A stretch of 64,000 nucleotides of DNA from an uncultured delta proteobacterium (GTDB taxonomy: Bacteria > Myxococcota_A > UBA9160 > JAFDET01), in assembly GCA_947259215.1 (NCBI GenBank), contig CAMYLJ010000006.1, positions 1 to 64,000 on the forward strand, in the 5' to 3' direction. Below are positions 1 through 64,000 of the stretch, piece by piece. Every line of letters starts with the position of its first letter. Position 1 is the first letter of the stretch. The position numbers and the translations under genes were made by a program. Under the pieces are notes generated by a model. The model was given only the letters and a program-made list of their open reading frames with translations. It searched no databases and was not told where the DNA came from.

Positions 1-45
1 GCTTTAAGCGGCTCACGGGAGGGAGTTTCTGCATTTTCCGGAACT

Positions 46-82
46 GTCAAACTTTGACGGCCTCCCCGGCAGAGCCGGGGGG
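46..82. repeat. Two inverted repeats at the left window edge
   Basis: GTCAAA-C-TTTGAC (46-58) is a perfect 6-bp palindrome with a 1-base centre. CCCCGGC-AGA-GCCGGGG (64-80, extendable to 62-82) is a strong GC hairpin. Both lie just downstream of the minus-strand gene ending at 96, so the GC hairpin may serve as its terminator, although no T-run follows. The AT-rich palindrome looks more like a protein-binding site for a gene beyond the left edge. Confidence 0.35.
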
Positions 83-95
83 ACTCCCGATTGGG

Positions 96-689
96 CTAGT
101 TGGTGTCGCCGTCGTAGCCCTGGCCGCCGCGGACGCACCAGGCCAGTTCCGGAGCGGTCTTGGTGATGGTGTCGGCGACGCTGACCTGGAAGTTCATGCG
201 GAAGGCCGAGGCCTCGTCGTTGCTCCGGGTCGTGGCCGACCACCAGCGGCCGTGCAGGTGCTGGAAGGGATGCCCCGGCACCAGGAAGGAGACGGGTGCT
301 ACGAGGGTCGGATCCGACAGGGTCGTCAGCTCCTCGATCGTCGGGAGTCGGAAGCCCATCACCCCGCCGGCCACCCGCTGGATGCAGTAGATCATCGCCT
401 GGTGCCAGTCCCTGGCGGTCACCTCGTCGGGATCCCGCTCCCAGATCAGACCCGTGGCGGCGTCGTAGACCAGGTCGTCGGTCACGTCCTGCGACGTGCC
501 CGCGTCGTAGATCAGGAAACGCTTGTTGGGCGCATGCGCCTTGAACTTGACGCTCTTGCCCTTGGCCGTGAGGATCTGGTACGTGGGCGCGCGCTTCGGC
601 CCCGCGTACGACATCCCCGGGAACATCAACACCGCCACCAACAACCCCGCCAGCAGCAAGACCGCGTGTCTCGGATGCAATGCACTCAT
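96..689 (-). CDS. Secreted DUF1566 (Lcl C-terminal-like) protein
   Basis: A 197-residue exported protein of unknown role. The first 29 residues form a signal peptide: MSALHPRH, a hydrophobic stretch, then a cleavage-like SYAG. Residues about 74-188 carry DUF1566 hallmarks: GLIWERD, W-H-Q-A-M-I-Y-C, the FRLPTIEEL box, GRWWSATT, and a final AWCVRGG. This domain is common in secreted and lipoprotein surface proteins of Proteobacteria, including the C-terminal part of collagen-like Lcl of Legionella, and probably binds a ligand. The ATG at 689 is chosen over the much longer upstream open frame because it starts the signal peptide and has AGGAG about 10 bases upstream. The gene stands alone and diverges from gpsA. 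Confidence 0.8.
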   Translation of the reverse strand: MSALHPRHAVLLLAGLLVAVLMFPGMSYAGPKRAPTYQILTAKGKSVKFKAHAPNKRFLIYDAGTSQDVTDDLVYDAATGLIWERDPDEVTARDWHQAMIYCIQRVAGGVMGFRLPTIEELTTLSDPTLVAPVSFLVPGHPFQHLHGRWWSATTRSNDEASAFRMNFQVSVADTITKTAPELAWCVRGGQGYDGDTN

Positions 690-1136
690 GTTCGTCGATC
701 TCCTGCGCGTCCGTGCGAGCTCGCGCCTGCGAACGCAGCGGAGCTCGCCCGGCTTCGATTCAAGCAGGAAGCAAGTGCAATCGGCATGCCCGAAAGAGTG
801 GGAATGCTGTCGCGCGGGCCCTTGGCGTCGCAGGCGACGTCGACGCTCCGGATCTTGCGTCTGGCTGTCGCCGACGCGACACGCAGAGTGTACGATAGCC
901 GACACCCTCGCGTGACGGATGGGGCGAAAGAGCGCATTCTGCATGAGCCGCGCGGCGGGCTGCCCCAGACTTCCACCCGCAGCCCGACGAGACGCCGTCC
1001 ACGTCGTACCGGGCAACGCGCTCCGGTGCGGGCTCCCGGACGAAGACCGCCAGGCGGAAGTCCAGGGCGAGCGGCGCGCCGGGCCGGCCCGTCGTAGGCT
1101 TTGTGCCCACGCTGAGAGCCTAAAGGAGGCTGACTC
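690..1136. other. Intergenic region between divergent DUF1566 gene and gpsA
   Basis: 447 bases without a convincing gene. The open frames here translate to low-complexity Arg/Ala/Pro strings typical of antisense reading in GC-rich DNA. It must contain the promoters of both flanking genes, but I see no pair of -35/-10 boxes good enough to mark. The last bases hold the strong AAAGGAGG ribosome-binding site of gpsA (about 1122-1129). Confidence 0.5.
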
Positions 1137-2150
1137 GTGGCGAATGTCGCTGTCGTCGGAGCGGGGGCCTGGGGAACCGCCCTCGCGTCGCATGCTGCGC
1201 GTCTCGAGCACCGCGTTTCGATGTGGGCGCTCGAGCCCGAGGTCGCGGAAGAGATCGAGTCGCGCCAGCGGAACTCGACGTATCTTCCGGACGCGGCGCT
1301 GCCGCCGGGCATGCGGGCCTCGGCGGATCTCGCCGAGGCCGTGCGGGGCGCGGAGATCGTGATCCTGGTGCCGCCCTCGTCGCACCTGCGCGCGGTGTCG
1401 GCGGGTCTCGCCGGCTCGCTCGGCCCCGACGCTCGGCTCGTCGTTGCCAGCAAGGGGATCGAGGCGGACTCGCTCCAGCTCATGTCGGAAGTGCTCGCCG
1501 AGACGCTTCCCGATGTCGCCGCGGATCGGGTGGCGTTCCTGTCGGGGCCGAGCTTCGCGAAGGAGGTGGCTGCGGGCCTGCCCGCCGACGTGGTGCTGGC
1601 CTCGAAGGGAATGGTCGCCGCCCGCGAGATCCAGCCGCTGCTCCACGCACCCCGTTTCCGGGTCTACACGAGCGGCGATCCGATCGGAGTCCAGGTGGGT
1701 GGCGCCGTCAAGAACGTGATCGCCGTCGCCACCGGCGCCTGCGACGGGCTCGGCTTCGGGCACAACGCCCGGGCCGCGCTGATCACGCGTGGCCTGGCGG
1801 AGATCACGCGGCTGGGGGTCGCGCTGCACGCCGATCCGCTCACCTTCCTGGGCCTCGCCGGCGTGGGCGACCTCGTGCTCACCTGCACGGGCGACCTCTC
1901 GCGCAACCGCACCCTCGGCCGCAAGGTGGCCGAGGGGGCGGACCCGGCCACGTATCTGGCGAGCCGCCAGTCCGTGGCCGAGGGGTTCTCGACCTGCGCC
2001 GCCACCCACGCCCTGGCGGCGAAGCGGGGCGTCGACATGCCCATCACGGAGCACGTCTTCCACGTGCTGCATCGGGGCAGGCCGCTGCTGGAGGCCGTGG
2101 AGATGCTGGTGGCGCGAGAGTTCAAGGAAGAGCTGACCGGGATCCGCTGA
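1137..2150 (+). CDS. gpsA: NAD(P)-dependent glycerol-3-phosphate dehydrogenase GpsA
   Basis: Converts dihydroxyacetone phosphate to sn-glycerol-3-phosphate, the backbone donor for phospholipids, in the cytosol. The 337 residues match the usual GpsA length. The N-terminal dinucleotide fold begins at once with VVGAGAWGTALA (residues 5-16). Further family signatures are SGPSFAKEV near 138-146, the catalytic-lysine segment GGAVKNVIAVA near 184-194, and NARAALITRG near 207-216. The start is GTG at 1137, preceded by a near-perfect AAAGGAGG at ideal spacing. An exported hydrolase gene follows after 21 bases and may be co-transcribed. Confidence 0.97.
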   Translation: MANVAVVGAGAWGTALASHAARLEHRVSMWALEPEVAEEIESRQRNSTYLPDAALPPGMRASADLAEAVRGAEIVILVPPSSHLRAVSAGLAGSLGPDARLVVASKGIEADSLQLMSEVLAETLPDVAADRVAFLSGPSFAKEVAAGLPADVVLASKGMVAAREIQPLLHAPRFRVYTSGDPIGVQVGGAVKNVIAVATGACDGLGFGHNARAALITRGLAEITRLGVALHADPLTFLGLAGVGDLVLTCTGDLSRNRTLGRKVAEGADPATYLASRQSVAEGFSTCAATHALAAKRGVDMPITEHVFHVLHRGRPLLEAVEMLVAREFKEELTGIR

Positions 2151-2171
2151 GAGCCTCGGGGAGCCGGAGCC

Positions 2172-3053
2172 GTGAAGCGACAACCCATCGACGAGCGCGT
2201 ATTCGAGCTGTACGACGAGTACTGCCACGGGCGCATCGATCGCAGAGAGTTCCTGCGCGGCGCTGCTGCGCTGACGGTGGCTTCGGGGTCGGCGCTCGCC
2301 ATGGCCGAGAGCCTGCTGCCGCGCTACGCCGCGGCGCAGACGATCTCGTTCACCGACGCGCGAATCCAGTCGCGCTACGTCGAGTATCCGTCGCCCGGCG
2401 GGACCTCCGGGACGATGCGGGGCTACCTGGTGCAACCCGCGGGGGACGGCCCGTTCCCCAGCGTGCTCGTGATCCACGAGAACCGCGGTCTGAACCCGTA
2501 TATCGAGGATGTCGCCCGGCGCGCCGCGGTGGAGGGCTTCCTCGCGCTCGCGCCGGACGGCCTGTCGCCGATCGGCGGCTACCCCGGCAACGACGACGAC
2601 GGGCGCGCGATGCAGAAGACTCTGGAGCCCGCCCGGCTGCGCCAGGACATGCTCAACAGCGCGCGGTTCCTGAAGTCGCACACGCGCTCGACCGGCGGGC
2701 TCGGCGCCACGGGCTTCTGCTGGGGCGGGGGCACCAGCAACTTCCTCGCCGTGACGCTCGCCGGAGACCTGGGCGCGGCGGTGCCCTTCTACGGCGCAGC
2801 GCCGCCGGCGTCGGAAGTCCCGCGGATCCAGGCGCCGCTGCTCCTGCACTTCGCCGAGAAGGACGATCGCATCAACGCCATGTGGCCGGAATACGAGGCC
2901 GCGCTCCAGGCCCACGGCAAGCCCTACGAGGCCCACTTCTATCCGGACACGCGACACGGGTTCCACAACGACTCGACTCCGCGCTACGACGCGGCGGCGG
3001 CGAAGCTGGCGTGGGAGCGCACGGTCGCCTTCTTCCGGCGGCATCTGGCATAG
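2172..3053 (+). CDS. Tat-exported dienelactone hydrolase family protein
   Basis: An alpha/beta hydrolase of 293 residues. The N-terminus has a twin-arginine pattern (DRREFLRG, residues 24-31) followed by a hydrophobic stretch and AAAQ near 54-57, so it is probably exported folded by Tat. The dienelactone hydrolase triad is visible: a cysteine nucleophile in GFCWGGG, an aspartate in FAEKDDRI, and a histidine in TRHGFHND. The family hydrolyses lactones and esters; the substrate here is unknown. The unusual N-terminal segment before the Tat motif recurs in exported DLH-like proteins of many Proteobacteria. It sits 21 bases after gpsA and ends at a GC hairpin. The frame stays open for about 41 codons after its TAG, which is unremarkable in DNA of this composition. 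Confidence 0.9.
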   Translation: MKRQPIDERVFELYDEYCHGRIDRREFLRGAAALTVASGSALAMAESLLPRYAAAQTISFTDARIQSRYVEYPSPGGTSGTMRGYLVQPAGDGPFPSVLVIHENRGLNPYIEDVARRAAVEGFLALAPDGLSPIGGYPGNDDDGRAMQKTLEPARLRQDMLNSARFLKSHTRSTGGLGATGFCWGGGTSNFLAVTLAGDLGAAVPFYGAAPPASEVPRIQAPLLLHFAEKDDRINAMWPEYEAALQAHGKPYEAHFYPDTRHGFHNDSTPRYDAAAAKLAWERTVAFFRRHLA

Positions 3054-3206
3054 ATCGCGTCCCAGTGCGACGGCCTGCTCGCCGACCTGAAGGCCCGAGG
3101 GCCGACCGGCGAGCTGCGCCGCAGCTTCGCGAAGCGACTGCTCGACGCCTGCTTCGTGGAGCCGCCCTGCGACGACTGAGTCCCAGGGGCGATCGGCCCG
3201 ACTGAC

Positions 3207-3235
3207 GGGGTGGGCGGCCATGGGCCGCCCACCCC
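3207..3235. terminator. Hairpin between convergent genes
   Basis: GGGGTGGGCGGCC (3207-3219) and its exact complement (3223-3235) form a 13-bp perfect stem with an ATG loop. It is followed by a weakly T-rich TTCGTCTTT. It lies between the convergent DLH gene and the HTTM gene, so it can serve both strands. The U-tract is poor, so efficiency is uncertain. Confidence 0.65.
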
Positions 3236-3244
3236 GTTCGTCTT

Positions 3245-4135
3245 TCAGGCCTGGTGGCTGCGTCGCCAGCCCGCCAGGCGGTGCGCTAGCCAGTCGCGCA
3301 CCGCGTGGAGCCGGTCGGCGCGCACGAAGAGCACGTAGAAGGCCACCATGACCGAGCTCAGGAACGCGATCTTGTGCATGGTGAGGGCGATCATGCCGTG
3401 GAACGCGATTCCCCAGAGAATCCCGATCGGCCGCAGGGGAGGCACCAGGAACAGGATCGGCGCCGCCAGCTCGAAGGCCAGCGAGCTCCACTGCATGGGG
3501 ATCCAGGCCTCCTTCGGAAGGGTCTCCAGCATCCACGCGGCGAAGTCCGTCATGTAGTAGCCCTGAGACTGGCTCCAGACGGTGTAGGGATCTTCCAGCC
3601 ACGTGCCGCGTGTCATCTTGCACCAGCCTGCCGTGGTGAGCTGGATGACCAGGGTGAGCTGCAGCACGCGAAGGGGCCAGGCGGACTGACGCAGCAGCGT
3701 TTCTGCGCCCACCCGGCATGGCAGCGGCCGCGGCGCCAACGCCAGCAGGCTCAGGATCACGATGAAGAGACGGTTGACCGTGAAGGCCGACGCCGTGTCG
3801 GCGAAGGTGACGTACACGAGGCCGCCGAGGACCAGCCAGATCATCGCCCGAGCCTTCCAACCGATCACCAGGCAGCCGATGGCCAGGAAGTAGACGCCGA
3901 GAAAGACCGGAACCAAGGCCGGCGGCAGCAGCGGGAAGGGGGCCGGCTCCCAGTAGTTCTGGGTGGCGGCCGAATAGTGGAAGCCCTGCTCGGTCAGCCA
4001 CTCGAATGGATGGAGCGCCCGACTGCCCATGTAGATGAAGAGGAGCACCGCGATGACGCGCTGGTAGGTGTCGAGGCGGACCGGGTCCTGGGGCCCGAAG
4101 CACAGCTCGTGGAGCCAGCGGAGGGGTCGGCTCAC
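3245..4135 (-). CDS. HTTM (vitamin K-dependent gamma-carboxylase-like) membrane protein
   Basis: An integral membrane protein of 296 residues with about six to seven hydrophobic segments. It has the HTTM pattern: a central GWCKMTRGTWLEDP stretch (170-183) and a late FHGMIALTMH-K-IAFLSSVM segment (246-263). HTTM is the membrane domain of vitamin K-dependent gamma-glutamyl carboxylase, but bacterial relatives mostly have unknown substrates, so carboxylase activity should not be assumed. The start is GTG at 4135. Its GTGA overlaps the TGA of the upstream gene by 4 bases, a translational-coupling arrangement, and this start is preferred over the longer upstream frame, which reads as Arg/Pro/Gly-rich noise. 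Confidence 0.8.
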   Translation of the reverse strand: MSRPLRWLHELCFGPQDPVRLDTYQRVIAVLLFIYMGSRALHPFEWLTEQGFHYSAATQNYWEPAPFPLLPPALVPVFLGVYFLAIGCLVIGWKARAMIWLVLGGLVYVTFADTASAFTVNRLFIVILSLLALAPRPLPCRVGAETLLRQSAWPLRVLQLTLVIQLTTAGWCKMTRGTWLEDPYTVWSQSQGYYMTDFAAWMLETLPKEAWIPMQWSSLAFELAAPILFLVPPLRPIGILWGIAFHGMIALTMHKIAFLSSVMVAFYVLFVRADRLHAVRDWLAHRLAGWRRSHQA

Positions 4136-4713
4136 GACGCCTCCGGGGGGTAGGTGATCAGGATCTTCTTGTCCGCCGATGGCACGTCCTCGCACGGGAC
4201 GGGGGCCCAGTGTCCCTCGCTGCCGGCGCGTTCCGTGCCGACTGCGTAGGAGACGTAGAAGAGCCGTACCGCCTCGAGGGGCGGGGCGCCCGGATGGAGA
4301 TCCGAATAGCGCTCGAGGTACCAGCGCGAGATCTCCTCGAGCTGGGCCTGCCTGCGCCGCGGGGTGTTGTACGCGCGGTTGTAGCCGAGGATCCAGTCCA
4401 TCCGCGAGCGATAGCCCGACGGATGCAGGGGCGAATAGTCGGCGTCGCGCAGGGGAACCCACTGTCCGTCGGGCCGCAGGCCCTCCGCGTAGTAGTCCGA
4501 GAAGCGCCCCACGCGCTTCGTGAACAGGCACGAGGCGTTGTGCAGGTAGCGCACGTAGCGGGGGAGTGAGGGCGCGATGTCCTGGTGGGTGACGCCCTTG
4601 TGGGCGAGGGGGATCAGCCAGAAGAGCACGACGAGGGTGAAGAGGAGGTAGTCCCGCGGGCGAGCGACCCGGGGCCTCTCGGCACCCTCGGAGCGTTGCT
4701 GGTCATCGGCCAT
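4132..4713 (-). CDS. Small single-pass membrane protein coupled to HTTM gene
   Basis: 193 residues with no family I recognise. A charged N-terminus (about residues 1-22) precedes one clear membrane helix, YLLFTLVVLFWLIPLAH (23-39), then a hydrophilic domain rich in Tyr, Arg and Trp that is presumably outside the membrane. The stop codon overlaps the GTG of the HTTM gene. In several bacteria an HTTM protein is followed or preceded by a short partner anchored by one helix, so I infer that the two work together. An ATG start at 4713 is the only good candidate. Confidence 0.75.
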   Translation of the reverse strand: MADDQQRSEGAERPRVARPRDYLLFTLVVLFWLIPLAHKGVTHQDIAPSLPRYVRYLHNASCLFTKRVGRFSDYYAEGLRPDGQWVPLRDADYSPLHPSGYRSRMDWILGYNRAYNTPRRRQAQLEEISRWYLERYSDLHPGAPPLEAVRLFYVSYAVGTERAGSEGHWAPVPCEDVPSADKKILITYPPEAS

Positions 4714-5022
4714 CTTCGTCTCAGTCGTAGGCCAGCGCCTCCTATTCGTCGAGAACGCGTGCTAGTGAGCGTCGGCCCCTTCCGGGGGGCGCGGCCGTCG
4801 CGGGGTGGCGAGCTGCCCCGAAATGTCCACGCGCGGTCCCGTCATGAGTGAAATAACTCGATCTGGCAGCAAATTGTCCTCATACAGGGGTCAGCAATCC
4901 CCCCGGGAATAAAAAAGTGAGTGATAAAACCCATTTTTGCTTGTCTGCTCTAGGTTGTTTCGCTTAGCGTGGGCTCTGGTCACCAGCCGGGTGACGAACC
5001 CCACGTCGAAGGAGAGCCCCCC
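4714..5022. promoter_or_regulatory. AT-rich regulatory island upstream of the repeat-domain protein
   Basis: 309 bases without a gene. From about 4840 to 4975 the composition turns AT-rich against a very GC-rich background. It contains TGAGTGAAATAA (4845-4856), whose right part forms GAGT-N6-ACTC with the following CTC, and a near copy TGAGTGATAAAA (4918-4929) 73 bases later. These may be tandem sites for one regulator of the secreted gene at 5023. I could not assign a -35/-10 pair with confidence. The ribosome-binding site AAGGAG lies at 5009-5014. Confidence 0.4.
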
Positions 5023-6762
5023 ATGACCCGTCATCTGCCGAAGCTGATGTCGATGCTGATCCTGGCTTTAGGCTTGAGCCTGGCAACAATCGCTCTGGCG
5101 ACGGTGGCCAGCGCGGTCGAGGAGCCGCCGCCGGCGCAGGAGCCGCCCGCAGAGCAGCCGCCGCCGGCCGAAGAGCCGCCCGCGGAGGAGCCGCCGGCCG
5201 AGGAGCCGCCGGCCGAAGAGCCGCCCGCTGAGGAGCCCCCGGCTGAGGAGCCGCCGGCTGAAGAGCCGCCGGCCGAAGAGCCGCCCGCGGAGGAGCCCCC
5301 GGCTGAGGAGCCGCCGGCTGAAGAGCCGAAGCTCGATGTGAGCAAGACCTGCCTCGTCCAGGCCCCGCCCTCCTCGGGTGACGACTGCCAGGGCAAGGTC
5401 ATCGAGGCCGTCTTCGAGTACGTGGGCGGCGGCTGCTCCGGGAGCAGCAACTCCCAGAACAAGGCGACGTGCAGCGGCGACCCGGGAGGAGCGCCGGTCG
5501 CGATCGTCGTGACCCGGGACGCCAGCAAGGTGTCCGCCAGCCCGAGCAGCGCGATCGCGCTGGGCGATCTGGTGTCCTTCACCTCCAGCGACGGCAAGCT
5601 GGCTTCGAACACGGAGTTCGACGTCGATGGACCGAGCGGCACCCAGTCGCTCGAGATCCACACCTCGTGCTCCCAGCCCCTGAACGTGGGCGATCAGTTC
5701 GGGAGCATGCGCCTGTCCCAGCTGACGACCACGGAGGGCGGCACGGTGATGGCCTCACCGCCGGCGCCGGCCTCGGTCTGCCAGGCCGTCAGGAGGTCGG
5801 ACTTCTGCGACAAGGACGACAAGCCCGACACCCTGACCTGGGAGTACACGGGTGGCGGCTGCGCGGCCAGCGACAACGATCAGGGCAGCAAGACCAAGTG
5901 CGAGGGGTCGATCAACGACACCCTGCCGGTCCTCGTGAAGCCGGAGAAGGGCTCCGACTTGACGGTGAACCCGGGCGAGCAGTTCGACCTGTCGCCGTTG
6001 GACGCCAGCAAGCAGATCGAGCTGGTGAACGGCGGGGGCAAGGAGAAGCTCGAGATCCACACCTCGTGCTCGCAGCCCCTGAACCCCGGGGACGTGTTCG
6101 GCAGCCTGACCCTGGTAGCCGTGGACGGGCAGGGCCTGGGCGCGAGCGTGGACTACTCCTACCGGATCGAGAACATCGGGAGCACGGATGCCTTCAACAT
6201 CACGGTGATCGACGACACGATCAGCCCGGTACCGGGCAGTCCGATCGCGTCGCTCGCCCCGGGTGGCTCGGTCACCCTGATGGCGACGGACACGCTCTTC
6301 GACACCACGACCAACATCGTGACGGTCACGGGCGAGTCCGGCTCGGGGGAGATGTGCGGCGCGATGGCCTCGGCCACGGTCGAGGTGGTCGACCCGCCGG
6401 GCTCCTGCGAGGACGGCAAGCCGCAGGAGCTGGTCTTCCAGTACCTGGGTGGCGACTGCTCGGGGAGCAGCAACACGCAGAAGGACGCCGAGTGCAGCGG
6501 CGACCCGGGTGGAGCCCCCGTGTCGGTCAGCGTCACCCGCGACGCCAGCAAGGTGTCGGCCAACCCGAGTTCGGGCATCCCGCTCGGCGGCACGTTCAGC
6601 ATCATGACCACGGAGAGCAAGCTGGCGTCGAACACGGAGTTCGACGTCGACGGACCGGGCGGCACCCAGTCGCTCAAGATCCACACCTCCTGCTCGCAGC
6701 CCTTGAGCGAGGGCGACCGGTTCGGGAGCGTGCTGCTGCTGCAGTTCGTGCCGGAGAACTAG
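5023..6762 (+). CDS. Secreted protein: PPAEE linker and three copies of a cysteine-containing repeat domain
   Basis: 579 residues, exported by a signal peptide (1-31). Residues 33-102 are a Pro/Glu/Ala linker containing eleven perfect PPAEE units (47-101), as in wall- or membrane-spanning spacers. Three related domains follow at about 122-233, 262-366 and 462-579. Each has an aromatic strand such as EYVGGGC or QYLGGDC, a Q-x-K-x-x-C segment, and a near-invariant closing block, [10 protein letters not shown]...GD-x-FGS. Between copies two and three (about 374-453) lies a DUF11-like beta-sandwich ([13 protein letters not shown]). I cannot name the repeat domain with certainty. The ATG at 5023 with AAGGAG upstream is preferred to the frame opening at 4969. 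Two more copies of the domain occur in the gene at 8862. Confidence 0.85.
5161..5325 (+). repeat. Eleven tandem 15-bp units encoding PPAEE
   Basis: Codon-level tandem repeat inside the secreted protein gene. The third codon positions vary between units (ccg/ccc, gcc/gct/gcg), so protein sequence is conserved more than DNA sequence. Such arrays change copy number easily by slippage and set the length of the extended spacer. Confidence 0.85.
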
Positions 6763-6776
6763 CGGCGTCCGCACAA

Positions 6777-6807
6777 GGGTGGGCGTGGCCCCAGGCCACG
6801 CCCACCC
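6777..6807. terminator. 14-bp GC hairpin after the repeat-domain gene
   Basis: GGGTGGGCGTGGCC (6777-6790), loop CCA, then its exact complement (6794-6807). It starts 15 bases after the stop codon at 6762. There is no T-run, so it may act as a transcript-stabilising or Rho-assisted end rather than a classical terminator. It separates the secreted gene from the response regulator. Confidence 0.6.
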
Positions 6808-6940
6808 GCGCGGGCAGAGCTGGCTTCCCTGGGCGGGAGCCGGACGGATCGGAGCCCGTAACCCCGATCGCTGGGGGAAATGACCCGATCCGGGTGGGGC
6901 AAGTGCCCCGATCCGCCCTTTTCCGTGGTAGGATCGCCCC

Positions 6941-8314
6941 GTGGCCGCGATCCTGATCATCGAAGATGAGCCCGTGCTGGCCCACCAGCTGGCCGTGGCG
7001 CTCCGTAGCGGGGGTCACGAGGTACGCACGGCGGGCAGCGGCGAGCAGGGCCTGATGGCGGCCGAGGCGGCCACCCCGGATCTGGTGCTGCTCGATCTGC
7101 GCCTCCCGGACCGCTCGGGTCTGGACCTGATCCCGGATCTCAAGGCGATCGATGCCAACGTGCCGATCGTCCTGATGACGGCCTACGGCTCGGTGCGCGA
7201 CGCGGTCGAGGCCATCCGGCGGGGCGCAGCGGACTACCTCAACAAGCCCCTGGACGTGAGTGAGCTCGGGCTCCTGATCGAGCGTCTGCTCTCCCAGCAG
7301 CGGCGGGACCGCGAGCTGGCCTACCTGCGATCCCGCGATGCCCGGGACCCCGAGGAGGCGATCTCCGCCCATCCACGCCTGCTCGACGTCTTCGCCCAGG
7401 TCGGGCGCCTGTGTGATGCGGGTCTTCCCGCGGGCCGGAGGCCGTCGATCCTGCTGACGGGGGAGACCGGCACGGGAAAGGGCGTGATGGCGCGAGCCAT
7501 TCACGAGCTGCTGGGCGGTGGTCCCTTCATCGAGGTGAACTGCTTCGGAATGCCGGCGTCGTGGGTCGAGTCCGAGCTCTTCGGGCGCGAGCGCGGGGCG
7601 GATGGCCGTGCGTCCCAGCCTGGGCTCTTCGAGGCAGGGGAGGGGGGCACGGTCTTCCTGGACGAGATCGGAGACCTCGATCTCGACCTGCAGGCGAAGT
7701 TCCTGCGGCTGCTCGAGAAGCGGCGCGTCCAGCGCATCGGGTCGGACCGGGAGCGAGATGTAAACGTCCACGTGCTCGCATCGACCCGACACGACCTCGA
7801 CGCCGCGGTGGCCGAAGGACGCTTCCGACCGGACCTGCTGCATCGCCTGCGGGTGCTGTCGTTCGAGATCCCGCCCCTGCGGGAGCGACCCGAGGATCTG
7901 GGGCTCCTGGCGCGTCACTTCGCCCGCGAGCTCGGAACCCAGTACGGAGGGGCGCCGCGCCAGATCTCCCTGGAGGCCGAGAAGCTGCTCGCCGGGTACG
8001 ACTGGCCGGGCAACGTCCGGGAGCTCCGGAACCTGATCGAGCGGGCCGTCCTCGTCAGCCCGGATGAAGTGCTCGGCGTGGACGTGCTCTCGACCCTGCT
8101 GGAGCCGGCGCCACGCCCGGATGTACCCGGCCAGGTCGTGCTTCCGGAGGAGGGGCTGCGCCTCGAGGACGTGGAGCGCGATCTGGTCAAGCAGGCCCTC
8201 GTTCGAGCCGGTGGGAATCGTACCCGCGCCTCGCTGCTGCTGGGCGTCTCGCGCGACACGCTCCGCTACCGGATCTCGAAGTGGGGGCTCGACGAGGAAG
8301 CGGAACAGCGCTGA
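6941..8314 (+). CDS. NtrC-type response regulator lacking the GAFTGA motif
   Basis: 457 residues with receiver, AAA+ and Fis-type helix-turn-helix domains. The receiver has the acidic IIEDE, phosphoacceptor D52 (LLDLRLPD), T80 and K102. The ATPase has Walker A GETGTGKG (174-181) and Walker B GGTVFLDEIGD (from 236). The HTH is NRTRASLLLGVSRDTLRYRI near the C-terminus. The expected GAFTGA sigma-54 contact loop after ELFG reads GADGRA (219-224), so sigma-54 activation is doubtful and it may regulate sigma-70 promoters. The start is GTG at 6941 with a weak site. It is followed by two secreted-protein genes in the same direction, and a membrane histidine kinase lies convergently at 11237. Confidence 0.93.
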   Translation: MAAILIIEDEPVLAHQLAVALRSGGHEVRTAGSGEQGLMAAEAATPDLVLLDLRLPDRSGLDLIPDLKAIDANVPIVLMTAYGSVRDAVEAIRRGAADYLNKPLDVSELGLLIERLLSQQRRDRELAYLRSRDARDPEEAISAHPRLLDVFAQVGRLCDAGLPAGRRPSILLTGETGTGKGVMARAIHELLGGGPFIEVNCFGMPASWVESELFGRERGADGRASQPGLFEAGEGGTVFLDEIGDLDLDLQAKFLRLLEKRRVQRIGSDRERDVNVHVLASTRHDLDAAVAEGRFRPDLLHRLRVLSFEIPPLRERPEDLGLLARHFARELGTQYGGAPRQISLEAEKLLAGYDWPGNVRELRNLIERAVLVSPDEVLGVDVLSTLLEPAPRPDVPGQVVLPEEGLRLEDVERDLVKQALVRAGGNRTRASLLLGVSRDTLRYRISKWGLDEEAEQR

Positions 8315-8331
8315 GCTGCCGGAGATCGATG

Positions 8332-8862
8332 ATGAGCTGGATCGAATCGAAGCGGGAAGGAGCCGGATGCAGTGCGTCCATCGTCGCTCTGCTGCTGCTC
8401 GCGCTGACGTCCGGGGCTCCCGGCGCCACCGCCACCCCGACGGCGCCGAGCCTCCTGCTGACCGGGGCCGAGACCCAGATCGGTGAGAGCGGAGCGATGG
8501 TGCGCGTCCGGGGAGCCTTCCCGTACGAGGACCTGATCCACCAGCCCTATCCGCTCCAGCTCTTCATTCGCGAGATCGGGAGCGGGAGTCGCTTCGTGTG
8601 CTTCTCGGTTCCCTGGGGAGTCATGGCGGGACAGGATGTGATCTTCGCGAACGGCCTCGACGAAGGCCTGGTCGCGGAGATCTCCAATCGCGCCACGCCG
8701 AGTCCCGACGGAGAGATCGTCCAGCTGAGCCCCAGACACATCAGCGTGCACATGCCGGCGGGATTCCCGGCGGGCCCCGTCGAGGCCCAGATCTTCGTCA
8801 TGTACGAGGGAGCGCCGGTCTTCTCGAATCCGCTGCGGTTCGTGATCGAGGCAGACGAGTGA
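8332..8862 (+). CDS. Small secreted protein of unknown function
   Basis: 176 residues. A charged N-terminus is followed by a hydrophobic signal segment (about 14-32, ending near GATA). The mature part is beta-rich with no motif I recognise; it has one Cys inside the mature chain (FVCFSVPWG). Two ATG codons stand in tandem at 8329 and 8332. GGAG at 8321-8324 favours 8332. The stop TGA shares its last base with the ATG of the next gene (TGATG at 8860-8864), so the two are translationally coupled and probably function together. Confidence 0.75.
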   Translation: MSWIESKREGAGCSASIVALLLLALTSGAPGATATPTAPSLLLTGAETQIGESGAMVRVRGAFPYEDLIHQPYPLQLFIREIGSGSRFVCFSVPWGVMAGQDVIFANGLDEGLVAEISNRATPSPDGEIVQLSPRHISVHMPAGFPAGPVEAQIFVMYEGAPVFSNPLRFVIEADE

Positions 8863-11234
8863 TGCGGGCGCGCACCGCCAGGCGCATCGCCCCGATCGTC
8901 GGCAGCGCCCTGCTCGCCCTCGGCGGCGGGGCTGCCGGCGGGCTCGGCGGCTTCGACGACGTGACCGATCCCGTCCTGGACGGGGATCCCCTGGATCCCG
9001 CCACCGGTCGTGTGGCCGAGATCGTTCCGGGGGCCCCGTGGATCCGGCCAGGCCCCGACGGCCAGTTTGGAACTGCCGACGACCAGGTGTCTCTCGACAC
9101 CGTGGGCGACGTGGATCTCGTGGTGCGCACCGGTCTCGACACGATCCCGAGCGCCATTCCCGATCCGTCTCCGCTCACCGGCGCCGTTCCCACGGGAACC
9201 ATCGCGCCCTTCGGGGCCGGGATGCCGGTCCCGTTCGTGGTCGTCGCGAGCGATGGGCTCGACCCGCAGCCCTACGGATCCCCCGCCGTGCCTCCGTACC
9301 TCGAGGGGCTGCCCGTCTTCGTCGTGGCGTTCGCGGACCTGGATGGCGACGGCTACGTGGGGATCACGCACCTCGATGGCGATCCCTCCGATGCCTCCCT
9401 CGAGCGGGCCGAGCTGGCTCCCGTCGGACGGCGCTACGCGCTCGGCTCCGGCGCAGGGGCCAGCGGGACGCTTGCGGTGACGGCGGGCGGGCCCCCGGGA
9501 GCGCCACTGCGGATCGCGCTGGCCGCCGCGCTCTACGCCGGGGACTTCGACCCCGACTACCGGGAAGGCATCGTGCCCAACGGCCCCGCCGTGATGACGC
9601 ATCTTCCGTTCCTGCCCGTGACGGATCCGGCCGCCGCGCTCATTCCCGTGCGCTTGCCGCTACGCGCGGCGGAGTCCGGGGGGCGGGTGGCGATGCGAGC
9701 CCTCCCCGCACTCGAGCCGGACCCCGCGGATCCACGGATCGGGGAGGCCTTCACGCTCCGCCTGGACGGAAGCGACCCCAGCATCGACGTGGCGGACACC
9801 GTCTCCGGCGCGCCCATCCGCTTCGGAGTGGCGCAGCGCCCCGATCCCGCCCGCTATCTGGCGCTGCCGACCCGGCCCCTGCGCCCCGGCCTCGACACCG
9901 CGGGCCAGGTCGTACCCCTCGAGATCCTGAATCGGATCGTCGTCCCCGACGACGGGGGCGGGACCCCGACCCAGGTCCGGATCGTCGCCCTGGATCAGCT
10001 CGGCAACGTGACCGCGCCGAGCGCGCCCACCTGGCTCGACCTGAAGAGCCGCGGCGTCGTGCGCATCGCAAGCCCGGACGCCGACGGAGATCCCTTCCGG
10101 GAGACCGTCCTCGTCGCGGACGCGCGCGGCGTCGAGATCGCGCTCGACGATTGGGGCGGCGCCTTCGACGATCGCAACCGCGATCGACTCACCCTGAAAG
10201 CGCACGGGCGTCCCGCCCGCATCGACGTCGTGCTTCCGGATCCCGATGTCGACGATGATGGCTCGGTCGGTTTGCTGGATCAGCAGCGCATCCTCGAGCA
10301 CCTGGGCGCGCAGCTCGGCGAGGGTTCGTTCGACCCGGATCTGGACCTCGACGGCAACGGTCGCATCGACGCGTCGGATGTGGATCAGGCGCTGGGACAC
10401 CTCGGCCTCGAGATCCCGCCAGACACGCGTCGACGCGGGAATGGCAAGCACAAGGGGGGGCACTGCGACGGGAAGGTCGTGGAGGCGGTCTTCCGCTACA
10501 CGGGCGAGGGCTGCGGCGCCAGCCGTCATTCGCAGCGCGAGAGCGACGCGTGCTCGGGAGGGGCGGGGTTCGCGGAGCCGGTGCACATCGTGGCCATGGA
10601 GGCGAAGGGCAAGCGGAGGCACTGGGGAGACCGGGCCGGGATTCCGGTGGGCGGCACCCTGGTGGTTGCGGCCTCCCACGCGGGCAAGAAGAAGCTGTCC
10701 GGCTCGTCCACGCGGGTCTCCATCGAGGACGACGACGCGGGCGCGGTCGTCGAGACGCTCGAGCTGCGGACCGACTGCAAGCAGCCCCTCTTCGTGGGAG
10801 ACCACTTCGGAAGTCTCCAGCTCATCGAGCTGACCTCGAAGAAGGGCGGGACCGTCTCGCTTCCGGGGCAAGGGCTCGAGTGCACGAGCAAGCTCGCGCA
10901 GCTCGAGCTGCGTTACCTGGGAGGCGATTGCACACGGAGCACGAATCCCCAGGAGGGCAAGCACCGCTGCGACGGAACGGACCCCGGGCCCGGGCCGGTC
11001 TCGATCACGCTCGCGAAGGACGAGGACAAGATCTCGGCGGCGCCTGCCGCGGGGGTCGTGCTGGGCGACGTCGTGCGGATCAGCAAGAACGACGGCAAGG
11101 AGCTGGCCTCCGACACGAAGCTCGCGGTGGCCGGAGTCGGGGGCGCGCAGGCGCTCACGATCCACACCTCCTGCTCGAAGCCATTGCAGGTTGGAGACCG
11201 CTTCGGGTCCTTCCTCGTGCTGGGCTTCGAGTAG
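8862..11234 (+). CDS. Secreted dockerin protein with two C-terminal repeat domains
   Basis: 790 residues with an N-terminal signal peptide (about 1-27, Ala/Gly-rich). The first 450 residues are beta-rich and unassigned. Residues about 460-517 form a type I dockerin: two calcium-loop segments, DVDDDGSVGLLDQQRILEHLG and a second around DLDLDGNGRIDASDV. Two copies of the cysteine-containing domain of the protein at 5023 follow at about 535-665 and 674-790, each ending in a HTSCSKPL or RTDCKQPL block with GD-x-FGS. Dockerins bind cohesins in cellulosomes, but isolated dockerins are widespread in other bacteria, and no cohesin is seen here. Coupled by TGATG to the upstream secreted protein. Confidence 0.85.
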   Translation: MRARTARRIAPIVGSALLALGGGAAGGLGGFDDVTDPVLDGDPLDPATGRVAEIVPGAPWIRPGPDGQFGTADDQVSLDTVGDVDLVVRTGLDTIPSAIPDPSPLTGAVPTGTIAPFGAGMPVPFVVVASDGLDPQPYGSPAVPPYLEGLPVFVVAFADLDGDGYVGITHLDGDPSDASLERAELAPVGRRYALGSGAGASGTLAVTAGGPPGAPLRIALAAALYAGDFDPDYREGIVPNGPAVMTHLPFLPVTDPAAALIPVRLPLRAAESGGRVAMRALPALEPDPADPRIGEAFTLRLDGSDPSIDVADTVSGAPIRFGVAQRPDPARYLALPTRPLRPGLDTAGQVVPLEILNRIVVPDDGGGTPTQVRIVALDQLGNVTAPSAPTWLDLKSRGVVRIASPDADGDPFRETVLVADARGVEIALDDWGGAFDDRNRDRLTLKAHGRPARIDVVLPDPDVDDDGSVGLLDQQRILEHLGAQLGEGSFDPDLDLDGNGRIDASDVDQALGHLGLEIPPDTRRRGNGKHKGGHCDGKVVEAVFRYTGEGCGASRHSQRESDACSGGAGFAEPVHIVAMEAKGKRRHWGDRAGIPVGGTLVVAASHAGKKKLSGSSTRVSIEDDDAGAVVETLELRTDCKQPLFVGDHFGSLQLIELTSKKGGTVSLPGQGLECTSKLAQLELRYLGGDCTRSTNPQEGKHRCDGTDPGPGPVSITLAKDEDKISAAPAAGVVLGDVVRISKNDGKELASDTKLAVAGVGGAQALTIHTSCSKPLQVGDRFGSFLVLGFE

Positions 11235-11236
11235 CC

Positions 11237-13483
11237 TCAGCCGAGGCCGAGGCGGAAGGTCGTTCCCGAAGCGTCGGAACGCTCGATCTCGAGCGTCATG
11301 CGCTGGGCTTCCGCGATCTTCTTCACGTTGGCCAGGCCCATCCCGACGCCGTCGGCCCGGGTGGTGAAGAACAGGTCGAAGACCCGCTCCCGCAGCTCGG
11401 GGGGGATGCCCGGTCCGGTGTCGGCGACCCGGAGCGCGATCCCGTCCCTCTCGGGTTCCAGACTCAGCCGGAGCTCACCTCCCGGCGACATGACGGCGAT
11501 CGCGTTCGTCGCCAGCTCCAGGAGAGCCTCCCGGAGGTAGTCCGGATCGACCTGCCGCCATACCGGCTCCGGCGGACACGCCAGCTCGATCCGCACGTCG
11601 GCGTGTTGAGCGTGCTGCTCGGTCGCGTGGGCCACCGAGCGCAGCAGCTCGCAGAGGTCCGTCGGCCGCAGCGATGCCGCGTAGGGGCGCGAGAAGTTCA
11701 GCAGGGTTCGCACGCGCTGCTCCAGGCGATCCGCCTCTCCCACCACGGTCTGGAGCGAGTCCCCTGCCGGGCCGTCCCGGATCTGGCTCTGGGCCACCTG
11801 TGCGGCCGTCCGGATCCCGGCGAGCGGATTGCGGATGCCGTGCGCCACGGCGCCGGCGAACTCGCCGATGGCCGCGAGGCGGCGGCTGGCGTGGAGAGCC
11901 TCCTGGGTCTCGTGCAGGGCCTGGATCGCGCGCGCGTTGTGAAGCGCCAGGGCGGTCTGGGCGGCGATTCCCTTCACGAGATCCCGCTCCTCGCCGGAGA
12001 ACGGCGCTCCGGAGCGCTTCGGTCCGCAGTCGATGACGCCGAGCCGGTCGCCCCGGAACCCAATGGGCTGGCAGAATCCGCGGGAGTCGACGTCCGGGTC
12101 GCCGAGGCGAAGCTCGGCGGACTCGAGAGCCAGCACCCGGCGCAGCTCCTGCCCCACGTAGTCGATGATCGCGGCCTCGCTGCGGAGCATGGCCAGCTCC
12201 TGGCTGACCCGCTCGAGCTCCTTGGCCGGTTCGACCCGCGAGCGGTAGAAGGCCCGATCGACGACGCGCTGCACGCGACGCCGGAGGGGATCGAAGAAGA
12301 GCGCGATCACCACCAGCAGGAGAAACGCGGCGGCCGGATCGGGCGAGGCTTCCGCCACCACCCGTTGATCGAAGAGGGCGAGGCCCCCCGCGTACGCCAG
12401 GATGATGGCACCGGTCGCGAGGGTGTAGCCGACGCTGAGGCGGACGAAGCGCTCAGCGGCAAATAGATCCTGGCGCACCATCGCGTAGAGCATCGACGCC
12501 GGAGCCAGCGGTAGCAGCGCGAAGAACCAGCTCCAGGAGAAGGACCACCCGAGGAGCGTGAAGGCCAGCATACCGAAGGCAGCCATGCCAAAGGCGGGAA
12601 AGCCTCCCGCAAAGACCACCGCTGCCTGGGTGCGCGCCAGGGGATCCGGGGCCCGCAGCAGGGTCTCCGCGTAATTCACCACCAGGGCGAGCAGGGCGAG
12701 TGAGATCAAGAGGTACATGCCCAGCGCGATTCGCCGGGCCAGCTCCGGCTGCGCGACGAACACGCTGCTCCCGTAGGCCTGGGCGACGAGGAGCCCGATG
12801 GCGATGCCGCCGACGAGAGCATGGCGCCGCGGTGCCCGCATGCGCTCGCTGGGGAACACGAGGGCGAGGTTCAGCAGCGCGGCAGGAGCCAGGGCCTCGA
12901 CCAGCCGGCAGGCGCCGATGAGCCGATACGACGTCACGTAGTCGATCGCCAGGACGAGGAGCGCGCCCAGTGTGCCGGTCGCCAGCGCCAGGGCGCGAGC
13001 GGCGGGGAGATCCGGCCGCAGCAGGAGCGCCAGACCACCGACCGCCATCAGGGCGATCGCGTTGAGGAGGTAGTTGCCGAAGGTCAGGGCGTAATCGCCC
13101 GGGTCGAAGCGCATCGTGGGGACGACGTATTCCCGGCTGCGGCCGGCGGCGCGGATCCGGTAGCGGACGGGAGTGGCGGGCTGCAGGCCCGCGGTCCGCG
13201 AGCGCAACGCCTGCCCGCCGGAGAACGGGTCGCCGTCCACCTCGACGAGCACGCCGCCGTTGAGGGGAAGCCCCGCCTGCACGCCCGTCCAGGAAGCGCG
13301 GTACAGCGAGACCAGGGCGCCGTTGTCCCACGCAAGAAAGCCAGGAAACGTGGATCCGACCAGGGCCGCGCTTCCCTGGAGAGTCCCGTACAGGAGTGAG
13401 AGCGCGGCGAGCACGAAGAGCGCGGCGGGCCAGCGCCCGACGCGCGGCGCGTGTGCCCGCGACCCGGACAGCGACGGACCCAT
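11237..13483 (-). CDS. Membrane sensor histidine kinase with GAF domain
   Basis: 748 residues. One N-terminal helix precedes an extracytoplasmic segment of about 90 residues, then a block of about seven to eight helices (about 135-370), a GAF-like domain (about 395-540), a HisKA dimerisation domain with H548 (AHGIRNPL), and a HATPase_c domain with N-box ELATNAIAVM and G-boxes DTGPGIP and GVGMGLANV. It autophosphorylates and should pass phosphate to a response regulator; the regulator at 6941 is the nearest candidate. It ends 2 bases from the convergent dockerin gene. A GTG at 13495 is an alternative start four codons earlier. PrsK-type kinases of PEP-CTERM systems have a similar layout, but I cannot assign it to them. 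Confidence 0.88.
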   Translation of the reverse strand: MGPSLSGSRAHAPRVGRWPAALFVLAALSLLYGTLQGSAALVGSTFPGFLAWDNGALVSLYRASWTGVQAGLPLNGGVLVEVDGDPFSGGQALRSRTAGLQPATPVRYRIRAAGRSREYVVPTMRFDPGDYALTFGNYLLNAIALMAVGGLALLLRPDLPAARALALATGTLGALLVLAIDYVTSYRLIGACRLVEALAPAALLNLALVFPSERMRAPRRHALVGGIAIGLLVAQAYGSSVFVAQPELARRIALGMYLLISLALLALVVNYAETLLRAPDPLARTQAAVVFAGGFPAFGMAAFGMLAFTLLGWSFSWSWFFALLPLAPASMLYAMVRQDLFAAERFVRLSVGYTLATGAIILAYAGGLALFDQRVVAEASPDPAAAFLLLVVIALFFDPLRRRVQRVVDRAFYRSRVEPAKELERVSQELAMLRSEAAIIDYVGQELRRVLALESAELRLGDPDVDSRGFCQPIGFRGDRLGVIDCGPKRSGAPFSGEERDLVKGIAAQTALALHNARAIQALHETQEALHASRRLAAIGEFAGAVAHGIRNPLAGIRTAAQVAQSQIRDGPAGDSLQTVVGEADRLEQRVRTLLNFSRPYAASLRPTDLCELLRSVAHATEQHAQHADVRIELACPPEPVWRQVDPDYLREALLELATNAIAVMSPGGELRLSLEPERDGIALRVADTGPGIPPELRERVFDLFFTTRADGVGMGLANVKKIAEAQRMTLEIERSDASGTTFRLGLG

Positions 13484-13494
13484 CGTCCTATACA
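13465..13494 (+). promoter_or_regulatory. Putative lnt promoter, nearly leaderless
   Basis: CGGACA (13465-13470), an 18-base spacer and TATACA (13489-13494) resemble a sigma-70 promoter. Transcription would start about five bases before the lnt GTG at 13506, giving a transcript with almost no leader. The divergent kinase start codon is at 13483, so the two promoters must overlap coding sequence. Confidence 0.35.
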
Positions 13495-13505
13495 CTCACC
13501 GGGAA

Positions 13506-15083
13506 GTGGCCGCCTCGCAAGTCGCACGCACGCCGCTGCGGAGAGATCTGCCGGGGGCGGCTCTGACGGGGCTGCTCTTCGCCCTGGCGGCGCCTCCGCT
13601 CGGCTGCTGGCCGCTCGCGGGAATCTGTCTGGTGCCCATGCTCCGCGCGCTTCGCGGCCGGGGTCCCGCCTCCCGAGCGTGGCTGGGCTGGCTGGCGGGG
13701 AGCCTGGCGGCCCTGTTCACGATCGCCTGGCCGCTCGGCTCCGCCTTCAGCCGTTTCTTCGCGATTCCGTTCTGGCAGGCCGGGCTCGGGGCTCTGGTGG
13801 TCGGCATGATCTTCGGAGGCGGTGGCTTCGCGATCTTCGGTCTGCTGGCGGGAGACCCGCTTCGTCAGGGCCCCGCCCTGGGGATCCTGCGCGCCGGGGC
13901 GGCCTGGGTGGCGGCGGATCTCTTCCGCACCACGGCCCTCACGGGTCTGCCGTGGCTGTTGCTCGGGCAGCTTCTGGCTCCCGCTCCCGAGCTGGCCCAG
14001 CTGGCCACGGTCGGCGGTACCGGACTGCTCTCCTTCTGGGTCGCCTGCGTCAACGCGACGGCGCTGGCGGCCGCGTTGCCCGAGGCTCGCCGCACCGCGG
14101 CCCTGCTGATGGTCGGGCTGGGGGCGACCGGGTGGGTCGCCGCACGGACGACGCCGGCAGCGGGTGTCGAAGCGCCGGGCGCCGTGCGGGTGGCTCCGGC
14201 GGAGGGACGAGTGCCGGCCGGCGCACTGCGGGTCGCGCTGGTACAGCCGGCGATCCCGAACGCCTGGCGCAAGAACGCCGCGCGCGTGGGTGACAGCATC
14301 GCACGCTTGACCGAGCTCACCCGGCGCGCCGGCCGCGTCGACCTGGTGGTGTGGCCGGAGAACGCGATCCACGTGGTCCTGCCGGCCAATCGCCAGCTCG
14401 TGGTGCGCGCACTCGCTGGGCTCGACGCGGCTCCCGAAGGTCTGCTCCTCGGAGCGCCGCGCTTCGACGAGCAGGATCCGGCGCGAATCTACACGGCGGC
14501 ACAGCTCTTCGACCCGGCTGGGACGCTCGTGGCGTCGCACGACAAGGTGCACCTGGTGCCCTTCACGGAGTACCTGCCGTGGCCGCTCTCCCGGCTCGGG
14601 CTCGAAGGCCCCGGGACGTCTCCCGGCTCCCGTCCCACCCCGCTCCCCGTAGGCGACGGCAGCGTCGGACCCCTGATCTGCTACGAGATGCTCTTCCCGG
14701 ATCTGGCGCACCGCCTGGTCGAGGACGGTGCCGACGTGCTCGTCAACATCTCGAACGATGGCTGGTTCGGCGGCTCCGGGGGAGCAGAGCAGCACCTCAC
14801 CGCCGCCGTGCTGCGGGCCATCGAATTCCGGCGCCCCGTGTTGCGCAGCACGAGCGACGGCATCACCGTCGCGATCGACTCCGCGGGTCGCATCGTGGGC
14901 CGCCTCGCCGAGCGCGAGGCGGGGGTCCTGGTGGTGGACGTGTGGCCGAATCCCGCGCGGACGCTCTACGCACGGACGGGCGACGTGCTTGCGTGGATGG
15001 CACTCCTCGTCGCGGGGGCGCTCACGGGGATGGAGATCGCACGGACGCGGCGCCCTCCGACGGGCGGCGAACGCCGGTCGTGA
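13506..15083 (+). CDS. lnt: Apolipoprotein N-acyltransferase
   Basis: Transfers an acyl chain to the N-terminal cysteine of lipoproteins in the inner membrane, the last step of lipoprotein maturation. 525 residues, the usual length. The N-terminal half has about eight hydrophobic segments and the C-terminal half is a nitrilase domain. The catalytic triad is visible as E285 (VVWPENA), K347 (SHDKVHLVPF) and C392 (LICYEML), matching E267-K335-C387 of the E. coli enzyme. The start is GTG at 13506; no Shine-Dalgarno sequence is evident, consistent with a leaderless message. A second Lnt-like gene is at the right edge of the window. Confidence 0.93.
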   Translation: MAASQVARTPLRRDLPGAALTGLLFALAAPPLGCWPLAGICLVPMLRALRGRGPASRAWLGWLAGSLAALFTIAWPLGSAFSRFFAIPFWQAGLGALVVGMIFGGGGFAIFGLLAGDPLRQGPALGILRAGAAWVAADLFRTTALTGLPWLLLGQLLAPAPELAQLATVGGTGLLSFWVACVNATALAAALPEARRTAALLMVGLGATGWVAARTTPAAGVEAPGAVRVAPAEGRVPAGALRVALVQPAIPNAWRKNAARVGDSIARLTELTRRAGRVDLVVWPENAIHVVLPANRQLVVRALAGLDAAPEGLLLGAPRFDEQDPARIYTAAQLFDPAGTLVASHDKVHLVPFTEYLPWPLSRLGLEGPGTSPGSRPTPLPVGDGSVGPLICYEMLFPDLAHRLVEDGADVLVNISNDGWFGGSGGAEQHLTAAVLRAIEFRRPVLRSTSDGITVAIDSAGRIVGRLAEREAGVLVVDVWPNPARTLYARTGDVLAWMALLVAGALTGMEIARTRRPPTGGERRS

Positions 15084-15100
15084 CTCCAGCCGACGACCGG
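15074..15100. terminator. Hairpin overlapping the lnt stop codon
   Basis: CCGGTCGT (15074-15081) pairs with ACGACCGG (15093-15100) across an 11-base loop. The lnt stop TGA is at 15081-15083. The following sequence is only mildly A-rich, so termination is plausible rather than certain. Confidence 0.45.
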
Positions 15101-15116
15101 GTGCGGAGCTCGAAAA

Positions 15117-15144
15117 ATACATGAGTCATTTCAATGACTTGTAT
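15117..15144. promoter_or_regulatory. Operator-like palindrome upstream of the kinase-cyclase gene
   Basis: AGTCATT-TC-AATGACT (15124-15139) is a perfect 7-bp inverted repeat in an AT-rich island. Outer arms ATACA (15117-15121) and TGTAT (15140-15144) extend it with a 2-base bulge. It lies about 175-200 bases upstream of the start codon at 15318 and overlaps TATATC (15142-15147), a possible -10 element. The shape suits a TetR- or MarR-type dimeric repressor. Confidence 0.45.
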
Positions 15145-15317
15145 ATCAACTAATCATCAATCAGATTCGGGGATTCGCGCGCGCAAGACTCGCCCGGCCC
15201 GACCCGCTCGTCGGCTCTGCTGGCGCGCGCGTTCGCACGCGCAGGGCGACGCCGAGAGGCAGCCGGGCGTTGAACCCGGGATGATAGACTGCGCGCACGT
15301 CGGCACCGGAGGCCCAC

Positions 15318-18300
15318 GTGCAGTGCCCTTCCTGTGATCGCCAGAACAGCGACGACGCCGCCTTCTGCAACGGCTGTGGCACCCGGCTCGCGCATGCGTG
15401 CGTCGGTTGCGGTCGCTCCAACGCTCCGGACGCGGCCTTCTGCAACGGCTGCGGGCAACCCCTCGGCGAGGCGGCTGCGACCCCGGCACCTCAGCGCGCG
15501 GCGCCGGTGGCCCCGTCGCCGCCTGCGACCTCCGTCTCCGGCATCAGCTTCGCGGCAGGCCGCTACCGCGTGGAGCGCGTGCTGGGCGAGGGAGGCAAGA
15601 AGCGGGTCTACCTGGCCCACGACACGCGGCTGGGACGCGACGTGGCCGTCTCGGTGCTGAAGACCGAGGGCCTCGACGAGTCGGCCCAGTTGCGGGTGCG
15701 CCACGAGGCGGAGGCCATGGGCCGCCTGGGGGACCACCCCAACGTGGTGACCGTGTTCGACATCGGAGAGGAGGAAGGCCAGCTCTTCATCGTGAGCGAG
15801 TTCATGGCCGGGGGCGACGTGGAGACCCGGCTGGCGGGCGCCAAGGACGGGCGGCTCGGGATCCAGGAGGCCATGCGCATCGTCGCCGAGATGTGCCGCG
15901 CCTTGGAGCACGCCCACGCCAACGGCATCGTGCACCGGGACATCAAGCCCGGGAACGTCTGGCTCCGTCAAGACGGGACCGCTGGCCTGGGCGACTTTGG
16001 CCTGGCGCTCTTCGAGGACCGGACCCGCATCACGCAGGAGGGCATGATGGTCGGCACGGTGGCCTACATGCCGCCGGAGCAGGCTCTGGGGCGCAAGCCG
16101 GAGGCGGGCAGCGACCTCTACGCCCTGGGTGCGACGCTCTACGAGATGCTGACCGGCAAGCCGCCCTTCGCCGGTGACGATGCGGTGGCGATCATCTCTC
16201 AGCACATCAACACGGCGCCGGTCTCGCCGTCCTGGCACAACGCGGAGGTGCCGAAGCCCCTCGACGAGCTCACCCTGCGCCTGCTGGCCAAGGACCCGAC
16301 CCAGCGCCCGGCCGACGCGGCCGCGGCGCGGGCGGCGCTCGAGGCGATCCAGAACGCGTCGAGCGTGAGTGCGGTGCCGGACGTGGCCGCCAACCCGCTG
16401 GACCGTCTGGCGAGCGGTGTCTTCGTGGGGCGCGAGCACGAGGTGACCGAGCTGCGCGAGGGCGTGGATACGATGCTCTCCGGGCAGGGGCGCATCCTGC
16501 TGCTGGTGGGCGAGCCGGGGATCGGCAAGACCCGCACCTCCGAGGAGCTGGCCACCTACGCCAGCCTGCGCGGCGCCCAGGTGCTGTGGGGCCGCTGCTA
16601 CGAAGGGGAGGGCGCGCCGACCTACTGGCCCTGGGTCCAGCTGGTCCGCAACTACGTGCGCGAGCGCGATCCGGCGGCGCTGCTGTCGGAGATGGCCGGC
16701 GGAGCGGGCGCCATCGCGGAGGTGGTGTCCGAGGTGCGGGAGCGGCTTCCGGGCCTCCAGCCCGCAGCAGCGCTCGGCGCGGAGGAAGCGCGCTTCCGCC
16801 TGTTCGACAGCCTGACCAGCTTCTTCCGCAACGCGGCGCGCGAGCGGCCGCTGGTCTTCATCCTCGACGACCTCCACTGGGCCGACAAGCCGTCGCTGCT
16901 GCTGCTCCAGTTCCTGGCCCGGGAGCTCGCCGGGACGCGCATCCTGGTGATCGGCACCTACCGCGACGTCGAGCTCGGCCGGCGCCATCCCCTGGCCGAG
17001 ACCCTGGCCGAGCTGTCCCAGCTCGACCTGTCCAAGCGCGTCCTGCTCCGGGGTCTCCAGCAGGAGGACGTGTCGCGCTTCATCGAGCTGAGTGCGGGAG
17101 GCTCCGCCGCGGAATCCCTGGTGTCGGCGGTGTACCGCGAGACCGAGGGGAATCCGTTCTTCGTGAACGAGGTGGTGCGCCTGCTCGCGTCCGAGAATCG
17201 TCTCGGGGATGCGAAGACCTCGGGCACCTGGAGTGTCGAGATTCCCCAGGGCATCCGCGAGGCCGTGGGCCGGCGCCTGAACCACCTCTCCGAGGACTGC
17301 AACGACGTCCTCACCGTGGCCTCGGTGATCGGACGCGAGTTCGACCTGGCGCTCCTCGAGCGCGTGGTGGACGTGGACGGCGACCGCCTGATCGAGACGC
17401 TCGAGGAGGCCCTGGCGGCGCGCGTGATCCAGGAGATGCCCGATGCGCCGGGCCGCTACCGCTTCTCCCACGCGCTGGTGCGCGAGACCCTTCACGACGA
17501 GCTCAACACCACGCGCCGGGTGCGCCTGCACCGCCGGATCGGCGAGGAGCTCGAGGCGCTGCACGCGGACCATCTGGAATCCCAGCTCGCGGCCCTGGCC
17601 TATCACTTCGCCGAGGGTGCCCACGCGGGGGGCGATCCGGCCAAGGCCGTGGACTACAGCACCCGCGCGGGCCGGCGCGCCACCGAGCTCCTGGCCCACG
17701 AGGACGCGATCCCCCACTACGAGCGCGCGCTCCAGATGCTCGACCTCCAGGCCGGCGCCGACGACCAGCAACGCTGCGACCTCCTGACCGCCCTGGCCTG
17801 GGCGCAACACTACGGCGGCGAGGTCGAGAAGGCCGTCGAGGCCCTGGAGCAGGCGATTCCGATCGCTCGCAAGCTGGAGGACCCGCACCGCTTCGCCCTG
17901 ATCGCCGCCAGCTTCGGCTTCGCCGAGTTCGCGCGGAACATGGGCGAGCCCCACGCCGGTGCCGTCGCCCTGCTGGAAGAGGCCCTCGCGTGGCTGCCCG
18001 GCGACGAGGACTCGCTCCACCGCATCCAGGTGCTGAGCCAGCTCGGCAACCAGCTCGTGCTGGGCGAGACGGCGCCCCGCGCACTCGCCTGCTACGAGGA
18101 GGCGCTGGAGGTCGCGCGTCGTGTCGGCGAGCCCGGTCACCTGATGGAGGCGTGCTTCGCACTCATCTTCGGTCTCTGGCGGCCCGAGGATCTGGAGCGA
18201 CGCAACGTGGTGGCCGAGGAGGTGCTGCGCTTCGCCGAGGAGGATGGTCAGGCGGACAAGATCATCCTGGCGCGCAACCAGCGCTTCAATCACTTCTTCT

Positions 18301-19727
18301 GGGCGGGGGATCTGGTCGCCTGCCGCCGCGAGTACGACGCGGCCCAGGAGCTGGTCGCCCGCTCCCAGAACGCGCGCGCGGTCTACTGGCACCACCTGCA
18401 CAGGGCCAGCTTGAAGCTGGTGGAGGGCGACCTGGTCGCGGGGGAGCAGCTCGCCACCGCCGCCCTGGGCTTCGGGTCGCGGGTGTGGGCCGACGTGGCG
18501 CTCCAGATGTACGGCGCCCAGATGGCTTTCCTGCGCTACATGCAGGGCCGGCTCGACGAGCTCGTCGGCGTCCTGGAGGCCGGTGCCGCACAGCACCCCC
18601 AGCCCGCCTGGCGCGCCGGGGCCGCCTGGGCACAGGCGGTCGTGGGCGACCGGGAGGCCGCGCGCCGGCACCTGGATCCCTTCGCCGCCGACGACTACGC
18701 GTCCATGCCCGTGGACGGGAACTGGCCGGCCGGCATCAGCCTGCTGGGCGCAGCCGTCCACGAGATCGGCGCCGAGGACCTGGCCCCGCGCCTCTACGAG
18801 CTGCTGTTGCCCTACGCGGAGCTCCAGGTCACGGCTGGCGCCGCGGCGTCCTCGCGCGGGCCCGGCCACTACGGGCTGGGGCAGCTGGCTCAGACGCTCG
18901 GCAGGCTCGACGACGCGGTCCGTCACCACGAGCGCGCCCTCGAGCTGAGCCACGCCTGGGGGGTGCGCCCCTTCGTGGCGGTCGTGAGCCTGGAGCTCGG
19001 CGAGGTGCTCCTCGAGCGCGAAGGCGAGGGCGACCACGAGCGTGCCCTCCAGCTCCTGAACGACGGCATGGACGCAGCGCGCGACATGGGGTCGGCCCAC
19101 TTCGTGGAGCGGGCCCTGGCCCTGAAGCTCGAGGCCCAGGGGATCGACGCGTCCCACACCAACCGCTCCATCTACTCGGTGGCGCGGTCGGTGCAATCGA
19201 AGCGGCCGGATTTCCACAAACACGCCGCGGCCGACGGCAGCGTGACCCTGATGTTCAGCGACATGGAGGGCTTCACCGCCATGACCGAGCGCCTGGGGGA
19301 CGAGGCGGCGCTCCAGGTGGTCCAGGCCCACAACGGCATCCTGCGCCAGCAGGTGAAGGCCCACGGCGGGCGCGAGGTCGACTCCCAGGGCGACGGGTTC
19401 CTGCTGGCGTTCCCGTCACCCCGGGCGGGGGTCGAGGCCGCGGTGGCGATGCAGCGCGCCTTCGCCGCCCACGCGGAGCAGCACCCGGAAGAGCCCATCC
19501 GCATCGGCATGCACACGGGCCAGGCCATTCGCGACGCCGACAAGTTCTTCGGGCGCACCGTGATCATGGCCTGCCGCATCGCCGACCAGGCCCAGGCCAC
19601 CGAGATCCTGGTCTCCGACGATGTGCGGCAGGCGGTCGGCGACGACTTCACGTTGGGCACGGCCCGGGAGCTCACCCTGAAGGGCTTCTCCGGGACCCAT
19701 CCCGCGCATCCGCTGAGCTGGGCCTGA
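15318..19727 (+). CDS. Zinc-ribbon / Ser-Thr kinase-like / AAA ATPase / TPR / class III cyclase fusion
   Basis: 1469 residues. Order: double zinc ribbon (C3, C6, C17, C20; C28, C31, C42, C45); kinase domain (about 82-345) with HRD D208 and DFG D226; STAND-type AAA ATPase with Walker A GEPGIGKT (398-405) and Walker B ILDDLHWAD near 513-523; long TPR region (about 790-1260); class III nucleotide cyclase (about 1305-1469) with metal aspartates D1315 (FSDMEG) and D1359 (GDGF), 44 residues apart. In the kinase, the invariant VAIK lysine is Ser (DVAVSVLK), with Lys three residues later; the glycine loop is also odd (GEGGKKRVY). No membrane helix is seen. GTG start with GGAGG at good spacing. Probably a large signal integrator making a cyclic nucleotide; ligand unknown. 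Confidence 0.93.
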   Translation: MQCPSCDRQNSDDAAFCNGCGTRLAHACVGCGRSNAPDAAFCNGCGQPLGEAAATPAPQRAAPVAPSPPATSVSGISFAAGRYRVERVLGEGGKKRVYLAHDTRLGRDVAVSVLKTEGLDESAQLRVRHEAEAMGRLGDHPNVVTVFDIGEEEGQLFIVSEFMAGGDVETRLAGAKDGRLGIQEAMRIVAEMCRALEHAHANGIVHRDIKPGNVWLRQDGTAGLGDFGLALFEDRTRITQEGMMVGTVAYMPPEQALGRKPEAGSDLYALGATLYEMLTGKPPFAGDDAVAIISQHINTAPVSPSWHNAEVPKPLDELTLRLLAKDPTQRPADAAAARAALEAIQNASSVSAVPDVAANPLDRLASGVFVGREHEVTELREGVDTMLSGQGRILLLVGEPGIGKTRTSEELATYASLRGAQVLWGRCYEGEGAPTYWPWVQLVRNYVRERDPAALLSEMAGGAGAIAEVVSEVRERLPGLQPAAALGAEEARFRLFDSLTSFFRNAARERPLVFILDDLHWADKPSLLLLQFLARELAGTRILVIGTYRDVELGRRHPLAETLAELSQLDLSKRVLLRGLQQEDVSRFIELSAGGSAAESLVSAVYRETEGNPFFVNEVVRLLASENRLGDAKTSGTWSVEIPQGIREAVGRRLNHLSEDCNDVLTVASVIGREFDLALLERVVDVDGDRLIETLEEALAARVIQEMPDAPGRYRFSHALVRETLHDELNTTRRVRLHRRIGEELEALHADHLESQLAALAYHFAEGAHAGGDPAKAVDYSTRAGRRATELLAHEDAIPHYERALQMLDLQAGADDQQRCDLLTALAWAQHYGGEVEKAVEALEQAIPIARKLEDPHRFALIAASFGFAEFARNMGEPHAGAVALLEEALAWLPGDEDSLHRIQVLSQLGNQLVLGETAPRALACYEEALEVARRVGEPGHLMEACFALIFGLWRPEDLERRNVVAEEVLRFAEEDGQADKIILARNQRFNHFFWAGDLVACRREYDAAQELVARSQNARAVYWHHLHRASLKLVEGDLVAGEQLATAALGFGSRVWADVALQMYGAQMAFLRYMQGRLDELVGVLEAGAAQHPQPAWRAGAAWAQAVVGDREAARRHLDPFAADDYASMPVDGNWPAGISLLGAAVHEIGAEDLAPRLYELLLPYAELQVTAGAAASSRGPGHYGLGQLAQTLGRLDDAVRHHERALELSHAWGVRPFVAVVSLELGEVLLEREGEGDHERALQLLNDGMDAARDMGSAHFVERALALKLEAQGIDASHTNRSIYSVARSVQSKRPDFHKHAAADGSVTLMFSDMEGFTAMTERLGDEAALQVVQAHNGILRQQVKAHGGREVDSQGDGFLLAFPSPRAGVEAAVAMQRAFAAHAEQHPEEPIRIGMHTGQAIRDADKFFGRTVIMACRIADQAQATEILVSDDVRQAVGDDFTLGTARELTLKGFSGTHPAHPLSWA

Positions 19728-19877
19728 TCGCCGGGATCGACTCGGCGCCAGGCTGCGCGCGACACCGCCGCGGATCTTTTCACCGCCGCCTCGCTTGACT
19801 CCGCGACGTCGCTGCGAGACGATTTCCCGCGGGGCGCTCGGTGTCCCAGGTGGCTGAAACTGCGTAAGGGAGACGAG

Positions 19878-22703
19878 ATGTCGGGGACACGGATGCGCGT
19901 CGCGATGGGCCTGGCCTGGTTCCTGGTCCTGCTGGCCGCGGGTGCACCGGGGGCGCTCGCCGCCGGAGGTCCGGTCACGAGCCCGGACGGACAGGTGCTG
20001 CGCACGCGAGCTGCCGACGGGACCGTGGTTGCCGAGCAGCTTCCCCCGCGACCGCTTGCCATCAGCGGCGCGGGGAGCGCGTCCGGCGTCGTGGTCCGCG
20101 AGAGCTACACGGACCCCGCTACGGGCGCGACCGTGGATCCCGAGGGCCGGATCCAGGGGGCGGGAGGCCAGGGGGGGGCGGGGTCCCCTGCGTCCGCGAG
20201 CGTCGCCGCGGTTTCGCCGCGCATCACCATCGACCAGATGACGACCCGCAATTCCTACAGCAGCTACGACGTCGTCCAGGGGCTCGGGATCATCGGGCGC
20301 GCGGACGTCTACACCCTGAGCGACGGCAGCACCTGGAGGAGCGGAGCGGGCAGCGCGACGCTCGCGCGAGCGCGGTTCGATCGGGTGGAGGTGTTGGGGA
20401 GCCTGCTTCGCTACCACTTCGATCCTCCGGCCGACGGCGTTCTCTACCAGCAGACCGATTACAACTCCGGCAACCACTCGGCCCAGGGAACCCTGGGCGC
20501 CGCGGGGCCGCTGGTCCTGGAGGCCACGCTCGGATCCACCACGGCGACCCTCCTGGGCCAGGTCGAGGTGGTCGCCAACGACGCCACCTGGTACGGCGAG
20601 CCGCGGTTCAACTACTACAGCGCGCCCGTCGGTTCCGTGGTCCCGATCGACATCACGTATACGCTGTTGGGTGGCGCCACCTGGTCGGCCACCACCTTCG
20701 GTGCGAACTTCCCGGTCTCGAACCAGGGCATCGTCGACTTCGCGGCGCCGATCTCCGTTCCGCAGCCGGTCAGCCTGCAGATCCAGGGCTCGAGCCAGCT
20801 GCCGGAAGGGACGACGACCCAGTACTTCGCGGTCGTCACGTACGACAGCGGCTTCCTTTCGGACGTGACCGCCACGGCGTCGTGGGCGGTACAGCCTGGC
20901 GCGCAAGCGACGGTGTCCATGGGGACCGTCACCACCTCCGGTAGCTGCGCCGGCAGCAACCTGACCTTGCGGGCGGACTACACCGAGGGCGGCATCACGG
21001 TCTCCGACACGAAGGCCGTGACCTGTCAGGCAGGGGGGGTCTTCGATGACACCGACGCCTGGGAGACCTTCCAGGGGGATCCCGGTCACTCCGGCTACGT
21101 CCCGATTCCCGTGGAGCCCGGGGTCTTCAGCGTGCGCTGGCAGCGCGCGCTCGGGGGAGGCTTGCCGCTCAACCCGGTGACCGCAGCCGACGGGAAGGTT
21201 TTCGTATCCCTGAAGCTGCGCTTCGTCGACACCACGGGCCTCTTCGTGCTGGACGCCCGGGATGGAGCGACCCTCTGGTCCCGGGGCTTCGGGCGGGTCA
21301 ACTCCGTGAATCCCCCCGCCTACGGGTACGGCAACGTCTACCTCCAGACCGGAAACCACTCGAACGACACCTTCCTGTGGGCGTTCGAGGCGGACACGGG
21401 GGCGCAGGTCTTCCGGGCGCCGCACAATGCCCAGTGGGAGCGCTACCTGGCCCCGACCGTCTACAAGGGGGGCGTCTACGTCAACGGCGGCACCTACGGC
21501 GGGATGTACTCCTTCTCGGCGTTCTCGGGCTCCCAGAACTGGTTCCTGGGTCTTCCCCAGTACGACGAGTGGACTCCCGCGGTCGACGACCGCCACGCCT
21601 ATGCCTACGTGGGCGAATACCAGCCGGGTCTCTACGTCGCCGACCGCATCAGCGGGGCGCAGGTGCTCTTCATCCCGGACCCGAACTTCTCGTGGAACGG
21701 TTGGAGCATGCGCCTGGCGCCCGTCCTGGGAGGAATGAACGACGTCCTTGCGATCCACGACGGGCGCTTGATCCGCTTCGACGTCGCGACGGGCTCGATC
21801 GCCTGGGAGCTGGCGCAGAGCTTCAGCGGCCAGCCCTCGGTGGCCCGGGGCGTGGTCTACGCCCTCGACGGAGGTGCGCTCGTGGCCCTGGACCAGGCCA
21901 CCGGCGCCCGGCAGTGGTCCTGGCAGCCGCCGGCGGGCCAGCTCACCGGGAGCCTGATCGTGACCGACACCCACGTCCTGGTCAGCAGCGACAGCGAGGT
22001 CTACGCGGTGGAGATCCTCTCCCAGACCGACGTGTGGTCGTACCCCGTGGCCGGTCATCTCGCGCTCGGTGAGGAGATCCTCTACGTCGCGTCGGCGGAC
22101 GGGATGCTGACCGCGATCTCCACGCCGGAGTACACACCGGCTGCGCTGCTCGAGATCGACGTGACGGGTCCGGCGCAGGTGGTCGAGAAGAGCGTCGCGT
22201 CCTTCCAGGCGCGGGCGTACTACAGCGACGGACGCATCCGCGACCGGACCGCGCTGGCCCAGTGGAGCGTCGATCCCGACGGCGACGCCAGCATCGACGC
22301 GCTGGGCCAGCTCTCGCTGGGCGAGCTGCTGGCCCCGACCCGAGAGGTGATCGTACGCGCTTCGTACACGGAGGGTCCGGTCAGCGTCGACGACGAGGTG
22401 CTGGTGGAGCTGGTGATCGGCGTGTCGCTGGACGAGTTCGTCGACCGCAACCTGCTGGCGGCGCGGCAGATCAAGGGGCAGGTGCTGCAGGACCTGGATG
22501 CGGCCAGGGTGCGCGAGGAGGCGGCCATGGCCGTCCTGCGCGCTCAGCGCGAGGAGGCCGACGGCCCGTGGCTCCAGGCCCTGCGCGCGGCCGTGCGGAA
22601 TCTGCGGGCGGCGATGTTCTGGGGCTGGGTCGGGCACCTGGGAGTGGAGCGCAGCGCCGAGGATCTGGACGGCACCCTCGGTGCCCTGGAAGGGGGCGGT
22701 TGA
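19878..22703 (+). CDS. Secreted PQQ-type beta-propeller protein with Ig-like segments
   Basis: 941 residues with a signal peptide (about 1-28, ending LAAGG). Residues about 300-370 and 755-830 look like bacterial Ig-like (Big) folds: QPVSLQIQGSSQ and EIDVTGPAQVVEKS share the same opening. Between them (about 390-755) lies a propeller of PQQ-like blades with repeats such as LFVLDARDGATLWSR, LWAFEADTGAQVF and LVALDQATGARQW. No enzyme residues of quinoprotein dehydrogenases are evident, so it is more likely a surface binding or scaffold protein. The last 80 residues are alpha-helical. A good AAGGGAGA site precedes the ATG. The gene stands alone, downstream of the kinase-cyclase. Confidence 0.82.
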   Translation: MSGTRMRVAMGLAWFLVLLAAGAPGALAAGGPVTSPDGQVLRTRAADGTVVAEQLPPRPLAISGAGSASGVVVRESYTDPATGATVDPEGRIQGAGGQGGAGSPASASVAAVSPRITIDQMTTRNSYSSYDVVQGLGIIGRADVYTLSDGSTWRSGAGSATLARARFDRVEVLGSLLRYHFDPPADGVLYQQTDYNSGNHSAQGTLGAAGPLVLEATLGSTTATLLGQVEVVANDATWYGEPRFNYYSAPVGSVVPIDITYTLLGGATWSATTFGANFPVSNQGIVDFAAPISVPQPVSLQIQGSSQLPEGTTTQYFAVVTYDSGFLSDVTATASWAVQPGAQATVSMGTVTTSGSCAGSNLTLRADYTEGGITVSDTKAVTCQAGGVFDDTDAWETFQGDPGHSGYVPIPVEPGVFSVRWQRALGGGLPLNPVTAADGKVFVSLKLRFVDTTGLFVLDARDGATLWSRGFGRVNSVNPPAYGYGNVYLQTGNHSNDTFLWAFEADTGAQVFRAPHNAQWERYLAPTVYKGGVYVNGGTYGGMYSFSAFSGSQNWFLGLPQYDEWTPAVDDRHAYAYVGEYQPGLYVADRISGAQVLFIPDPNFSWNGWSMRLAPVLGGMNDVLAIHDGRLIRFDVATGSIAWELAQSFSGQPSVARGVVYALDGGALVALDQATGARQWSWQPPAGQLTGSLIVTDTHVLVSSDSEVYAVEILSQTDVWSYPVAGHLALGEEILYVASADGMLTAISTPEYTPAALLEIDVTGPAQVVEKSVASFQARAYYSDGRIRDRTALAQWSVDPDGDASIDALGQLSLGELLAPTREVIVRASYTEGPVSVDDEVLVELVIGVSLDEFVDRNLLAARQIKGQVLQDLDAARVREEAAMAVLRAQREEADGPWLQALRAAVRNLRAAMFWGWVGHLGVERSAEDLDGTLGALEGGG

Positions 22704-22772
22704 GCCCTCGCGTGAGCGCACCACGAGAACACCGCCGAGCCTTCACCGCGTCTGCTCGAGGGTCTTCCGCGC

Positions 22773-23864
22773 ATGACCCTCTTCTCCGCCTGCATCCAGT
22801 CGCCGGGTGGCGCCCACCGGCTGTGGGTCCGTCTGCTCGCGCTCGCGGCGAAGGAAGGCAACCGGGTCCACTACGCGTCCCAACGGCGGGTCGCCGAGCT
22901 GGACGCGGCGGGCTGCGTATACCACTACGTCCCTCATCCCGCGGGCAGACTCGGAGCCGTGATCTTCCTGGCCTGCCTGTACCTCCGTTGTCGGTTCAGG
23001 CCTCCCGCGCGGGCCACGATCGCCATCTCCCAGGGCAGCGTCTACAGCGCGGCGCTGGCTCCGCTGGGACGGGGGGACGCTGCGATCCTGACCGTCGTGC
23101 ACGGCGACTATCCGACGGAGTGGAGGGCCGAGGGCTATCCCCGCTGGGCGATCCGGCTGTTCGCCCTCGTGGCTCGCTTCGGCCTTCGCCGGTCCGCCGA
23201 GATCCTCCCCGTCTCTCGAGATCTCGCGCGCCGTACCCGGGAGGAGCTGGGTGCGCCCGAGCCGCCGATCGAGGTCGAGGGCAACGCGATGCCGGCGCTG
23301 CGAGAGACGCGGCCACGCGAACCGGGAGGGGATCTCCGCCTGATCTTCGTCGGCAACCTCGTCCGACTCAAGCGCGTGGACGTGTTGCTGGACGCCCTGG
23401 CGAGGCTGGAGCTGCCCTTCACCTGCCACATCCTGGGTGACGGCCCGCTGCGGTCCGACCTGGAGCGACAGGCGCGAGCCCTCGGATTGAGCGGCCGCGT
23501 GTTCTTCGAAGGCTGGCGCGATGACGTGGCGGAGTGGCTGTCGCGATCGGATGCGTTGGTCCTCCCCAGCGACTACGAAGGCTCTCCCAGCGTGCTGCTG
23601 GAGGCCCTGGCGGCCGGGACTCTCGCCCTCGGGGCGGACACCGGGGGGATCCCCGAGATCCTCGCATCCGATGAACAGCTGTTTCCCCGAGGAGACGCGG
23701 ATGCGCTCGCTCGGCGGCTCCGCGAGGTGTGGGACGGGAAGCAGATCGATCCCACTCTGTTGCGTCGTTGGTTGGAACGCCGGCCGCTCTACACCGAACC
23801 CTGGGAGCGCCGCATCCTGCGTCGCGCCGAAGCGTGGGTGTCCCGCGCTCCGACGCTCGAGTAG
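22773..23864 (+). CDS. Family 4 glycosyltransferase
   Basis: 363 residues with two Rossmann-like halves. The C-terminal half has the GT4 pattern: IFVGNLVRLKRVDVLL, HILGDGPLRSDLE, FFEGWRDDV, and the donor-binding E-x7-E box LPSDYEGSPSVLLEALAAG. It probably adds a sugar from a nucleotide donor to a glycan or lipid at the cytoplasmic face. Neighbours do not identify the pathway. It starts with ATG 69 bases after the propeller gene. Confidence 0.9.
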   Translation: MTLFSACIQSPGGAHRLWVRLLALAAKEGNRVHYASQRRVAELDAAGCVYHYVPHPAGRLGAVIFLACLYLRCRFRPPARATIAISQGSVYSAALAPLGRGDAAILTVVHGDYPTEWRAEGYPRWAIRLFALVARFGLRRSAEILPVSRDLARRTREELGAPEPPIEVEGNAMPALRETRPREPGGDLRLIFVGNLVRLKRVDVLLDALARLELPFTCHILGDGPLRSDLERQARALGLSGRVFFEGWRDDVAEWLSRSDALVLPSDYEGSPSVLLEALAAGTLALGADTGGIPEILASDEQLFPRGDADALARRLREVWDGKQIDPTLLRRWLERRPLYTEPWERRILRRAEAWVSRAPTLE

Positions 23865-24007
23865 GTCCGACCGCTCGGTCCGGGGGAGGGCGGGCGCGTA
23901 GCGGGAAGACCGAATGCCCCCCGGGGCAGAGAGAGTCGCGGCTCTCAAGGCCTCCGTCATCCGGGTCGATGACCCTTCGGGGGCGCCCCGGCTCCTGGGG
24001 AGAATCC

Positions 24008-24865
24008 ATGCGCGCATTCCCGGTGGTCATCCTGGCAGGGGTCCTGGCGGCGCTGTTCGGTTCGAGCGCCGCCCGCGCGGAGGTGCAGCGAAGCCACCTG
24101 GGCGTCGTCTACTCGGACGCCGAGGAGCGCTTCTCCGTGCGGTTTCCCAAGGAGTGGGACGAGGTGGACTCCCGGATCGTCCGGCAGCTCGTGGAGGGCG
24201 AAGACTTCTGGCCGTACGACACGGCGGTCCTCTACCTCGATCTCGACCGCGAGCGCTACACCTGCCCGTGTGTGTGGCTGGCGCGACTGCCCAATCGCAG
24301 CCTGGAAATGGATCTGGTGGCGGACCTGTCCGCCGACGTCTACGAGACCGCGAGCCTGGAGAAGGTGGCCGGATCGGGCCGTGTGCCCCCGCTCCACGAG
24401 AGCCGCTACAACCTGTTTCTCGACGCCGATCGCGACGTGGTCTGGGGCTGGGCGGACGGGAAGGACGAAGACGGCGACCGCTGGCGCGAGGTCAACGTCT
24501 ACGTCCCCACGGCGGACGGGACCCTCGTGATCATGTACACCGCCACGCCCAACATGTTCGACTTCTACGTGCCCAAGGTGATCGAGATCATCGATACCGC
24601 GGAGGTGCACTGGACCCCCCTCGAGCGCGTGGGCCTGGCGGTGGAGGAGGCCATCTCGAACCCGACGTCGCTCGCGACCCCGGAAGCCCGAAGCGTGCTC
24701 CTGATCCCGGGTGCGTTGGTCCTGGCGGCCGTGCTCGGTGCAGGGGGCTGGGGCTGGCGGGCACGCGGGGCGGGCTTCGCCGTCCGCTGCGCCCTGGCGA
24801 CCGCGTTCGCCGCGATCGGCCTACTCGCGCTGCTTCCGGAGATCGTGAAGGTCGTCCCGATCTGA
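24008..24865 (+). CDS. Exported protein with C-terminal membrane helices, unknown function
   Basis: 285 residues. A signal peptide (about 1-22, ending ARAEV) leads into a compact domain of about 190 residues that begins YSDAEERFSVRFPKEWDEV. This resembles the opening of PsbP/MOG1-like domains (a stretch describing a membrane-exposed lipobox-less beta-sandwich), but I cannot assign it firmly. Two C-terminal hydrophobic helices (about 222-246 and 253-280) anchor it in the membrane. Two cysteines sit together in YTCPCVW. The start ATG at 24008 follows GGGGAGA. The dehydrogenase gene follows after 7 bases, so the two are probably one transcription unit. Confidence 0.75.
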   Translation: MRAFPVVILAGVLAALFGSSAARAEVQRSHLGVVYSDAEERFSVRFPKEWDEVDSRIVRQLVEGEDFWPYDTAVLYLDLDRERYTCPCVWLARLPNRSLEMDLVADLSADVYETASLEKVAGSGRVPPLHESRYNLFLDADRDVVWGWADGKDEDGDRWREVNVYVPTADGTLVIMYTATPNMFDFYVPKVIEIIDTAEVHWTPLERVGLAVEEAISNPTSLATPEARSVLLIPGALVLAAVLGAGGWGWRARGAGFAVRCALATAFAAIGLLALLPEIVKVVPI

Positions 24866-24872
24866 GTCGGGC

Positions 24873-26192
24873 ATGGGGGGACGGATGGATCGTCTGCTCG
24901 AGCAGACGCCCGAGGCGTTCGCGCGGCTCCTGCTCGAGCGGGGGACGCGTCGGGTGTGCTTCGTGGGCGGGCCGGACGGCCGCCTCGAGGCCTCGGTCCC
25001 CTGGCTCGCCCCGATGGCGGAGGCCATCGGCGCCTTGCCCGACACGGGCGCGCACGAGGCCCTCTTCCTCGAGGTCGGACCCCACTCGGGCTGCCTCTTC
25101 AGCGCCACCCTGCACAGCACCGCACGCGGCCAGGCCCTGGGCGGCGTGCGCCACTGGCCGTACCCGAGCGTGGCTGCGTTCCTGCGCGACGGCCTGCGGC
25201 TCGCGCGGGGGATGACGCGCAAGAACGCCCTCGCGGGGCTCTGGTGGGGGGGAGGGAAGGGCGTGATCGCCCGCGCGCCGGGCGTCGCATCCGAGGACCC
25301 CGAATTCCGGCGCATCCTCTACGGCGAGTTCGGTGCCTTCGTGACCGGGCTGGCGGGCTGCTACGTGACGGCCGAGGACGCCGGGACGACGCCGGCCGAC
25401 ATGGCCGCAGTCCAGGAGGCCACGCGCTTCGTCACCTGCGCGCCCCCGGACGTGGGCGGCTCCGGGAATCCCTCCTTGTACACCGCCGCCGGCGTCGTGT
25501 GCGCCATGCAGGCGGCCTGGGACGCGCTGGAGTCGCGCTCGCTCGCGGGCCTGCGCATCGCCATGCAGGGCGCGGGCAACGTCGGCGCGGCGATGATCGA
25601 GCTGCTGCTCGAGCAGGGCGTCGCCAGCATCCGGGTTGCGGAGCTCTCCGCGGAGCGGCGGCGCGCGGTCCTCGACCGCTTCGGTGGCGAGCGGGTGGAG
25701 GTGGTGCCGGTGGAGGCCGAGGGCCCCGGCATCCTCGCCGCTCCCGGCGACGTCCTGGTGCCGAATGCGCTGGGAAGCGTACTGGGGCCGAAGACGATTC
25801 CCCACGTCCGGGCGCGCCTCGTGTGCGGCGCCGCCAACAACCCGCTGGAGGACGAGCTCCGGGACGGCGCGGCCCTGCACGCCCGTGGCGTCGCCTACGT
25901 GCCGGATTTCCTCGCCAACCGCATGGGCGTCGTCCACTGCGCCAACGAGCAGTACGGGGTCCTGCCCCGCGACCCGGCCGTCGAGCGCCACCTCTCGAAA
26001 GACTGGGAGCACGCCATCGCTCCGACGACGCGGCGCGTCCTGGCTCGCGCGGCCGACGAAGGAATCCCGCCGGTCGCGGCGGCCCACGCCCTGGCGGACG
26101 AGCTCGCGGCGCAGCCGCACCCCATCTGGCCCGGGCGGGGAAGGACGATCGTCGAGAGTCTGCTGGCGGACGGCTGGCTCGGGGTCGCCTGA
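24873..26192 (+). CDS. Leu/Phe/Val dehydrogenase-like enzyme
   Basis: 439 residues of the Glu/Leu/Phe/Val dehydrogenase superfamily, which deaminates amino acids oxidatively with NAD(P). N-terminal catalytic domain: LGGVRHW (89-95) and the GMTRKNALAGLWWGGGKG block (113-130), which contains both lysines of the active-site region (K117 and K129). An EDAGTT motif near 163 follows. The Rossmann domain starts at IAMQGAGNVGAAM. Residues ANNPLEDEL and YVPDFLANRMGVV match the leucine dehydrogenase group. An alternative ATG at 24885 has a better-spaced purine run. It is longer than typical leucine dehydrogenase (about 360), mainly at both ends. The substrate is not predictable. Confidence 0.85.
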   Translation: MGGRMDRLLEQTPEAFARLLLERGTRRVCFVGGPDGRLEASVPWLAPMAEAIGALPDTGAHEALFLEVGPHSGCLFSATLHSTARGQALGGVRHWPYPSVAAFLRDGLRLARGMTRKNALAGLWWGGGKGVIARAPGVASEDPEFRRILYGEFGAFVTGLAGCYVTAEDAGTTPADMAAVQEATRFVTCAPPDVGGSGNPSLYTAAGVVCAMQAAWDALESRSLAGLRIAMQGAGNVGAAMIELLLEQGVASIRVAELSAERRRAVLDRFGGERVEVVPVEAEGPGILAAPGDVLVPNALGSVLGPKTIPHVRARLVCGAANNPLEDELRDGAALHARGVAYVPDFLANRMGVVHCANEQYGVLPRDPAVERHLSKDWEHAIAPTTRRVLARAADEGIPPVAAAHALADELAAQPHPIWPGRGRTIVESLLADGWLGVA

Positions 26193-26207
26193 ACGTGCGG
26201 GTCCCCG

Positions 26208-27962
26208 TCAGGGGCCCAGGTCCGGAACCACGTGCACGGGCTGCTCGCCCAGCGCCTGGATGCGCAGCCGGCGCTCGCCGTCGTAGATCATGATCTCGCG
26301 CACGCCCCCGGCCCGCAGCGTCTGCACCATCTGCTGTGCGGCCTGCTCTCGCTCGTTCGCCGGGAGCTGGAACCAGGCGTCGTCGAGGGTGCCCACGAAG
26401 GCCGGGCCCTGACCTTCGCCGTTGCGTGCGCCGCGCGCGAGGTAGGACGAGACACGATCGAGCTCGTCGCCGGCCAGGCGATCGAGATCTCCGCCCAGCA
26501 GGAAGACCTGGGCGAGGATCCATGCGAGGAGCCCGAGAGCCGCGCCGGCTCCGCTCAGGCGGACGACTCGCGCCCATTGCCAGGAGCGCCACTCCTTCCA
26601 CGCCGTGCTCCCGGCGAGTTCGCTCTTCGTCTTCTCCTTGGCCACCGCTTCGCTGGCGAGGTCGCGCGCCTCCTGCTCCACCTGCTCGAAGCTCGACGGC
26701 TCGGCCTGCCGTTCCGGCCGGCGCTGCGGGCGCTGCAGAGGGGTCACCAGGGAATAGAGGAATCGGGTCCTGAGTTCGGACAGGATGCAGGCCTGCTCGT
26801 AGGCGTCGCTGGCGATCCGTCGGTTGACCTCCCGCTTGAGCGCCTCGTCCAGCTCGCGAATCCACTCGCTGGAGAGCCGCTCCGGCGAGATCCCGATGGC
26901 CGGGAACTCCCCCTCGAGGACGACCGCGGAGCGGCACAGGAGCCCGACCAGGATCGCGGTTCCCTCGAGGTCGCCCGGCAGGCCCACGGCAGGAGAGGTC
27001 AGGGCGGCGTGCTCGCCCTCGTCCAGGGCCGCCAGGTCGAGGCACCAGGCGACGCGGTCGATGGCGCTCGAGCTGGGGGCGGCTCCCTCCACCCTGCGCC
27101 GGAGTGCCTCGGCGATTCGGGGGAGCACCTCCGTCTCGAACACCGACGCGTCCGCGCCGGACAGCTCCACCACGCCCAGGAGGGACCCCCAGTCCCGTGA
27201 ATCGAAGACGCCGCGGTGGATGCAGCGCGACAGCGCGGCGTTGTAGGTCACGATGGCGCGCAGCACGCGGGGTGCGAAGAAGCTCGCGCCGAGCTCGCGC
27301 TTGCGCCGCCGCAAGCTGCGCAGCTGGATCTCTTCGCGTACATCCACTTCGTTTACGTCGGCCGCCGCGTAGAACTCGGCCGCGATCTCCGCCAGGCGCG
27401 GGTCATCGTCATCGTCGGCGCGTTCGCACAGGGCGTGTAGCCGCGGTGTCAGGCCGACCGGGTCCTGGAGGACACTGCCATCTCCCGCCGGGCCGCCGAT
27501 GCAGAGCAGCGTGATCAGGTAGTCGATCGCGCTGATGCGTCCCGCCAGGCCGTCGTGTCCCTCGCTCTCCGCGGCGAGCATCAGGTCGAGCAGGTCGAGG
27601 ACACCGCGGCGCTCGCTCGGGAGGCGCGACGGAAGGGCTGAGCGAAGCTGTGCGACGGGTACTTCGAAGGCGAGGGCGCGCAGGTCGCCCTCGATGGCGT
27701 CGAGGAGCTTGTCGAGCTTCGGGAGTCCGCTGCGATCGCGCCGCTCGAATTCCTGGCTCGCGAGCTGCGCCAGGTCCGCGCTCAACGCGCGCCCCGTCTC
27801 GACGATGTGCTGTCCCTCGTCCGAGAGTCCGAAGGGCGCCAGCACGCCCCATGCCGAGTTGAGCGCGCGCAGGTGCTCGAAGCGGGCGCGCAGCTCCTGG
27901 TCACGGCGCGGCAGCCGCATGCCCCCTTCGCCCGTGCTTTCGGTCGCCGTCGAATCGCTCAT
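26208..27962 (-). CDS. Orphan 584-residue membrane-anchored protein
   Basis: I recognise no family. The first 470 residues are helical, acidic and charged, without signal peptide, and include a run of five aspartates (ERADDDDDPR). A basic, Gln-rich linker (about 425-450) leads to one strong membrane helix (about 483-503, GAALGLLAWILAQVFLLGG). A C-terminal domain of about 80 residues has an IMIYDGERRLRIQ strand. The likely topology is N-terminus inside, C-terminus outside. It lies 34 bases downstream of the prepilin gene on the same strand and may be co-transcribed, which would link it to pilus or secretion function. The convergent dehydrogenase ends 15 bases away. Confidence 0.7.
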   Translation of the reverse strand: MSDSTATESTGEGGMRLPRRDQELRARFEHLRALNSAWGVLAPFGLSDEGQHIVETGRALSADLAQLASQEFERRDRSGLPKLDKLLDAIEGDLRALAFEVPVAQLRSALPSRLPSERRGVLDLLDLMLAAESEGHDGLAGRISAIDYLITLLCIGGPAGDGSVLQDPVGLTPRLHALCERADDDDDPRLAEIAAEFYAAADVNEVDVREEIQLRSLRRRKRELGASFFAPRVLRAIVTYNAALSRCIHRGVFDSRDWGSLLGVVELSGADASVFETEVLPRIAEALRRRVEGAAPSSSAIDRVAWCLDLAALDEGEHAALTSPAVGLPGDLEGTAILVGLLCRSAVVLEGEFPAIGISPERLSSEWIRELDEALKREVNRRIASDAYEQACILSELRTRFLYSLVTPLQRPQRRPERQAEPSSFEQVEQEARDLASEAVAKEKTKSELAGSTAWKEWRSWQWARVVRLSGAGAALGLLAWILAQVFLLGGDLDRLAGDELDRVSSYLARGARNGEGQGPAFVGTLDDAWFQLPANEREQAAQQMVQTLRAGGVREIMIYDGERRLRIQALGEQPVHVVPDLGP

Positions 27963-27996
27963 GGAGTCCGCGCGCTGCCGGGCCCGGGCCTGCGAT

Positions 27997-28533
27997 CTAG
28001 AAGATCGAGCGGCCGGCGCCCGGGTTGCAGGGTCCGATCACCGCGGGCGGGAGCGCGGTCACGTCGCAGCCGACCTGGCCGGGGCTCACCGCGCCCGCGC
28101 TGTCGGGTCGGACGTAGCCCCAGAATTGCACGATGCCGTCGGCGTCGATGTCGGCGCCGGCGTCGGCGGTGTAGCCGGTCTCGTCCGCGCTGATCGAGAC
28201 CCCGTAGGAGAAGTAGACGGTGCCTTCGGGGGCGAATCCGATCTGGGCGAAGTCGCTGCTGACGGAGTCGAAGAGCACGGACTGCGAGCCGGGGACGGCG
28301 ACGGGCTCGGGCGTGGCCAGGAGGTAGACCCCGAACTCCGAGAAGTAGCTCTGCTCGGCGACCTGGATCGCCCCCAGGTTGGTCTCGGCCTCGGCGCTCT
28401 TCGAGCGCAGCTGGTAGGACCGGAACATCGGCAGCGCGATCGTCGTCAGGATGCCGATGATCAGCACGACCATCATGACCTCGATCAAAGTGAAGCCCGC
28501 GCGACGTGCCGGATGCCCGGTCGACAATGCCAT
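27997..28533 (-). CDS. Type IV prepilin-like protein
   Basis: 178 residues. The class III signal is RRAGFTLIEVMMVVLIIG: cleavage after G13, with mature F1 methylated and E5 at residue 18, followed by the hydrophobic assembly helix. The C-terminal globular domain has a Cys pair (CDVTALPPAVIGPC) that can form the pilin disulfide loop. It could be a major pilin or a pseudopilin; length and the absence of assembly genes nearby do not decide. It has an acidic, glycine-poor central region with ADAGADIDADG, possibly calcium binding. The start ATG at 28533 is the one that gives a short leader. Confidence 0.9.
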   Translation of the reverse strand: MALSTGHPARRAGFTLIEVMMVVLIIGILTTIALPMFRSYQLRSKSAEAETNLGAIQVAEQSYFSEFGVYLLATPEPVAVPGSQSVLFDSVSSDFAQIGFAPEGTVYFSYGVSISADETGYTADAGADIDADGIVQFWGYVRPDSAGAVSPGQVGCDVTALPPAVIGPCNPGAGRSIF

Positions 28534-28629
28534 CCCAACGGCATCGGTCGATCCGGCGCCGGACTGAAGCCGGGTAGCCCCGGGGGCCTCCGGGGGCTCT
28601 CGAGCGGGTCCGAGCCGTGGGGCGTGGCG

Positions 28630-29094
28630 TCAGGACCGGGGCTCGCACACGAAGATCGGAATGTCCCGGGTCGTCCGCTCGCGATACTCGGCGTACGGAG
28701 CGTAATGCCGGTCACAGATCGGCCACAGCTCCGGCTTCTCGTCGGACGTGGCCAGGCGGGCCCGCAGCTGCATGCGCCGGCCGCGGTGGTTCACATCGAC
28801 GTCCGGGTGCTTGACGAGGTTGCGGTACCAGATGGGGTTCTTCGGTGCGCCGCCCTGGGAGGCCACCAGGAGCACACCCTCCTGGTAGGGCACGTACATC
28901 AGGGGGATGGTCAGCCTGCGGCCGCTCTTCGCGCCGGTCATGGTGACGAAGCAGACCTCGTCCTTTCCCAGCTTGTTGAACAGGCGGCCGCCGGTCAGAC
29001 GGTGCAGCAGGACGTGGCCACGGGTGAACGCCTTGAGGACCCAGCGCGGCGGAGGCGCGCCGGAGCCGGAGGAAGCGGTCGAGTCGCTGGCCAT
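28630..29094 (-). CDS. Deazaflavin (F420)-dependent nitroreductase family protein
   Basis: 154 residues of the split beta-barrel FDOR-A (Ddn-like) group. Diagnostic stretches: TMTGAKSGRRLTIPLMYV, GVLLVASQGGAPKNPIWYRNL and HPDVDV. These proteins reduce nitro or enone substrates with reduced F420, or with F420-like binding in some lineages. Presence suggests, but does not prove, that the cell makes or takes up F420. The N-terminus is Ser/Ala-rich and probably disordered. The gene is monocistronic and divergent from the PEP-CTERM gene. Confidence 0.88.
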   Translation of the reverse strand: MASDSTASSGSGAPPPRWVLKAFTRGHVLLHRLTGGRLFNKLGKDEVCFVTMTGAKSGRRLTIPLMYVPYQEGVLLVASQGGAPKNPIWYRNLVKHPDVDVNHRGRRMQLRARLATSDEKPELWPICDRHYAPYAEYRERTTRDIPIFVCEPRS

Positions 29095-29169
29095 GGGGAG
29101 CCTCTCCGATCGCGGCGTGAGGGGGCCGCTTCCAGGATCCTACCGCAAGAATGCCCTAGGCTGGTCACG

Positions 29170-29841
29170 ATGCTGCGAGCATTCTGGAAGCGGGTGGTCG
29201 TCGTGCTGGCGTTCCTGGCTCTCCCGGCGGCGCACGCCCAGGGGCTGCTGCTCTACGACAACGGGCCAATCACCGACGTCGCTGCGGACGGCTACTGCGA
29301 CAGCGGACCGACGCCCAGCTGTGGGGGCAGTGGCGACTGGACCTTCTACGACAACTTCATCCTCGCCAGCGACGCCAGCGTGACCGGCTTCGACTACACG
29401 GACTTCTTCCTCTCCGGCTCGCCGCTGGACTACGTCGAGACCGAGTGGTCCCTCTTCGACGCGGACCCCTTCACCGCGGCCCCCATCGCGTCGGGAACGG
29501 CTGTGGCGATCCTCACGGCTACGGGTACGACCAATCCGTACCGGTTCGAGGTGAGCGGCCTGGGCGTCGGCCTCTCCGCCGGGATCGAGTACTGGCTCGG
29601 GATCCACAACACCGTGACCGGGGACCGGATCACGACGGTGGCCCGGGTGGGCGACCCGGGAGGCGGGCTCGACGCCGCCAAGGCCTCGGACGGTGCGGCG
29701 GACGACCTCGACTTTCCCGCCTTCGAGAACCGCGCTTTTCGCGTTCGGGGCACGCCCGTGCCCGAGCCGTCGACCGCCCTGCTGGTCGGGGTCGGGCTGG
29801 CGCCGCTGGCCGCCAGCCGCAAGCGTGCACGGAAGCGCTGA
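29170..29841 (+). CDS. PEP-CTERM sorted secreted protein
   Basis: 223 residues. Signal peptide about 1-23 (ending AHAQG). The mature domain is rich in Asp, Thr and Gly, with Cys residues in YCDSGPTPSCGG. The C-terminus is a textbook PEP-CTERM signal: VPEPSTALL from V197, a hydrophobic helix, and a basic tail RKRARKR. Such proteins are cut and anchored by exosortase at the outer envelope and are often exopolysaccharide-associated. No exosortase gene is in the window. ATG at 29170 with a weak ribosome site. Confidence 0.85.
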   Translation: MLRAFWKRVVVVLAFLALPAAHAQGLLLYDNGPITDVAADGYCDSGPTPSCGGSGDWTFYDNFILASDASVTGFDYTDFFLSGSPLDYVETEWSLFDADPFTAAPIASGTAVAILTATGTTNPYRFEVSGLGVGLSAGIEYWLGIHNTVTGDRITTVARVGDPGGGLDAAKASDGAADDLDFPAFENRAFRVRGTPVPEPSTALLVGVGLAPLAASRKRARKR

Positions 29842-29878
29842 TTCCTACTCTGTCTTGGTGGGTTGAAGGGAGATCCCT

Positions 29879-29907
29879 CCTGAACCACTTCAGGCGGGGA
29901 AAGCCCC
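29879..29907. terminator. Paired small hairpins after the PEP-CTERM gene
   Basis: CCTGAA-CCAC-TTCAGG (29879-29894) and GGGG-AAAG-CCCC (29896-29907) stand side by side between the PEP-CTERM stop (29841) and the hydrolase start (29954). They may end the first transcript or fold in the leader of the second. No T-run follows. Confidence 0.35.
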
Positions 29908-29953
29908 ATCACGGGAACCCTCTGGCAGCCGGGGGCGCTAGCATCGGGCCTCC

Positions 29954-31174
29954 ATGCTCCCCATCGACGGCCACTGCGACTCCGCCTTCGCGGCGGTGCG
30001 CGAGGCCTTCGCCAACAACTTCGAGCAGCATGGCGAGCTCGGTGCCGCGGTGTGCGTGCACGTCGACGGCCGCGCGGTGGTGGACCTGTGGGGCGGTCAT
30101 CGCGACCGCGCGCAGCGGCATCCCTGGCAGCGCGACACGCTCGTGAACGCCTGGTCGCTGGGGAAGGGCGTCCTGGCCATGCTCGTCCTCAGCCTGGTCG
30201 AGCGCGGACGCCTCGCCCTGGACGAGCCGGTCCGGGTCCGCTGGCCCGCGTTCGCGGCCGGCGGCAAGCAGGACGTCACGCTGCGCACGCTGCTCGCCCA
30301 CCGCGCGGGGTTGCCGTCGGTGCGCCCGCGTCTGGCCGAGGACGCCTGGCAGGACTGGCACGTCATGTGCGACGCCCTCGCCGCGCAGGAGCCCTGGTGG
30401 GAGCCCGGGAGCGCGCACGGCTACCACGTGAACAGCTGGGGCTTCCTCGTCGGCGAGCTGGTGCGCCGGGCGGCCGGCTGCTCCCCGGGCCAGGCGCTCC
30501 GCGAGATCCTCGGGGCGCCCCTCGACGCCGACTTCTTCTGGGGCCTTCCGCCGGAGCACGACGCGCGGGTGGCCGAGGTCGACGTCCCGGACGTCGTCCT
30601 CCGCGGGCCCGAGCAGTGGGCGCAGGCCTTTCCTCCGTCAGGGGATGCGGAGCACGACACCATGATCTGGCACGCCTACTTCAACCCGCCCGGCCTGTCC
30701 GGCCTCGGGGTGATGGGGAGCGAGCCCTGGCTCCGCGCCCAGGTGCCCTCCACCAACGGCCAGGCGACGGCCCGCGGCGTCGCCCGCCTCTTCGACGCCC
30801 TGCTGCGCGGGGCGGCCGACGGCACCCGGTTCGTCGGCCCCGGACTCCTGCGCGAGGCCACGGCCGTCCACTCCGACGGCGAGGACCGGGTGCTCGCCCG
30901 GCCCTCGCGCTTCGGCCTCGGCTTCCAGCTCCCGATTCCGGAGCGCAAGCTCGGACCCAACGCCGAGGCCTTCGGTCACTACGGCTACGGGGGGCTCCTC
31001 GGCATGGCCGACCCGGCCGCCGGCGTGGCCTTCGCGTTCCTCACCTCGCGCCCAGGTGACCGCTGGCAGACCCCGCGCACCGGGGCGCTGCTCGAGGCGG
31101 TTTACGGCGCGCTCGCTGGCTCCGGCGCCGGGGACCACGCCGCCTCCGCATCCGAAGTACACTCCCCGGCGTGA
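29954..31174 (+). CDS. Serine hydrolase of the class C beta-lactamase/EstB family
   Basis: 406 residues without a signal peptide, so cytosolic. Active-site motifs: S68-L-G-K71 (AWSLGKGV), Y157-H-V-N160, and GHYGYGG near the C-terminus in place of the KTG box. This set, and the opening G-x-A-V-C-V-H-V-DG, matches EstB-type esterases and related hydrolases rather than true beta-lactamases. The stop TGA overlaps the GTG start of the K+ channel gene (GTGA), so translation is coupled. No functional link between the two is known to me. Confidence 0.9.
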   Translation: MLPIDGHCDSAFAAVREAFANNFEQHGELGAAVCVHVDGRAVVDLWGGHRDRAQRHPWQRDTLVNAWSLGKGVLAMLVLSLVERGRLALDEPVRVRWPAFAAGGKQDVTLRTLLAHRAGLPSVRPRLAEDAWQDWHVMCDALAAQEPWWEPGSAHGYHVNSWGFLVGELVRRAAGCSPGQALREILGAPLDADFFWGLPPEHDARVAEVDVPDVVLRGPEQWAQAFPPSGDAEHDTMIWHAYFNPPGLSGLGVMGSEPWLRAQVPSTNGQATARGVARLFDALLRGAADGTRFVGPGLLREATAVHSDGEDRVLARPSRFGLGFQLPIPERKLGPNAEAFGHYGYGGLLGMADPAAGVAFAFLTSRPGDRWQTPRTGALLEAVYGALAGSGAGDHAASASEVHSPA

Positions 31175-32862
31175 AGTCCCTGCCCGCGCAGTTGGTGGCC
31201 ATCCTGCGGCAACGCCCCGCCCGCCACAACGCGCGCGTGCTGGGCCTGTTCCTGGTGGCCCTGACCGCGATGGTGGTCGTCGACGCCGTGCTGTTCCACG
31301 CCATCATGGCGATGGAGGGGCGGGACTTCAGCTGGGTTTCGGGCTTCTACTGGACGCTCACCGTGATGTCGACGCTCGGCTTCGGGGACATCACCTTCGA
31401 GAGCGACCTGGGGCGCGTCTTCTCGATGTTCGTCCTCCTCTCCGGCACTGTCTTCCTGCTGGTGCTCTTCCCGTTCATCGTGATCCAGTTCTTCTGGGCC
31501 CCCTGGATGGAGGCGCAGGCCGCGGCGCGGGCGCCCCGGGAGCTTCCGGAGGAGACGGCGGATCACGTCATCCTCACCCGCTACGACGAGGTCAGCGCCG
31601 CGGTGATCGAGCGCCTGGTGCATCGCCAGATCGACTACGTGCTGCTGGTGCCCGACCGCGAGGAAGCCGTGCGGCTCCACGACCGGGGGCTGCGGGTGGT
31701 GGTGGGAGATCTGGACGACCCGGAAACCTGGGAGCGGGTGCGCGTGAGACAGGCCGGCCTCGTGGCCACCACCTGCAACGACTTCACCAACACCAACGCG
31801 GCCTTCACCGTGCGCGGCGTCGCGCCCGACGTGCCCATCATCGCCACGGCGGGCGACCCCGCGTCGGTGGACATCCTCGAGCTGGCCGGCTGCACCCACG
31901 TGCTCCAGCTGGCGGAGGAGATGGGTCAGGCCCTGGCCCGGCGCATGATCGGCGCCGACGCCATGACCCACACGATCGGCAAGTTCGGTCCGCTCGCCAT
32001 CGCCGAGGCGACCGCGGCCCGCACGCCCCTGGTGGGCAAGACCCTGGCCGAGACGCGCTTGCGACAGATCACGGGCTTGAACGTCGTCGGCGTCTGGGAG
32101 CGCGGCCGCTTCCAATCGGCGCTCGGCTCCACGCGCATCAGCGCGGACACGGTGCTCGTCCTGGCCGGGACGGCGGAGCAGCTCTACCGCTACGACGAGC
32201 TCTTCGTCATCTACAACGTGTCCGCGGCTCCGGTGGTGATCCTGGGCGGTGGACGGGTGGGGCAGGCAACGGGTCGGGCCCTGGCGGAGCGCGAGGTCGA
32301 CTACCGCATCGTCGAGAAGAAACCGGCGCTCGTGCGGGATCCGGAGCATCACGTGCTGGGCAGCGCAGCCGAGCTGGAGGTGCTCCAGAAGGCCGGCATC
32401 CTGGAGACGCCGACGGTCATCATCACCACCAACGACGACGACCTGAACGTCTACCTCACGATCTACTGCCGGCGGCTGCGCCCGGACGTCCAGATCATCA
32501 CCCGGACCTCCCTCGACCGGAACGTCGCGACCCTGCACCGCGCGGGCACCGACTTCGTCATGTCCTACGCCTCGATGGGCGCGAGCAAGATGCTGAACCT
32601 GCTGAAGCGGGGCGAGATCCTGATGCTGGCGGAGGGGCTCGACCTCTTCAAGCTGCCGGTGCCGGCGAGCCTGGCCGGTCGCACGGTGGTCGAGGCCGAG
32701 GTGCGCGAGCGCAGCGGGGTCAGCATCGTGGCCGTGGTCCAGGGCGACCGGATCGAGGTCAACCCGGACCCGAGCGTGCCGCTTCCCGAGGGCGCCGACA
32801 TCCTGCTGATCGGGAGCGAGGAGGCGGAGGCCCGCTTCCTCGAGATCTTCGCGCACCACTGA
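31171..32862 (+). CDS. Potassium channel with two RCK (TrkA-N/TrkA-C) modules
   Basis: 563 residues. Two transmembrane helices (about 23-47 and 84-110) flank a pore helix and a selectivity filter reading TLGFGD (68-73) instead of TVGYGD; Phe for Tyr still suits a K+ pore. The first cytosolic RCK domain has lost its glycine-rich NAD loop (HVILTRYDEV), while the second keeps LGGGRVGQATG (G359-G364). A final TrkA-C domain ends near ILLIGSEEAEARF. It is probably a ligand-gated K+ efflux or uptake channel in the inner membrane. GTG start overlapping the upstream stop. Confidence 0.9.
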   Translation: MKSLPAQLVAILRQRPARHNARVLGLFLVALTAMVVVDAVLFHAIMAMEGRDFSWVSGFYWTLTVMSTLGFGDITFESDLGRVFSMFVLLSGTVFLLVLFPFIVIQFFWAPWMEAQAAARAPRELPEETADHVILTRYDEVSAAVIERLVHRQIDYVLLVPDREEAVRLHDRGLRVVVGDLDDPETWERVRVRQAGLVATTCNDFTNTNAAFTVRGVAPDVPIIATAGDPASVDILELAGCTHVLQLAEEMGQALARRMIGADAMTHTIGKFGPLAIAEATAARTPLVGKTLAETRLRQITGLNVVGVWERGRFQSALGSTRISADTVLVLAGTAEQLYRYDELFVIYNVSAAPVVILGGGRVGQATGRALAEREVDYRIVEKKPALVRDPEHHVLGSAAELEVLQKAGILETPTVIITTNDDDLNVYLTIYCRRLRPDVQIITRTSLDRNVATLHRAGTDFVMSYASMGASKMLNLLKRGEILMLAEGLDLFKLPVPASLAGRTVVEAEVRERSGVSIVAVVQGDRIEVNPDPSVPLPEGADILLIGSEEAEARFLEIFAHH

Positions 32863-32883
32863 CGGCCTCGCGCGTCGTGGGGC

Positions 32884-34092
32884 CTACGCCTTCTCGGCGA
32901 GCTTCGACAGGTGCTCGATCTGGCCGTCGTCGCGGCGGTGGAGCACCTCGTTGTAGTAGCGACCGCGGTGGGGGCGGGCTCCTTCCCGGGCGTAGGCCGT
33001 CACGGCCGAGATCCGGTAGCGGGCCAGGTCCGTACGCGCCGGCGGCGGCGCGGCGTGCATGGTGTCGCCGTAGTGGAGCGACACGTCGCCGGGGGCGGCG
33101 ACGATCGAGATGCCGCGCGGTGCTTTCGGGTGCTGCGCGTCGATCGGGCCGCAGCCGCGGTCCCAGGAGCCCGGCAGGAAGCGCAGCTCGCCGGTGTGCG
33201 CGTTCGCCGGCGTGAGGAAGACGGAGGTGATCAGCAGTGGGCACAGGATCGCGTGCCCGCCCATGCCGCAGTCGCGGTGCCAGGGCAGGTCGCCGAGCCC
33301 CTCGGTCATGCCCGGACGCTTCCAGATCAGCGAGACGGACTCCGCGTCCGATCCCTTCGACTGGTGCGCCAGGGGCTCATCGGCGAGCGCCGCGAGCTCG
33401 AGCAAGCGCGGATCGGAGGGAATGCTCGCGAGCTGGGGTCGCGCGCCGGCGCGGGTGACCCGGCACAGGGTGTCCTCGCCGCCAGGTCCCTTGCCCCACC
33501 AGGAGAGTCCGTCTCCCGGAATCGCCTCGGCGGCGAGCTCGGCGGCTTCCGCCAGGAACCCGTCGATCGCGTCGGGGCGGAAGACCTGGCGCACGAGCAG
33601 GTAGCCGGTCGTGCGCAGGAACCAGGCCATGTCCTCGCGGTCGTCGGCCGGCGTGAACGCGCGCGCCGGGTCGAGCGGGTCTCCGTGGCGATCCCGGAGG
33701 TCCAGGGTCGCCGGGTCGTACACGGGTCGTCCGTGGTACATGGCACGCAGGGCCGGCTCCCAGTCGACCCAGCGGATCGGGTTTCCCTTGCGGCAGCGCG
33801 CGCGCCCGCCGTAGAGCAGGCCGGCGGCGGCGTCGAGCTCGTTCACGAGGTTCGAGAAGATCTCGGGCGAGACCTCGATCACCGTGTCCGCGGACTCCTC
33901 GCCGGCCACCACCTCGACGCCATCGCTGCGAGGGACGTAGGTGTAGGCGTCGCCCTCCGGCGTGCGGAAGGCGAGGCTCCCCAGGCGCCGGCCCGCAGGA
34001 CCGGCGAGCGCCCCGTTTCCGGCGGCGAGCCGGGCGGGCAGGTCGTCGCGGTGGAAGGCGTTGAAGTCGATGGAATCGAAGCCAGCGCTCAT
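32884..34092 (-). CDS. Phytanoyl-CoA dioxygenase family protein with N-terminal SCP2-like domain
   Basis: 402 residues. The N-terminal 130 residues (DTVIEVSPEIFSNLVNEL, GGRARCRKGN, WEPALRAMYHGRPVYD) look like an SCP2-type lipid-binding domain. The rest is an Fe(II)/2-oxoglutarate dioxygenase with H272-x-D274 (PWHRDC) and distal H346 (DTMHAAPP); R359 may bind 2-oxoglutarate. The fusion suggests hydroxylation of a lipid or sterol-like substrate, which is inference. The ATG at 34092, with GGGAGG just upstream, is clearly the true start; the longer open frame beyond it is noise. It is divergent from the broken TetR gene, so the two may have shared an operator. Confidence 0.88.
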   Translation of the reverse strand: MSAGFDSIDFNAFHRDDLPARLAAGNGALAGPAGRRLGSLAFRTPEGDAYTYVPRSDGVEVVAGEESADTVIEVSPEIFSNLVNELDAAAGLLYGGRARCRKGNPIRWVDWEPALRAMYHGRPVYDPATLDLRDRHGDPLDPARAFTPADDREDMAWFLRTTGYLLVRQVFRPDAIDGFLAEAAELAAEAIPGDGLSWWGKGPGGEDTLCRVTRAGARPQLASIPSDPRLLELAALADEPLAHQSKGSDAESVSLIWKRPGMTEGLGDLPWHRDCGMGGHAILCPLLITSVFLTPANAHTGELRFLPGSWDRGCGPIDAQHPKAPRGISIVAAPGDVSLHYGDTMHAAPPPARTDLARYRISAVTAYAREGARPHRGRYYNEVLHRRDDGQIEHLSKLAEKA

Positions 34093-34233
34093 CGGAGGCC
34101 TCCCGGCCCCAACGTACCCCACGCGTGGCCTCGGGGAGGGGCAGGGCGCGGTGTTCCGCCTGGGGGCGGGGACGTCGGGGCCCGTCCTCGCTGGTCTTTC
34201 GCCCGATCTGGATCGAATCCCTGCGTCGCGGCC

Positions 34234-34274
34234 TTGACGTCGGCTGCCCGACATGAAAAGATGAGCATCGCTCA
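34234..34274 (+). promoter_or_regulatory. Promoter and operator-like palindrome of the TetR gene
   Basis: TTGACG (34234-34239), 17 bases, then AAAGAT (34257-34262) reads as a sigma-70 promoter with a good -35. TGAGC-ATC-GCTCA (34262-34274) is a perfect inverted repeat right at the -10/start region, the usual place for a self-repressing TetR operator. The region lies between the divergent dioxygenase and TetR genes and could control both. Confidence 0.5.
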
Positions 34275-34312
34275 GCTTTCGGGCGCCGCCCGAATCCGCC
34301 TCCGAGGGATCC

Positions 34313-34861
34313 ATGTCCGAGTCCGCCTCCTTGCAGCCCCGCCGGCGACCCGCCCAGGCCCGCTCCCGCGAGCGCGTCGAGCGGATCCTCGAGGCCACCC
34401 GGGAGCTGGTGGAGACGCAGCCGGTCGAGTCCATCACCACCGCGGCCATCGCCCGGCGGGCCGACCTGCCCATCGGCTCCCTCTAAGTACTTCCCGAACC
34501 GGCTGGCCGTGCTGGCCGAGCTGGCCCGACGGGGCCTGCGCGAGCTCGACACCCGCGCGATCGCGGTGCTGGAAGACGCCCACGAGCTGCCGTGGCGCGA
34601 GGCGGTGGACCGCGTGGTGGACGCCCACCTGGCGGCCTTCATCCGGCGCTCGCGGTGTGCGGAGACGCCCGCGAGCGCGCCCGGATCGCGCGCGTGGCCG
34701 TCGAGGCGGCCGCCGCCGTCGAGTCCCTTGCCCTGCGCGCCGGGTCGGCCTCCGAGGCCGGCGCGCTGGCAAGCGAGATGAAACGCCTTCTCAAGGCCTA
34801 TCTGGCGCTCCACATCGAAGGCGATCCGAACCCATCCAACGACCCTGCTGCTTCGAGGTAA
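34313..34861 (+). pseudogene. TetR-family regulator broken by two frameshifts
   Basis: The ATG at 34313 (site GAGGGA) opens a TetR N-terminus: RSRERVERILEATREL, then the HTH ITTAAIARRADLPIGSL, and a TAA stop at 34484-34486. The expected continuation, KYFPNRLAVLAELARRG, follows at once but in the +1 frame (from 34485), with two bases missing where a TetR protein has L-Y-K-Y-F. Around 34640-34660 the reading returns to the original frame (VCGDARERARIARVAVEAA and a helical tail) and stops at 34859-34861. The next gene starts 3 bases later. It is either a recent pseudogene or two sequencing or assembly indels; codon usage is not decayed, so the event is young. Confidence 0.75.
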
Positions 34862-34864
34862 CCG

Positions 34865-36964
34865 ATGTCCCGAGCTCTCCCCGCCGTTGCCCTCGCACTG
34901 ACCGTGTTGGCGTCCGCCTGCCTGCTCCCCGGAGGCGCCGGCCCCGTGATCCTGCTCGTCCCGGGCGCCAGCGAGACGAAGACCGAGTTCGAATCCCGGG
35001 TGCGCCAGGCGTTCAGCCTCGCCCAGCCCGGCACCACCTTCGAGTTCGGCGCGGGAACCTTCGCGCTGACCCGCGGCCTCGGCGTGACGGCGTCCCACAT
35101 CACAGTTCGCGGTCAGGGCCCCGGCCAGACCATCCTCGACTTCAGCACCGCGAGCGCCGCGGAGGCGATCCTGGCCACGGGCAACGAGTTCACGATCGCC
35201 GACATCGGCATCTTCGACCCGCCCGGCGACGGCGTGAAGACCGTCGGCGTGGACGGCGTCCTGATGCACCGAGTGAACGTGGTGTGGCTCAGTGACGCGG
35301 ACCCGACCAACGGCCCGTACGGCCTGTACCCGGTGCTCAGCAGCAACATCCTCATCGAGGGCTGCTACGTGCGCGGCGCCGAGGACGCGGGCATCTACGT
35401 GGGCCAGTCGATGAACGTGAAGGTCAAGAACAACTGGGCCGAGTTCAACGTGGCCGGCATCGAGATCGAGAACACCATCAACGCCGAGGTGAGCTGGAAC
35501 GTCGCGACCGAGAACACCGCCGGGATCCTGGTGTTCGACCTCACGGGCCTGAGCCAGGCGGGGCACAGCGTGAGCGTCCATCACAATTGGAGCTACAACA
35601 ACAACGGCCCGAACTTCGGTAGCGGCGTCGTGGGGCTGGTGCCGCCCGGCACCGGCCTCCTGGTGCTCTCCACCGATGACGTCGAGATCTACGAGAACCA
35701 GATCCACGACAACATCACCGCTGGCATCGCGGTCCTGAGCTACGACCTCACTCTGCTGCCCTACGACCCGGCCGTGTTCGATCCGTACCCCGAGACGATC
35801 TTCATCCACGACAACGTGATGCAGAACAACGGCACGTCTCCGCAGGGCACGATCGGGCAGGTGATCGCACTCCAGTTCGGCTTCGGCGCCCCGATCCCCG
35901 ACATCGTCTGGGATCGGAACATGAACCCGGCCCTGGTCCAGCCGGACGGCGAGCTGCCGCCGGCCTTGAAGTTCTGCGTGCAGAACAACGGCGCCGCCAC
36001 CATCGGTACGCTGGCGCCGCCCCCGAGCGGCGACCGCTTCGACGTGACGCCCTACGACTGCACGCATACCCCGGTTCCCCGCGTGCAGATCCGCGACGCC
36101 CTGGCGCTGCCCCCGGGACAGCAGGATCTGACGCCGGCGGAGACGGCGATGCTGTGCGGCGCGCAGCCGGCCGGGGTCAACTGGCCGGCCTACGAGGCCA
36201 ACTGCCCGACGCTCTCGGACTACAACCTGTTCGTGGGCAACGATCCGCGGGGTCCGGTGGTGGAGCGCGGGCTGGAGTACGAGCTCACCACGCCGCTCTT
36301 CTCCGACTACGCGAACAAGTACCGCTTCGCCTTCGTGCCCTTCGGCATGGCGGCGAGCTACGACCCCGACCAGGTGATGGACTTCCCGGACGGGAACCCG
36401 CGCACCATCGACTACGTGGTCCCGGACGTGAACCAGTGCGCGGGCTGCCATACCGGCATCAACGAGCCGATGGACCTGATCGGGCCCAAGGCACGGCTGC
36501 TGAACCGACCGGTGCCGGGCGGTGGTCCGAACCAGCTCGACGCCTGGACGAGCGCCGGCATCCTGACCGGGGCTCCGGCCCCGGCCAGCGCACCGCGGCT
36601 GCCGGTGTGGAACGACGCGGCCGACGGCACGGTCGCCGAGCGGGCACGGGCGTACCTGGAGAGCAACTGCGCCCACTGCCACCGCCCCAATGGGCGCGCA
36701 GGCTTCACCAGCCTGTGGCTGACCGCAGACACGCCCGACGGCTTCAACACCGGCATCTGCAAGACGCCCATCGCCGCCGGCGTGGGCGGCCTGACCTACG
36801 ACATCGAGCCGGGGGATCCAGATCAGTCGATCCTGGTGTTCCGCATGGAGTCCGTGGTCCCGTCGGTGCAGATGCCCGAGCTGGCCAAGGTGATCGTCCA
36901 CGACGCGGGCAATGCCCTGGTGCGGGACTGGGTCACGGGCCTTCCCGGGCCCGCCTGCCCGTAG
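34865..36964 (+). CDS. Lipoprotein fusing a parallel beta-helix to a diheme c-type cytochrome domain
   Basis: 699 residues. The N-terminus has a lipobox-like LASAC (C19), so lipid anchoring is likely. Residues about 30-390 form a right-handed beta-helix with NosD-like turns (NNWAEFNVAGIEIENT, ENQIHDNITAGIAV). The C-terminal 290 residues belong to the SO2930-type cytochrome group: TTPLFSDYANKYRFAFVP, C525-AGC-H529, GPKARLLNRP, C602-AHC-H606, and MPELAKVI. These match the TIGR03805 and TIGR03806 families, which usually sit as neighbouring genes and are described as sometimes fused. The block normally found between the FPDG region and the first heme site is nearly absent (about residues 505-512), so the cytochrome part is shortened. 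Confidence 0.85.
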   Translation: MSRALPAVALALTVLASACLLPGGAGPVILLVPGASETKTEFESRVRQAFSLAQPGTTFEFGAGTFALTRGLGVTASHITVRGQGPGQTILDFSTASAAEAILATGNEFTIADIGIFDPPGDGVKTVGVDGVLMHRVNVVWLSDADPTNGPYGLYPVLSSNILIEGCYVRGAEDAGIYVGQSMNVKVKNNWAEFNVAGIEIENTINAEVSWNVATENTAGILVFDLTGLSQAGHSVSVHHNWSYNNNGPNFGSGVVGLVPPGTGLLVLSTDDVEIYENQIHDNITAGIAVLSYDLTLLPYDPAVFDPYPETIFIHDNVMQNNGTSPQGTIGQVIALQFGFGAPIPDIVWDRNMNPALVQPDGELPPALKFCVQNNGAATIGTLAPPPSGDRFDVTPYDCTHTPVPRVQIRDALALPPGQQDLTPAETAMLCGAQPAGVNWPAYEANCPTLSDYNLFVGNDPRGPVVERGLEYELTTPLFSDYANKYRFAFVPFGMAASYDPDQVMDFPDGNPRTIDYVVPDVNQCAGCHTGINEPMDLIGPKARLLNRPVPGGGPNQLDAWTSAGILTGAPAPASAPRLPVWNDAADGTVAERARAYLESNCAHCHRPNGRAGFTSLWLTADTPDGFNTGICKTPIAAGVGGLTYDIEPGDPDQSILVFRMESVVPSVQMPELAKVIVHDAGNALVRDWVTGLPGPACP

Positions 36965-37790
36965 GCCGCGCCCGCCTCGGTCGGCGGCGGCTGGCCGGGG
37001 CGCGGGACGCCGCGCGCGAGGTGTCCTCCGCCACCGGCAGCCCGAGCCGCCTGCGGTACTCGACCACGCCCGACGCGTCGAGCGGACCGAGTTCGCGGAG
37101 CAGCGACATGTAGCGGGCCAGCGCCTCCCACTGCCGGGGAGACAGCGTCTGGCCGAACGCCGGCATCCTCACCTGCTGGCGCTCGCTGTACCACAGGCCC
37201 GGACGCAGACGTCCGACGCCCCAGTGGAAGAAGCCGGGCAGGCCGTCGCGGATCCACTCGCGCACGACGTCCGGATCGTCGCCCCAGGTGAGGGCGTCGT
37301 AGTCGCGGCCGAAGAAGCCGGGGACGTAGCCCTTCAGGGAGCCCGGGTTGCTCACGCCTCCCTGACCGAGATCCCCGTGGCAGGAGAAGCACTGGCGGCG
37401 CGCGAGGCGCTCCACCTCCGGGAGGCCGCCCCGGATCGGCGCCTTCGCTGCCGCGCGGTCGGCTTCGTACTGCACCACGGCGATCCAGGCCACCAGGCTG
37501 GCGATCTCCGCATCGGAGATCGCACGGGTGTGGCCGTCGGCCTCCCGGATGCGCCGCGCGATCTCCTGCGGGCGACGGCTGCCTCCGAAGAGGGAAGGGG
37601 CGGCGGCGTGGTCCGGGTCGCGCAGCGCCGCTGCGTGGCAGGACCAGCAGTCGAGGTCCTCTGCCAGCGCCGCGCCGCGTTGCATGGGCGACGTCTCCGG
37701 GAGCAGGTGGTCCCGGGCCATCCAGGCCAGGACGCCGAAGCCCGCGACGGCCACGACGGCCACCCTTCCGGGGCTGGATCGAGGGCGCAT
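36933..37790 (-). CDS. Diheme cytochrome c
   Basis: 285 residues. An N-terminal helix (about 9-24) is a signal peptide or anchor. Two heme c sites: C48-WSC-H52 and C134-FSC-H138, each followed by a cytochrome c fold; possible distal methionines include MPAFGQTLSPRQ. The C-terminal 30 residues are Arg/Ala/Pro-rich and overlap the 3' end of the convergent beta-helix gene by 32 bases. Periplasmic electron carrier; the presence of two CxxCH proteins side by side suggests they exchange electrons. Confidence 0.85.
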   Translation of the reverse strand: MRPRSSPGRVAVVAVAGFGVLAWMARDHLLPETSPMQRGAALAEDLDCWSCHAAALRDPDHAAAPSLFGGSRRPQEIARRIREADGHTRAISDAEIASLVAWIAVVQYEADRAAAKAPIRGGLPEVERLARRQCFSCHGDLGQGGVSNPGSLKGYVPGFFGRDYDALTWGDDPDVVREWIRDGLPGFFHWGVGRLRPGLWYSERQQVRMPAFGQTLSPRQWEALARYMSLLRELGPLDASGVVEYRRRLGLPVAEDTSRAASRAPASRRRPRRARPTGRRAREGP

Positions 37791-37935
37791 CGCGTTCCGG
37801 GGTAGGCTAGCGAGCTGCGGAGCGCGTGGCGCCTGGAGGGCGCCCGTCTATCGCCACCTGCCCGGGCGGGCCCTACCTTCTCGGCCGGCATCCGAGCGGC
37901 GGTCGGAGTGGCCTCGATGGGGTGGGCACCGGGAC

Positions 37936-40587
37936 ATGCGCGCGAGCTTCGACAAGCTCTTCGGGGGCATTGCAGCCGCTCTGGTGGAGGGGTCGCGGGC
38001 ATGGCCGCGGCTCGTGCTCGGCCTCTGTGCCCTCCTGACTGCGGGATCCAGCTACGTCGCCGCCACGATCCTCGAGGTCGACACGGATTCGGATCGGCTC
38101 CTCTCTTCGGATCTGCCCGTCCGCCAGACGAATCTCGCCCTCGCCGATGCCTTTCCGGAGCTCCAGCACAACCTGGTCGTGATGGTCGAGGCCGAGGCCG
38201 ACGCCGACGCGCGCGCCGCGGCCGAAGCGCTCGCCGCGACGCTGCGAGCGCAGCCGGAGCGCTATCCCGGCGTCTTCCTGCCCGGCGACGATCCCTTCTA
38301 CGAGGACTTCGGGCTCTACTATCTCGCTCGCGAGGAGCTGGACGACCTCGCGGCGCGCATCGGCGAGTCGGGCCCCTTGCTGGCGGCGCTGGCGGAGCGG
38401 CCCGAGCTTCCCATCCTGCTGGGTGGCCTGACCCACGTCATCGACAGCGTCGAGGGCCTCGACTCGCTCGGAGAGGACGGCACTCGCATCCTCGACCGTG
38501 TCGCGCTGGCGGTCGAGCGCGTCAACGCGGGGGGGCGCTCGCCCATCGCCTGGGAAGACCTCCTGTTCGAGGACCTGGGCGGCGACCACGACAACCCGCA
38601 GCTCCTGTTCGTGCGGCCGGCCGGCGACCTCACCCAGCTGGGGCCCGTGCTGGAGGCGATCACGGCCATCCGAGCCGGGGCGGGCGACCTCGCGCCCGTT
38701 CCGGGCCTGCGCGTGCGGGTCACCGGGGATCGCGCCGTGCACAGCGAGGAGATGTCGCTGGTCATCGACGAAGCCATCCTCTCCGCCGGCCTCTCACTGG
38801 TGTTGGTGACGCTCATCCTCTTCGTCTGCCTGCGGTCGTTCCGGCTCGTGCTGGCCACGGTGTTGACTCTCCTCGTCGGTCTCGCCTGGACGGCGGGCCT
38901 CGCCGGGCTGGCGGTCGGCCGCCTGAACGCGCTGACCAGCGCCTTCGCCGTGGTCTACATCGGGCTCGCCGTGGACTTCGGCATCCACTTCGGGCTGGGC
39001 TTCCTCGAGCAGCGCCACCAGCGGGGCCGCCCGCTCCGGGAGGCGCTCCGCGCCACCGGCCAGGGCGCGGGCAGCTCGCTCCTGCTCTGCGCCCTCACCA
39101 CGGCGATCGGCTTCTACGCCTTCATTCCCACCGACTACACCGGCGTGGCGGACATGGGGATCATCTCCGGCACGGGCGTCCTGCTCGGGTTCCTCGCCAC
39201 GTTCACGGTGTATCCGGCGTTGATCGCGCTCGGCCTCGGCAAGTCCACGAGGCCCGCCCGCTCGATCCTGAACCGGCTCGATATCCGGTTGCCCACCTTC
39301 CCGATGCGGTACCCGCGCGCGGTCTGCGGGGTGGCGGGCGTGTTGACCCTCGCCTGCGCCGCCGCCCTGGCCTGGGTGCGCTTCGACGTCAACACGCTGA
39401 ACGTGCGCGACCCGCGCGTCGAATCGGTCCAGGCGCTGAAGGACCTGCTCGAGGACAGCGAGCGTTCGGCGTGGACCATCGAGGTCCTGACCGGCGACCT
39501 CGCCGAGGCGCTCGCGCTGGAGGCGCGCCTGGAGGCGCTGCCCGGGGTGGATCACGTGAACACCCTCGGGAGCTTCCTGCCCGAGGACCCGGTCGGCCGG
39601 CTCGCGGTCTTCGAGCAGATGCGGTCGGATCTGGAGACGCCCGTCGAGCTGACGGCCGACGAGAGCGGGGAGGGTCTCGATCGGCGGACGGCTCTCGAGT
39701 ACACGATCGAGGGCTACGGGGTGGCCCTGGACATCGATGCGGAGCTGCGTGACGGGGGCCACGACGATCCGGTCGTGGAGGCTGCGGAGCGGCTGCGCCA
39801 GGCGCTCTTCGAGCTGCACGCGGGCCTGGGGGACGAGACGGCGCCGCCGGACCTGGACGGCCTGGAAGAAGACCTGTTCGCTGGCGTCCCCGCGCTGCTC
39901 GAGGGCATCGAGGACGCCTTGCCGACGCGCGAGGTGAGCCTGGACGACCTGCCCGAGGATCTCGCGCGGCGCTATCTCGCGCCCGACGGCCGGGCGCGCG
40001 TCGAGGTCTTCTCGGCCACGAACCTCTCCGAGCCCGGAGCGCTCGATCGCTTCAGCGACCTCATCCACTCGGTGCGCCCGGACGCGGGCGGTCCCGCCGC
40101 CGGCACCGTGGCGCTCGGGCGCGCGATCGTCGCCTCGCTGCAACAGGCCCTGGCGACGGCGGTGCTCGTGATCGCGATCCTGCTGCTGGTGCTGGAGCGC
40201 AGCGTCAAGTACATGCTGATCACGCTGACGCCGCTCTGCGTCGGCTCCGTGACCACCGCCGCCGTGAGCGTCTTCGCCGACATTCCCTTCAACTTCGCCA
40301 ACATCATCGTCTTGCCGCTGATCCTCGGAATCGGCGTCGACAGCGGCATCCACCTGGTGCACCGGCACCGCATGGGCCTGCTCAGGGCGGAGAACCTCCT
40401 GCGGACCAGCACCGCCCGGGCGGTGTTCTTCAGCGCCTTGACCACCGGGGGGAGCTTCGCGACGCTGGCCCTCTCGCATCACCTGGGCATCTCGAGCCTG
40501 GCCCAGATGCTCACCGTCGGGATCGGACTCATGCTCGCCGCCAACGTCCTCGTGCTGCCCGCTCTCCTCACGCTGGTGGATTCATGA
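37936..40587 (+). CDS. hpnN: Hopanoid-associated RND transporter HpnN
   Basis: 883 residues with two RND repeats: a helix, a large periplasmic loop, and five or six helices each. The opening VDTDSDRLLSSDLPVRQ, the FPELQHNLVVMVEA strand and AVVYIGLAVDFGIHFGLGF (helix with acidic residue) match HpnN, which moves hopanoids to the outer membrane. Equivalent GIGVDSGIHLVHRHR is in the second half. The next gene overlaps by ATGA and encodes the MlaC-like carrier that accompanies HpnN. No squalene-hopene cyclase is visible in the window, so hopanoid export is inferred from family only. The ATG at 37936 precedes MRASFDKLF; the longer upstream frame is noise. Confidence 0.85.
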   Translation: MRASFDKLFGGIAAALVEGSRAWPRLVLGLCALLTAGSSYVAATILEVDTDSDRLLSSDLPVRQTNLALADAFPELQHNLVVMVEAEADADARAAAEALAATLRAQPERYPGVFLPGDDPFYEDFGLYYLAREELDDLAARIGESGPLLAALAERPELPILLGGLTHVIDSVEGLDSLGEDGTRILDRVALAVERVNAGGRSPIAWEDLLFEDLGGDHDNPQLLFVRPAGDLTQLGPVLEAITAIRAGAGDLAPVPGLRVRVTGDRAVHSEEMSLVIDEAILSAGLSLVLVTLILFVCLRSFRLVLATVLTLLVGLAWTAGLAGLAVGRLNALTSAFAVVYIGLAVDFGIHFGLGFLEQRHQRGRPLREALRATGQGAGSSLLLCALTTAIGFYAFIPTDYTGVADMGIISGTGVLLGFLATFTVYPALIALGLGKSTRPARSILNRLDIRLPTFPMRYPRAVCGVAGVLTLACAAALAWVRFDVNTLNVRDPRVESVQALKDLLEDSERSAWTIEVLTGDLAEALALEARLEALPGVDHVNTLGSFLPEDPVGRLAVFEQMRSDLETPVELTADESGEGLDRRTALEYTIEGYGVALDIDAELRDGGHDDPVVEAAERLRQALFELHAGLGDETAPPDLDGLEEDLFAGVPALLEGIEDALPTREVSLDDLPEDLARRYLAPDGRARVEVFSATNLSEPGALDRFSDLIHSVRPDAGGPAAGTVALGRAIVASLQQALATAVLVIAILLLVLERSVKYMLITLTPLCVGSVTTAAVSVFADIPFNFANIIVLPLILGIGVDSGIHLVHRHRMGLLRAENLLRTSTARAVFFSALTTGGSFATLALSHHLGISSLAQMLTVGIGLMLAANVLVLPALLTLVDS

Positions 40588-41222
40588 AGTTTTTCGCGCT
40601 GATTTCCGCACTCGTGCTGCTCTCGGTGCCGGCCGCTTCCCAGGAGGCGGATCTGCCCGTGCCGGCGACCGCTGCCGAGGCCGGTGGGGCAGCGCCGCAG
40701 GAGGTCGTGGAATCCTTCCACGAGGTCCTCCTCCGCTGCATGCAGGAGGCGGACCAGATCGGCTTCGAGGGTCGCTACGAGCGAATCCTCGCCACGCTGG
40801 ACGAGACCTTCGACCTGCCGTTCATGGCGCGCACGGCCGTGGGCGCGGCCTGGAACCAGCTCAGCCGGGAGGAGCGCGTGGAGTTCGTCGGGTTGTCGCG
40901 GCGCCTCTCCGCCTCGCGCTACGCCGACAACTTCTCCGGCTACGACGGTGAGAGCTTCGAAACCCTCTCCGAGGAGGCTGCCGCGCGGGGGACGATTCTG
41001 GTGAAGACGCGCTTCAACCTGCCAAGTGAGGATCCCGTTCGTTTCGACTACCGCTTGCGCAAGCTCGGGGACGAGTGGCGGATCATCGACGTCCAGCTCG
41101 ACGGCAAGATCAGCGAGCTGGCGCTGCGGCGGGGCCAGTACCGCTCGGTGATCCAGCGCGACGGGTTCGCGAAGCTCGAGGAGGCCCTGGAGGAGAAGAT
41201 CGTGGAACTCTCCGTGGAGTGA
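40584..41222 (+). CDS. MlaC/HpnM-like periplasmic lipid carrier
   Basis: 212 residues with a signal peptide (about 1-19). The MlaC/Ttg2D family fold is shown by the spaced stretch RYERILATLDETFDLPFMARTAVG, SREERVEFVGLSRRLSASRYADNFSGYDGESFE, and IIDVQLDGKISELALRRGQYRSVIQRDGF. The family shuttles phospholipids, and HpnM members pair with HpnN. It overlaps the transporter stop by 4 bases (ATGA), consistent with coupled synthesis of exporter and periplasmic partner. Confidence 0.9.
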   Translation: MKFFALISALVLLSVPAASQEADLPVPATAAEAGGAAPQEVVESFHEVLLRCMQEADQIGFEGRYERILATLDETFDLPFMARTAVGAAWNQLSREERVEFVGLSRRLSASRYADNFSGYDGESFETLSEEAAARGTILVKTRFNLPSEDPVRFDYRLRKLGDEWRIIDVQLDGKISELALRRGQYRSVIQRDGFAKLEEALEEKIVELSVE

Positions 41223-41240
41223 GGCCCTGGGCCCCCTGTT

Positions 41241-42578
41241 TCACGGCGACTGCTCCTCCGTCATGTCCCGGAAGCGCCGGCCCGCGTAGCGGACGGCGAA
41301 GAGCCAGATAAACACGACCGCGACGGTGAAGAGCGACAGCCAGCGCACGCTCGAGAAGTCCGTGAACGCGGTCGTGATGCCGAGGCTCACGCCCACGGCG
41401 ATCGCCTTGGCGAAGCGCTGCACGAACATGTCGATGAACGCCTTGGCCTTGTACTTCTCCTCGGAGGTCGTGGGGACGTAGAGGGCCTCCTTGGCGGACT
41501 GGTTGATCGAGTAGCTGAAGCCGTTGTCGGCGGTGTTGAGCAGGCTGCCCACCCACAGGACGGGCAGGGCCAGCATCGCTCCCGAGCCCGCCAGCACCGC
41601 CATCGGCAACACGAACAGCGCCACCCCGACGCCGAAGCGGGTCATGACGAAGCTCGTGAGGAGGAGCTGGACGAGGAACGACGTCCAGTTGGTGATGGTG
41701 AAGACCGTGGCGAACTGGCGCCCGATGGCCGGCCCGTCGAGGTAGTGCTCGATCGTCGAGGTGAACTGGAAGTCCATCACCGTGGAGACGATCTCGTACA
41801 GGCCCACGATGCCGACGATCGAGAGCAGGTAGGGCGAGCGGAAGACCAGCGCCGCGCCCTCCAGGGCCGGGTTGCCGCTGCTCTTCGGCGCCGCCTCCGG
41901 CTTCGGCTCGGGCTCCGGGGGCGGGTTGCGGTCGACCACCCGCCCCGCCGCCCAGGCCAGCACGGCGATCGCCACGGCGAGGCCGAAGCAGATCCAGAGC
42001 CAGTCCTCACGCCCGAGGCGGTCGATCAGCGCGCGCACCGTCGTGGCTCCGAAGACCCCGCCGGTGACCCCGCCCAGCCCCACGAGGCCGTAGAGGCGCT
42101 TGGCGGCGTCCGGCGTCACGCTGTCGTTCAGGAAGGCGAAGAAGGTCGCGACCATGAGCGTGCTGAAGAGGTCGCCGAAGAGGTAGAAGCTCCAGACGAT
42201 GAGGCCGCCGGGCTGATCGATCACGCTGGCGTACGCCACGTAGGCGACCAGGAAGAAGGCCGTGAAGACGAAGGTGAGCTGCTGGCGGCGCAGATGCCGC
42301 ACGAGCCAGGTGAAGACGATCACGGCCACGACGGCCACGAACATGTTCAGGACCTTGGCGAGCTGCTCGGCCTGGGCGGCCGTCATCAGCCAGCTGGTCC
42401 CGGGGAAGGTGAAGCCGATGGCGTCGTAGTGCTCGATGAAGAGCGCCTTCTTGATCGGCTTCAGGACCCAGAAGCTCGTGATGACGAGGAAGAAGTAGCC
42501 GAACATCAGCATCGCCAGCGGAAGCTCGTCGCGCCGGACGGTGAAGATGGCTTTCAGGGGGCTGCGCTGCTCGGTCAT
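41241..42578 (-). CDS. Nucleotide (ATP/ADP translocase-like, Npt1/Npt2) transporter
   Basis: 445 residues and about twelve hydrophobic segments. The opening (LAMLMFGYFFLVITSFWVLKPIKKALF) is the hallmark of TLC-type nucleotide transporters, with conserved lysines in the first helix. The Pro/Glu-rich loop at about 225-240 divides the halves. Family members in rickettsiae and chlamydiae exchange ATP for ADP, but relatives in free-living bacteria have unknown substrates, so energy parasitism should not be assumed. It ends 18 bases from the convergent MlaC-like gene. The DUF3604 gene lies 18 bases upstream on the same strand and probably shares a transcript. Confidence 0.8.
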   Translation of the reverse strand: MTEQRSPLKAIFTVRRDELPLAMLMFGYFFLVITSFWVLKPIKKALFIEHYDAIGFTFPGTSWLMTAAQAEQLAKVLNMFVAVVAVIVFTWLVRHLRRQQLTFVFTAFFLVAYVAYASVIDQPGGLIVWSFYLFGDLFSTLMVATFFAFLNDSVTPDAAKRLYGLVGLGGVTGGVFGATTVRALIDRLGREDWLWICFGLAVAIAVLAWAAGRVVDRNPPPEPEPKPEAAPKSSGNPALEGAALVFRSPYLLSIVGIVGLYEIVSTVMDFQFTSTIEHYLDGPAIGRQFATVFTITNWTSFLVQLLLTSFVMTRFGVGVALFVLPMAVLAGSGAMLALPVLWVGSLLNTADNGFSYSINQSAKEALYVPTTSEEKYKAKAFIDMFVQRFAKAIAVGVSLGITTAFTDFSSVRWLSLFTVAVVFIWLFAVRYAGRRFRDMTEEQSP

Positions 42579-42596
42579 GGTCGGATGATTCCCTCC

Positions 42597-44513
42597 CTAG
42601 GGCGTGTACCAGATCGGCGAGGTGTAGGCACGGTCCTGGATCGTCGCCGGCACGTTGGTCGGACGCTCGATCCCGAAGAAGGCGGCATCGTAGGTGGTCC
42701 AGCGCGGAGTCGGGATCTCCAGCACCCGCACGTAGTAGAAGGCGTCCTGCATGGGATCGAAGTCCGGGTCCGTCCAGGCTACGGCCAGCCAGGGGGCGCC
42801 GATGCTGTTGGTCCAGGTCGCCTTCTCCACGTTCACCGTGTTGCCGACGGGCTGCTTGCAGCGGCCTTCCGCGCCGATCGTGCGCCCGTCGGAGACCGCC
42901 ACGTCGGAGACGCGCTCGTGGGTCTCGCCCGCGGCGTCCAGCCAGCCCTTGACGACCTGTACCCGATCCAGGTTGGCGCCGTCCGGGTCGCGCAACGCCC
43001 GGATCAGGAAGGTCGGCGCCCGGCTCCCGGACGCCTTCTTCAGCTCGCCCCCCATGGGCACGCCGCGCCCGTAGCCCACGGCGGCGAAATCGGCGGTCTG
43101 AAGGTCGTCCGGCGTGAAGTCCCAGCCGCCGAAGACCCGCACCTGGATCCGGGTGCCCGTGGTGGCGTAGACCTCCTTGCGCTTCATGGCATCGAAGATG
43201 TCGCCGCGTGTGTTCTTGCGGGCCCACACGCCCGTGAGACCGGAGGCCACTTCCTGCGCGGTGTAGACCCTCAACGACGCGTCTTCGGCGGGGATCACCT
43301 CGTGGCCGTGCCGCTCCGGCGAGGGCTCCGTCTTCTGGTACTTCCCGAAGTAGTTCTCTTCCCGCGTCGTGGCGAGCGCGGTGTGGGAATCGGACGCGGC
43401 GCTCAGCCCGAACTGGTAGGGGTTGGCGCCGAGCTCCCGGCCGAGCTTCAGACCCAGCTTGAGGGCCGAGCGTCCGTACTCGTACTGGAGCATCCAGTCC
43501 TGCTTGGGCGCCGACCCGTCGATGTTGGCGGAGTCCCAGTTCTCGAAGTCGGCGAACTCGTCCTCCGGCGACAGCAGCGGGTGCGCCTCTCCGTCGCCCT
43601 TGATCTGTGTCACCTCGATGATCGGTTCCCAGCGGATCCGTGCCTCCGCGTACGCGCGGCTCAGCTTCTTCCCCGAGGACGTCTTCTCCCCGAACATCAA
43701 GCCGTTGCTCAAGTTCCCGTTGTGGGGAATGGCGATGGCGTTGCCGCCGGTCCTGGTCTCGTAGCCGGCCAGGTACTTCCAGAGGTCCTCCGGATCCTGG
43801 CTGTCGAACAGCGAGAAGGGCAGGACCCGGCCGGTCCTCGCGGCCCCGTCGCGGAAGACGACGACGCGGTGCAGGTTGTCGCCGGAGGGGGAGGAGGTCC
43901 ATTCGAAGCCGGTCATGGCGGTGAAGTGGCCGGGTCGGTTGTAGGCGTCCGCGGTCTCGACGAAGCTCTTCCAGATGCTGGGGACCATGTCCGACTCGCC
44001 CAGCCGGTTCTGGCCCTTGACCGCGTCGTCCAGGATCGAGCGGAAGGCCTCCAGCTTGCCTTCCGGGCCCGCTCGGAACCGCTCGTACAGCCACTTGCCG
44101 TGGGGATCCGACAGCAGGATCGGATCCGCATCGCGGATCATCGGCGCGAGCCCGATGTACTCGGCGTGGTCGGTGACCACGAGGAAGTCGAGCGGCCGGA
44201 TCAGCTGCACCCGCTGACCGGTGTTCGAGACGAGAGTCTCCCCCCGCGCAAATCGATACGCCGCATGCACATCCAGCGTGGTTCCCACGAGGCCCGCGTC
44301 GGGCGAGAGATTCGTATGCAGGTGGGTGTCGCCCCAGAGGACCTGGTCGGGATAGGACCGGTCCGCGTAGGGCGAGTAGACCGTGCTGCCCGCAGGCGCG
44401 TTCTCGGACGCCTTGAAGTCCGCCGTGCCGACCTGGCCCACCTCCTGGGGTGCTGCGAAGGCCGGGCAGGCGGCCAGAATCACGAGAGCTGCGAGGAGAT
44501 GCTTGAAGACCAC
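42597..44513 (-). CDS. Secreted DUF3604 protein
   Basis: 638 residues with a signal peptide (1-20, ending AFAA). The DUF3604 metal site is visible: H64-L-H66 in LWGDTHLHTNLS, then DFLVVTDHAEYIG, DRYAPYR-like helices, NAIAIPHNGNLS, and GLSAASDSHTA. The fold belongs to the PHP phosphoesterase-like group, with divalent metals, but no substrate is established. GTG start at 44513 preceded by GGAGG at close spacing; the longer upstream frame has no signal peptide. It shares a strand and 18-base gap with the transporter gene downstream. Confidence 0.88.
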   Translation of the reverse strand: MVFKHLLAALVILAACPAFAAPQEVGQVGTADFKASENAPAGSTVYSPYADRSYPDQVLWGDTHLHTNLSPDAGLVGTTLDVHAAYRFARGETLVSNTGQRVQLIRPLDFLVVTDHAEYIGLAPMIRDADPILLSDPHGKWLYERFRAGPEGKLEAFRSILDDAVKGQNRLGESDMVPSIWKSFVETADAYNRPGHFTAMTGFEWTSSPSGDNLHRVVVFRDGAARTGRVLPFSLFDSQDPEDLWKYLAGYETRTGGNAIAIPHNGNLSNGLMFGEKTSSGKKLSRAYAEARIRWEPIIEVTQIKGDGEAHPLLSPEDEFADFENWDSANIDGSAPKQDWMLQYEYGRSALKLGLKLGRELGANPYQFGLSAASDSHTALATTREENYFGKYQKTEPSPERHGHEVIPAEDASLRVYTAQEVASGLTGVWARKNTRGDIFDAMKRKEVYATTGTRIQVRVFGGWDFTPDDLQTADFAAVGYGRGVPMGGELKKASGSRAPTFLIRALRDPDGANLDRVQVVKGWLDAAGETHERVSDVAVSDGRTIGAEGRCKQPVGNTVNVEKATWTNSIGAPWLAVAWTDPDFDPMQDAFYYVRVLEIPTPRWTTYDAAFFGIERPTNVPATIQDRAYTSPIWYTP

Positions 44514-44707
44514 GATGCCTCCGGGCTTGCCTCGGGGTGGGACCCGAGACGGCGGCGGAGGGTACAACAGGGCGGCGTCGAAGGAGCGGGTCGAGAAGCG
44601 GCGGGTGCGGCTGGTCTGCCGGCACCGGCTCCGGCGCCTGCGGTCCGGCAGCCTGGCCTGAGGCCGGCCGATCTCGACACGTGTTCGCCCACTGGGCAGC
44701 CCGGCAG

Positions 44708-44722
44708 CGAATATTGCATTCG
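44708..44722. promoter_or_regulatory. CGAAT-N5-ATTCG palindrome between divergent genes
   Basis: CGAAT (44708-44712), ATTGC, ATTCG (44718-44722) is a perfect inverted repeat in the 291-base gap between the DUF3604 gene and the orphan gene at 44805. It precedes an AT-richer stretch (GTTTTTGTGGTGAAAT). It may be an operator for either direction. I see no other feature in this gap. Confidence 0.3.
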
Positions 44723-44804
44723 TTCGCGCGTTTTTGTGGTGAAATGGCCCTTCTTCGCGGGCCCGGACGGCCCTCGGGATCCGCGACCGCAAGGGAGAGC
44801 GATC

Positions 44805-45596
44805 ATGGGCGCACACCGCGAACTCGCGATCTCGGCCATGAGGGCCGTGTCGCATCAGAGCATCGCGAAGCCGGACTTCATGGAGAAGGCTCACCTGGCC
44901 CTGCCCGGTGTCACGGTCCCCGGATCGTTGCCGCAGACCTTGCGCACGGAGGTCGGCGCCAACGAGCTGAAGCTGTTGGCAGACCTCGTGTTGATCTGGA
45001 GCATCGGGGACTACGAGGGCGAGAACGACTACTCGGGCTACTACGACCCGGAGCGTCCCTGGTACAACGTCTTCTTCGGTGCCTACGGGATCCGCTCCTA
45101 CAAGCCGGACCGCCTGGCGTGGGGCTACGACAAGGACGGCCGCCCCGACTTCAACGAGTTTCTGGAGATCGCGCGGATCGACTACAACAACTTCACGGCC
45201 GGTCAGTTCGGATGCCCGCCGGAGAAGATGTCCTTCAAGGTGCGGAAGCTGGTGAAGAGCCGGGACAACGGCTGGGACCTCGCGAAGATCCATGCCTTCG
45301 TGCCGTCGGGCCTGCACGACCCGATCTACACGTTGGGGCAGCCCGGGAGCTACGTGGTGTACGGTATTCCCAGCGTGAAGCTCCTCGAGGGCCGCGAGCC
45401 CTACGAGAGGCTCGAGATGTACGGCCAGATGTACATGCGCCAGGTTCCGCAGCACTGCATCCACAAGGACGTCCCCCAGCCGATCACGTTCGCCTTCGGC
45501 GCGCTGTGCCAGGACGACAAGCCGGGCCGGAAGCTCCTCGACGAGATCATGACCGCGCTGAAGGACCGGTACCTGACGCTGATCCCGGAGAGTTGA
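44805..45596 (+). CDS. Orphan 263-residue protein, unknown function
   Basis: I recognise no family. No signal peptide or membrane helix, so it is probably cytosolic. It is rich in Tyr, Pro, Gly and Asp, with stretches such as DYSGYYDPERPWYN, YGIRSYKPDRLAWGYDKDG and GGPGSYVVYG-like turns, and four Cys spread along the chain. The composition is that of a compact enzyme or binding protein. The ATG at 44805 follows AAGGGAGA at good distance. The methyltransferase gene begins 8 bases after its stop, so the two probably form an operon, and this protein may be its partner or substrate. Confidence 0.7.
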   Translation: MGAHRELAISAMRAVSHQSIAKPDFMEKAHLALPGVTVPGSLPQTLRTEVGANELKLLADLVLIWSIGDYEGENDYSGYYDPERPWYNVFFGAYGIRSYKPDRLAWGYDKDGRPDFNEFLEIARIDYNNFTAGQFGCPPEKMSFKVRKLVKSRDNGWDLAKIHAFVPSGLHDPIYTLGQPGSYVVYGIPSVKLLEGREPYERLEMYGQMYMRQVPQHCIHKDVPQPITFAFGALCQDDKPGRKLLDEIMTALKDRYLTLIPES

Positions 45597-45604
45597 GCGA
45601 TCGC

Positions 45605-46489
45605 GTGCCTTCCACGCAGGCGGCCGGCGGGCGGGGCGCACGCACCCGCTGGCACGAGGGCTCCCACGAGGGGTGCGTGGAGCGCTTCTACTCGCGGGGC
45701 GTCCACGGCAAGACCGACATCCACCGGGGCTATCTCAACTTCGGGCTGTGGGAGGACGGTGTCGAGGACTACGTCGAGGCCGCGGAGAACCTGGTGGCCC
45801 GGCTGGGAAGGCGGGCGGGTCTCGGGTCAGGAAGTCGGCTTCTCGACGTCGGTTGCGGCTTCGGCACCCAGGACGTCTACCTCCAGCGCACCTTCGGTCC
45901 CCTCGAGATCGACGGTCTCGACGTCACCTGGGGCCACGTGGAGCGCGCCCGGCGCAGGGCGGAGCAGGAGGGCGTCGCAGACCGCGTCCGCTTCCACCAC
46001 GGATCGGCGACCCAGCTCCCGTTCGCGGACGCCACGTTCAGCCACATCATCGGCATCGAAGGTCCGGTCCACTTCCAGACCCGACGGAACTTCTTCGACG
46101 AGGCGCTGCGGGTGCTGCGGCCGGAAGGCGTGATGGCACTGGCGGACTACGCGCTCGCCAGACCGCCCCGGAACGCCGTCGAGCGGGGAGTCTTTCACGT
46201 CGCGCGCGCCCTGTGGAGGGCGCCGGCGGCCAACGTCTGCAGCGTCGACGAGTACCGCGACCAGCTGATCGCAGCGGGCTTCCGCGACGTCAGCGTCGAG
46301 TCCATCCGGGACCTCACCTTTCCCGGCTACTACCAGGAGCAGCAGCGCCCCGAGTTCCAGCGTGAGATGGAGCGACTCCAGGGACGCCTGCTGGCGCGCG
46401 TCGGGCGGGTCATCAACGTGACCGCCAACTGGGTCTACCGGATGGGTGTGATCGACTATCTGCTCGTGCGCGCGCAGAAGCCGGGCTAG
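45605..46489 (+). CDS. SAM-dependent methyltransferase (class I)
   Basis: 294 residues. SAM-binding motif I is LLDVGCGFGTQDVYL, acidic motif II is DGLDVTWGHVERA, and motif post-II is VRFHHGSATQLPFADATFSHIIGIEGP. The region after the motif resembles ubiquinone/sterol-type small-molecule methyltransferases (PGYYQEQQRPEFQREMER near the end). The substrate is unknown. GTG at 45605 is the likely start; a TTG at 45593 overlaps the previous stop and is an alternative. The convergent cyclase gene shares the four bases CTAG (46486-46489), which give a TAG on both strands. Confidence 0.85.
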   Translation: MPSTQAAGGRGARTRWHEGSHEGCVERFYSRGVHGKTDIHRGYLNFGLWEDGVEDYVEAAENLVARLGRRAGLGSGSRLLDVGCGFGTQDVYLQRTFGPLEIDGLDVTWGHVERARRRAEQEGVADRVRFHHGSATQLPFADATFSHIIGIEGPVHFQTRRNFFDEALRVLRPEGVMALADYALARPPRNAVERGVFHVARALWRAPAANVCSVDEYRDQLIAAGFRDVSVESIRDLTFPGYYQEQQRPEFQREMERLQGRLLARVGRVINVTANWVYRMGVIDYLLVRAQKPG

Positions 46490-49400
46490 GACAGCTCGGC
46501 CAGCAACGCCGCGGCTTCGACGAGATCCGGAGTGTCGAACCCCTCGTGCAGCGCACCATAGGCGCCTTCGAGCACGTCCCGTGCGCGCTGGGGCTCTTTC
46601 TGCCGCCAGAGGCGGGCGAGGCTGATCGCGGCGCGGAGCTCCGTCATCCTGGCCTCCTGGCTGCGGGCAACGTCGAGCGCGTCGAGGAGACATCGCTCCG
46701 CCTCCACGGGGTCGCCGGACGATGCTGCCAGCAGGAGACACCCCTTCACCCGCGACACCTCGCCATCGAAGAAGACATCCTCGTGCTCTCCGACGAGCTG
46801 GAGGCCGCCAACCAGGATGGCCAGTCCCTCATCGGCCCGTCCCGCCCGGAGGTGGGCCTCGGCCAGCATCGCCAGGCAGAAGGGACCTCCCAGTCCGGCG
46901 CCGGTCTGCTGGAAGCTCGCGATGCCCGCGAGGCTGCGATCGATGCCCTCCTGCTGCTTTCCCTGCTCGGCCTGTGCCAACCCCTGAAAGATCATCCCGA
47001 AGCCCTGCCAGAAGGGCAGCTGCTGCTCCGTGCTGAAGGCGACCGTCTCGTCGGCGAAGGCCTGGGTCAGGTCCGGCTCCCTGCGCACGTGATGGAGCGC
47101 CGCTGCGAAAGCGAGCGCGAGGCCGAGGCTGTTGGCATGTCCGAGCGCCCGGGCGCGTTCCAGCGATCGGTTGCAGCGCTGCACGGCCCGGTCGGGGTAG
47201 CCCAGGAACCAGAGCACCTGGGCCGCATAGGTCTCGCAGACGACACCCGACTCCGTGCCGTACACCAGCGCGAGCCCGCGCGCCCGATCCGCGTCGTAGC
47301 GGGAGAGCGCCTCCTCGAGCGACGGCAGCGCCGTCTTGAAGTCGCCGCGCCAGAAAGCCAGCGTCCCGAGGTTCTCGTGCACTTGCATGAAGAGCGCCTC
47401 GTCCTCGAGTCGCTCGGCCACGTGCAGGCGCTGGTGGGTGAGGTCGAGCGCCGTTTTCAGCTCGCCCCGCGCCTGGTGAAACAGGAAGATGCCGCTCAGC
47501 GCATTGTAGAGATGCGCGGTCTCGCCGACCTCGTTGCACAGCTCGCGGGCCCGGGCGTACACCTGCTCGACCTCGGGAGCCGTGAAGCCCTTGCTGGCGC
47601 CGAGGGCAACACCGAGACTGATGAGCAGCTCGAGCTCAGTGCGGGTGCGCTCCGGCCCGGCGTCCAGCCGGGCGACCAGCTCGAGGGCCCGCGCCAGGTG
47701 GCTCGCGGCCTCCGCGTTCGCCGAGCGCTCGATGGCCCGACGGCCGGCGAGCTGGTAGTAGGTGACCGCGTCGCGGGTGAGGCCGGCCCCCGCCCAGTGG
47801 TGGCCCAGCAGCTCGGGCTGCGTCTCCACGACCTGCGGAAAGCTCGCCTTCAGGGTCTCGGCGATCTGCCGGTGGTAGTCGCGGCGCTTGTTCCGGAGCA
47901 GCGCCTCGTAGGCGGCCTCCTGGATCAGGGCGTGCTTGAATACGTAGTTCGCGTGCGGCGGCGCCCCTCTGGCATTCAGCACCTCGGCGTCCACCAGGCG
48001 GGCGAGCTCGTCCTGCAGGGTGGCCTCCTCGAGGCGCGCGACGCTGCGGATCAGCTCGTAGGAGAAAGCGCGCCCGATCGTGGCGCCGAGCTGGACCACC
48101 TCCTTCAGGTGGGACAGGTGATCCAGCCGCGCCATGAGGGACTCTTGCAGGGTGGCGGGAATCTCCAGCGCGGCGAGGGGCCCCGCCAGCTCGTAGCGCC
48201 CATCGCGCTCCTGGAGCTGGCCGGATTCCAGCATCGTCTTGGTCAGCTCCTCGAGATAGAGCGGCACACCGTCGGCCCTGCTGGACAGCTCGCGAACGAC
48301 CTCAGGAGGCAGCTCGCGTCCTCCCGCGACCGCGCGCACCACCTCGCTGGCCTCCTCGATCGTGAGACGGTTGAGCTCGATCTCGGTCGGGGAGATCTCG
48401 CGCCACGTCGGGACGAAGCTCGGACGGAAGACCAGGACGACGAGGATCCGCGCCACCGGGGCCTGCTCCAGGAGCAGGCCCAGGAACTCGAGCGAGGACG
48501 GGTCGATCCAGTGCAGGTCTTCGACGATCAGGAGGAGCGGCTGCTCCCGGGTCATTTCGAGCAGGATCGCGGCGAGCGCTTCCATGGTGCGCTGTCTCTG
48601 CCGCTGCGGGGTCACGTTGAGCGGGGGCCGTCCGTCCGGCAACGGCACGGACAGGAGCGCGGCGATCAGCGGAACGGCGTCCGGGATCTCGGAGGCGTAG
48701 GGCGCCAGGGCCTGCTCGATCCGCTCGAATCGCTCTCCGGCATCCTCCACGCGCTCCAGCTCCGCGACCCGCCGCAGCAGGTCGATGGCCGGATAGAGCG
48801 CGCTGTTCTCGTGGTGGGGCGAGCAGCGGCACTCGAGGCTCCGGTGGGCCTCTTTCTCCAGGTGCTCCTTGAGATCCTGCATCAAGCGGGATTTGCCGAT
48901 GCCCGCGTCGCCGCTCACGAACACGACCTGGCCCGCTCCGCCCCGGGCCTGCTCCCAGCGCTCGAACAGGACGCTGCGCTCCTTGTCGCGTCCGACGAGG
49001 GGCGTCAGGCCGGCGCTCATCGCGGCCTCGATCGCGCTCTGGGCTCCGCTCTCTCCCAGGACTTCGTAGACCCGGATCGGCGACGAGATGCCCTTCATGG
49101 GCGGCGTCCCGAGATCCCGGGTCTCGTAGAAGCCCCGGGTGAGGCGCTGCGTCGCGGCGCTGATCACGACCGTGTTGGGGGCTGCGATGCCCTGGATTCG
49201 CGCCGCGATGTTGACCGTGCTCCCGACCGGAAGCTGGCCGCGCTGGTCGCGGGAGCCCATCTCCCCGGTTACCACCAGGCCGCTGTGGATGCCGACGCGC
49301 ACCTTGTGGTCTCCGAGGTTCTCCGCCATGGCTCGCACGATCGCGAGCCCGGCACGAATGGCCGCGCCCGCGTCGTGCTCGCGGGCCACCGGATAGCCGA

Positions 49401-49761
49401 AGTAGGCGAGCACGCCGTCGCCGAGGTACTGGGCCAGGTTCCCACCGAGGTTCCCGATGGCCTGGGCGCAGGTCCGGTGGTAGTCGTGCACCAGCTCGCG
49501 CAGCTCTTCGGGATCGAGGCGCTCCGCGAGCACGGTCGAATCCACCAGATCGCAGAACATGACGGTCACCTGCCGCCGCTCCGCCACGGCCTGCGGCTCG
49601 GCGGGCGGGGCGGCCGCGGGCGCGCCACAGGCGCCGCAGAAACGCGCCCCGGGCGGGAGCGGTGCGGCGCACGATCGGCACGCCAGCGTCAGGCGCTGTC
49701 CGCACTGCTCGCAGAAGAGGGCGGAATCGCGGTTCTCGGTCTGGCAGGAGCTGCAGCGCAT
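46486..49761 (-). CDS. Zinc-ribbon / class III cyclase / AAA ATPase / TPR protein
   Basis: 1091 residues. Double zinc ribbon with cysteines at 3, 6, 17, 20, 28, 31, 42 and 45, the same positions as in the protein at 15318. Class III cyclase domain (about 60-225): metal aspartates D71 (FCDLVDST) and D115 (YLGDGVLAYFGYP), 44 residues apart. AAA/STAND ATPase with Walker A GDAGIGKSRLM and Walker B LLIVEDLHWIDPSS, then TPR helices to the C-terminus. This domain order is the common adenylate/guanylate cyclase-AAA type of Deltaproteobacteria and Binatota. It probably makes a cyclic nucleotide in response to a protein partner; specificity cannot be read because the usual lysine before GDG is Gln/Tyr-like (AQYLGDG). 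Confidence 0.92.
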   Translation of the reverse strand: MRCSSCQTENRDSALFCEQCGQRLTLACRSCAAPLPPGARFCGACGAPAAAPPAEPQAVAERRQVTVMFCDLVDSTVLAERLDPEELRELVHDYHRTCAQAIGNLGGNLAQYLGDGVLAYFGYPVAREHDAGAAIRAGLAIVRAMAENLGDHKVRVGIHSGLVVTGEMGSRDQRGQLPVGSTVNIAARIQGIAAPNTVVISAATQRLTRGFYETRDLGTPPMKGISSPIRVYEVLGESGAQSAIEAAMSAGLTPLVGRDKERSVLFERWEQARGGAGQVVFVSGDAGIGKSRLMQDLKEHLEKEAHRSLECRCSPHHENSALYPAIDLLRRVAELERVEDAGERFERIEQALAPYASEIPDAVPLIAALLSVPLPDGRPPLNVTPQRQRQRTMEALAAILLEMTREQPLLLIVEDLHWIDPSSLEFLGLLLEQAPVARILVVLVFRPSFVPTWREISPTEIELNRLTIEEASEVVRAVAGGRELPPEVVRELSSRADGVPLYLEELTKTMLESGQLQERDGRYELAGPLAALEIPATLQESLMARLDHLSHLKEVVQLGATIGRAFSYELIRSVARLEEATLQDELARLVDAEVLNARGAPPHANYVFKHALIQEAAYEALLRNKRRDYHRQIAETLKASFPQVVETQPELLGHHWAGAGLTRDAVTYYQLAGRRAIERSANAEAASHLARALELVARLDAGPERTRTELELLISLGVALGASKGFTAPEVEQVYARARELCNEVGETAHLYNALSGIFLFHQARGELKTALDLTHQRLHVAERLEDEALFMQVHENLGTLAFWRGDFKTALPSLEEALSRYDADRARGLALVYGTESGVVCETYAAQVLWFLGYPDRAVQRCNRSLERARALGHANSLGLALAFAAALHHVRREPDLTQAFADETVAFSTEQQLPFWQGFGMIFQGLAQAEQGKQQEGIDRSLAGIASFQQTGAGLGGPFCLAMLAEAHLRAGRADEGLAILVGGLQLVGEHEDVFFDGEVSRVKGCLLLAASSGDPVEAERCLLDALDVARSQEARMTELRAAISLARLWRQKEPQRARDVLEGAYGALHEGFDTPDLVEAAALLAELS

Positions 49762-49862
49762 GGATCGGATGACGGGTTCGACGAGCGGATCAATCGCCTG
49801 CCTGCGGCCTGGGGGGCGGACTGGGTCGCGAGCAGGGAAGGGGCGGGCCCATCGGTGGCGCG

Positions 49863-49868
49863 ATTATA
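49863..49868 (-). promoter_or_regulatory. Consensus -10 box of the cyclase gene
   Basis: On the minus strand TATAAT lies about 95 bases before the ATG at 49761. A perfect -10 is unusual in this GC-rich setting. The -35 position (49886-49891, TCCACC) is poor, so an activator or extended contact may be needed. Confidence 0.45.
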
Positions 49869-49914
49869 GACCCCGCGGGCGCCCGGGTGGAAGGATCCTT
49901 GCTGGGCCGGGCCC

Positions 49915-50023
49915 TTGACAGGGGCATCCCACGTGGGTGAAAAGGGCCTGCGGGGTTCCGGCAGGCGCCGTTCGCCCCGTGGGGATTTGTCATCGTGGTG
50001 CGGGCACCCCTGGACGGGTGCCG
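49915..50023 (+). ncRNA. Candidate small RNA locus in the 298-base gap 49762-50059
   Basis: On the plus strand TTGACA (49915-49920), a 17-base spacer that includes the palindrome CCCACGTGGG (49928-49937), and TGAAAA (49938-49943) look like a promoter, yet the next plus-strand gene is 700 bases away. Hairpins follow: GCCTG...CAGGC (about 49946-49966), CCCC-GT-GGGG (about 49976-49985) and GGCACCC-CTGGAC-GGGTGCC (50003-50022). No open frame here is convincing. The hairpins could equally end or fold the transcripts on the minus strand. Confidence 0.25.
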
Positions 50024-50059
50024 AGGTGGCCATGCGGACGGAATCGAACCAGCCCGGTG

Positions 50060-50620
50060 TCAGCGCCGGGCGAGCAGGGTCATGAACTGGGGCGTCAGGA
50101 GCAGGCTGAACCGGCTGCGGACGTGCGCGAGGGGAAGGTCCTGGGCGTCGATCACGTGACGCAGTCTCCGCGGGCTCAGCTTGTGGAGGTGCAGCTCGCG
50201 CGCCCGGAGCGGGTTCCGGAACATCCGGACGGCAGTGGGCACGACGAACAGGCCGCGGATCGGCTCGGCGGGGTAGACGAGCAGCAGGCGCCCACCCGGG
50301 CGCAGCACGCGGGCCATCTCGCCCAGGGCGATCCCCACGTCGGGCAGGTGCTCGATGGCGTGGAACGAGTAGAGCTTGTCGAAGGCTGCGTCTTCGAAGT
50401 CCAGAAGCGCCGCGTCCATCACCCGCAGCCTGGGCGCGACGCCATGACGGATCGACTCGGGGTTCACGTCGATCCCCTGGGTGTCCGGGCTGTGGGCCTG
50501 GATCCGGCGCGTGAGGAACCCCCGGCCGCAGCCGACTTCGAGGATCCGGTCGCCTGCGGCGGGCGCCAGATCGCGAACCACGCGCCGCACGTGGCGGTCC
50601 GTCTCGATGGGTGTCCCCAT
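50060..50620 (-). CDS. Class I SAM-dependent methyltransferase
   Basis: 186 residues. Motif I is ILEVGCGRGFLTRRI, followed by GIDVNPESIRHG and YSFHAIEHLPDVGIALGEMARVLRPGGRLLLVYPAE, typical of UbiE/SAM methyltransferases of type 11. It is on the short side. The ATG at 50620 with GAGAGG upstream is preferred; an ATG at 50656 would overlap the divergent start and has no ribosome site. It lies back-to-back with a glycosyltransferase gene and may act on the same glycan or lipid. Confidence 0.85.
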   Translation of the reverse strand: MGTPIETDRHVRRVVRDLAPAAGDRILEVGCGRGFLTRRIQAHSPDTQGIDVNPESIRHGVAPRLRVMDAALLDFEDAAFDKLYSFHAIEHLPDVGIALGEMARVLRPGGRLLLVYPAEPIRGLFVVPTAVRMFRNPLRARELHLHKLSPRRLRHVIDAQDLPLAHVRSRFSLLLTPQFMTLLARR

Positions 50621-50654
50621 CAGCGAGTACCTCTCCGACCGGTACGCGACTGAC

Positions 50655-51806
50655 ATGACCCGCATTCTATACGTCCAGCCGAGCGAATTCTTCGGGGGCG
50701 AGGAGAAGCAGCTGGTGACGAGCGCCCCGCTGCTCGCGGGGCACGGCTTCGAGGTCGTCCCCCTGGTCGGCCCGGGGACGACGATCCTCGAGTGGCTGGC
50801 GGAGAGCGGGATCCGGGACGTCGAGTTCTGTGGCGACTTCCCCGGAAACTGGAGTCCCTCGCGCAACCTGCGACGGGTCCTGGCGCGCTACCGGCGCTGC
50901 CGCGCCGGCGTCGCAGCGGCGATCTCCCGGATCATCCGAGAGCGGGAGATCGAGCTCGTCTACGCCTCCATGCCCTTCGCGTGGGCGGCCGCCACGCCGG
51001 TGGCGCGCGAGCTGGGTGTACCCATCGTGTGGCGCGCCGGCGGCCCCGTCTGGCTCGGGGGCCGGGTGCTGGGAAGCCTGGTGATCGGGCCGTGGGCGAC
51101 CCTCCATCCGCCCGACCTCCTCATCTGCTCCTCGGAGATGGTCCGCCGCAGCTTCACGGGACTGGTGCCCGCACCCCGGGTGACGGTCATCAACGGCGTG
51201 GACACGCTGCTTTTCCGGCCGGGCGTCGCTGACCCCGGCGGGCTGCGGCCGGCCGAGGCGGACGTGGTCGTGGGCTTCGCCGGTCGGCTGGTCGCGCGCA
51301 AAGGCATCGAGACGCTGCTCGACGTCGCCGGTCGCATGGCCCGCTCGCGACCCGGGGTGCGATTCCTGATCGCCGGCGACGGCGACCGTCGTTCCGCATA
51401 CGAAGCGCGCGCGCGAGCCGCCGGGGCGACGGGGAATACCCGGTTTCTCGGCTACTGGACGGACATGCGCGCGTTCTACGCCGCCTGCGACGTGCTGGTG
51501 CTGCCCTCCCACAGCGAGGGCTCGTCGATGGTGGTGCTCGAGGCGATGGCCATGGGCTGCGCGCTGGTCGTCTCCGACATCCCGAGCCTGCGAGAGCTGA
51601 TCCGTCCCGGCGAAGACGGCGTGATGGTCCCGCCGGGCGATCCGGACGGCCTCGAGCGCGCTCTCGACGGGCTGAGCGCGGATTCCGCCTGGCGGGCGGC
51701 GCTGGCCAAGGCGGCCGTCGCGCGGGTGCGCGACCGCTTCCGCGCGCAGGGCACGGCGGATCGCATCGCCGAGCTGCTCCGGGGAGTGGTGGCACGGGGC
51801 GGCTGA
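50655..51806 (+). CDS. Family 4 glycosyltransferase
   Basis: 383 residues of the GT-B fold. N-terminal acceptor domain opens VQPSEFFGGEEKQL. C-terminal donor domain has VGFAGRLVARKGIETLL, FLIAGDGDRRSAYE, FLGYWTDM and the E-x7-E box PSHSEGSSMVVLEAMAMG. Probably acts on a polysaccharide or lipid-linked sugar at the cytoplasmic membrane. Its start is 34 bases from the divergent methyltransferase start; the pair likely shares a control region. The ATG at 50655 precedes a hydrophobic beta strand, as in other GT4 proteins. Confidence 0.92.
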   Translation: MTRILYVQPSEFFGGEEKQLVTSAPLLAGHGFEVVPLVGPGTTILEWLAESGIRDVEFCGDFPGNWSPSRNLRRVLARYRRCRAGVAAAISRIIREREIELVYASMPFAWAAATPVARELGVPIVWRAGGPVWLGGRVLGSLVIGPWATLHPPDLLICSSEMVRRSFTGLVPAPRVTVINGVDTLLFRPGVADPGGLRPAEADVVVGFAGRLVARKGIETLLDVAGRMARSRPGVRFLIAGDGDRRSAYEARARAAGATGNTRFLGYWTDMRAFYAACDVLVLPSHSEGSSMVVLEAMAMGCALVVSDIPSLRELIRPGEDGVMVPPGDPDGLERALDGLSADSAWRAALAKAAVARVRDRFRAQGTADRIAELLRGVVARGG

Positions 51807-51846
51807 CCGGCGTCGGGCGCGTGCAGCAGGGAAACGAGGTGTCGGG

Positions 51847-52479
51847 CTAGATCCAGCCGAGCACGACGCCGAAGAGCAGCAGGCAGGCGATGTCGAAGGC
51901 GTAGATCGACCCAACGGTGATCTGCTTGCTACGCATGCGCTTCATGTCGTGGACCCAGAACGCCACCACGAAGAAGTGCAGGTACCCGGCGATCACGATC
52001 GGAATCGGCGAGCGCGCGCTCCACCAGGCGTAGTCCCAGGTGAGGGCGCCCGCAGCGTTGAGGAAGATCTCCACCACCACCGCGGCGACCGAAAGGACGA
52101 CGGCGAGGAACCAGCGGTTCGGGATGCCGAGGATCTTCGCGCGCCGATCGCTGGACAGCAGCTTGGCCGCGACCACACCCAGGATCGCGAACATCAGGCA
52201 GATCTCGATGTTCAGCCCGATCAGGATGAGAAAGGTCGTTTCGCTCGGCGCGGCCCAGAGCGGAGCGTACTGGGTGAAGTGGAAGACCAGCGAGTTCCAG
52301 ATCTCGTTGAACCAGTCCACGCCCCAGAGCGCGAGCCCGGCGTAGACCAGGTTCCAGTTCCGTCGCTCGACCTCCACCGCGTAGACGTAGATCACCAGCG
52401 CCAGGATCGGGACCACGTTCCAGCTGAAGTGGCCCCCGGTTCGCAGGATCGCGAGGGCTTGCTCGGCGTTCTCGGACAT
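51847..52479 (-). CDS. Integral membrane protein, unknown function
   Basis: 210 residues with about six hydrophobic helices and little else: VVPILALVIYVYAVEV, LVYAGLALWGVDWFNEIWNSLVF, TFLILIGLNIEICLMFAILGVV, FLAVVLSVAAVVVEIFLNAAG, PIPIVIAGYLHFFVVAFWVHD and YAFDIACLLLFGVVLGWI. Conserved-looking polar residues inside helices include D-W-F-N-E and a late H-F-F. I recognise no family. AGGAGG lies nine bases upstream of the ATG at 52479. It diverges from the CarF-like gene, with 176 bases between them that hold no other feature I can see. Confidence 0.75.
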   Translation of the reverse strand: MSENAEQALAILRTGGHFSWNVVPILALVIYVYAVEVERRNWNLVYAGLALWGVDWFNEIWNSLVFHFTQYAPLWAAPSETTFLILIGLNIEICLMFAILGVVAAKLLSSDRRAKILGIPNRWFLAVVLSVAAVVVEIFLNAAGALTWDYAWWSARSPIPIVIAGYLHFFVVAFWVHDMKRMRSKQITVGSIYAFDIACLLLFGVVLGWI

Positions 52480-52655
52480 GGGGTAGTCCTCCTCGCCGGC
52501 TGGGGCACGCAAGCCCGTGCGGGTCCGGAAGCGGTGGCGGGCAGATTCCGGTGTTCGAGGGTAACGGATTGTCCCGCCGCTGTGTCGCTCTGCCGCGAAG
52601 ATCGGGCTACTCAGCGGGGGCGGCGAGCTGGTAAGCTGGCCCTGGGAGGCGATGC

Positions 52656-53318
52656 GTGAAGCGCGCGAGCGAGTTCGTGGCTTTGGCGATCTTTCTCGCG
52701 TTCCAGGGTGTCCTGGCGATCCGCATCGCGGGAGCCGTCGACGGCCCTGCCGCGCTCCCGATCCTGCTGCTGGCGCTCCTTCTCGGCATCCTCGCAACGG
52801 ACTTCATCTCGGGTCTCGTGCATTGGTTCTGCGACGGCTTCTTCCGGGAGGACACGCCGATCCTGGGGGCCCTGCTGATCCGTTCCTTCCGGGAGCACCA
52901 TCGCGACCCCCTGGCCATGACTCGCAGGCGCTACCTCCAGATCAACCACAACAACTGCCTCGTGATGATCCCGGCCCTGGCGGTGGCGCTGCGGTGGGGC
53001 GGCGAGCCCCGCCCCGAGCCCGTCTCGTTGCTGGGCTGGGGCGCGCTGTTCTCCTTCGGCTGCGCGGTCTACCTGACCAACAGCTTCCACCGCTGGGCCC
53101 ACGACGCCGACCCGCCGCGCATGGCTCGACTCCTCCAGCGCGCCCGCCTGGCGGTCGGACCCGAGCACCACGCCGCTCATCACCGGAAGGGTCGCGACAG
53201 CTACTGCGTAACCACGGGCTGGCTCAACCCGGTGCTGGATCGGACGCAGCTCTTCCCGCGCATCGAGCGAGCGCTGCAGCCGCTGCGCCAGGCTGCGCCT
53301 CAGGACGGACGCTGGTAG
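52656..53318 (+). CDS. carF: Plasmanylethanolamine desaturase, CarF/TMEM189 family
   Basis: 220 residues in the membrane. Conserved histidines of the CarF/TMEM189 (PEDS1) family are in place: H56 (GLVHWFCDGF), H81-H82 (REHHRDPLAM), H145 and H149 (SFHRWAHDADPP), and H171-H172 with H175-H176 (PEHHAAHHRKG), followed by YCVTTGWLNP. In Myxococcus CarF makes the vinyl-ether bond of plasmalogens, which help sense light-generated singlet oxygen. The start is GTG at 52656 behind GGGAGG. It overlaps the convergent radical SAM gene by 19 bases. Family assignment is strong; that this cell makes plasmalogens is inference, since the earlier ether-lipid enzymes are not in the window. Confidence 0.88.
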   Translation: MKRASEFVALAIFLAFQGVLAIRIAGAVDGPAALPILLLALLLGILATDFISGLVHWFCDGFFREDTPILGALLIRSFREHHRDPLAMTRRRYLQINHNNCLVMIPALAVALRWGGEPRPEPVSLLGWGALFSFGCAVYLTNSFHRWAHDADPPRMARLLQRARLAVGPEHHAAHHRKGRDSYCVTTGWLNPVLDRTQLFPRIERALQPLRQAAPQDGRW

Positions 53319-54442
53319 AAGCCCGCGTGGCGGGCGACGATCAGGTACTTGCGGAAGACCCGGTTGGTCTCTTCCTCGTGCTCGCTGACCGTGCTTGGGT
53401 CCACCGGGTCGAAGAAGCAGGTGGGATCCTCGCCCATGTAGTCGCCGGTGTGGTAGTAGGCCATGGCCCGGCAGCCGCCGCAGGTGTACTGGTAGCGGCA
53501 GCGTCCGCAGCGGCCCCCGAGTTGGCTGCGGTCCGTGATCCGCGCGAAGAGCTCGCTCTGCTCGACCAGCTCGTCGATGGGCTTCTCGCGCACGTTGCCG
53601 GCGCTGAGCTCGTCGAGCAGCACCGGACACACGGAGACGTCGCCTTCGGCGTTGAGGGTCAGCCAGGTTCCCGCCCAGCAGCCGATCGGCGGATTCTGCG
53701 GCACGCTGTTGTTGGCTGCCCCTCCGGAGACCTCCGCGTGGAGCTCCGGGGACAGGAAGAAGGGCGTGTAGCTCACGTAGCCGTTTACGTGACGGCGCAG
53801 CACCGGGTGGAAGCTCTCCTCCAGGTCCTTGCGGTCGAAACCCTGCTGCTCGAAGTGCGTCCCGCCCGAGCCGCGGGCCACGAGAGGGGAGCGGTTGAAG
53901 GAGATGTGGCGCTTCTTCAGGAACGCGACGGTCTTCTCGAAGCTCTCCGCGTTGTGCTTGCCGATGGTGATGATCACGTGGCGATCGATACCCAGCTCCC
54001 GGCAGACATCGAGCACCTCGAGGGTCTTCGCCACCTCCGCGTCTCGCGTCCACCCGTTCTCGTCGTCGATCGAGTTGATGCCGACGGCGATCGTGACCGC
54101 GCCGCGGGTCGCCTCCTTGATCTGCTCCAGCCGCTCGCGGTCCAGCACCTCGCAGTTGCTGCAGATGTTGCACTTGTAGCCGAGGTCCACGGTCGTCCGG
54201 AGCAAATCGAACGCGTCGGGGCGCAGCAGGAACTCGCCGCCGCTCCAGCCGATGGCCATGACGCCCAGGTTGCGCGCGGGGAGCAGCACCCGCTCCCGGA
54301 TCTCGTCCAGCGAGAGCTGCTGGCGCCGGCTCTCTCGGACGCGCCGGACGTCGTTGCTGCCCGTCATGCACATGGGGCAGCGCAGGTTGCAGACGCGGGT
54401 GGCTTCGAAGTAGATGGCGGGGAATCGATAGCGATGCTGCAC
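53300..54442 (-). CDS. Radical SAM protein with SPASM domain
   Basis: 380 residues. The radical SAM cluster is C18-x3-C22-x2-C25 (RVCNLRCPMC). A SPASM-type C-terminus has IGCWAGTWLTLNAEGDVSVCPVLL and the CGRCRYQYTCGGCRA cluster, plus DPTCFF, so extra iron-sulfur clusters are expected. Such proteins modify peptides or act as anaerobic sulfatase-type maturases. No precursor peptide gene is obvious next door. GTG start at 54442 with GGGAGGG about ten bases upstream; the longer frame beyond it is poor. Convergent and overlapping with carF. Confidence 0.85.
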   Translation of the reverse strand: MQHRYRFPAIYFEATRVCNLRCPMCMTGSNDVRRVRESRRQQLSLDEIRERVLLPARNLGVMAIGWSGGEFLLRPDAFDLLRTTVDLGYKCNICSNCEVLDRERLEQIKEATRGAVTIAVGINSIDDENGWTRDAEVAKTLEVLDVCRELGIDRHVIITIGKHNAESFEKTVAFLKKRHISFNRSPLVARGSGGTHFEQQGFDRKDLEESFHPVLRRHVNGYVSYTPFFLSPELHAEVSGGAANNSVPQNPPIGCWAGTWLTLNAEGDVSVCPVLLDELSAGNVREKPIDELVEQSELFARITDRSQLGGRCGRCRYQYTCGGCRAMAYYHTGDYMGEDPTCFFDPVDPSTVSEHEEETNRVFRKYLIVARHAGFYQRPS

Positions 54443-54642
54443 GGGTGGATCACCCTCCCGCGCAGCGGCGATGCAGCCTCCGTGCCACACTGGCAGGCAG
54501 CCGGCACGTGGCGAAGGCGCCGCGAACTGGGGCGCCTTGCCCCAGCGGAGGGACGCCCGCCTGGGGCATTCGAACACACGGGACCGATGGCCCGCGAGGT
54601 GGCATGATCGAAGCAAGCGATCGAACCCGACCGGAGGTTCCC

Positions 54643-56352
54643 ATGGCCGAGATCAGCGGCGGCGAGGTCCTGGCCCGCTGCCTCGAGACGGAAGGCATCC
54701 GCTTCGTGTTCGGGCTTCCCTGTCCGGAGATCGATCCTTTGCTGGCGTCGCTCGACGCGCACGGGATCCGCTTCGTGCCCGTGCGCCACGAGGCGGCGGG
54801 TGCCCACATGGCCGAGGGCGTCTACAAGACCACGGGGATGGCCTCGGCCGTGCTCGGGAACCCGGGCCCCGGCTCGGCGAACCTCCTGCCCGGCGTGATC
54901 ACCGCGCGCCACGAAGGCGTGCCGCTGGTGGCCATCACTTCTCAGCACCGGCTGGGGATCGTCTACCCGTCGCCTCCCTCCACCTTCCAGGGCCAGGACC
55001 AGCTCGAGGCCTTCGGCGCGAGCGTCAAGTGGGGCGGGCCGATCCTCGAATGGAGTCGGATCCCCGAGGTCGCGCGCCTGGCCTTCCGCGAGATGTGGTG
55101 CGGGCGCCCGGGGCCCGTTCAGCTCGAGGTGCCGGCGCCGGTCCTGTACGCCACCGGGGACGAGGCCGCGGTCTCCGTGCTGCCGCCGGACCGCTACCGC
55201 GCGGCGCCGCCCCAGGCGTCGGAGTCGCAGCTCGAGCAGGTGGCGGAGCTCCTCACGGCTGCGGAGCGACCGGCCGTGCTGGCGGGCTCGGGAGTCGATC
55301 GCGCCGGAGCGAATGCGGCCCTGCTGCGGCTGGTTGAGATCCTGGGCTGCCCCGTGCTGGGGACCATGGCGGGCCGCGCGGTGGTGCCGCGCGATCACCC
55401 CCAGGCCTTCTATCCCTTCAGCAGCGGGGCCGACGCCCTGCGCCGCGAGGCCGACGTGGTGCTGGTGGTGGGGTCCCGCCTGGGGAACCTGGATCTCCCC
55501 TACGACAAGTACTGGGGCGATCCCGCCGAGCAGAAGATCGTCCAGGTCGATCTCGACTCCCGGAACCTGGGCGTGACGCGTCCGATCGCGCTGGGCGTCG
55601 TCGCCGAGGCGAAGGACTTCCTGGAAGGGCTCGTCCGGGTGCTCGAGAAGCGCGGCATCGGTCCGGGCAGCCGGGCGGACCTCGAGCGCTACCGCGAGAG
55701 CGAACGCGCCTGGTGGAGCGAGCAGCTCCAGACGGTGGACGCGTGGGCGGGGCCGGGCCTGCACCCGGCCCAGGCGATGCGGGCCGTAGGCGAGGTTTTC
55801 GGGCGCGACGCGATCTACGCCACGGACGGGGGCAACACCTCGCTCTGGGCGCACTGGCTGCTGCCGCCCACGCAGCCGAGGTCGTACCTGAGCATCCTCG
55901 AGCTCGGGATGCTCGGCACGGGCATCCCCTCGGCGCTCGGTGCGAAGCTCGCCAATCCGGAGCGCCAGGTCGTCTGCACCACCGGTGACGGCGCAGCGGG
56001 CTTCAACTTCATGGAGATGCAGTCCGCCGCCCGCGAGGGCCTGAAGCTCACCACTGTGGTTTTTGCCGAGGGCTCCTGGACGATGGAGGAGCCGAACGAG
56101 CGCCTGACGTACGGGCGCACCTTCGGCACCGACCAGGGCACGATCCGCTGGGACGTCGTCGCGGAGGGGCTCGGCTGCGAGGGCTTCTACGCCGAGGAGC
56201 AGGACGAGCTCGTGCCCACCCTGGAGCGCGCGAAGGCGGCGGAGCGGCCCGCGGTGGTCTGCCTGCGGACCAGCCGGGAAGCGAACCTGGCCACGCCCCC
56301 GGACCCCCTGCGGCGCTTCGTGGAGGTCTACCAGGGCCCGCTCGACGCGTGA
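54643..56352 (+). CDS. Thiamine-diphosphate-dependent enzyme, acetolactate synthase-like
   Basis: 569 residues with the three-domain layout of the family. The cofactor-activating glutamate is E50 (VRHEAAGAHMAEG). The central domain carries SGVDRAGANAALLRLVEILG. The diphosphate site begins GDGAAGFNFMEMQ (448-460), but the usual NN pair at its end is replaced (VVFAEGSW), so catalysis may differ from acetolactate synthase. It might be a decarboxylase or a carboligase with another substrate. The GGAGG site spaced well before the ATG at 54643 fixes the start. A convergent MFS gene ends 9 bases away. Confidence 0.85.
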   Translation: MAEISGGEVLARCLETEGIRFVFGLPCPEIDPLLASLDAHGIRFVPVRHEAAGAHMAEGVYKTTGMASAVLGNPGPGSANLLPGVITARHEGVPLVAITSQHRLGIVYPSPPSTFQGQDQLEAFGASVKWGGPILEWSRIPEVARLAFREMWCGRPGPVQLEVPAPVLYATGDEAAVSVLPPDRYRAAPPQASESQLEQVAELLTAAERPAVLAGSGVDRAGANAALLRLVEILGCPVLGTMAGRAVVPRDHPQAFYPFSSGADALRREADVVLVVGSRLGNLDLPYDKYWGDPAEQKIVQVDLDSRNLGVTRPIALGVVAEAKDFLEGLVRVLEKRGIGPGSRADLERYRESERAWWSEQLQTVDAWAGPGLHPAQAMRAVGEVFGRDAIYATDGGNTSLWAHWLLPPTQPRSYLSILELGMLGTGIPSALGAKLANPERQVVCTTGDGAAGFNFMEMQSAAREGLKLTTVVFAEGSWTMEEPNERLTYGRTFGTDQGTIRWDVVAEGLGCEGFYAEEQDELVPTLERAKAAERPAVVCLRTSREANLATPPDPLRRFVEVYQGPLDA

Positions 56353-56361
56353 CAGGGGCCC

Positions 56362-57633
56362 TCACGAGTCGAGCGCCGCCGTCTCTTCCAGTTCCTTGCC
56401 CGCCGTCTCCGGGAGCCGGGCCAGCACGATCGCCGCGGCGAAGAGGGGCAGGATCGCGGTGGCGCGGACCGCGGCGCCCCAGCCGAAGGATTCCGCCGCC
56501 AGGCCCAGCAGCGCCGGCGACAGCACGTGGCCGATGCGCCCGATGCCGTTGTTGGCCCAGCCGTAGGCGTCGCCGCGCAGCGGCGTCGGGAAGAGCTCGG
56601 TGTTGAAGGCCGAGAGCACCGGCAGCACCGCCGTCGCTCCGAACACGCCGAGCGCCAGGGAGGCCGTCAGCGCCCACTGGGACTCCAGCGTGTAGCAGCC
56701 GAAGACGCCGAGGGACGTCAGACCGAAGATCACGACGGCGCCGGGGCGGCGACCGATCACGTCCAGGAGTTTCCCCGCGAAGAACACGAACGGCATCGCG
56801 GTCAGGGCGGCGATGCTGATCGACGTTCCCACCTGGGCGTCGCTGAAGCTCCGCTCGGCGACGGCGAACTCCTTCCAGAAGGTGATGGCGTTCTGGGTAC
56901 AGGCGTAGATGAGCATCCAGATCACGCCCATCAGCAGCACGCGGCGCGCGTAGGGCCCGCGCAGGATCTCCGTCAGCGGCCGGGCTCCGGCGGTCCCGGC
57001 GGACGCCACCTGCTCGTCGAAGCGTCGGGTCTCGCGCAGGCCGCGGCGGGCCCAGGCGAGCAGGAGCAGGGGGATCACGCCGACGAAGTAGACCGCGCGC
57101 CAGCCGAGCGTCGTGGCCAGGAGGGCAGGGGCGACGGCCGCGCACAGGATCGAGCCCAGGCTGGAGAAGGCCTGGATCACGCCGATCACGAAGCCTCGGC
57201 GATCCGCCGGGAACTCCTCCGCCGCGTACATCATGGCCACGGCCCACTCCGCCAGCAGGAACATGCGCGCCAGGAACTGGGCCACCCCGAAGCTCGTGGC
57301 ATCGGGGGCCAGCCCCGACGCGACGGTGAAGACCGTGTAGCCGGCGATGGTGATGGCCAGTAGCCGTCGGCGACCCCAGCGATCGGCGCGACGCACGAGC
57401 AGCCAGGCCGCGACGGCGCCGACGTTCACGCCGGCCACCAGCAGGCCTCCGGCGGACTCCGAGAGCCCGAAGTCCGCGCGCAGGTTCGGGAGGATCTGGG
57501 TGATGGCGATGAGGTCGTAGCCCTCGAAGAAGGTCGCCACCGAGAGGAAGACGAAGAGCGTGCGTTGGTACGACGTGAAGGGCGTTGCCGGGGAGCGCCC
57601 GGGCGGGGGTGCGGCGCTCACGGCGCGCGGCAT
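56362..57633 (-). CDS. MFS transporter, sugar/aromatic acid-type
   Basis: 423 residues with about twelve membrane helices. Signature loops: GYDLIAITQILPNL in helix 1, RRADRWGRRRLL between helices 2 and 3, and GDAYGWANNGIGRIGHVLSPAL late in the chain. The type resembles 4-hydroxybenzoate/shikimate-like proton symporters of the major facilitator group. Substrate unknown. The ATG at 57633 is chosen over 57672 because the latter would overlap the divergent gene starting at 57660. No Shine-Dalgarno is clear. Confidence 0.88.
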   Translation of the reverse strand: MPRAVSAAPPPGRSPATPFTSYQRTLFVFLSVATFFEGYDLIAITQILPNLRADFGLSESAGGLLVAGVNVGAVAAWLLVRRADRWGRRRLLAITIAGYTVFTVASGLAPDATSFGVAQFLARMFLLAEWAVAMMYAAEEFPADRRGFVIGVIQAFSSLGSILCAAVAPALLATTLGWRAVYFVGVIPLLLLAWARRGLRETRRFDEQVASAGTAGARPLTEILRGPYARRVLLMGVIWMLIYACTQNAITFWKEFAVAERSFSDAQVGTSISIAALTAMPFVFFAGKLLDVIGRRPGAVVIFGLTSLGVFGCYTLESQWALTASLALGVFGATAVLPVLSAFNTELFPTPLRGDAYGWANNGIGRIGHVLSPALLGLAAESFGWGAAVRATAILPLFAAAIVLARLPETAGKELEETAALDS

Positions 57634-57659
57634 CCGGCCAGGGTACCATCGTGCGAGCG

Positions 57660-57965
57660 ATGACCGGGCCAACGCCGCTGCGAGACCGGGTGCCCTATCC
57701 GCTGCTGTGCACCGTCCTGGGTCTCGTCCTGGGCTGGCTTCCGTTGCTGATCCACGGTCCGATTCCCGAGAAGTTCAACGTGCTCTACATCCGGGGCGCG
57801 ATCGCAATCTGGGCCTTCTACAGCGCCCGGCTGCTGGTGGGCTTCTTCGTCGGGATCTCCGCCTGGCCCGCGCGCTGGTACCTGCGCGGCCCGCTGTGCG
57901 GATTCCTGACGCTGCTTCCCGTGACCTTCATCGCCCTGGCGACGCCCCGCTGCGGCTTCACCTGA
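57660..57965 (+). CDS. Small membrane protein, unknown function
   Basis: 101 residues with three hydrophobic segments: LLCTVLGLVLGWLPLLIHG, YIRGAIAIWAFYSARLLVGFFVG and a terminal GFLTLLPVTFIALAT. The chain ends CGFT. The ATG at 57660 is 26 bases from the divergent MFS start. The stop TGA is immediately followed by an in-frame ATG that opens the 28-residue ORF below, so the two may be a coupled pair or one gene with a point stop. Confidence 0.65.
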   Translation: MTGPTPLRDRVPYPLLCTVLGLVLGWLPLLIHGPIPEKFNVLYIRGAIAIWAFYSARLLVGFFVGISAWPARWYLRGPLCGFLTLLPVTFIALATPRCGFT

Positions 57966-58052
57966 ATGGCCTGGAACCTGACCACCGGGACGGTGGTCGG
58001 AGCCCTGGTGGCGGGTCTGGCCTACGCCATCACCGGACGCCATCACGCCTAG
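57966..58052 (+). CDS. Possible 28-residue single-helix membrane peptide
   Basis: Too short to be listed by length-based gene finders. The ATG directly abuts the TGA of the upstream gene, in the same frame. It encodes one hydrophobic helix (TGTVVGALVAGLAYAIT) and a basic/His tail (GRHHA), ending TAG at 58050-58052. Either it is a small membrane peptide translated by re-initiation or it is the last helix of a 130-residue protein interrupted by TGA. Convergent with the large secreted gene 6 bases further on. Confidence 0.4.
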   Translation: MAWNLTTGTVVGALVAGLAYAITGRHHA

Positions 58053-58058
58053 GCGCGT

Positions 58059-61000
58059 CTAGTTTCCGGACACGTTCACCGGCGCCAGCGACTCGAAGCA
58101 GCCCCCGCCGAGCTGGTCGTTCAGCCGTCCGGTGAGGAACAGCTCCACGGTCGTCGAGTCGCCTCCGATGCCCGGGGTGTCCGCGTGGACCACCAGGTCC
58201 TTGATCCCGTCGCCGTTCTTGTCCTGCAGGTGGCTCTTGTAGCGGTTCTTCTTGGCCAGATCGTGGGCCGGTCCACCCCCCGCGGTCGGGCACTGCTGGG
58301 TCGGCTGCGAGGCCGACAGGCGCAGCGTGGGCGCCTCGATGGCCTTGGGATCCTGGCCGCCCACCGAGGCCGTGTTCAGGTTCAGGCAGCCCGAGCCGTC
58401 GGCCGCGGCCGAGCCGAAGATCACGATCGGGGTCGAGCCGCTGGAGCCCGGATTCAAGGTCTCCGTCACCTCGAAGTTGACGCCGCAGGTGCAGCGGGCC
58501 GAGCAGGAGCTGCCGGGCGTGCCGTTGAGCGCGCCCTCGTCGCAGGTCTCCGCGTCCTGCACGATGCCGTCGCCGCAGGTGAACGTGTCGCAGGCGTCGC
58601 CGAAGGCGTCGGCCACGAGCAGCGGATCGAGCGCGTCCGTGTTGGTCTGGTCCGGGTTCGGGACCAGCGGGCAGTTGTCCACCACGTCCGGGATCTCGTC
58701 GCCGTCCGAGTCGGCCAGGGCCGAGAGCACCGTCACGCCGAGTTGGCAGGACTCGCCCTCGTCTTCGAGGCAGTCGAAGTCCTCGTCGCAGAGCTGACCG
58801 ATCCGCACGCTGGCGGGACTCGTGCCGCAGAACCCGGCGGGCGCGATCGTGTTCTCGCCGTCCTGGAACCCGTTGAAGAGGTTCGTCGTCTGGGCGAAGG
58901 ACGTGCCTTCGGTGAGGGAACCGGCTGCCGTGCAGCGACGCACGCTCAGGTCGCAGAGCCCGTCGAGGTTCACGTCGGTACCCGGGGAGCAGATCTCCTG
59001 GCTGGGCGGGAACCCGAAGTTCTCCTCGAACTCGTCCACGATGAAGAGCACCAGCTCCTCACCCACCTGGTAGTTGAACTGCGCGCAGGCCTGGCCCGGG
59101 CAGTCGGTCGTCGAGGACTCGCAGTCCCGCACGCTGCCGTCCGTTCGCAGCAGGAACATGGCCAGGTCGGCGAGGTCCAGGTCGCGGTTGCCGACGGAGC
59201 CGGCCGGCCCGCCCAGGTCGGTCTCCGGGGTCCGGAAGGCCACCAGGCAGGTGTCGGTGCGCCCGTCCCCGTCCAGGTCCTGGTCGGTGCCCAGCGCGAA
59301 GTCCTGGGCTTCCTGCAGCGCCACGGCCGCGAAGCCGGTGTCCAGGTCCGCCTCGTAGAGGATGCCGTCGGTCCCGAGCGCCACGGCGCGCGCGCCGCAC
59401 AGCCCGATCTCCTGGGCCGCGAGCGGAGCGCCGGCGACCGTCAGGTCGCTCAGCGTGTTTCCGCTACGGTCGCCGCAGGCCGCGACGCCGGCGTCGTCGA
59501 TGGCGCAGACGTAGTCCGCGTGCAGCGCCACGTCGCTGCCGGAGCGCCCGAAGGAGCGCACCGAGACGCCGCCGGGTCCGCCGGCCGGCTCCACCACCCG
59601 CACCGGCGAGCCCACCACCGCCACCGCGTCCCCGAAGACCGACCCGCTGGTGACCGGCTCGCCCGTGAGGGTCGGCGTGCAGGGCGTGACGCCGTCGCAG
59701 GTGGAGAGGTCCAGCACGCCGAGGAGGGCGCGCTCGTCGGCGGTCGGGTCCACGGGGCCCTCGAGGAAGACATTGGGCGCCGCGAGCCCGCCCACGCCGC
59801 CGAGTTGGCTGGCGAGGCTCGAGAGCCCGACGAAGTCGCCGCTCTGCCCGAGGCTGGGCTCCCCGGAGTCCGCGTCGGCGCCGGCCATGCGGGTGAGGGG
59901 CGTCACCGAGCCGGTCACCAGATCGGTGACCAGGATCTCGTCCACGGCCGAGAGGCCGCGCACCACGTAGGCCACGAAGCGCCCGTCGTCGGAGATGGAC
60001 GGATCGAACGCGCCGCAGGGCGAGGCCGTGCAGACGTTCTCGTTCGTCGGGAGCGCACTGGCGGTGCTCGTGTCCGCCGCGGCCACGTCCCGCACCAGGA
60101 CCTCGCTGTCCGGGTCCAGGGGCGGCGCCTCGAAGGTCACCTCGCCGCCGTTCGCGACCGACGGCGCTCCTCCCCCGAGGAGCAGGAAGCCGCCCGCCGC
60201 GCCGTCCGCCACGCTGACCGGGATCGGCGTGGGGACGCCGCCGCCGGCGAAGTCCACCAGGAAGACCTGGGACACACCGGCCACGTCCGCGGTGTAGACC
60301 ACCTTCGTCCCATCCGCCGAGACGTCCGGGTCCTGTCCGGCGCCGAGGTTCAGGAGATCTCCCGTACTCCGGTCCAGGCGCAGCACGTCTGTTCCCGACT
60401 CGAAGGCGACGATCCCGCCGTCGTCGGAGGCGCTGGGGTCGCCCGCCGGGCCCGCGAGACCCGCGCTCAGGTTGACGACGTCGCAGGTCGCCGGGTCGTA
60501 GGCGTAGACGTCCGGGGTGCCCCCGTCCGCGTCGTCGCCGGTCAGGTCCGAGGCGCTGTCGAAGAGCACCAGCTGGCCGGCCAGCGTGACGTCCGGGCTT
60601 CCGGACGGGTCATCGGTCCCCTGGGTCCGCTCGCTGCAGTCCGCGCGATCGCGGACGCTCACGAGCTCGGTCGTACCGGTCTCGGTGTCGCGCAGGTAGA
60701 CGCGGTCGATCCCGCCCTGGAGGGTGGGGTCGAAGCAGCCGGGGCCGCGGATGGTCTCCAGCTCCGCCTGGCCGCCGCTCTTGAACGACACGCCGATCTC
60801 CCCGGGCGGGACGTCGGGCGCGTTCAGGACCAGCGTGTAGGTCTTCGTGCCGCCCTTGCCCAGGCCCCGATCGTACTGGACCTCCTGGCCCGGGAAGTCG
60901 CAGCCGGAGCAGGCCGTGGGCTGGTCCACCACGCTCGCGTTGGGTCCCGTGGCCGCCAGGTCCACCAGCGCCACCAGGTCCGGCTCGCCGGCCGCGGTGT

Positions 61001-63047
61001 CGCACTGCTTCAGCTCCAGGTAGACGCGGCTCGGGGCCGGCCCCTGGCCGTTGTCGATGGCGACGTACTGGAAGACCGACTGGCCGTCCACGACCACCGG
61101 GAACTCGCCGCCGGGTCCCGTGACGGCCTGGATCGACGTCCCGCCGGAGGTCACGGCGCTGAGCTCGCCGGGGGGCGCCGGGATGAACAGGTTGTCGGCG
61201 CCGCTCGTGAAGGCCGCGTAGCGGCCGTCGGAGGAGAGGTCCGACTCGCCGGCAAAGAAGTTCCCGGGCACGCCCGTCGAGGACTGGTTCAGGAGCTGGT
61301 AGCCGTGGGGCTGCTGGTGCAGCGGCGAGTAGGCGAAGAAGAGGCGCCCATCGGAGAGCACCAGGCTCCGTCCGCCCCGGAAGCGCAGGTCCGGCAGCAC
61401 GGCCAGGTGGAAGTCGTCGGCCAGCAGGCTCACGGCCTCCGCCACGGCGGGATCGTCCGGCAGCGCGAAGACGCGCAGGTTCTGGTCGAGTCGTCCGTTG
61501 CCGTTCTGGTCGGCGGCCTGGGCCTCGCCCTGGGTGGTGCCGCCCAGCGGGTCGCTCAGGCCCTCGGCGAACTCCGACTCGAAGAAGGCCAGGTGGCGGT
61601 CCTCGGCGGCGATGGAGGGGACGACGAAGTCCTTGTCGCCCTCGGCGACACGCACGCGGGTCAGCCCGCGCCCGGTGAAGAAGGCGCCGAGGCGCTTGAT
61701 CAGCCCGCTCGTCCGGTCGAGCAGCTCGGCCACCGGGTCGTCGGCCGCCAGGTCCTTGTTGATCGGCTGGCCGGCGATGCGCTCGTCCTCGACCAGGGCG
61801 ACGGCTGCGTCGGTCAGGCTGCCGTCGAGCCAGGAGTTGAGCTCCACGGCCTGCTGGGCGGGGGCGTCGGCCACCGGGAGGTCCACGCTCTGGCCGGTCT
61901 GGGCGAAGCTGAACTCCTGGAGGTCGCAGGTCCCGGTGTCGCAGTCGGCATCGGCGGTGCAGGCGACGGCCGGCTCGTCCGTGCAGGCGCGGCGCGGGAA
62001 GAAGTGGACCGTGGCCTCGGCGTCGGCCATGCCCCAGAAGGCGATGATCGGGGGCGGGACGGTCTGGTCGACGAAGGGGTTGAAGGGCGGCGACAGCGGG
62101 AAGCCTTCGAAGGTGTAGGACGAGGGCTTCGCGGTGTAGACGGCCGGGGCGTCGTCGGTGAAGCCGTTGGCGACGGGGTCCGCGAGGCCGAGCCCGACCC
62201 GGCGGGGCTTCGGCTCTTCGAGCCCGCTGCCGAGGTCGACGCGGACGAGCTCGTCGTCGTAGATCATCGCGAAGAGCGCGTTCCCGTCGCGGTCGGTGGT
62301 GACGGGAACCGTGGTCTCGGTCGGACCCGGGGTCCCGCAGCCGGAGGTGCAGAGGGCGGTGAAGTCACTCTTGGGGATGCCCACGAGGCCGCTGAAGGGC
62401 CGGTTCACGTCTTCGGGCCGGACCCGGCAGCTGCCGTCGAGGCGGAAGAAGCTGCCGTGGCAGGACACGAAGCCGCTGCCGGCGTCCGCGCAGGCGGTGT
62501 CCCGAAGCTGGAACGCCACCGGGTTGGCGTCGCTGGCCAGCCGCACGCCGAGGCGCGCCGGGCCGTAGGCCGGCGGAGCGTCCGGGACGCGGAAGCGCAG
62601 CCGTCGCTCGAAGCCGCCCCCGGGCAGAGGGATCAGGGCGATCTCGCGCTCCGCCAGGGTGTCCACGCTGCAGTCGGCGTCGGCTCCGCAGAGGGTCGGG
62701 TCGGCGGCCAGTACCAGGACGGGGCCCGGGCCGGCTCCGTTCGCCGGCGTGTAGGCGATGGTGATGACGAAGGCGTCTACCGGCTGGTCGATGCCACCCA
62801 CCTGGAAGTCCGGAGCGGCGGAGCGGGTGTCGTGGTCGCAGACGGCCCCGACCACCTTGATGTCGTTGGTGAGGCCCGCCGTGAGGAACGGGGAAGTCAG
62901 GCTCCCCAGGAAGCTCCTATGGTCGAACCCCTCGGGGGCGATCACCGAGCAGTCGGCCTGGGCGGAACCCGCTGCCCCGCAGACGGCCACGAGGGCGGAG
63001 AGGGCGATGACCCTGGAACGGGGGTGGCGACGGTGACGAGGGATCAT
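58059..63047 (-). CDS. Very large secreted protein with WD/PD40-type repeats, TSP3 and Myxococcus Cys-rich repeat
   Basis: 1662 residues with a signal peptide (about 1-31, ending AQAD). Most of the chain consists of short beta repeats of the TolB/PD40 type, e.g. LSSDGRYAAFTSGADNLF, VSADGTKVVYTADVAG and ISDDGRFVAYVVRG, suggesting several propellers. Near residues 1455-1490 is a thrombospondin type 3-like calcium repeat (DSDGDEIPDVVDNCPLV), followed near 1490-1520 by a Myxococcus cysteine-rich repeat (CGDGIVQDAETCDEG...CSARC). The tail (about 140 residues) is unassigned. It is a surface or extracellular protein of unknown binding role. A long open frame lies on the other strand but has no such motifs. 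ATG at 63047, with GGGAGAAA upstream. Confidence 0.85.
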   Translation of the reverse strand: MIPRHRRHPRSRVIALSALVAVCGAAGSAQADCSVIAPEGFDHRSFLGSLTSPFLTAGLTNDIKVVGAVCDHDTRSAAPDFQVGGIDQPVDAFVITIAYTPANGAGPGPVLVLAADPTLCGADADCSVDTLAEREIALIPLPGGGFERRLRFRVPDAPPAYGPARLGVRLASDANPVAFQLRDTACADAGSGFVSCHGSFFRLDGSCRVRPEDVNRPFSGLVGIPKSDFTALCTSGCGTPGPTETTVPVTTDRDGNALFAMIYDDELVRVDLGSGLEEPKPRRVGLGLADPVANGFTDDAPAVYTAKPSSYTFEGFPLSPPFNPFVDQTVPPPIIAFWGMADAEATVHFFPRRACTDEPAVACTADADCDTGTCDLQEFSFAQTGQSVDLPVADAPAQQAVELNSWLDGSLTDAAVALVEDERIAGQPINKDLAADDPVAELLDRTSGLIKRLGAFFTGRGLTRVRVAEGDKDFVVPSIAAEDRHLAFFESEFAEGLSDPLGGTTQGEAQAADQNGNGRLDQNLRVFALPDDPAVAEAVSLLADDFHLAVLPDLRFRGGRSLVLSDGRLFFAYSPLHQQPHGYQLLNQSSTGVPGNFFAGESDLSSDGRYAAFTSGADNLFIPAPPGELSAVTSGGTSIQAVTGPGGEFPVVVDGQSVFQYVAIDNGQGPAPSRVYLELKQCDTAAGEPDLVALVDLAATGPNASVVDQPTACSGCDFPGQEVQYDRGLGKGGTKTYTLVLNAPDVPPGEIGVSFKSGGQAELETIRGPGCFDPTLQGGIDRVYLRDTETGTTELVSVRDRADCSERTQGTDDPSGSPDVTLAGQLVLFDSASDLTGDDADGGTPDVYAYDPATCDVVNLSAGLAGPAGDPSASDDGGIVAFESGTDVLRLDRSTGDLLNLGAGQDPDVSADGTKVVYTADVAGVSQVFLVDFAGGGVPTPIPVSVADGAAGGFLLLGGGAPSVANGGEVTFEAPPLDPDSEVLVRDVAAADTSTASALPTNENVCTASPCGAFDPSISDDGRFVAYVVRGLSAVDEILVTDLVTGSVTPLTRMAGADADSGEPSLGQSGDFVGLSSLASQLGGVGGLAAPNVFLEGPVDPTADERALLGVLDLSTCDGVTPCTPTLTGEPVTSGSVFGDAVAVVGSPVRVVEPAGGPGGVSVRSFGRSGSDVALHADYVCAIDDAGVAACGDRSGNTLSDLTVAGAPLAAQEIGLCGARAVALGTDGILYEADLDTGFAAVALQEAQDFALGTDQDLDGDGRTDTCLVAFRTPETDLGGPAGSVGNRDLDLADLAMFLLRTDGSVRDCESSTTDCPGQACAQFNYQVGEELVLFIVDEFEENFGFPPSQEICSPGTDVNLDGLCDLSVRRCTAAGSLTEGTSFAQTTNLFNGFQDGENTIAPAGFCGTSPASVRIGQLCDEDFDCLEDEGESCQLGVTVLSALADSDGDEIPDVVDNCPLVPNPDQTNTDALDPLLVADAFGDACDTFTCGDGIVQDAETCDEGALNGTPGSSCSARCTCGVNFEVTETLNPGSSGSTPIVIFGSAAADGSGCLNLNTASVGGQDPKAIEAPTLRLSASQPTQQCPTAGGGPAHDLAKKNRYKSHLQDKNGDGIKDLVVHADTPGIGGDSTTVELFLTGRLNDQLGGGCFESLAPVNVSGN

Positions 63048-63108
63048 GCTTTCTCCCGTACGCCGCGGGACGCGCTGGCTCGCCGCGACAAAAAGACTTG
63101 CAGGGTTA

Positions 63109-63153
63109 TCTCTACACGATTCCTACGCCCTCAGGGTGTGAACCGTTTCACAC
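63109..63153 (-). promoter_or_regulatory. Perfect CRP-type site and putative -10 of the large secreted gene
   Basis: GTGTGAACCGTTTCACAC (63136-63153) contains TGTGA-N6-TCACA exactly, the full consensus of CRP/FNR-family regulators that bind cyclic nucleotides. On the minus strand TAGAGA (63114-63109) is a possible -10. It would put the site centre about 42 bases upstream of the start, the usual class II position. The minus-strand gene starts at 63047. The lnt-like gene beyond ends at 63176, so the site lies only in the secreted gene's promoter. Confidence 0.6.
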
Positions 63154-63175
63154 GGCGAAGAAACCTCGAAAACGA

Positions 63176-64000
63176 TCACGAGAAGCGCCGGCGGCCGGCC
63201 GCCAGGCCCGCCACCGCGGCCAGGACGCAGAGGCCGGCGAAGGCGTCTCCCCAGCGTGCGTAGGGCGTCTGACGGCTCTCCCGGCGCACCAGTCCGAGCA
63301 GCACACTTCGCGTGAAGGGGTCGGTTCGCACCGCGGTCCGGCCCCAGGGATCCACGATCGCGGACGGCCCCGAGGTGGAGGCGCGCAGGAGGTAGCGGCG
63401 CTGCTCGATGGCCCGGAGCGAAACCACCGCGAGCATGTGCTCCGCGAACGCCTGGCCGGCGATCCAGTTGTCATTGGAGGGGCTCACGAGCAGCTCCGCC
63501 CCGGCTCGCACCCGGGCGCGCGCCACCTCGGGCAGCATGGCTTCGTTGCAGATCAGGAATCCGACGCGTCCCAGGCGGGTCTCGACCGGCGCCGGATCGG
63601 GGGCGCCGTGGTGGAAGGTCCGCGCGCCTTCGAGCCTGCGCTGCATCAGATCGAGGCTCGCCAGCGGGAAGTACTCCGAGAACGGGACGAGGTACTCCTT
63701 GTCGTAGCGGGCGCGGATCGATCCGTCGGGCGAGAGCGCGAAGATGCTGTTGAAGAACGGGGGCTGCGTGTCGCCATCACCGCTGGGGCCCCCCGCCAGC
63801 AGCTCGACGTCTCCCTCCTGGAGGACGCTCGCGACCGTGCGCCGGTACTCCGCTTCCGTCTCGAGGAAGAAGGTCATGGCGCCCTCGGGCCAGACCACGA
63901 CGCGGGGGGCGCCCTCGCCGAGGGCGCGCCGGGTCAGTGCGAGGTACACGTCCAGGTTCTTGCCGTAGTGGTCGGAGCGCCAGCGCCGGCCGAGCGCCAC
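63176..64000 (-). CDS. lnt: Second apolipoprotein N-acyltransferase-like protein, 3' part
   Basis: 275 codons to the window edge; the start lies outside. The visible part is the nitrilase domain and a final helix of an Lnt-type protein. Catalytic residues are in sight: Glu in VVWPEGA, Lys in RYDKEYLVPF, and Cys in FLICNEAML, with the W-like SPSNDNWI loop. It differs clearly from the Lnt at 13506. The final VLAAVAGLAAGRRR is a membrane anchor. A second copy may act on particular lipoproteins or be a divergent amidase. Confidence 0.8.
   Translation of the reverse strand: MALGRRWRSDHYGKNLDVYLALTRRALGEGAPRVVVWPEGAMTFFLETEAEYRRTVASVLQEGDVELLAGGPSGDGDTQPPFFNSIFALSPDGSIRARYDKEYLVPFSEYFPLASLDLMQRRLEGARTFHHGAPDPAPVETRLGRVGFLICNEAMLPEVARARVRAGAELLVSPSNDNWIAGQAFAEHMLAVVSLRAIEQRRYLLRASTSGPSAIVDPWGRTAVRTDPFTRSVLLGLVRRESRQTPYARWGDAFAGLCVLAAVAGLAAGRRRFS

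Follow-up and report, generated by a model that had tools for sequence, protein, structure and literature searches.

The window analysed here (the whole 64-kb stretch, positions 1–64000 of contig C6) ends in two neighbouring genes on the minus strand. The first (58059–63047, minus strand) is an open reading frame for a giant, putatively secreted protein of 1662 amino acids, with a signal peptide recognized by eye, propeller-like PD40 repeats scoring above cut-off, TSP type 3 repeats (TSP_3) scoring below cut-off and cysteine-rich repeats; TIGR02232 scores just above cut-off. The signal peptide and the repeats form the entire basis for calling it a candidate surface protein. The second gene encodes Lnt (apolipoprotein N-acyltransferase; LNT_N and CN_hydrolase domains) and is cut by the window end (63176–64000, minus strand), the full gene spanning C6:63176–64732.

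A predicted palindromic operator in front of the giant gene

Between the Lnt stop codon (63176) and the ATG of the giant gene (63047), both genes lying on the minus strand, is the palindrome GTGTGAACCGTTTCACAC (63136–63153), in which GTGTGAA and TTCACAC enclose a CCGT spacer. Its centre is 97 bp from the ATG. We annotate it, with no strand assigned, as a predicted CRP-family operator with the core TGTGAA-N4-TTCACA (63137–63152), on the basis of its exact match and its conservation within the family. A sequence-only reading of this DNA had described TGTGA-N6-TCACA here, extended by G/C at both ends, and direct reading of the window agrees with it to the letter. The core is the sole exact TGTGAN6TCACA in the 64 kb.

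Searching the whole genome (5.70 Mb, 128 contigs) returned nine exact TGTGAN6TCACA sites and none for a reversed-pattern control, where base composition alone would give approximately one per 5.7 Mb; we therefore rejected chance occurrence in high-GC DNA. All nine sites read TGTGAA-N4-TTCACA, so that the true motif is longer than the TGTGA-N6-TCACA first proposed. With mismatches allowed, nine sites had none, four had one and 13 had two, compared with six altogether for the reversed pattern: exact sites and those with one mismatch exceed background, and those with two mismatches are largely background. None of the nine exact sites falls inside a predicted gene, although coding sequence makes up ∼89% of what was sampled (genes around the sites were called on the retrieved stretches with a purpose-built codon-usage caller). 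The motif is thus not common in coding regions, which was one way in which the initial proposal could have failed. Eight of the nine lie 42–142 bp upstream of a predicted start, and the ninth precedes a 40-amino-acid ORF with a good ribosome-binding site. This last ORF (L020:6829–6951, minus strand, contig C11), with its strong ribosome-binding site behind an exact operator, is possibly an unannotated small protein. On contig C6 itself, a second site with one mismatch (C6:73956–73971; L031:1501–1516) lies 70 bp upstream of a 170-amino-acid secreted protein, at a distance of 10.8 kb from the giant gene and with TAGCAT ∼30 nt from its centre.

We searched 97 relatives, among which the host's family comprises G000 (the host genome) to G003. 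A site was present upstream of the start in all five giant homologues of this family, with 0–2 mismatches: exact in G000, one mismatch in the 65% identical orthologue of G002, and exact, one and two mismatches in the homologues of G001 (about 32–34% identical). With the site as the anchor of the alignment, identity over 80 bases of flanking DNA was 20–36%, about chance level; the site itself retains 10–14 of its 16 bases between these homologues. When the giant upstream sequences were shuffled, sites with no more than one mismatch arose in ≤ 0.05% of trials, and sites with no more than two in 0.1–0.5%. The giant homologues of another family (G033 and G046) have no site in their upstream sequence, and control of the giant gene by the site is therefore seen only in the host's family. 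Separately, G033 (family f4) carries 26 exact sites, approximately threefold more than any other relative, and the regulon seems to be expanded there. By this comparative evidence, the palindrome would be a genuine site at which a CRP-family regulator switches on the giant gene.

Promoter geometry and direction of control

The proposed −10 element of the giant gene, TAGAGA (63109–63114, minus strand), starts 31 nt after the site centre and is a weak match to TATAAT; transcription would start near 63102. In the host's family, TAnnnT elements peak 29–31 nt from the site centre (nine of 25 distinct sites), and the same peak recurred in 16 of 71 sites from other families, which were examined after the class II hypothesis had been formed (Poisson P about 2e-14, an approximate value because some of these sites are related). 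TA-type −10 hexamers at 30–31 nt, with offsets counted by hand, were present in four of five giant promoters: TAGAGA at 31 in this window, TAGGAT at 30, TATACA at 30 and TAGGCT at 31. No −10 stands at this distance from the site of the G002 giant orthologue. A promoter scan of the region upstream of the giant gene found no −35/−10 pair and no −35 box. In CRP class II promoters the site is centred near −41.5, and a −10 element at 29–31 nt therefore puts the site centre near this position. The earlier suggestion of a class II placement relative to a plausible −10 thus gains from the set-wide peak, even with the weak hexamer in this window, and the supported prediction is that of an operator for a CRP-family protein, placed before the giant gene where a class II activator would act.

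Could the palindrome instead be a repressor operator, or act in some other geometry, such that CRP binding reduces expression of the giant gene, at any rate at some promoters? In favour of this, there is overlap between the site and the promoter region, several sites are flanked by divergent genes, and most sites have no TAnnnT at class II spacing (16 of 25 in the family and 55 of 71 in the independent set). However, class II activation predicts just the sharp −10 peak seen at 29–31 nt in two independent sets, four of five giant promoters have a TA-type −10 in the right place, and no −35 box was found. We regard repression or another geometry as unlikely.

A candidate regulator and its possible signal

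A profile search of the host genome placed HTH_Crp_2 above cut-off in three proteins, termed C16, C35 and C2; weaker PF13545 matches on contigs C96 and C3 were discarded, being of ArsR and GntR type by sequence. The C35 protein (236 amino acids; contig C35:10334–11041, minus strand) contains a cNMP-binding domain (PF00027, 80.7 bits) and a Crp-type HTH (PF13545, 59.4 bits), both over cut-off. Within its helix TSRESVNK, the stretch SRESVNK aligns with SRETVNK of Mycobacterium tuberculosis CRP, and its closest solved relatives are 3d0s (M. tuberculosis CRP; 4.3e-30) and GlxR entries such as 4byy (6e-28). A CRP/FNR homologue, without which the proposed site would have had no reader, is thus encoded in the genome and has the right recognition helix.

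The C35 gene follows a P450-like gene in an operon, and an exact site separates this operon from a DUF3604 gene that is read divergently. G001, G002 and G003 repeat this arrangement, again with an exact site and with other spacer letters (four of four family genomes; the G003 operon is split between two contigs). Across the 97 relatives, sites were present in 42 of the 56 genomes with a C35 orthologue (E at most 1e-50) vs. eight of the 41 without (Fisher 5.5e-8; within-family permutation, 1.5e-4). The exceptions are the eight genomes with sites and no close C35 orthologue, and 14 with an orthologue and no sites. Taken together, this makes the C35 protein the likely regulator, and its binding to the site is what we infer.

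A different protein might nevertheless bind the site: C2 or C16, both of CRP/FNR type, or a non-CRP factor such as Rex. The helix of C2 is CRP-like (TSRETVTR) and its cNMP pocket looks intact; the C2 gene adjoins a sensor kinase and an NtrC-type regulator. Yet proteins with C2-level similarity occur in nearly all relatives, even in those free of sites, whereas the C35 type tracks the sites, and only the C35 operon carries a site, none being found in the sequence retrieved around C2 and C16. As for Rex, the palindrome matches its half-site, the Rex operator being TTGTGAA-N4-TTCACAA, but we rejected this candidate because the Rex DNA-binding family PF06971 was not found in the host genome (assembly 95.7% complete). 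Altogether, a regulator other than C35 seems quite improbable. That the palindrome is the terminator hairpin of Lnt can be dismissed almost entirely: its place is indeed behind the Lnt stop codon and ahead of the next gene, which is read from the same strand, and its arms could pair into a stem of 7 bp, but the scan found no terminator-like site or T run there, the same palindrome occurs in divergent promoters elsewhere, and it is conserved against randomized flanks with a fixed −10 spacing.

We therefore return to the C35 protein, a CRP/FNR-family activator for which the palindrome would be the class II operator driving the giant gene; as a whole, this model is very probably right. Comparison of genomes provides its grounds, namely the site, its conservation, the −10 spacing and the co-occurrence with the CRP gene, from which we infer binding, activation and ligand. 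A C35 dimer would bind TGTGAA-N4-TTCACA ∼41.5 bp before the transcription start, in the place of a −35 box, and would recruit RNA polymerase to a promoter in which a −10 is present and a good −35 element is missing (class II activation), such that the giant gene, lying behind Lnt, would be transcribed from a promoter of its own. The C35 protein may also act on its own operon and on a small set of genes for secreted proteases and for enzymes of lipid or oxidative chemistry; in relatives, a gene for a class III cyclase may be among its targets too. As the activating signal, a cyclic nucleotide is most likely, which would come from one of the ∼30 class III cyclase domains that the genome encodes.

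Class III cyclase domains were matched 32 times in the genome, 31 times over cut-off. As had been noted from the letters alone, two are encoded in the window: one in a ∼1100-amino-acid protein (49069–49578, minus strand; PF00211, 75.5 bits), the other a cyclase-like domain at 19236–19685 on the plus strand (PF00211, 62.1 bits). Both look catalytically atypical: in the former the specifying Lys is replaced by Gln (alignment to CyaB), and in the latter this Lys is replaced by Asp and the transition-state Asn by Thr (alignment to Ma1120). Loss of Lys in both, and of Asn in one, weakens the case for either as the obvious signal source. A better candidate may lie just beyond the window (C6:64736–69610, minus strand), two genes upstream of the giant gene: a tandem class III cyclase that also has AAA domains and whose first cyclase domain retains the canonical residues (both Asp, Lys, Asn and Arg). 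The order cyclase, Lnt, giant in G000 is repeated with one extra gene in G002, and G033 and G046, of the other family, have cyclase, giant, Lnt. Furthermore, in G002 (L156:3637) and G003 (L162:1146) an exact site precedes a 50-amino-acid ORF and another class III cyclase. The link that this neighbourhood and these site-preceded operons make to cyclic nucleotides is circumstantial. The site-preceded G002/G003 cyclase has Glu at the Lys position; feedback, and perhaps cGMP, may be involved here.

The nucleotide pocket of the C35 protein was compared with those of M. tuberculosis CRP and Escherichia coli CRP. Aligned with the former, it keeps the equivalents of E72 and R82-T83, and R123 and T127 are replaced by Q and V; of the E. 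coli CRP cAMP contacts (E72, R82, S83, R123, T127 and S128), it has E, R, T and S equivalents. The phosphate pocket is thus kept and two base-contacting positions differ, and because of the Q and V cAMP is possibly not the ligand; several C35 orthologues retain the R123 equivalent. The protein also shares the GELS pocket motif of M. tuberculosis CRP and GlxR. As M. tuberculosis CRP illustrates, DNA binding by such proteins can depend little on cAMP (PMC4005916). The cyclic-nucleotide control envisaged in the sequence-only reading is plausible from the phosphate pocket, with the altered base contacts, the score below the curated cAMP-CRP cut-off and the atypical cyclases of the window counting against it. 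Given the rest of the model, we consider such control of the predicted regulator somewhat more probable than its absence.

The predicted regulon and its known counterparts

In the host, the exact sites precede genes for the giant protein, the P450-like/CRP operon, the DUF3604 protein, a HalD-like oxygenase, a fatty acyl reductase-type protein, an M6-like protease, a LolA-like protein and several unknowns. In family relatives, the targets include two subtilases, a lipoxygenase, a class III cyclase, and a P450 with an intact heme Cys, divergent from a PLP decarboxylase. The theme of this predicted regulon is secreted proteins together with lipid or oxidative chemistry.

The P450-like gene directly before the CRP gene (L023:5812–6966, minus strand, contig C35; orthologues in L067, L068 and L069) encodes a protein whose heme-ligating Cys is lost in all four orthologues (FGFGSHLALG, FGSGPRSFQS, FGSGPHAFVG and FSAGPRSILS), while the other P450 of the regulon retains FGFGLHSCVG. 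By these motifs, it is a predicted conserved pseudoenzyme paired with a transcription regulator. Cys-less P450 homologues of the EryCII type are known as glycosyltransferase activators (PMC3391682). The P450-like protein resembles EryCII and DesVIII in lacking the heme Cys and in having TIGR04515 as its best model; it differs from them in scoring far below the family cut-off (149 vs. 343 bits), in that no glycosyltransferase was called in the operon among the gene calls of the C35 stretch, and in being paired with a transcription regulator. One might imagine that the CRP signal is not plain cAMP, that the Cys-less protein is the ligand-binding or partner protein of the CRP, and that the circuit ties secretion of the giant protein and proteases to the sensing of small molecules or lipids, but we think this unlikely.

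The closest known counterparts of the C35 system are M. tuberculosis CRP (Rv3676) and Corynebacterium GlxR, with which it shares the helix SRE(T/S)VNK, the GELS motif and a TGTGAN6TCACA-like target; the M. tuberculosis CRP consensus resembles that of E. coli CRP (PMC4117774). M. tuberculosis, like the host, has many class III cyclases, 16 in number (PMC4005916). In contrast to M. tuberculosis CRP, half of whose sites are intragenic (PMC4117774), the host target has the fixed form TGTGAA-N4-TTCACA, with far fewer sites and none in genes, and the protein departs at the R123 and T127 equivalents. E. coli CRP class II promoters offer the same combination of a palindrome with a −10 that places the site centre near −41.5. 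The C35 protein differs from E. coli CRP in its regulon and its high-GC, non-enteric host, and it scores 96.5 bits against the cAMP-CRP equivalog model NF008732, vs. a cut-off of 266.

Collectively, these results describe, at the level of sequence, a regulon with its operator, promoter geometry and likely regulator for an uncultured Myxococcota-type lineage, and they place a family of giant secreted proteins under predicted CRP control. Two leads follow, the tandem class III cyclase whose place beside the giant gene is conserved and the heme-less P450-like protein encoded with the CRP. As the genomic evidence extends as far as the promoter class, the predicted circuit is directly testable.
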